Virus record (IMG/VR): IMGVR_UViG_3300025402_000077
Span: 1-20,068 of that record
Strand: one strand, 5' to 3'
DNA length: 20,068 nt
DNA from: a virus
How positions within the stretch are numbered: position 1 is the first letter of the stretch; each line of letters opens with the position of its first letter. Shown one piece after another: positions 1 through 20,068 of this stretch. The notes under the pieces are model-generated. The model was not told the DNA's origin and ran no database searches. It was given only the letters and a program-made list of their open reading frames with translations. The translations under genes and the position numbers were made by a program.

Positions 1-9
1 GGAAAAAAA

Positions 10-621
10 ATGATTATTGACGATACACCAACACAAGAGTTTAGAAAAATTGAACCAGGTAGCTATCTGGGCAGATGTTTTAGCATTATCGATTTAGGAC
101 ACCAGACGGTAAATTTTATCGAGAATGGTCAACCATCTGCAAAACAACAACACAAAGTAATGATTAGCTTTGAATTGTTTGGTGAAGATAGTAATGGCCC
201 ATTAGAAATTGATGGCAAACCATTGGTGATTAATAAGAAATATACCTTTTCAATGAATGAAGCGGCAAGATTGCGTTTAGACATTGAAAGCTGGAAAGGT
301 AAAAAGTTAGTTAAAGGTGTCGATTTGCCGTTTGATATGAAGGCTATGTTGGATAAATGGGCAATGGTGAATGTGGTACACAATCAATGGAATGGCAAAA
401 CATATGCCAATTTGGATGCTTTATCACAAGTACCATCTATGATTGTTAAGGCTGGATTCCCTAAAACCCATAACGAAATTGTTTTGTTTGATTTAAAGAA
501 ATACACCAAAGATTCTTTTGAGAAGTTGTGGCCGTGGGTACAAGACATTATTAAGAAATCAGCGGAATGGTCAAATAGCGTTGACCAAAATCCGATTGTT
601 GATGATGATGTTCCATTTTAG
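10..621 (+). CDS. SSB-like ssDNA-binding protein (phage replication/recombination)
   Basis: 203 residues. The C-terminus is acidic and ends in DDDVPF, closely matching the DDDIPF-type tip that bacterial single-stranded DNA-binding proteins use to recruit partner enzymes. The body is beta-rich and could hold an OB-like fold (residues ~10-140), but I do not see a canonical SSB sequence signature. The start has a GGA eight bases upstream and is the only good initiator at the window edge. Eight bases separate it from the next small gene, and a PD-(D/E)XK nuclease follows, which fits a phage recombination/replication module where an SSB would coat DNA processed by the nuclease. The role rests on the tail motif and the neighbourhood; it could instead be an unrelated phage protein with a similar acidic tail. 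Confidence 0.55.
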   Translation: MIIDDTPTQEFRKIEPGSYLGRCFSIIDLGHQTVNFIENGQPSAKQQHKVMISFELFGEDSNGPLEIDGKPLVINKKYTFSMNEAARLRLDIESWKGKKLVKGVDLPFDMKAMLDKWAMVNVVHNQWNGKTYANLDALSQVPSMIVKAGFPKTHNEIVLFDLKKYTKDSFEKLWPWVQDIIKKSAEWSNSVDQNPIVDDDVPF

Positions 622-629
622 GAGTTGAT

Positions 630-830
630 ATGAATACCGTATTTAACGAAGTAATTAACCAAAAAACAGAAACAAGAATTGTAGAATCTTACAATGTTGA
701 TGAAGAACGGGAATTGATTGCTATGACCCGTGATGGCTTGATTAGCGTTATTAATACGGTAATTCGGTCATGTGCGGATCAAGTAACAGACCCAGCAGAA
801 TATCAACGGATTTTGTTAATGCAACAATAA
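630..830 (+). CDS. small hypothetical phage protein
   Basis: 66 residues, mostly helical in character, with several acidic residues (VDEERELIAM) and a single cysteine. It starts eight bases after the SSB-like gene, with GGAG a few bases upstream (GGAGTTGATATG), so it is probably co-transcribed with it. I do not recognise the family. The position between an SSB-like protein and a nuclease hints at an accessory role in DNA metabolism, but nothing in the sequence shows an activity. Confidence 0.7.
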   Translation: MNTVFNEVINQKTETRIVESYNVDEERELIAMTRDGLISVINTVIRSCADQVTDPAEYQRILLMQQ

Positions 831-835
831 GTTTT

Positions 836-904
836 TGGGCGAAAGCAATGTTATTCAGCCTATAGCTATAGGAAGCGAACGGCTAAGAGATTGTGAGTAG
901 CCCA
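836..904 (+). other. intergenic foldable element with perfect 14-bp palindrome
   Basis: This spacer before the nuclease gene contains nested complementary segments: TGGGC (836-840) with GCCCA (900-904), GCAAT (845-849) with ATTGT (890-894, one G-U pair), AGCC (857-860) with GGCT (881-884), and around the centre the perfect palindrome CCTATAGCTATAGG (859-872). Together they could make one long imperfect hairpin or a small structured RNA. No T-run follows, so it is not an obvious terminator. It may be a 5' leader structure controlling the nuclease, a dyad bound by a protein, or an RNA processing site. No covariation evidence is available. Confidence 0.4.
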
Positions 905-925
905 CCTTAAATTTCGGGGGAATAT

Positions 926-1687
926 ATGATAGTAAAAGACAATAATGCAGAATCAGGCCATTGGTACGAAACCAACGGTACACCAGCCTATCGCATAATT
1001 GGTGCTAATGGGGTTGAACGCAATACAACTTTGCGGGATGCAAAAAAACTAAACTTAGTACCGTCAGTAACCACAATCATCCAGCAGATAGATCGCCCTG
1101 GATTAACTCGGTGGAAAAACGAACAGTTATTGCTATCCGCTTTAACTTTGCCCAGATTTCCTAATGAATCGGAATCTGATTGGCTTACCCGTGTTATGCA
1201 AGATTCGCGAGAAACCAGCAAACAAGCCGCAGAACGGGGTACAAATATTCACGGCATCATAGAATCATTTATGGAAGGTGTTTATCTTCCACAAGTACCT
1301 TTGTATTGCTTTGAAGTAGAAAAGGCTTTACAAGACCATTTTAGTGCTTGTGCATGGCTTCCAGAACATAGTTTTGGCAATGATAAGTTTGGCGGCAAAG
1401 TGGATTTACACGCCAAGCCATATGTCGGCTTTAACGGGGCGGTCTGTGATGTAAAAACCACAGAAAAAGACCTAGATAAAGTTGATGTAATGTTTGACCA
1501 CCAGATGCAACTGGCGGCCTACAGACAGGGTTTAAAGATGCCCAATGCAGATTGCGCCATTCTGTATGTAAATGCCAAACAAAATAAGGTTAAACTAATC
1601 CCTATAGACCCATCCGACTTGGATTTGGGATGGGAATGTTTTGTCCGATTACTTGAGTTTTACCGTATTCGCAACAAACTAATCTAA
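926..1687 (+). CDS. PD-(D/E)XK (RecB/Cas4-like) exonuclease
   Basis: 253 residues with the ordered motifs of the RecB-like branch of PD-(D/E)XK nucleases: GTNIH around residues 105-109 (the G-x-x-x-H motif before the catalytic core), GGKVD with Asp160, DVKTT with Asp175 and Lys177 (the metal-binding D and catalytic D-x-K), and QLAAY with Gln195 and Tyr199 (motif QxxxY). I see no four-cysteine Fe-S cluster as in true Cas4, so a phage recombination exonuclease is the better reading. It would resect DNA ends for homologous recombination or genome processing, working with the upstream SSB-like protein. The start follows a purine-rich CGGGGGAAT at a good distance. Closest alternatives are a Cas4-like nuclease of unknown role or a DNA-degrading takeover enzyme. 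Confidence 0.85.
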   Translation: MIVKDNNAESGHWYETNGTPAYRIIGANGVERNTTLRDAKKLNLVPSVTTIIQQIDRPGLTRWKNEQLLLSALTLPRFPNESESDWLTRVMQDSRETSKQAAERGTNIHGIIESFMEGVYLPQVPLYCFEVEKALQDHFSACAWLPEHSFGNDKFGGKVDLHAKPYVGFNGAVCDVKTTEKDLDKVDVMFDHQMQLAAYRQGLKMPNADCAILYVNAKQNKVKLIPIDPSDLDLGWECFVRLLEFYRIRNKLI

Positions 1688-1691
1688 TCAC

Positions 1692-1747
1692 GGTGGCGGT
1701 TGTCTGGATTCCCCCGATCCTTCACGGGATGATCGCCACCACCTTTT
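1692..1747 (+). terminator. hairpin after the nuclease gene, possible terminator
   Basis: GGTGGCG (1692-1698) pairs with CGCCACC (1734-1740), and inside it ATCC (1717-1720) can pair with GGAT (1727-1730). The outer stem is G/C-rich and starts five bases after the nuclease stop codon. Only a short TTTT follows (1744-1747), after ACC, so it is a weak intrinsic terminator or an mRNA-stabilising 3' hairpin. The position suits the end of the replication/recombination transcript. Confidence 0.5.
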
Positions 1748-1763
1748 ACCTATAAGCATCAAA

Positions 1764-1880
1764 AATGTATAAACATTGCTACCTATATGTATAAATTGTG
1801 TAATTAACTATACATTTATTTAAATACTGTATATCCATACATTAGGGTTTCTCCTAGTATTATATTGTTTTGTAATACAT
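1764..1880 (+). promoter_or_regulatory. AT-rich regulatory block with repeated ATGTATA heptamers
   Basis: ATGTATAAA occurs at 1765-1773 and again at 1787-1795; its core returns inverted as TATACAT at 1809-1815. The three copies begin exactly 22 bases apart, about two helical turns. Near matches lie at 1828-1834 (TGTATAT), 1836-1842 (CATACAT) and 1874-1880 (AATACAT). The first copy also sits in a 14-bp dyad, AATGT-4-ACATT (1764-1777). A weak promoter-like pair is TTGTGT (1796-1801) and TTTAAA (1819-1824). This is the only long spacer on the plus strand, so it could be an operator/promoter region or an iteron-like replication site. The AT-rich background lowers certainty. Confidence 0.4.
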
Positions 1881-1891
1881 TAATCTGTGGT

Positions 1892-1924
1892 TACTCCATC
1901 GGGGGATGGTACTAAAAAGGAGTA
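1892..1924 (+). promoter_or_regulatory. leader that can mask its own ribosome binding site
   Basis: Just upstream of the gene at 1931, TACTCC (1892-1897) is complementary to GGAGTA (1919-1924), which contains the Shine-Dalgarno sequence. A competing hairpin, CCATC (1896-1900) with GATGG (1905-1909) and a GGGG loop, uses part of the same anti-SD strand. The two foldings are mutually exclusive, which would allow switching between open and closed translation. The stems are short, so this is a suggestion from base complementarity only. Confidence 0.35.
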
Positions 1925-1930
1925 GTAAAA

Positions 1931-2161
1931 ATGCAAAATCAAGACATCAAAATGTTTGGCACAACAACAAATAGTTTGGAAGGTTTTTTTGATCGTGCTT
2001 ACAACATCAACATGACATTGGCTGGTATGCTTTCTGATGCACAAGAAATGATTTCAATGGGCCATACTGAAAAAGCAAATCAAATTTTAAATTCTGTAAA
2101 ACATTATTTTTTTGAATATACAGATACACGCAATGAAGTTGTTGCAAAAAAATTAGATTAA
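1931..2161 (+). CDS. small hypothetical phage protein
   Basis: 76 residues, helix-rich, with no membrane segment or cysteine motif. It has a strong ribosome binding site (AAAGGAG) seven bases before the ATG. It stands alone, with its own upstream regulatory-looking region and a hairpin directly after its stop codon, so it is probably a separately controlled single-gene unit. That isolation is typical of small phage regulators or host-takeover proteins, but I see no helix-turn-helix and do not recognise the family. Confidence 0.75.
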   Translation: MQNQDIKMFGTTTNSLEGFFDRAYNINMTLAGMLSDAQEMISMGHTEKANQILNSVKHYFFEYTDTRNEVVAKKLD

Positions 2162-2168
2162 TTAATCA

Positions 2169-2190
2169 CCCCTACGGGGGCATCTTTTTA
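2169..2190 (+). terminator. intrinsic terminator-like hairpin
   Basis: CCCC (2169-2172), loop TAC, GGGG (2176-2179), then GCATC and a TTTTT run (2185-2189). It begins seven bases after the stop codon of the small gene at 1931-2161. The stem is short but pure G/C and the T-run is present, so this is the best intrinsic terminator candidate in the window. Confidence 0.6.
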
Positions 2191-2201
2191 GGCGAATCAA
2201 A

Positions 2202-2282
2202 ATGAAACAAAAACTTATTGACTGGATTGGAGTAATCATTCTTGGCGTAATTCTTGGCGTTATGTTTGGATGGGGATTTTGA
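2202..2282 (+). CDS. 26-residue single-pass membrane micro-protein
   Basis: Reads MKQKLIDW followed by a hydrophobic stretch rich in Ile, Val, Leu and Gly to the end (residues ~8-26), so nearly the whole peptide is one transmembrane helix with a positively charged N-terminus. The stop codon overlaps the ATG of the next tiny gene (TGATG). Its ribosome binding site is weak. It heads a run of overlapping small genes; the function is unknown. Possible roles are a membrane-acting takeover or superinfection-related peptide, but that is speculation. A gene this short could be spurious; the clean overlap and coherent helix argue for it. Confidence 0.5.
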   Translation: MKQKLIDWIGVIILGVILGVMFGWGF

Positions 2283-2359
2283 TGAGAGTGCCGCCAGTAA
2301 TGCCAGCATATCCATCTTATCCATCCCATAACAAACAACCACCAAAGGATCGCAAATGA
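2282..2359 (+). CDS. 25-residue proline-rich micro-protein
   Basis: Short open frame with seven prolines and a YPSYPSH repeat, followed by a basic end (KDRK). Its start overlaps the stop of the membrane micro-protein, and its stop overlaps the start of the next gene in an ATGA. The main support is this perfect chaining at both ends; there is no recognisable domain. It could be a translated linker that mainly couples translation between neighbours. Confidence 0.4.
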   Translation: MRVPPVMPAYPSYPSHNKQPPKDRK

Positions 2360-2592
2360 GAAAAGGTGTCCAAAGCCTTTTTAATGAGAAATGCCCTTGT
2401 GATGATTGCCGATATAAAGAAGATTGCAAAAAGAATGATTGGGCTTGCACTCATTTTCTTCGCTATATTGTTAGCGGGTCATGTTACTTGGATGTTGACC
2501 GTAATCCTACTCGTAGTCTATTTGTAAAAATATTTAAGGATGAGGATTTAGACCTACGCAAAATTGTTGATGGACAGGAAGAATTATTATGA
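2356..2592 (+). CDS. cysteine-rich putative zinc-binding small protein
   Basis: 78 residues. Cysteines at about 13, 15, 18, 24, 31 and 43 are crowded into the first half (CPCDDC, then YKEDC and DWACTHF), a spacing that could hold a metal ion, probably zinc. A C-terminal part with PTRSLF and an acidic KDEDLD follows. Small phage and mobile-element proteins with this cysteine layout followed by a P-T-R motif are common in my experience, but their role is not established. ATGA overlaps on both sides indicate translational coupling. An Fe-S or disulfide role is less likely but possible. Confidence 0.65.
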   Translation: MRKGVQSLFNEKCPCDDCRYKEDCKKNDWACTHFLRYIVSGSCYLDVDRNPTRSLFVKIFKDEDLDLRKIVDGQEELL

Positions 2593-2801
2593 CTTGGAAT
2601 TTAAGGTTAGTGCATTTAGATGATCCCGATTTACCTGGTGAACCATATATTGAAGTGCGAGAAGTTTATTACGATTCAATGGGTAAACCAATGGGCCATA
2701 CCACCGCAACTGTAGGCGGTGAAACGATTGATGAGTTAAAGCAATATTGCCAATGGATATTGGAATCATTAAACAAACCAATTTTGAAATTTAAGGATTG
2801 A
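2589..2801 (+). CDS. small conserved-looking phage protein, unknown function
   Basis: 70 residues with a beta-rich first half (PYIEVREVYYDSMGKP) and a helical end (DELKQYCQWILESLNK). The first half resembles a common short phage protein family whose members carry an IREVYYD-like strand followed by a G-K-P turn; the function of that family is unknown to me. It overlaps the preceding gene by ATGA and ends one base before the next start, so it belongs to the same operon. Confidence 0.7.
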   Translation: MTWNLRLVHLDDPDLPGEPYIEVREVYYDSMGKPMGHTTATVGGETIDELKQYCQWILESLNKPILKFKD

Positions 2802-2802
2802 T

Positions 2803-3030
2803 ATGAATAATGAACCAGTAGCGTGGAGAAGCAAAGATAATGATGGATATTGGAGTATTTATCAAGCACCAGTAGAAGGTGCAGAACCACTCTACACCCA
2901 TCCAGCAAAGACATTACCTGATGGAATTGATTTACTTGAAAAGTATGCCAATAAACTTGAAGATGAAAGACCTAATAAAGGTTTATCTGATGTTGTTTAT
3001 GAATGTGTTGCAATACTAAGAAAGGCATAA
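2803..3030 (+). CDS. phage protein with PVAWR...PLYTHPA module
   Basis: 75 residues. The N-terminal half holds EPVAWR and EPLYTHPA, a short module often seen in small phage proteins of enterobacteria and relatives, where it is usually fused to variable tails and has no assigned role. The C-terminal half is helical (GIDLLEKYANKLEDE). The start has GGAT within a plausible ribosome binding distance and lies one base after the previous stop. Confidence 0.7.
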   Translation: MNNEPVAWRSKDNDGYWSIYQAPVEGAEPLYTHPAKTLPDGIDLLEKYANKLEDERPNKGLSDVVYECVAILRKA

Positions 3031-3034
3031 TGAA

Positions 3035-3202
3035 ATGACTACATTTACTACAGAAGATCGGCAAGATATTCAAACATTGTTATTTGAAAACGCAAACAAA
3101 ATTGTAGAGTTGCAAGAAAAAGTAAAATTTTTAGAAACCAAAAATAAATGGCTTATGCAACAAGTTGAGCAACTCGAAATTCAATTATGGGGGTCACGAT
3201 GA
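3035..3202 (+). CDS. 55-residue coiled-coil small protein
   Basis: Starts MTTFTTEDRQ and runs as a predicted single long helix with heptad-like Leu/Ile/Val spacing (IVELQEKVKFLE, MQQVEQLEIQL), so a coiled coil is likely. Stop and next start overlap as ATGA. It begins four bases after the preceding stop. Function is unknown. The pairing of a coiled-coil peptide with the following membrane peptide resembles two-part membrane systems, but no direct evidence supports a complex. Confidence 0.6.
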   Translation: MTTFTTEDRQDIQTLLFENANKIVELQEKVKFLETKNKWLMQQVEQLEIQLWGSR

Positions 3203-3294
3203 ATATATTTTTTTCTTTAATGGTATTAACTGGTATTTTTACTTGGATTGCAATTTTTTTAATGATTGGCCTAATATGGATTGAATCAAAATGA
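3199..3294 (+). CDS. 31-residue single-pass membrane micro-protein
   Basis: Almost entirely hydrophobic (FFSLMVLTGIFTWIAIFL) with a short WIESK tail, so it is one transmembrane helix with an N-terminus of only a few residues. It overlaps both the preceding coiled-coil gene and the following gene through ATGA. This is the second membrane micro-protein in the same operon. Unknown function; a holin- or antiholin-like or superinfection-exclusion role can be imagined but is not shown. Confidence 0.55.
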   Translation: MNIFFSLMVLTGIFTWIAIFLMIGLIWIESK

Positions 3295-3644
3295 TTCCAG
3301 AAGATAAGAAAGAAAAAGTTAGAAATATTATAAAAAGTGATCCAGATAGCTACCGTTTAGACTTTGGCGATTGGGTAGAAAGTAATTGGCATATATTAGT
3401 AGCGTTCTTTAATGAAGCCAATAAAATCTGGGATTTGGGTATTAGGCATCATTCAGCACGGGATTTATGTGTTTTTTTGCGGCATCAATCCAAAATTGAA
3501 GAAGCAGAGCAACGATCAAGAATCAACCCAAATGGCTTTAAAATTAGCAATAACGCATCACCGTATTTAGCTAGACTATATTTAACCATCAAACCAGAAA
3601 GGGATGGATTATTTGAATTAAAAGAGTTAAAGGCAAGTCAATGA
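3291..3644 (+). CDS. conserved phage protein of unknown function
   Basis: 117 residues. Recognisable elements are a Trp-rich helix (ESNWHILVAFFNEANKIW), HHSARDLCVFLRHQSKIEEA, and FKISNNASPYLARLY near residues 80-95. This combination (a Y/HSAR segment followed by F-K-I-x-N-x-x-x-P-Y-L-A-R) matches a widespread phage family that I know only as hypothetical, often found near replication or regulatory genes. It may bind nucleic acid, since the SAR and RH segments are basic and helical, but this is a guess. ATGA overlaps tie it to both neighbours. Confidence 0.75.
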   Translation: MIPEDKKEKVRNIIKSDPDSYRLDFGDWVESNWHILVAFFNEANKIWDLGIRHHSARDLCVFLRHQSKIEEAEQRSRINPNGFKISNNASPYLARLYLTIKPERDGLFELKELKASQ

Positions 3645-3859
3645 AAGGTAAAAACATGAATGATTACATTTGGACAGTTAGCGGTACTGATATTACTCAA
3701 AGGTGGCGACAAAATGGCTGGATTCCACCATCAGAATTACCTGAGTACCAAAAGAAATGGAAGTTTTATCAAGAGTTGCCCTTGCGTAAACTTGATGATA
3801 AAGCCAAAGAAGAATACGAAATGGTGCTTAAAAAAGCAAAAGTATCTAGGATTCGTTAA
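3641..3859 (+). CDS. small hypothetical protein, last gene of plus-strand operon
   Basis: 72 residues from the ATG at 3641, which overlaps the preceding stop (ATGA). A second ATG at 3656 has AAAGG upstream at good spacing and gives a 67-residue protein beginning MNDYIWTVSG, so it may be the real start. The protein has a WRQNGWIPPSE segment and a lysine-rich helical C-terminus. The stop lies inside the convergent endolysin gene, with 14 nt of tail-to-tail overlap. Function is not recognised. Confidence 0.65.
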   Translation: MKGKNMNDYIWTVSGTDITQRWRQNGWIPPSELPEYQKKWKFYQELPLRKLDDKAKEEYEMVLKKAKVSRIR

Positions 3860-4388
3860 GCATTTCTAATGCGGCTTTACGGACTGTTTCAACCCTTGCT
3901 AACCAGCCTTTACCAAATGTAGGGAAAGTTGGCAGTCCTTCATAAAACCTTATTTTTGCATCGCTAAATTTATTAATTAAATCGGCTGGATCAACTTGTT
4001 TAAGCAACTCCATCGTTTTTGGGCCAACTACGCCATCTGGTACGCAACCAATGGCAGATTGCAAGGTCTTTACGCAACGCCCAGGGCCAGCATTGATAGC
4101 AAAATCTAGGCATAAATAATCAATACCTTTACTTAGCACTTGACCGTACACGGGATTCCAGTATTTTTGCTGATAAAACGGGGCTACTTTTTCTGGTGTC
4201 AAAGCCTTCATGTCGGCAGTTGATACTTTATGCCCTACAAATTCTTCCCATGCTTTCTGGGTAACGCCTAAGTTGGTACAACCTTGTCTGCCATCATCTA
4301 AATGATTGCCAGGGTCTTTAGGGTTATCAGTAAAGCCACCTTCTGACTTTAATACCAACTCTAGGCTTTTTTCAAAGTTATTGATCAT
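3846..4388 (-). CDS. endolysin, GH108 N-acetylmuramidase-like with peptidoglycan-binding domain
   Basis: 180 residues, the usual length for this family. Near the N-terminus, SEGGF carries Glu16, the expected catalytic glutamate of glycosyl hydrolase family 108; DPGN and TNLGVTQ complete the family signature. From about residue 85 the segment YWNPVYGQ...LCLDFAINAGPG...GVVGPKT matches the peptidoglycan-binding domain that normally follows. It would cut the glycan strands of host murein. No N-terminal signal or SAR helix is visible, so it probably needs a holin to reach the wall. Its start overlaps the i-spanin gene by 11 nt, making it the last gene of the lysis cassette. Confidence 0.92.
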   Translation of the reverse strand: MINNFEKSLELVLKSEGGFTDNPKDPGNHLDDGRQGCTNLGVTQKAWEEFVGHKVSTADMKALTPEKVAPFYQQKYWNPVYGQVLSKGIDYLCLDFAINAGPGRCVKTLQSAIGCVPDGVVGPKTMELLKQVDPADLINKFSDAKIRFYEGLPTFPTFGKGWLARVETVRKAALEMLNES

Positions 4389-4824
4389 TTGCTATACCTA
4401 CTTGTTCTGTCAGCCATTTTTGTAATTCCACCAACATTAAGGTTGTTTGACTGCATTGGTAAGCAAGTTGATTGTAGGCGGCACTTGCATTAGCGATGCT
4501 GGCGGTTGTGGAAAGGGGGCTTGCGGTACTGCTACTGGGCTGGCGCACCCCATTAGAGTAATACTGGCGCAATAAACTAAGTTTCGCATCATATTCATCT
4601 TGAATACCTTTCGTTACTATTTCGTGTTGTTTTTTGACTGCTTCGTTGTGTGCTTCTTGTGCTTTGGCGGCTTGTTCGATTTGTATTTGGTAATTAGAAA
4701 AACGCAAATGTTCCACATAAAAACCAGCCCCAAACCCACCAAGTAAAAGACCAATATATATGTAAATTTGGACACTAGAACCACCCATAAATTCAGTCGC
4801 TAGACTTAATAGATTTTTAAACAT
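4378..4824 (-). CDS. Rz: i-spanin (Rz-like) lysis protein
   Basis: 148 residues with one N-terminal membrane segment (IYIYIGLLLGGFGAGF, about residues 20-38), a long charged helical region suited to a coiled coil in the periplasm (residues ~45-90), a Ser/Thr/Ala-rich linker, and a C-terminal helix with CSQTTLMLVELQKWLTEQ. That architecture and the final motif are typical of Rz-type inner membrane spanins, which with an outer membrane lipoprotein fuse the two membranes in the last step of Gram-negative lysis. Its start overlaps the holin candidate (TAATG). A second gene in the +1 frame is fully inside it. Confidence 0.82.
   Translation of the reverse strand: MFKNLLSLATEFMGGSSVQIYIYIGLLLGGFGAGFYVEHLRFSNYQIQIEQAAKAQEAHNEAVKKQHEIVTKGIQDEYDAKLSLLRQYYSNGVRQPSSSTASPLSTTASIANASAAYNQLAYQCSQTTLMLVELQKWLTEQVGIANDQ
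4437..4598 (-). CDS. Rz1: embedded o-spanin lipoprotein (Rz1-like)
   Basis: 53 residues in the +1 frame, entirely inside the i-spanin gene. It begins MNMMRNLVYCASITLMGCAS: a short basic/hydrophobic signal peptide followed by the lipobox L-M-G-C with Cys18 as the lipidated residue. The mature part is rich in proline and hydrophobics (PVAVPQAPFPQPPAS), the hallmark of Rz1 proteins. AAAGG lies eight bases before the ATG. The mature protein would sit in the inner leaflet of the outer membrane and bind the i-spanin C-terminus. Embedded architecture is known from lambda. It is too short for routine gene callers, so it is easily missed. Confidence 0.88.
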   Translation of the reverse strand: MNMMRNLVYCASITLMGCASPVAVPQAPFPQPPASLMQVPPTINLLTNAVKQP

Positions 4825-5060
4825 TATTGTCCTTCTGGTTCTGCGCCAGCAAGCTGTTTACCAGCAACACTAGCCGCACCAGAGCCAGACACAATGCCTA
4901 ATGCGCCAGCCAATTCGGTAAGGCTAATCTCTTTTCCAGCATATATTAAATATATAGCCGCACCGCCAACAAGTAAAAAGCCAAGCATCCAAGCCATTCT
5001 AGCAATACAGAAAGTTTGATTATCTTTTCCAGTCAAAATGTGCGTTAATATTTTGTTCAT
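4824..5060 (-). CDS. putative holin
   Basis: 78 residues. A clear membrane helix spans about residues 22-42 (MAWMLGFLLVGGAAIYLIYA), followed by a weaker hydrophobic segment rich in Ala/Gly/Ser (LAGALGIVSGSGAASVAG, about 50-67) that may be a second helix. The C-terminus is acidic and short (AEPEGQ). Small size, one or two membrane helices, and position directly before the spanins and endolysin support a holin, which times lysis by opening the inner membrane. The two neighbouring membrane proteins are rival candidates. Confidence 0.6.
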   Translation of the reverse strand: MNKILTHILTGKDNQTFCIARMAWMLGFLLVGGAAIYLIYAGKEISLTELAGALGIVSGSGAASVAGKQLAGAEPEGQ

Positions 5061-5516
5061 TTATATTACTCCCAATACAAACTTTAACCATAATGTTACT
5101 ATTAATGCGGCCACAAAACACCACATTTGCACCCGCCTAATTTCTTTTAAATCATGTTGAAATTCTTGATTTTCTTTTCTTTCAAGATTTTCAATATCTA
5201 ATTTAATTCTCAATACTGCATCCCATTCTTTTGCGCCATATTTTTTAACAAAATCTATTTTAAGTTTTGCTTCTTCCTCAGAAATTTGCTTTTTGCGCTT
5301 CCATTCATCTAAGGCTTTAATTAATGCCTTTTCTTTCTTTAATTCATTTTCCCTACGCAATCTAATGCGTTCTTGAGCCTTTCTATTAGCCAAGTCAACG
5401 CCATCTTGCTGTATGCCTTCAATGCTTTTAGATAGCCCATGCGTAGCCTTTCTGGTCGAATCTAATGATCCGCTTAATGCTTTAATGCCCTGTTCAATAC
5501 CAAGATGATCTGACAC
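5061..5516 (-). CDS. coiled-coil protein with C-terminal membrane anchor, lysis region
   Basis: 151 residues. An N-terminal soluble part with SLDSTRKATHGLSKSIEGI is followed by a very long, highly charged helix (residues ~40-128, rich in Lys, Glu and Arg) and a C-terminal transmembrane segment (VAALIVTLWLKFVLGVI). It would be tail-anchored in the inner membrane with a long cytoplasmic coiled coil. It is adjacent to the holin candidate without a gap. It may be an accessory lysis factor, antiholin or a membrane tether; the family is not recognised. Confidence 0.6.
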   Translation of the reverse strand: MSDHLGIEQGIKALSGSLDSTRKATHGLSKSIEGIQQDGVDLANRKAQERIRLRRENELKKEKALIKALDEWKRKKQISEEEAKLKIDFVKKYGAKEWDAVLRIKLDIENLERKENQEFQHDLKEIRRVQMWCFVAALIVTLWLKFVLGVI

Positions 5517-5517
5517 A

Positions 5518-5730
5518 TCACTTGCTCATAAAGTAATGAGTTAAAAATCCAATAAAGGTGCTAAATGCCGACACAACGGCCATGCCAACCCAGAAACCAC
5601 CTTTTGATTGATTGGCAAGGGCTAATAATGTTTCCATGCCTTCTTCCAGCTTATCAACCTTTACGGTTAAATCATCAACTTTTTGCCATAACTGGCCGTA
5701 TTTAACTGGGTCAATTTGAAAATCGGACAT
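5518..5730 (-). CDS. XhlA-like coiled-coil membrane protein, holin-associated
   Basis: 70 residues. A short coiled coil (VDDLTVKVDKLEEGMETLL, residues ~17-36) precedes one C-terminal membrane helix (FWVGMAVVSAFSTFIGFLTHY). This matches the layout of XhlA-type hemolysin/holin accessory proteins, which lie next to holins in phage lysis modules. It is the first gene after a sigma70-like promoter, so it probably begins the lysis transcript. Assignment is by architecture and context, not by a diagnostic motif. Confidence 0.6.
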   Translation of the reverse strand: MSDFQIDPVKYGQLWQKVDDLTVKVDKLEEGMETLLALANQSKGGFWVGMAVVSAFSTFIGFLTHYFMSK

Positions 5731-5755
5731 AACAAAACCATATCAAAGTTTAGGG

Positions 5756-5784
5756 AATATATTGTATTGTCCGATGTATTACAA
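5756..5784 (-). promoter_or_regulatory. sigma70-like promoter for the lysis cassette
   Basis: On the minus strand, TTGTAA (5784-5779) and TATATT (5761-5756) are separated by exactly 17 bases, and the implied start site is about 20 bases before the XhlA-like gene. ATGTATT heptamers at 5774-5780 and 5786-5792 (plus-strand reading) overlap and flank the -35 box and could be a regulator site. The -35 box overlaps the end of the upstream GT9-like gene. Prediction is from consensus match and placement only. Confidence 0.5.
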
Positions 5785-6216
5785 AATGTATTTTATCACT
5801 TCTTCGGGTTTTAAAAACGCATCAGGGTTATATTCAGTAAAATCCCACCAGAGAAATTGATTCTGGGCAAGATAATCACGGGACTTTAGCAAATTAGTAT
5901 TTTCTGGATGCCCATAGATTAATGGATCAGATACAGACCATAATACAACGCCAGGCTTTTGACAGTCCCATGCTAGATGCTGAAAAAAACTATCAACTCC
6001 AATCCAAGTCCGGCATTGAAGTATTAGTTGTTTTAATTCAGAAATAGGCAAATTTTTGTAAAATTCATGCACTAATTGTTTTTCGCCCTCTACACCTACT
6101 TGCACAATATGTATATTTTTTGGGATTTTTTGTATAAGTTCTTCCCAATATGGATAGTTTTTAGGGTTGTTTTTAATGCTATGCAATTTTTTAGCAAAAG
6201 GGGCAATAATAATCAT
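5779..6216 (-). CDS. GT9-like (heptosyltransferase) C-terminal half
   Basis: 145 residues. The segment WIGVDSFFQHLAWDCQKPGV followed by VLWSVSDPLIYGH resembles the nucleotide-sugar-binding half of GT9 heptosyltransferases, where a G-x-D-T/S-x-x-x-H-x-A motif precedes an (L/W)-(F/W)-x-x-(S/T)-(D/N)-P pattern. A full GT9 enzyme has about 300-350 residues, so this is only half. The missing N-terminal half appears at the end of the preceding gene, whose stop overlaps this start in an ATGA. The two polypeptides may assemble into one GT-B enzyme that transfers a sugar to a surface glycan or to a phage protein. Whether this split is a natural arrangement or a decayed gene is not settled. Confidence 0.65.
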   Translation of the reverse strand: MIIIAPFAKKLHSIKNNPKNYPYWEELIQKIPKNIHIVQVGVEGEKQLVHEFYKNLPISELKQLILQCRTWIGVDSFFQHLAWDCQKPGVVLWSVSDPLIYGHPENTNLLKSRDYLAQNQFLWWDFTEYNPDAFLKPEEVIKYIL

Positions 6217-7787
6217 AAATATAGCTTTCTATAAGCATTTTCTAAACTGTCTTTCCAATCCCATTGCGCCATCTTTTTATAGATATTCCAGCGGTCTAAA
6301 TCCTCAAACAATGCTTGTGCTTCTGCTATTGATCTGCCTGGCACGATTTCTGGATAGCAAGTAAATACCATAGGGTTATGTATATCAGGTAGCACATGAG
6401 AAAACACGATATGATCACCAGCCCCGCAATTAAGCACAACAACGGTGTAGTCGGCAAGCTGTAGTGTATTTCTAAAAATTTGTTCATCATGGGCGTACAT
6501 CCCTTCATTTGTTTCAGACCTTATGCCGCCTTGCGCTTTTAAATGCCAAGTTACTGCATGAGGGGCAACCAGTAATTTATATCCTTTTTGATGCAATCCA
6601 TAAGTAAATAGCGTTTCTTCCCGATGGGCTACACGGGATAAACCTAAGTTATAGTCATGTACGCCAGCACGATATAAGAATGAGCAATGCAAATGCTCTA
6701 CAAAATTTGATTTATTGATAATTCCCCATTGAATATTGGGTTCTTTATCAATGTCGGCAATTTTTCCTGTAGATTTTGATGTATCAAATATTGCTGGTAA
6801 AGTCAAAATTGACCCACCAACTGCGCCTATTGGATTGCCAACTTTAGACACTTCGCTTATATAGGTATAAAGCTGTTCTAATACATTGGGTTCTGGAATA
6901 GCATCATCATCTACACGCCAAACCCATTTGTAGCCCATCTCATTCGCTTTTTGATGGATATGATGCTGACCTTTTTTGTCGGCAAATAACCATTCCCATG
7001 CAATTTTCTTGTAATCCAATATTTGAAATATATGCTGGTATATAGGGTTTTCCCGCATATCTTCGGGATTGTCGTTATCGTCAAAAATAACTAACTTATC
7101 AGGGGTTTTAGTCTGATTGGCTATAGCCATCAAAACCATTGGCAAAGTCGTTGTATAACGCCCTCTGGTGGCCACAGAACATAAAATTTCTTTCCTTTGT
7201 GCCGCTTTGTCCCATTTGGCAATCATTAGATTAAAACGATTGTATTCATTGATGGGTTGCGGATAACTTGTAATTTGCCCATGTTCCCCAATATAAGAAA
7301 TATCAAAACCTTGAAAATGACTTTCGTTTATTCCGTGTAATTTGTGATGTTCGCCCCAAAAACCTTTTGGTTCATTCCAGGGACAAGTAATCAATAGTCG
7401 TTTGCAATGCTTTTTTAGTTTTTTGGCAATTTCTAAACCATTATCTAAATGCTCAATGACTTCAAAAGCAATGATGGTGTCGTATTGTTCTAGTGGATAA
7501 GTGTTGATGTCGGCATTAACAAATTTGTTAATACCATCCCATCCTTGTGCTTTGGCGTTTTCAATGATTTTAGGATCGTAATCTAACCCTGTATATTCAA
7601 TATCTTTTGGCAAAAATTGTCGGCCATAGCCATTAGAACAACCTATGTCTAATACTTTTTTACCAAATAAATTTTCTTTAGCCCAAAAATAACGGGTGGA
7701 TTCTCTTGGATAAACTGGATCACCCTTTAAGAATACCGCCCGTTCATAGTTGTTCATCAACTCATTTACTTCATCTTGTTTTGTCAT
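6213..7787 (-). CDS. methyltransferase-GT2 fusion with GT9-like N-terminal half
   Basis: 524 residues with three parts. Residues ~25-165: a class I SAM-dependent methyltransferase (VLDIGCSNGYG at 45-55, then GLDYD, and FEVIEHLD near 108-115). Residues ~199-425: a GT2-type glycosyltransferase, starting CSVATRGR, with a strand ending FDDND and the DxD-like VDDDA at 302-306 that binds metal and nucleotide sugar; REETLF near 389 may be the later acidic motif. Residues ~447-524: VVVLNCGAGDHIVFSHVLPDI, like the start of a GT9 enzyme, finished by the next gene. Such multi-enzyme proteins make or cap glycans. Its place between the collagen-like fibre and the lysis genes suggests modification of the fibre, or of host surface sugar. 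Confidence 0.78.
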   Translation of the reverse strand: MTKQDEVNELMNNYERAVFLKGDPVYPRESTRYFWAKENLFGKKVLDIGCSNGYGRQFLPKDIEYTGLDYDPKIIENAKAQGWDGINKFVNADINTYPLEQYDTIIAFEVIEHLDNGLEIAKKLKKHCKRLLITCPWNEPKGFWGEHHKLHGINESHFQGFDISYIGEHGQITSYPQPINEYNRFNLMIAKWDKAAQRKEILCSVATRGRYTTTLPMVLMAIANQTKTPDKLVIFDDNDNPEDMRENPIYQHIFQILDYKKIAWEWLFADKKGQHHIHQKANEMGYKWVWRVDDDAIPEPNVLEQLYTYISEVSKVGNPIGAVGGSILTLPAIFDTSKSTGKIADIDKEPNIQWGIINKSNFVEHLHCSFLYRAGVHDYNLGLSRVAHREETLFTYGLHQKGYKLLVAPHAVTWHLKAQGGIRSETNEGMYAHDEQIFRNTLQLADYTVVVLNCGAGDHIVFSHVLPDIHNPMVFTCYPEIVPGRSIAEAQALFEDLDRWNIYKKMAQWDWKDSLENAYRKLYL

Positions 7788-7800
7788 GTTTTTATATTAT

Positions 7801-10584
7801 TTAATGCGGATAAACTGCATCGACTATCATGCCCGCTGTTAATCCTGTTCCGAATACAATGCTTGTGCCGCTAGTTACTGTTACATCAGTACCGTTACGC
7901 ATTTTAACGCCATTCAAATACACCTCAATTTTGCCAGATGTATAACTTAATGATGTGCTAAATGTTGTTTGGCTTGCGGTGGCGGTAAATGTGTCATAAG
8001 TTAATGCAATGCCATATCCGCTGTACCCAGAATAACCGCTATAACCCGATACGCCTGATCCAGAATAACCTGAGTAACCAGAAATTCCAGAGTACCCGCT
8101 ATATCCGCTAATTCCTGATCCAGAATAACCACTATAGCCGCTAATGCCTGATGCGCCATTAGTACCATTTGTTCCAGAATAACCAGATATTCCGCTAAAG
8201 CCAGAATAGCCTGATGTGCCAACTGCGCCTGAGTAACCGCTATATCCAGAATAACCGCTTACGCCAGAACCAGAATATCCGCTATAGCCTGACACTCCAG
8301 AACCGCTATAGCCTGATATGCCTGAGTAGCCAGATATACCGCTAAAGCCAGAATAACCGCTTATACCGCTGTAACCTGATTGGGTATACATTACTTGAGT
8401 TGCGGTAACAATTACACCTGGCGTTACTGGCACAGTTGGCCCAGTCTGTGCGCTAGTTGTTGTAATAGAAATGCTTGTATTAGAAACTGCCCAAGCTAAT
8501 TGCAAATAATCACCAGCGGAAACTGTTAAAACATAATTAACTGCGGCAATTAACGCACCAGCACCGCCATGCGCTGTACCTGGCACATTGTAAATAGAAT
8601 TACTATCTGCAACATCAGAACCATTTTTTCTTAGCCATACATCGACATTATCGCCATTGGAATCTGAATTTGCAAATTGCAATGAATATTCAAGATTGTA
8701 TGTACCAGCATTTGCAAATTTAATTTGATTACCAGAAACAATGCTTACGCCATTAGCTTCAAATTGACTACCAATGTTTACAACATAAGCTGTTGTTGTA
8801 TTTGCGGCAGTTTGATTGGTTGTGTCATAAAAAGAACCATAAAAGCCTTGTACGCCACCGCCACCGTTTTGACCACTAAATCCTGAGTAACCAGAAATTC
8901 CAGAATAGCCACTTTGACCAACTGCGCCAGAATATCCAGAAATTCCAGAATAACCAGAATAGCCACTTACGCCAGAGCCAGAATATCCGCTGTAACCAGA
9001 GTAGCCAGAAACACCACTACCGCTATAACCAGAGAATCCGCTAATTCCTGAGTAGCCGCTGTAACCGCTATAACCAGAAACGCCACTACCAGAATAACCA
9101 GAAATGCCGCTGTAGCCAGAATATCCAGATACACCTGATCCGCTATAGCCTGAGTAACCGCTATATCCACTTACACCACTACCCGAATATCCGCTAATGC
9201 CAGAATATCCAGAGAATCCGCTGATGCCAGAGTAACCACTTATTCCAGAATAACCTGATGCACCATTAATTCCGCTATACCCAGAAATACCAGAATAGCC
9301 AGAATATCCACTAATGCCGCTACCCGAATATCCAGAATATCCTGATACGCCAGAACCAGAGTAACCACTAATACCAGAATAGCCACTAAATCCAGAAATA
9401 CCACTATAGCCTGATAGTCCATTTTGCCCACTTATTCCTGAGTAGCCGCTATATCCTGATACTCCGCTACCAGAGTAACCGCTGATTCCAGAAAATCCAG
9501 AATATCCACTTGTACCAGATTGTCCAACTGCGCCAGAATATCCTGATATACCACTAAATCCTGAGTAACCAGAAACACCGCTACCAGAATAGCCTGAGAA
9601 TCCACTAAAACCACTTATACCGCTAAATCCAGACCAGCCCGATACGCCACTACCAGAATACCCAGAAAAGCCGCTATAACCGCTTACACCGCTACCGCTA
9701 AAGCCAGATATACCAGAGTAACCAGAATAGCCAGAAATTCCTGAGAAACCGCTGTAACCAGAAATTCCTGAGTAACCGCTATAACCAGAATAACCAGATG
9801 TGCCTGGTGGCCCTACAATTTCGCCTACATTATTCCAAGTCGTGCCAGACCATACATAAAGATCGCCATTGGAATCGACAATATAAGCATCATTAGGAAG
9901 ATTGCCAACTAAAGGCAAATCGGCTGGAGTTGCTACTGATCCTTTAATGTTGATTGATGTACCTTGCTGACCACTCATTCCAGAAAATCCAGAATAGCCA
10001 GAAATACCAGATGCACCTACTTGACCGCTATATCCGCTATAACCCGATATTCCACTAAATCCAGAAATACCAGAAAATCCAGATTCGCCTGAGAATCCAG
10101 AATATCCGCTTACACCCGATCCAGAGTAACCGCTAAATCCAGAATACCCAGATGTTCCACTAAATCCAGACCAGCCACTTACGCCTGATCCACTAAATCC
10201 AGATTGACCAGAGAATCCAGAATAACCAGATAATCCAGATTGCCCTATTGCGCCAGAAAATCCAGAAGTACCAGAAAAACCACTATAGCCACTTGTACCT
10301 GATCCGCTATATCCGCTAAATCCTGAGTAACCAGAGTAGCCAGATGCGCCATCGTGACCAATAGTGCCGTTTTGACCTGAGTAACCACTAAATCCAGATA
10401 ATCCAGATTGCCCAGATTGACCGCTATAACCTGAGTAACCACTTAATCCTTGTGGGCCAACTAAACCACGATCAATCTTGATAGTTTGATTGGGTGGAGT
10501 TGCAACCTTAACTGTCTGCCGTGCTTGTGGCACTACAGATACGGACACATTATTTTGATCCGTTACATTAACTTTTATGCCCAT
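7801..10584 (-). CDS. collagen-like tail fibre with C1q-like domain
   Basis: 927 residues. N-terminal virion-attachment-like part (~1-42); collagen-like block 1 (~43-206); a small globular domain with DAYIVDSNGDLYVW (~207-258); block 2 (~259-575); a C1q/TNF-like jelly-roll (~578-732, with VDVWLRKNG); block 3 (~733-855); and a C-terminal domain with VYLNGVKM (~857-927). Repeats are Gly-X-Ser with X mostly Tyr, Phe or Ile and hardly any Pro, and about 18 short G-S-G interruptions. Such fibres trimerise and contact the host. GGAG before the ATG supports the start. Synonymous codons vary from repeat to repeat. The glycosyltransferase genes follow immediately downstream. Confidence 0.88.
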   Translation of the reverse strand: MGIKVNVTDQNNVSVSVVPQARQTVKVATPPNQTIKIDRGLVGPQGLSGYSGYSGQSGQSGLSGFSGYSGQNGTIGHDGASGYSGYSGFSGYSGSGTSGYSGFSGTSGFSGAIGQSGLSGYSGFSGQSGFSGSGVSGWSGFSGTSGYSGFSGYSGSGVSGYSGFSGESGFSGISGFSGISGYSGYSGQVGASGISGYSGFSGMSGQQGTSINIKGSVATPADLPLVGNLPNDAYIVDSNGDLYVWSGTTWNNVGEIVGPPGTSGYSGYSGYSGISGYSGFSGISGYSGYSGISGFSGSGVSGYSGFSGYSGSGVSGWSGFSGISGFSGFSGYSGSGVSGYSGFSGISGYSGAVGQSGTSGYSGFSGISGYSGSGVSGYSGYSGISGQNGLSGYSGISGFSGYSGISGYSGSGVSGYSGYSGSGISGYSGYSGISGYSGINGASGYSGISGYSGISGFSGYSGISGYSGSGVSGYSGYSGYSGSGVSGYSGYSGISGYSGSGVSGYSGYSGYSGISGFSGYSGSGVSGYSGYSGYSGSGVSGYSGYSGISGYSGAVGQSGYSGISGYSGFSGQNGGGGVQGFYGSFYDTTNQTAANTTTAYVVNIGSQFEANGVSIVSGNQIKFANAGTYNLEYSLQFANSDSNGDNVDVWLRKNGSDVADSNSIYNVPGTAHGGAGALIAAVNYVLTVSAGDYLQLAWAVSNTSISITTTSAQTGPTVPVTPGVIVTATQVMYTQSGYSGISGYSGFSGISGYSGISGYSGSGVSGYSGYSGSGVSGYSGYSGYSGAVGTSGYSGFSGISGYSGTNGTNGASGISGYSGYSGSGISGYSGYSGISGYSGYSGSGVSGYSGYSGYSGYGIALTYDTFTATASQTTFSTSLSYTSGKIEVYLNGVKMRNGTDVTVTSGTSIVFGTGLTAGMIVDAVYPH
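7996..10460 (-). repeat. 9-nt-period coding repeats of the collagen-like fibre
   Basis: Three arrays of Gly-X-Ser codons, interrupted by globular domains at about 9795-9960 and 8380-8850. Serine is written as AGC, AGT, TCT, TCA and others, and glycine as GGA, GGT, GGC and GGG in mixed order, so the protein repeats strictly while the DNA does not. Other frames also stay open over hundreds of bases here, giving false reading frames rich in Ile, Val and Ala. This is a protein-coding repeat, not a CRISPR array. Confidence 0.9.
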
Positions 10585-10586
10585 GA

Positions 10587-11075
10587 TTACTCCACTACGA
10601 TGCCATCAGAACGGATCAGAAAAAGTAGGAAGATGATGTAATCATTTGCGGGGTTTGATCCTGATGCGGGAAAACTAATCTTGATACGACCAGAATAAGC
10701 AACACAGTCTTGTGCGCCAATATCTAATTCTGGATCATCGGCCATTAGCCCCCAGGTTGAATCGTTAATAACTAAAGTAAATTTGCCTTGTGCGGCAACT
10801 TTATTTGTAATAGTAAGACTAATAGGCGTTGGAGTTGGGCTGTAATCACCAATATCAAACGACAAGCCATATCTTGAATCTTGCAAATTTGTAACTGTTC
10901 TACGAATGATTTGTGCATCAATTGTGGCAGATGTTAAATCTAATGGCGTTACACCATCAGACCCTACGATGTCTAAATTCCAATAAGTCTGCTGTTCCCA
11001 GACCAATTCACCCGCTATACAAGGGTTATCAAAACCACTAACTTGAGTGATCGTATTTTGCGAAAACATTGCCAT
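10587..11075 (-). CDS. conserved phage tail-region protein, beta-rich
   Basis: 162 residues, beta-rich: strands such as TYWNLDIV, LDLTSATIDAQIIRR and GKFTLVIND alternate with turns, ending in FLLFLIRSDGIVVE. The pattern resembles a common tail-associated protein family in uncultured phages, found directly before fibre genes, and may form an Ig-like or baseplate domain. It sits just upstream of the collagen-like fibre, whose ribosome binding site overlaps its last codons. It may be an adaptor or upper-baseplate protein; no experimental role is known to me. Confidence 0.65.
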   Translation of the reverse strand: MAMFSQNTITQVSGFDNPCIAGELVWEQQTYWNLDIVGSDGVTPLDLTSATIDAQIIRRTVTNLQDSRYGLSFDIGDYSPTPTPISLTITNKVAAQGKFTLVINDSTWGLMADDPELDIGAQDCVAYSGRIKISFPASGSNPANDYIIFLLFLIRSDGIVVE

Positions 11076-11140
11076 GATTAATCCAATTCTCGATATAGCC
11101 CCTATGCCCTCACAGGCGGCTTTAAATCATGTCTTGTATT

Positions 11141-11296
11141 TTATTCTTTGGGCGGTATTACTTCCGCTTGTGCATCTAATTGCTCTTTAATTTTACCAGC
11201 CAAAGGCCCTAATCCGCTTTTAATTTGAAACTCGCCTAAAGCCATTAACAAGCCAGTTACTTCATCTTGTGTAAGTGTTAATGTAATATCTTTCAT
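11141..11296 (-). CDS. 51-residue small phage protein
   Basis: Starts MKDITLTLTQDEVTGLLMAL and ends AEVIPPKE. It has a beta strand (ITLTLT) followed by two helices, a layout shared by short phage proteins that often sit among tail-fibre genes (an L-T-x-x-E/Q followed by L-x-A-L-G pattern). GGAA lies before the ATG. It fills the gap between two tail-region genes on the same strand. Function is unknown; a fibre chaperone is one possibility. Confidence 0.6.
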   Translation of the reverse strand: MKDITLTLTQDEVTGLLMALGEFQIKSGLGPLAGKIKEQLDAQAEVIPPKE

Positions 11297-11321
11297 TTTT
11301 TATATTCCTATTGTGGTTAAA

Positions 11322-11543
11322 TTATTTGTTAATTGCCGCTGTAAATGATGTCAAATCATTAGAACCGTAATATTCTGCACCTTTTGCAATTTGAATTTCA
11401 AGGTGTTCTTTATTACGCTTAACTGTATCTGCCCATTCAGCATCGGTCATCTTTTCAGGCTTACCAGCATTGAGTAGGTTTACGCTATCCATTGCGGCAT
11501 CGTAGTTGCGTTGTACTTCTTGTTCAGGTGTGAGTTCTAACAT
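11322..11543 (-). CDS. small hypothetical tail-region protein
   Basis: 73 residues, helical, with LTPEQEVQRNYDAAMD, a MTDAEWADTVKRNKEHL segment and a short C-terminal strand. It begins almost immediately after the S74 fibre gene ends. In phages, small helical proteins in this position can be fibre assembly chaperones, but I recognise no specific family. Confidence 0.65.
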   Translation of the reverse strand: MLELTPEQEVQRNYDAAMDSVNLLNAGKPEKMTDAEWADTVKRNKEHLEIQIAKGAEYYGSNDLTSFTAAINK

Positions 11544-11544
11544 T

Positions 11545-12684
11545 TTATTTAGCCTTTAATTGGTCAATTTCTGCTTTTAGTTCTTTTACTGCGTTAATTA
11601 GATACCAAGTCAGGTTATCAGTATCTACACGAAGTACACCAGTAGATTCTTCTTTTACACAATCAGGCAATACTGTTTGAATTTCTTGGGCAATAGCACC
11701 TAATTGAACCCCTTTTACATCAACCGCACAATTTGAATCAAGTTCAGTTATTTCTTCAGGTAAACGGTATTCAAAGTTACGAACTTGAATAGCATTAATT
11801 ACATCTAAACCTGTATTGTTGCTAACAATGTTTTTCTTTAGTCGCTGGTCAGAAGTTTGTAACCAAGTGGATGAATTATTACCTTGATATACACCACCTG
11901 AACCAGGATTTATATACCCAGTACCAGCACCTTTAGATATTGCGCCATAGCCAATAACAATTTGGTAGTTAGCAGATGTTGATGCAGAACCTGTGTATGC
12001 ACCAATCATAATATTTTGACCGCCAGTGACTATTCCTGTTGTATATCTTCCAGCAAAAGAACCCACACATACATTATTTGCGCCAGTTGTTACATCAGCA
12101 CCAGCTTGCCAACCAAGATAAGTACCATCACCACTTGTTGTTACTGCATAACCAGATTGATAACCTAAAAATGTATTGGTTGTTCCAGTAGTATTACTAT
12201 AACCAGCTTGATAGCCTACTGCTGTGTTATCAGATGCGGTGGTGTTTGATTTAAGTGCCGCATTACCAACTGCCACATTATATGAACCGCTATTAGCAGA
12301 TAAAGCAGTATATCCAACAGCAACAGAATAAGAAGCATCACCGCTATCCATTGCATTTGCACCAACAGCAGTATTTTGTAATCCAGCCGCTAAAGCGTAA
12401 CCAGCTTGTCTGCCCAAAGCCGTATTAGAAGTTCCACTTGTATTGCTTATTAATGCTTGATAACCTAATGCCACATTGTTGCCGCCAGTAGCCGTAGCCG
12501 CCATAACACCATTACCAACAGCAGTATTTGTAGAAACTGCACCTGTTCCCTTACCAACAGTAAGACCATTAACCGTTAAATCATTGGAAGCAATATTTGT
12601 TCCCGTGCCACCACCGCCAGTCCCAGCAACACCAGAAGAATTAAGAAAATTTGCAAAATTAGCTAAATTAAGTGCTTGTGTCAT
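11545..12684 (-). CDS. tail fibre with beta-helical repeats and self-cleaving S74 chaperone
   Basis: 379 residues. After a short N-terminal anchor (MTQALNLANFANFLNSSG) come about eleven repeats of ~20-24 residues with the pattern N-T-A-L/V-G-x-x-A-G, typical of a trimeric beta-helix or YadA-like head. At 278 the sequence SDQRLKKN begins the intramolecular chaperone (peptidase S74) domain: Ser278 and Lys283 match the Ser-Lys pair of endosialidase-type chaperones, which cut themselves off just before the Ser once the trimer is folded. The mature fibre would be about 277 residues. The ATG overlaps the end of the gpJ-like gene (ATGA). Confidence 0.9.
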   Translation of the reverse strand: MTQALNLANFANFLNSSGVAGTGGGGTGTNIASNDLTVNGLTVGKGTGAVSTNTAVGNGVMAATATGGNNVALGYQALISNTSGTSNTALGRQAGYALAAGLQNTAVGANAMDSGDASYSVAVGYTALSANSGSYNVAVGNAALKSNTTASDNTAVGYQAGYSNTTGTTNTFLGYQSGYAVTTSGDGTYLGWQAGADVTTGANNVCVGSFAGRYTTGIVTGGQNIMIGAYTGSASTSANYQIVIGYGAISKGAGTGYINPGSGGVYQGNNSSTWLQTSDQRLKKNIVSNNTGLDVINAIQVRNFEYRLPEEITELDSNCAVDVKGVQLGAIAQEIQTVLPDCVKEESTGVLRVDTDNLTWYLINAVKELKAEIDQLKAK

Positions 12685-15600
12685 ACTGCCCCATTTCTAT
12701 TAAATGATTGCTCTACTAGGATATTAAGGTTGCTTGTTGGTGTTTGCGCCAATGTATAGCTTCCAATTGTTACAGAATAATCCACAGTTTCTAATAATAA
12801 TACCCCATTATTATATAGATTAAATGCTAATGGATTGAAAGTAAACGGATAAGTTGCTTGACCAGGAATTGTATAAACATCAGTATTTGATGGATTGCCG
12901 TTTGGTTGGCCTTGATTATTGTTTGTCCATTGAATAACTTGCAAATCACCAGAAACAGCATTTACAAAACTAATGGTTTGACCAGATATATTATAGTCTT
13001 GTGCATTAATTACTGTACCGTTTAAGAATAACAATTCATTGCCGCTAACTAGAGTAAACCCTGATGCGGTATATGATCCAGTATTACTTAATGTATCTGA
13101 GTTTCTGCTAAAACTATTATAGGTAGTGCTGGTTGATACGGCCACAGAAGCCATAGAAATGATTGTAATAATATCGTTTAGATTAGCCCCAATTGCTAAA
13201 GTGACATTTCCAGTTGAACCGCCAGTATCGGTATATTCGCTAGGATCAAGCAATAAACCATTTTGGAATACTAAACAGTTTCCAGATAAATATTCTGTTC
13301 CCCGTGTTACATGGAAAACCGTTTGACCGCTGGAAGCATCAAAAGCGGTCATAGTGTAATTAAATGTATCTGGCGGTACAAATCCAACAACACGGCCATA
13401 TACATCCACAGTCAATGTAGCAACGCTAGATGTATAAGTTTGAGCCCCGCCAGGGAAAGTTAATAATTGCGCCAATGATGCAACTACTTGACCTTGTGGG
13501 TTGTTGTTTACTGCAATTTCTCCAGTACCTACAGTAGTAGTACCAGTTTGAATAAGCTGACCAGTACGGGCATTAAGATCAATAATGTTGTAACCATCTT
13601 CCAACCCTTGCCAAATAGTAGGGTCATAGTTAGGGTCAGTTGGTACAAACAATGCAGAACCCGCTGATGGTGCGGCATTACCAGTAGCAAAGCTAATAAA
13701 GTTATTGCCACGATTGCAAAATAACAAATAATTTAATGTGCCAGAGCTACCAAATACGGGATTTGCTGGATACCAGATGTAATCTGTTGGCGTTAAATCA
13801 AATGATGGAATATTAGTATTTGCAATACCATAATAAGTTGCCCCTCTAGGATTTGAAGTAAATCCTGTACCAGTTTGACTTGTAGCATAAGCAATACTTA
13901 AATAGCGTTCTGGATATTGCACAAATGTAGTTGGCCGCCATGTAAATAAACTGCTTGGTGGACTATATAGTGATGTTTCTACAGAATTAACCATTCTGCT
14001 AAAAAAATACCAATTCCCAGGAGATACATTTGTTAATGTTACTGGTGGCAATGCAGTTGAATTATTATAGGGAACACCACTAGATTGCACGGCAGTTGTG
14101 CCAGCAAATATAAGTTGTGATGGTGATGGACTGGAATAAGCTGAATACCAAATTTCTGCATATTGCACAATGCCATTTGTAGATGTGGTTACATCAACTT
14201 GAAATGATGGGCTTGACGCATTTGGCAAAGAATTAGCAATAACTGGGGCTAGTATATTGCCAAAGCTGTTAGGCGATGGCAATCCGCTATTAGGCTGTGG
14301 CTGATACTGAGTAACGCTGGCATCATCATAAACCGATGGGTCATAAACCAATAAAGTCAATGCCACAGAAATTGTGCCGTCTGGCGCAAAGTTTTGTTCT
14401 ACTTTAATTACTCTAAATAACTTTGCCACAAAACCATAATTTGCGTTTGTAACGGTAACAATGTCACCCGCTTCCAACTCTAAGCCAATATAGTTTATGG
14501 TACAAGTAATTTGCAAATCCATCCGTGCCGCTTTTAAAAACCGTGTGGCTAAAAGCTGGGCTTGCACATCGTTATTAACTAATGGCAGTTGAATGGTCTG
14601 GGCGTTTTGTGGCTCATTAGGATAAAGCAAACTTGGATCAACAAGCGATAAATTAACTGTGCTAGTGTTAAATGAACTATTTAGGCTAATGTCTGGGAAT
14701 TGGCATTGAGCAATGTTATAGGTATTTGAAATATCTAAAGACACCACTTGAATAGCAGAAACCATATTGCTATCGTTAATATCCATAGCCACGCTATAAG
14801 TTGGCTGATTAATAATAATTGACCAAACACCATAAATCTCATTGTATTTAAGTAAACAATCGCAACAATTTACAATGCTTTGCACATTGTCTAATATGTT
14901 TTTAGTGGTGTCGATTGCGCCATTAAAGGTAAATCTAGGCTGTGTTTCTGGTACGCCAAGATAATTATTAAATGTAATAGTTTGGGCGCAATAAGTATTT
15001 AGCGCAGTTAAACTATCAGTATCAATTTGTGATGGGGGAATTGCCCCACCATATACGGTGCTAGTCAAATAATCATAAATAACATCGCCTGGCGCAATTC
15101 TTGAATTAATAATTTCAAATTGTGTTTGAGCAATAGATGTAATACCAGCATTGGCATTATAAGTTAATTGCACAATAGCAAATGCACAATTAGTCATTAA
15201 CTTAGTATTGTCCCAAGTATAAGTAAGTCCAGATGCTTGCATTACGCTAATAGCGGATTGATTAGTATTAACTCCGCTATATGATCCGTTACTATACAAA
15301 TATATATTTAAATACCCATTTATTTTGCCGTCTACTAATCCTGTGGATGGATCAACCAATCCTATAACTGCTGTGCTAGAGTTTTGACCAGGATTAACAG
15401 CATACATTTCATTGCCAATTGTTACGGATGAATCAATTGCTTTATTTAATATGATTGTTTTGGTAACAGTATTGATGCCACTTACTGTGTAATAAATTGG
15501 TGAACCAGAACTAGCAAATGAAACCAATAATCCAAAAGTGACGGGTATAGATAATGTGCCAGAGTAAGTAATAGTATTGCCAGAAATAGTGGCAACGCTA

Positions 15601-16016
15601 ACACTCGAATCAGTATAAGTAAGGCCGCTAAACAAGCACAACTTACCACCATAATAGATATTGCCATAAGCAATGGAATCCGAGCCATTGCCCGTAACTT
15701 CGCAGAGTGAAAGAACATAATATAAGTTTTGATTATCAGTAGTGATTGAAAGATCGGTAATTGTGCCGCCAATATAGCAATTACCATAAACGATTGGCAA
15801 TTTGTTATTAGTTGCTGGTTGAATCTGTAAATTAGTACCCGTTGTTAATTGTTGACCGTTGCTAGTTGGGGCTTTTGGGGCTGTTAATGCAGATACTACT
15901 GATGATGCCATCATAGTAAGTCCCATTGTCACCAATTCGGGCTGGTCAAAAACTACCCCAATTGCAACAACAACCGCACCAATAATCGCACCAATTACAC
16001 CGCCACCGCCACCCAT
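12681..16016 (-). CDS. gpJ-like tail tip / host specificity protein
   Basis: About 1,111 residues from the ATG at 16016; the next upstream ATG at 16055 gives 1,124. I prefer 16016 because GGAAG lies seven bases before it and the protein then starts MGGGGGVIGAIIGAVVVAIG, the Gly-rich hydrophobic N-terminus usual for tail tip proteins; no ribosome binding site precedes 16055. A central region (about residues 370-560) resembles the hub domain of gpJ-like proteins (NCCDCLLKYNE...VWSI), followed by Fn3-like segments. Three similar C-terminal domains (about 885-1105) carry V/L-F-x-NG-x-x-L and DYT/N patterns. It forms the tail tip and probably binds the receptor. Confidence 0.8.
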   Translation of the reverse strand: MGGGGGVIGAIIGAVVVAIGVVFDQPELVTMGLTMMASSVVSALTAPKAPTSNGQQLTTGTNLQIQPATNNKLPIVYGNCYIGGTITDLSITTDNQNLYYVLSLCEVTGNGSDSIAYGNIYYGGKLCLFSGLTYTDSSVSVATISGNTITYSGTLSIPVTFGLLVSFASSGSPIYYTVSGINTVTKTIILNKAIDSSVTIGNEMYAVNPGQNSSTAVIGLVDPSTGLVDGKINGYLNIYLYSNGSYSGVNTNQSAISVMQASGLTYTWDNTKLMTNCAFAIVQLTYNANAGITSIAQTQFEIINSRIAPGDVIYDYLTSTVYGGAIPPSQIDTDSLTALNTYCAQTITFNNYLGVPETQPRFTFNGAIDTTKNILDNVQSIVNCCDCLLKYNEIYGVWSIIINQPTYSVAMDINDSNMVSAIQVVSLDISNTYNIAQCQFPDISLNSSFNTSTVNLSLVDPSLLYPNEPQNAQTIQLPLVNNDVQAQLLATRFLKAARMDLQITCTINYIGLELEAGDIVTVTNANYGFVAKLFRVIKVEQNFAPDGTISVALTLLVYDPSVYDDASVTQYQPQPNSGLPSPNSFGNILAPVIANSLPNASSPSFQVDVTTSTNGIVQYAEIWYSAYSSPSPSQLIFAGTTAVQSSGVPYNNSTALPPVTLTNVSPGNWYFFSRMVNSVETSLYSPPSSLFTWRPTTFVQYPERYLSIAYATSQTGTGFTSNPRGATYYGIANTNIPSFDLTPTDYIWYPANPVFGSSGTLNYLLFCNRGNNFISFATGNAAPSAGSALFVPTDPNYDPTIWQGLEDGYNIIDLNARTGQLIQTGTTTVGTGEIAVNNNPQGQVVASLAQLLTFPGGAQTYTSSVATLTVDVYGRVVGFVPPDTFNYTMTAFDASSGQTVFHVTRGTEYLSGNCLVFQNGLLLDPSEYTDTGGSTGNVTLAIGANLNDIITIISMASVAVSTSTTYNSFSRNSDTLSNTGSYTASGFTLVSGNELLFLNGTVINAQDYNISGQTISFVNAVSGDLQVIQWTNNNQGQPNGNPSNTDVYTIPGQATYPFTFNPLAFNLYNNGVLLLETVDYSVTIGSYTLAQTPTSNLNILVEQSFNRNGAV

Positions 16017-16017
16017 A

Positions 16018-16440
16018 CTATATCTTCCAAGTGTTCTGTAACTTAGTTGCACCATATCTACTGAAATCAGAATCAGTAAAACAAGAAAAATGAGCTTCTT
16101 TTATTTCGCCAGTTTTCTTCATTTCTGTACCAATTTCAATAAACTTCTTAAACAGCTTTAATGATGTTTTGTCATTTGTGCTATGCCAAATAATTTCATG
16201 CAATGAATATTCGCCTTCAATAAAAAAACAAGGGGCTTTCATTGCAACTAAAACACCACTTAAATCTTCTGCAATTAATATAAATCCAGCACCAGCCAAA
16301 ACCATACTTAATTGTTTTCCTACATATTCTCTTGACCATTTAGCTTCATCTTTTAATATTTCAAATCGGTGAATTTTACAAAAGTGTTCTAATATTTTGT
16401 AAATTGCGTCAAAATCAAATTTATTTGCAAACCTAATCAT
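16018..16440 (-). CDS. GNAT-family acetyltransferase-like protein in tail module
   Basis: 140 residues. MIRFANKFDFDAIYKILEHF resembles the first strand-helix of GNAT enzymes; GAGFILIAEDLSGVLVAMKA the beta-hairpin; and the end (RYGATKLQNTWKI) the common GNAT C-terminal pattern of a Tyr-Gly near the last strand. The acetyl-CoA loop (Q/R-x-x-G-x-G/A) is not clear, so activity is uncertain. It lies between the L-like tail gene, with an ATGA overlap, and the gpJ-like gene, where lambda has genes K and I. It may acetylate a tail or host component, or be a tail-assembly protein with a borrowed fold. Confidence 0.55.
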   Translation of the reverse strand: MIRFANKFDFDAIYKILEHFCKIHRFEILKDEAKWSREYVGKQLSMVLAGAGFILIAEDLSGVLVAMKAPCFFIEGEYSLHEIIWHSTNDKTSLKLFKKFIEIGTEMKKTGEIKEAHFSCFTDSDFSRYGATKLQNTWKI

Positions 16441-17099
16441 CCAGCCGCAATCCCTGGAATTCCACCACCAATAAGATTTCCTGTTATTTGAGTATTTCCT
16501 TGCGATGTATTATTGCCAAAAGCATAATAAATTGTTGATATAGTGGCAACTCTATTCATTGATGTATCACCTGGCGTAAAGTATTGCCAACTTGCATCAT
16601 TAGTAAATCGACCAACTGTTCTGTTTTGTAAAATCATTTGAATGTTTGCGGCACTTACTGTAACCGTACCCACATACATACGCACTTCTTCCATCCATTG
16701 TTCGCCAATGTTGAAAGTATTAATAAATCCATAGAAATACTGATAAAGACCGCCAGCACCACCAGATGTAATTAAATTGCCAGCGGTATCAAAAAATCCT
16801 TTCCACATGGTAATTTGTGCGCCTTTAAGATTTCCATTTAGCACCACACCCAAAAGGGCTGTATCAATACCGATCAAAGTAATAGTGGTTTGATTGGCAG
16901 TAGATTTAATATCCCGTTGAACCTTGCCAATACCAATTAATTGACCTAATCCGTCAAAAGGCTGTGAATCCACCGCTGGTACGGTAATAGCCGTTGGCGC
17001 AGTAGAAAACCGATATTCTGTAGATGGCGTAACAATACGCACAAAATCCGCATATCGAATATTGTTAGTATTTTGTATTGGTGTTATAACTTGGCTCAT
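16437..17099 (-). CDS. minor tail protein / hub component, gpL or DUF2163-like
   Basis: 220 residues. Contains TLIGIDTALLGVVLNGNLKGAQ, then ITMWKGFFDTAG and a RTVGRFTND...FTPGDTSMNRV segment, a pattern like the DUF2163/gpL-type tail proteins that couple the tail tube to the tip (a G-x-D/N-x-x-x-x-x-L motif and a late P-G-D-T). Position after the tape measure and an M-like gene agrees with the lambda order H-M-L. Its start overlaps the previous gene by ATGA. The C-terminus is Gly/Ile-rich. Confidence 0.65.
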   Translation of the reverse strand: MSQVITPIQNTNNIRYADFVRIVTPSTEYRFSTAPTAITVPAVDSQPFDGLGQLIGIGKVQRDIKSTANQTTITLIGIDTALLGVVLNGNLKGAQITMWKGFFDTAGNLITSGGAGGLYQYFYGFINTFNIGEQWMEEVRMYVGTVTVSAANIQMILQNRTVGRFTNDASWQYFTPGDTSMNRVATISTIYYAFGNNTSQGNTQITGNLIGGGIPGIAAG

Positions 17100-17779
17100 A
17101 ATACCGATTCAAATGCTTTAAATGGCCCTGACCATTGTATAAAGCTGTCATTGGTCATTGGGATCAAATTATAAGTTGGATATTGTTGCAAAATAATTGG
17201 GAAAGTAATTCCCGTATAAGTATTGCCGCCTAATGCAACGGTTGTGCCATATTGACCAATAACTGCATTTTCTGGTGATACTAAGGTTGTTAATAAGGTG
17301 CGGTGAACAGGAATAGTAACGGTAGTCCCAGAACCACGCATAACATCAGCGGTAGCAATATAAGCATAACGATCAACCTGGCAAAAATCGCCAGCCTTTA
17401 CGATATAAGATGTTGAAGATATGGATGGCAAATTGCCTAATACTAAATTCTTGCCAGCAGATGCGGTTTCCCATTGACAAGCTGAAATCTGTGTAGGGGT
17501 CATATTGCCTTGATAAGCAATGTAGTTTACCCAGCCAGTAGAGCCAAAATTAAGGTATTGCTCTAATGATTTATCATAGTAGCGCAAATTAGCCAATAGA
17601 TTACGATTTTGACTATAAAGCTGATATGCATTTGGCTTAAAAGTAAATTGAAATGGGATAACAGTAACAATTTCTGATGTAGAAATACGCTGGTTACGAC
17701 TAATAGTTTGACCAACCAATCGTTGATCCATAATTGTTACTTGTTCTGACATTGCCAAAATCGTGCTTATATCTGCCAT
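17096..17779 (-). CDS. minor tail protein, M- or Dit-like position
   Basis: 227 residues, beta-rich, directly after the tape measure and overlapping the next tail gene by ATGA. It has an aromatic segment (QFTFKPNAYQLYSQNRNLLANLRYYDK), a middle with AGDFCQVDRYAYIATADV, and an end with SFIQWSGPFKAFESVL. By position it corresponds to lambda gpM or a distal tail protein that caps the tube and holds the hub. I do not see a diagnostic motif, so the assignment is positional. Confidence 0.6.
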   Translation of the reverse strand: MADISTILAMSEQVTIMDQRLVGQTISRNQRISTSEIVTVIPFQFTFKPNAYQLYSQNRNLLANLRYYDKSLEQYLNFGSTGWVNYIAYQGNMTPTQISACQWETASAGKNLVLGNLPSISSTSYIVKAGDFCQVDRYAYIATADVMRGSGTTVTIPVHRTLLTTLVSPENAVIGQYGTTVALGGNTYTGITFPIILQQYPTYNLIPMTNDSFIQWSGPFKAFESVL

Positions 17780-17781
17780 GT

Positions 17782-19680
17782 TTATCTACTTTGCGGTAAT
17801 GATCGTTGGGCAGATTGATTGGCCGCCCATACTGCGTTTTGATTTCTAGCCAAGAATTGCGTAGCTGATTGCGTATCAATGGCCGACATTTGTTGAATAT
17901 AAGGGCCGTTATAAACTACAGATGGTTGATTTGAACCGCCCATAACATCAGCCAATTTATTGTTTGGCACTACAGTACCAGCGGTTTGTGGCACAAACAA
18001 TTCTGGACCATTCTCACCAACAATAGATGGTACGCCTACTGGCGGTTGTCCACCATCAGCAAAACCAAACAATGAACCAATGCCAGATAGCATACCGCCT
18101 TCTTCCATTGATCCACCAATGCTTGATCCAATGGCTTGAAATAACTTCATTTCTTGCGCCCGCAATTCAATTTTTAACATATCTGCCAAAATGCTTTTTG
18201 CTAAATCGCCAAAGTTTAATTTGCCAGTTTCTACAAACTTTTCTAACGCATTAGTCATTGAATTGGTAATAGCATTAAACATTTCTTGCGCTTGCATTGC
18301 CGCATTGTTTGAATTCTCTACATATTGTTCATATGCTTTTTGCCAACCATAACTAAATGATTGCTGTAATTTTTGCGTTGCTAATACTTCATCTTCTGTC
18401 TTTTGGACATAAGTTTCTGCGGTGTCAATAATTTGTTGTTTTTGCTCTTTAAGGGCTTTAATTACAGCTTGACCAGCGGCAGTTGATGGATCGGTTGTGG
18501 CAATCTTTTTATCAACATTGTCCAAAGCCTTTTGCATTTCTGTAAGCACTTTGGTAATTTCAGAAACATAATCTTTTTGATTTTTAGTAAGATGTGTTTC
18601 GGCTTCTTTAGCAGATAACATTTGAAACTGAATGGCCGCTTGTCTTGCATACTCTTTAGATAAATCTTGTGCTTGCAATAACTGTTTTTCGCCAGCAAAT
18701 GTAACTGGTCTGTTTACATCTTGTTGTGGCTCTTGCTTTGGTGTTTCTTTTGAACGATTTAAAATCTTCTGGGCAAATTCCTCATCGGATTCAGCCATCT
18801 TTTTGACTTTATCGTCATAGTCTTTTAGGTCTTGCAATGCTTTAGAAAAGTCACCGTGAATAGCATCGGTGGTGGCCGCAATAACGCCTTGTATTTCTGT
18901 AAAGAATCCAACAATGACTGTGGCCGTATATTTAAATACTACGGCAACTGTTTCAGCCGTTGTTTGCAATACTTCGCCAAAAAACTGTATAGCAGTAGCA
19001 TCTTTATGCAACGCATCATAAAGCTGTAGTAGCGATGGGAATACTGCGTTAGTAAATTCTAATGTAAGCTGGTGTGATGCTTCTTTTAACTTAATGCTTA
19101 ATTCGTGTGCTTGAGTAACAGCTTGGGCATACTTGTCCATTTCGCCCTTGCCTTCAACAAGGTCTGCCGCCAATCCTTTAATATCAACGCCCCTGATTCC
19201 ACGCCCAAGAACTTGAAACGCCAAACCATTCCGTTCCGCAGAATCTTGCATTTTTGCAAGACCTTGTACGGTTTTATTAAATAAATCTTCCTCAGATAGC
19301 GTTTTAAGGTCTTTTAGGGAAACGCCTAACCTGGCAAATGCTTCTTGAACCTTGCCACTACCTAATGCGGCAGATTCAATTTTTTGAGTAAATCCAGAAT
19401 AAATACGGCTAGTTTCTTCGGCATCACCGCCATTTTTCATCAGGGCAGATGATAGGTTTAAAACGGATGCAACCGCTACATCATTGGCTTTTGCTGTTTT
19501 AACAACGGAATCTGCATATTCCATTGCCTTATTTGTCATTTCAGCAAATGCGGCAACGGACAGTAACTCGCCAGCCCGTTCTTTGAAATTCTGTAAGGCT
19601 TCTTTGGCTTTTTCGATGCCTTGTGTAAAGTCGGCTGTATCTATGCCTAACTTAACCCCAAGACTTGCGATATTTGCCAT
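17782..19680 (-). CDS. tape measure protein
   Basis: 632 residues. The N-terminal region (SLGVKLGIDTADFTQGIEKA) is the usual start of tape measure proteins; long helices follow with AFARLGVSLKDLKTLSEEDL typical of this family; a hydrophobic stretch near 240-265 could insert in the host membrane; the C-terminal part has NSMTNALEKFVETGKLNFGD, the lambda-type tape measure end, and FADGG...VGENGPELFVPQ. It sets tail length and is ejected ahead of DNA. At roughly 1.5 angstrom per residue the tail would be near 95 nm. Its ATG directly abuts the stop of the chaperone gene, whose end supplies its AAAGGA. Confidence 0.9.
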   Translation of the reverse strand: MANIASLGVKLGIDTADFTQGIEKAKEALQNFKERAGELLSVAAFAEMTNKAMEYADSVVKTAKANDVAVASVLNLSSALMKNGGDAEETSRIYSGFTQKIESAALGSGKVQEAFARLGVSLKDLKTLSEEDLFNKTVQGLAKMQDSAERNGLAFQVLGRGIRGVDIKGLAADLVEGKGEMDKYAQAVTQAHELSIKLKEASHQLTLEFTNAVFPSLLQLYDALHKDATAIQFFGEVLQTTAETVAVVFKYTATVIVGFFTEIQGVIAATTDAIHGDFSKALQDLKDYDDKVKKMAESDEEFAQKILNRSKETPKQEPQQDVNRPVTFAGEKQLLQAQDLSKEYARQAAIQFQMLSAKEAETHLTKNQKDYVSEITKVLTEMQKALDNVDKKIATTDPSTAAGQAVIKALKEQKQQIIDTAETYVQKTEDEVLATQKLQQSFSYGWQKAYEQYVENSNNAAMQAQEMFNAITNSMTNALEKFVETGKLNFGDLAKSILADMLKIELRAQEMKLFQAIGSSIGGSMEEGGMLSGIGSLFGFADGGQPPVGVPSIVGENGPELFVPQTAGTVVPNNKLADVMGGSNQPSVVYNGPYIQQMSAIDTQSATQFLARNQNAVWAANQSAQRSLPQSR

Positions 19681-20068
19681 TTATTTTCCTTTGAACAGAC
19701 TTTTTGGTGCTTTTGGATTCATTAACATAAATGTTAATAATTGCTCATTAACTTGCGCCTTCTTATCTTGTTCTGTTAATGGCGGGTAAATATACCCATA
19801 CACTCTAGGTATTATATCTTGCAATTTATAACTTGGCTTACCTTTTGGCAACATTGAATTAAATTGACCAGCCGTCAATGTGCCTAATACTTCCAGAATT
19901 GCACGATTGCCAATTAGCCCATCTGCATACATTATGCAAATGTCGGTAAATGTTTCTTCGTCTATTTGGTTCGGGTCAGACCCGTGTGCAAGGATATAAG
20001 CCTTTGTTTGCCTACGGATCGACCCAGTTACTTTCCCTTTGCGGATTCGTAACTTGGGCTAATTGTTT
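19681..20068 (-). CDS. tail assembly chaperone GT product, -1 frameshifted (partial)
   Basis: The 3' part of a G-GT-type chaperone. The T-frame is open from the slippery heptamer at 20031-20037 to 19681 and reads VTGSIRRQTKAYILAH..., well upstream of the ATG at 19932 that a simple gene call would use. No start codon of the ATG/GTG/TTG type lies in this frame between 19932 and its upstream stop near 20059-20061, so translation should enter by frameshift. The T part of about 118 residues would bind the tape measure C-terminus during tail assembly. The 5' part (gpG) lies outside the window. It sits immediately before the tape measure, as in lambda. Confidence 0.82.
20028..20068 (-). CDS. tail assembly chaperone gpG-like, C-terminal end (partial)
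   Basis: Only the last residues are in the window: TISPSYESAKGK, then TAA at 20030-20028. The frame crosses the slippery sequence as G-GGA-AAG and stops right after it, as expected for the short product of a frameshifting chaperone pair. The rest of the gene lies beyond position 20068, so no domain can be assessed. Confidence 0.7.
   Translation of the reverse strand, partial: TISPSYESAKGK
20031..20037 (-). promoter_or_regulatory. programmed -1 frameshift slippery site GGGAAAG
   Basis: The minus strand reads GGGAAAG followed at once by TAA in the zero frame. GGGAAAG is the exact heptamer used in the lambda G/GT gene. Slipping by one base turns G-GGA-AAG into GGG-AAA-G and opens the frame that runs to 19681. 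About 45-60 bases downstream, CGGGTCTGACCCG (19972-19984) can form a 5-bp hairpin, and its GACCC can pair instead with an earlier GGGTC (20021-20025), which might form a stimulatory structure. Confidence 0.85.

Follow-up and report, generated by a model that had tools for sequence, protein, structure and literature searches.

A probable lambda-type -1 frameshift signal with an abutting stop codon and a conserved hairpin before the tape measure gene of a freshwater phage

Two overlapping frames at the right end of the window

The window is the whole 20,068-base IMG/VR virus record IMGVR_UViG_3300025402_000077, described as a freshwater phage. At its right end, on the minus strand, two overlapping frames stand directly before the gene of the tail tape measure protein, an arrangement that is a feature of lambda-type G/GT pairs. 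The locus contains the following features:

20028..20068 (-): 3' end of a gpG-like gene in the zero frame (...TISPSYESAKGK and stop), the rest of which is found in contig L003
20031..20037 (-): slippery heptamer G_GGA_AAG, read from the sequence; X_XXY_YYZ or A_AAG is kept in relatives
20028..20030 (-): zero-frame stop TAA abutting the heptamer; the stop abuts at 192 of 194 distinct sites
19681..20037 (-): T domain in the -1 frame, the C-terminal part of a predicted G-T fusion; 118 codons and a stop
19972..20026 (-): putative stimulatory hairpin, 5' arm 20026-20014 and 3' arm 19985-19972
19930..19932 (-): internal ATG, the choice of start-codon-based annotation; conserved Met (MYADG), without Shine-Dalgarno
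17782..19680 (-): tail tape measure protein (phrog_24, E 9e-21), its ATG directly after the T stop

The last 13 codons of the zero frame, stop included, lie in the window and read ...TISPSYESAKGK-TAA. From GGG AAA onwards the -1 frame reads GKVTGSIRRQ... and runs for 118 codons to a TAA at 19683-19681, which touches the ATG of the tape measure gene at 19680. Upstream of the slip site the same frame has 7 open codons preceded by TAG and contains no ATG, GTG or TTG; the first start codon past the slip site is the ATG at 19932, 35 codons in. The original prediction, which had placed GGGAAAG at 20031-20037 of the minus strand with a zero-frame TAA (20030-20028) immediately 3' of it, a -1 frame open for about 118 codons to the tape measure gene and no start codon in the upstream part of that frame, is thus borne out in its anatomy. 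The number of GGGAAAG copies in the window (4, against 1.8 expected by chance) was dropped as evidence. Elsewhere on the minus strand the window encodes a lysozyme-like protein with a glycosyl hydrolase 108 and a peptidoglycan-binding domain (3846-4388), a glycosyltransferase family 9-like protein and, next to it, one of 524 aa that has a methyltransferase domain at its N-terminus and weakly matches glycosyltransferase 2 (5779-7787, adjoining the tail fibre genes), and a tail fibre protein of 927 aa in which matches to tail fibre and collagen-like minor tail families recur many times (7801-10584).

The window ends inside the upstream gene, the first 445 bases of which lie beyond the contig end. 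A check named with the original prediction was to extend the contig upstream, and this could be done with the IMG/VR contig L003, which agrees with the window at 100% identity over 5,385 bases and continues upstream. There the zero frame remains open and forms a complete gpG-like reading frame of 161 aa (L003 4546-5031), which starts with ATG, runs as far as the heptamer and lies just ahead of the tape measure gene. Its Shine-Dalgarno energy, taken from the near-identical relative L002, is -5.9 kcal/mol. In L012, a close relative, structural genes stand in a row upstream of the gpG-like gene, and T and the tape measure gene come immediately after it.

An AlphaFold model of the G-like protein built from 74 relatives reached a pLDDT of 89.7; prediction from the single sequence was unusable (pLDDT 35). 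The PDB fold closest to the model is the HK97 tail assembly chaperone (PDB 2OB9), a weak match that is not significant (E 0.4, probability 0.72, TM 0.41/0.56, 6% identity); the same chaperone occupies ranks 1 and 5 of the PDB fold matches, with E 0.4 and 1.5, and among the weak viral fold matches are several proteins named as tail assembly chaperones. By sequence, neither domain matched a named family or a chaperone family in Pfam or PHROGs, and a PDB sequence search of both gave nothing meaningful. Matches of T to kinesin and to designed proteins were taken as chance. Tail chaperones share little sequence, and a family match is not a defining feature of them (PMC5009743). The predicted fold, the gene position and the frameshift together make a gpG/gpGT chaperone role likely for the pair.

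The slip site in relatives

Starting from 66 relatives and adding four more scans, we obtained 317 matching loci, which represent 194 distinct sites. A stop codon follows the slip site directly in 192 of these, TAA, TAG and TGA all being used; in the two exceptions, L127 (near 1568) and L143 (near 3001), GGGAAAG is kept, the abutting stop is lost and the next stop lies 12 codons on. All 192 sites with an abutting stop are in register and fall into three classes: GGGAAAN (127 sites, comprising GGGAAAC 54, GGGAAAG 49 and GGGAAAA 24), AAAAAAN (7 sites, AAAAAAC 5 and AAAAAAA 2) and the heptamer-less N(TC/GC)AAA(G/A) (58 sites, GTCAAAG 38, CTCAAAG 10, TTCAAAG 8, TGCAAAG 1 and GTCAAAA 1). A slippery X_XXY_YYZ, or Z_ZZN, is therefore conserved at the end of the zero frame, and none of the 192 sites has a -1 frame start codon upstream of the slip.

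The middle codon is GGA in 53 of 53 GGG-type representatives, and in those G genes only 30 of 257 Gly codons are GGA. On a tree of the fusion protein an interchange of GGG and AAA sites needs two changes, and GGG became AAA twice, with X_XXY_YYZ kept each time. The N_TCA_AAG site arose in one clade (support 100/99), whose A_AAG is the only in-phase slippable codon common to all 18 representatives; four of the 18 have another such codon two positions before it, and 3 have a -1 frame that becomes open right at A_AAG. To judge from its letters, the A_AAG tetramer is the only element that can slip at the site in this clade. The conservation of the heptamer that was expected from homologues is accordingly found in part: GGG and AAA heptamers are kept in register, and in the clade of 58 sites the heptamer is lost while A_AAG (once A_AAA) and the hairpin are retained. 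Since GGG or AAA is kept outside the N_TCA_AAG clade, two-tRNA slippage appears to be selected there.

Hairpin and coding selection downstream of the slip

A stem of about 12 bp is present in every clade, beginning 4-6 nt 3' of the slip site (4 nt after the heptamer in the window, 5-6 nt in most relatives). Compared with synonymous recoding of the same protein in 76 representatives, the stability of the hairpin has a mean z of -3.54, and 99% of the values fall below -2; in four stretches further along the T gene the mean z is between -0.65 and -0.12, so that the strong signal is restricted to the hairpin. The clades were folded separately, a single consensus fold over all of them being empty because the position of the 3' arm differs by clade. 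In the window's clade 92.1% of cells are paired, as against 88.6% after shuffling and 27-40% on sliding, and 13 cells carry compensatory changes; for the two other large clades taken together 98.8% of cells are paired and 34 are compensatory, and neither compensatory count was reached by any of 500 shuffles. The 3' arm lies about 6 nt nearer in the other clades than in that of the window and the 5' start is constant, which fits our inference that selection acts on the spacing from the slip site. An Rfam search gave no match. Several clades carry AAGGAA or GAGGAA upstream of the site, but a Shine-Dalgarno-like stimulator was rejected, its strength not exceeding what synonymous recoding yields (mean z -0.3 to -0.9). 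Neither the hairpin nor the constancy of the abutting stop nor the clade with the tetramer had figured in the original prediction.

The -1 frame is under protein-level selection from the slip site on. Over codons 4-33, which precede the ATG at 19932, 37 representatives give a pN/pS of 0.21 and no stops in this frame; the other two frames have pN/pS values of 1.39 and 2.21 and contain 73 and 133 stops. The ATG itself has a Shine-Dalgarno energy of +0.1 kcal/mol, i.e. none, whereas G has -5.9 and the tape measure gene -5.8; the Met of this ATG (M36) is invariant in the 14 aligned T domains. Selected codons before an ATG that has no Shine-Dalgarno mean that annotation from the internal ATG drops the start of the domain. 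Both statements made earlier, that 19932 is not the start of T and that ATG-based annotation misses its first residues, are supported by these data. The second is seen in the cultured Methylophilaceae phage P19250A, whose genes 13 and 14 (L068 3905-4716; KX815270.1 9904-10715) are both annotated as 'hypothetical protein', gene 14 from an internal ATG and with no frameshift annotated. By homology these genes are a G/GT pair: identity is 40% over the whole of both proteins, the layout is the same and the tape measure gene comes next, the difference being a site G_TCA_AAG_TAG in place of G_GGA_AAG_TAA.

A proposed programmed -1 frameshift and its possible variants

We propose that the gpG-like gene ends in a signal for programmed -1 ribosomal frameshifting of the lambda G/GT type, with a probability of about 0.95. 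Most ribosomes would read AAG GGA AAG TAA in the zero frame and stop, yielding gpG of 161 aa. The hairpin would meet the ribosome while GGA and AAG are decoded and stall a minority, in which the two tRNAs may slip back one base onto GGG and AAA; continued translation in the -1 frame would then produce a gpG-T fusion of 277 aa. As in lambda, gpG may attach along the tape measure protein, to which T may recruit the tail tube subunit. The conserved layout, the coding selection in the -1 frame and the selected hairpin support the frameshift making a GT-like protein that had been predicted; slippage itself, its rate and the chaperone roles we infer from sequence. Two observations sit less easily with the proposal, namely that 58 of the 192 sites have no double-slip heptamer, so that the A_AAG tetramer would have to slip there, and that the HK97 fold match is weak (E 0.4), with no chaperone match in Pfam or PHROGs by sequence.

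If the internal ATG at 19932 were instead the start of a separate T gene, translated either from a ribosome binding site of its own or by ribosomes re-initiating once G has ended, the heptamer would be incidental. In favour of this, the Met is conserved throughout the 14 aligned T domains and the GenBank entry for P19250A starts T at an internal ATG; however, -1 codons 4-33 before the ATG are conserved as protein, the ATG is without Shine-Dalgarno, and the invariant GGA and the heptamer-preserving swaps would be left unexplained, which makes a separate gene very improbable. Still less credible is transcriptional slippage at the G/A run, inserting or dropping a base: it has the purine run on its side and nothing beyond, but neither GGGAAAG nor TCAAAG contains a run of more than three equal bases, and the selection of an RNA hairpin 4-6 nt downstream in every clade is as for ribosomal slippage.

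A different sub-mechanism, compatible with the programmed frameshift, would have the slip made mainly by a single P-site Lys or Asn tRNA while the abutting stop waits in the A site, GGG being only an enhancer. The abutment at 192 of 194 sites irrespective of the stop codon used points towards it, as does the clade in which only A_AAG would slip and the -1 frame opens there in 3 representatives; on the other side, L127 and L143 keep GGGAAAG with the next stop 12 codons on, and the retention of GGG and AAA outside one clade argues for selection of two-tRNA slippage there. This shifty stop is rather unlikely, and A-site and P-site slippage cannot be separated by sequence.

The locus resembles lambda, where G_GGA_AAG at the 3' end of the gene just before the tape measure gene directs a -1 shift into the T frame (PMC5009743). 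In lambda, however, five sense codons separate the heptamer from the stop (public record) and here there are none; the hairpin conserved 4-6 nt after the slip and proteins that match no described family by sequence are further differences. The mean distance to the stop in the two tail chaperone sets of PRFect is 26 and 36 nt (PMC10885494), compared with 0 here. For the heptamer-less clade the nearest parallel is the tetramer: A_AAG outperforms the other -1 tetramers in E. coli, where with the IS3 pseudoknot downstream tetramers shift at up to 5.6% (PMC4066793), and IS1222 uses A_AAG frameshifting (PMC5009743). The N_TCA_AAG clade has exactly A_AAG and a downstream structure, but in a chaperone family whose other members use heptamers rather than in transposases. 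The kind of event is thus ordinary, i.e. lambda-type, in an unannotated chaperone family, and some of its anatomical detail is new.

At least 575 related IMG/VR stretches occur in viral contigs. Among 84,980 bacterial and archaeal genomes there were 43 pattern matches in contigs, none of them a relative, and this absence suggests lytic phages or unsequenced hosts. The present analysis gives a likely function to two 'hypothetical' genes adjoining the tape measure gene in this abundant aquatic phage family and corrects the annotation of the cultured reference phage P19250A. The family also offers a compact natural experiment, in which one protein pair is combined with slip sites of three kinds, a hairpin whose position is conserved, and a stop that abuts the site. 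Tentatively, and with the odds against it, its signal may have been rebuilt round a fixed core consisting of an AAZ codon prone to shifting, the stop that it abuts and a hairpin 4-6 nt on, one clade (including P19250A) having exchanged two-tRNA slippage for slippage of a single tRNA with the participation of the abutting stop. If this is true, the family would be a natural series for testing how the stop codon and the hairpin act in bacterial -1 slippage.
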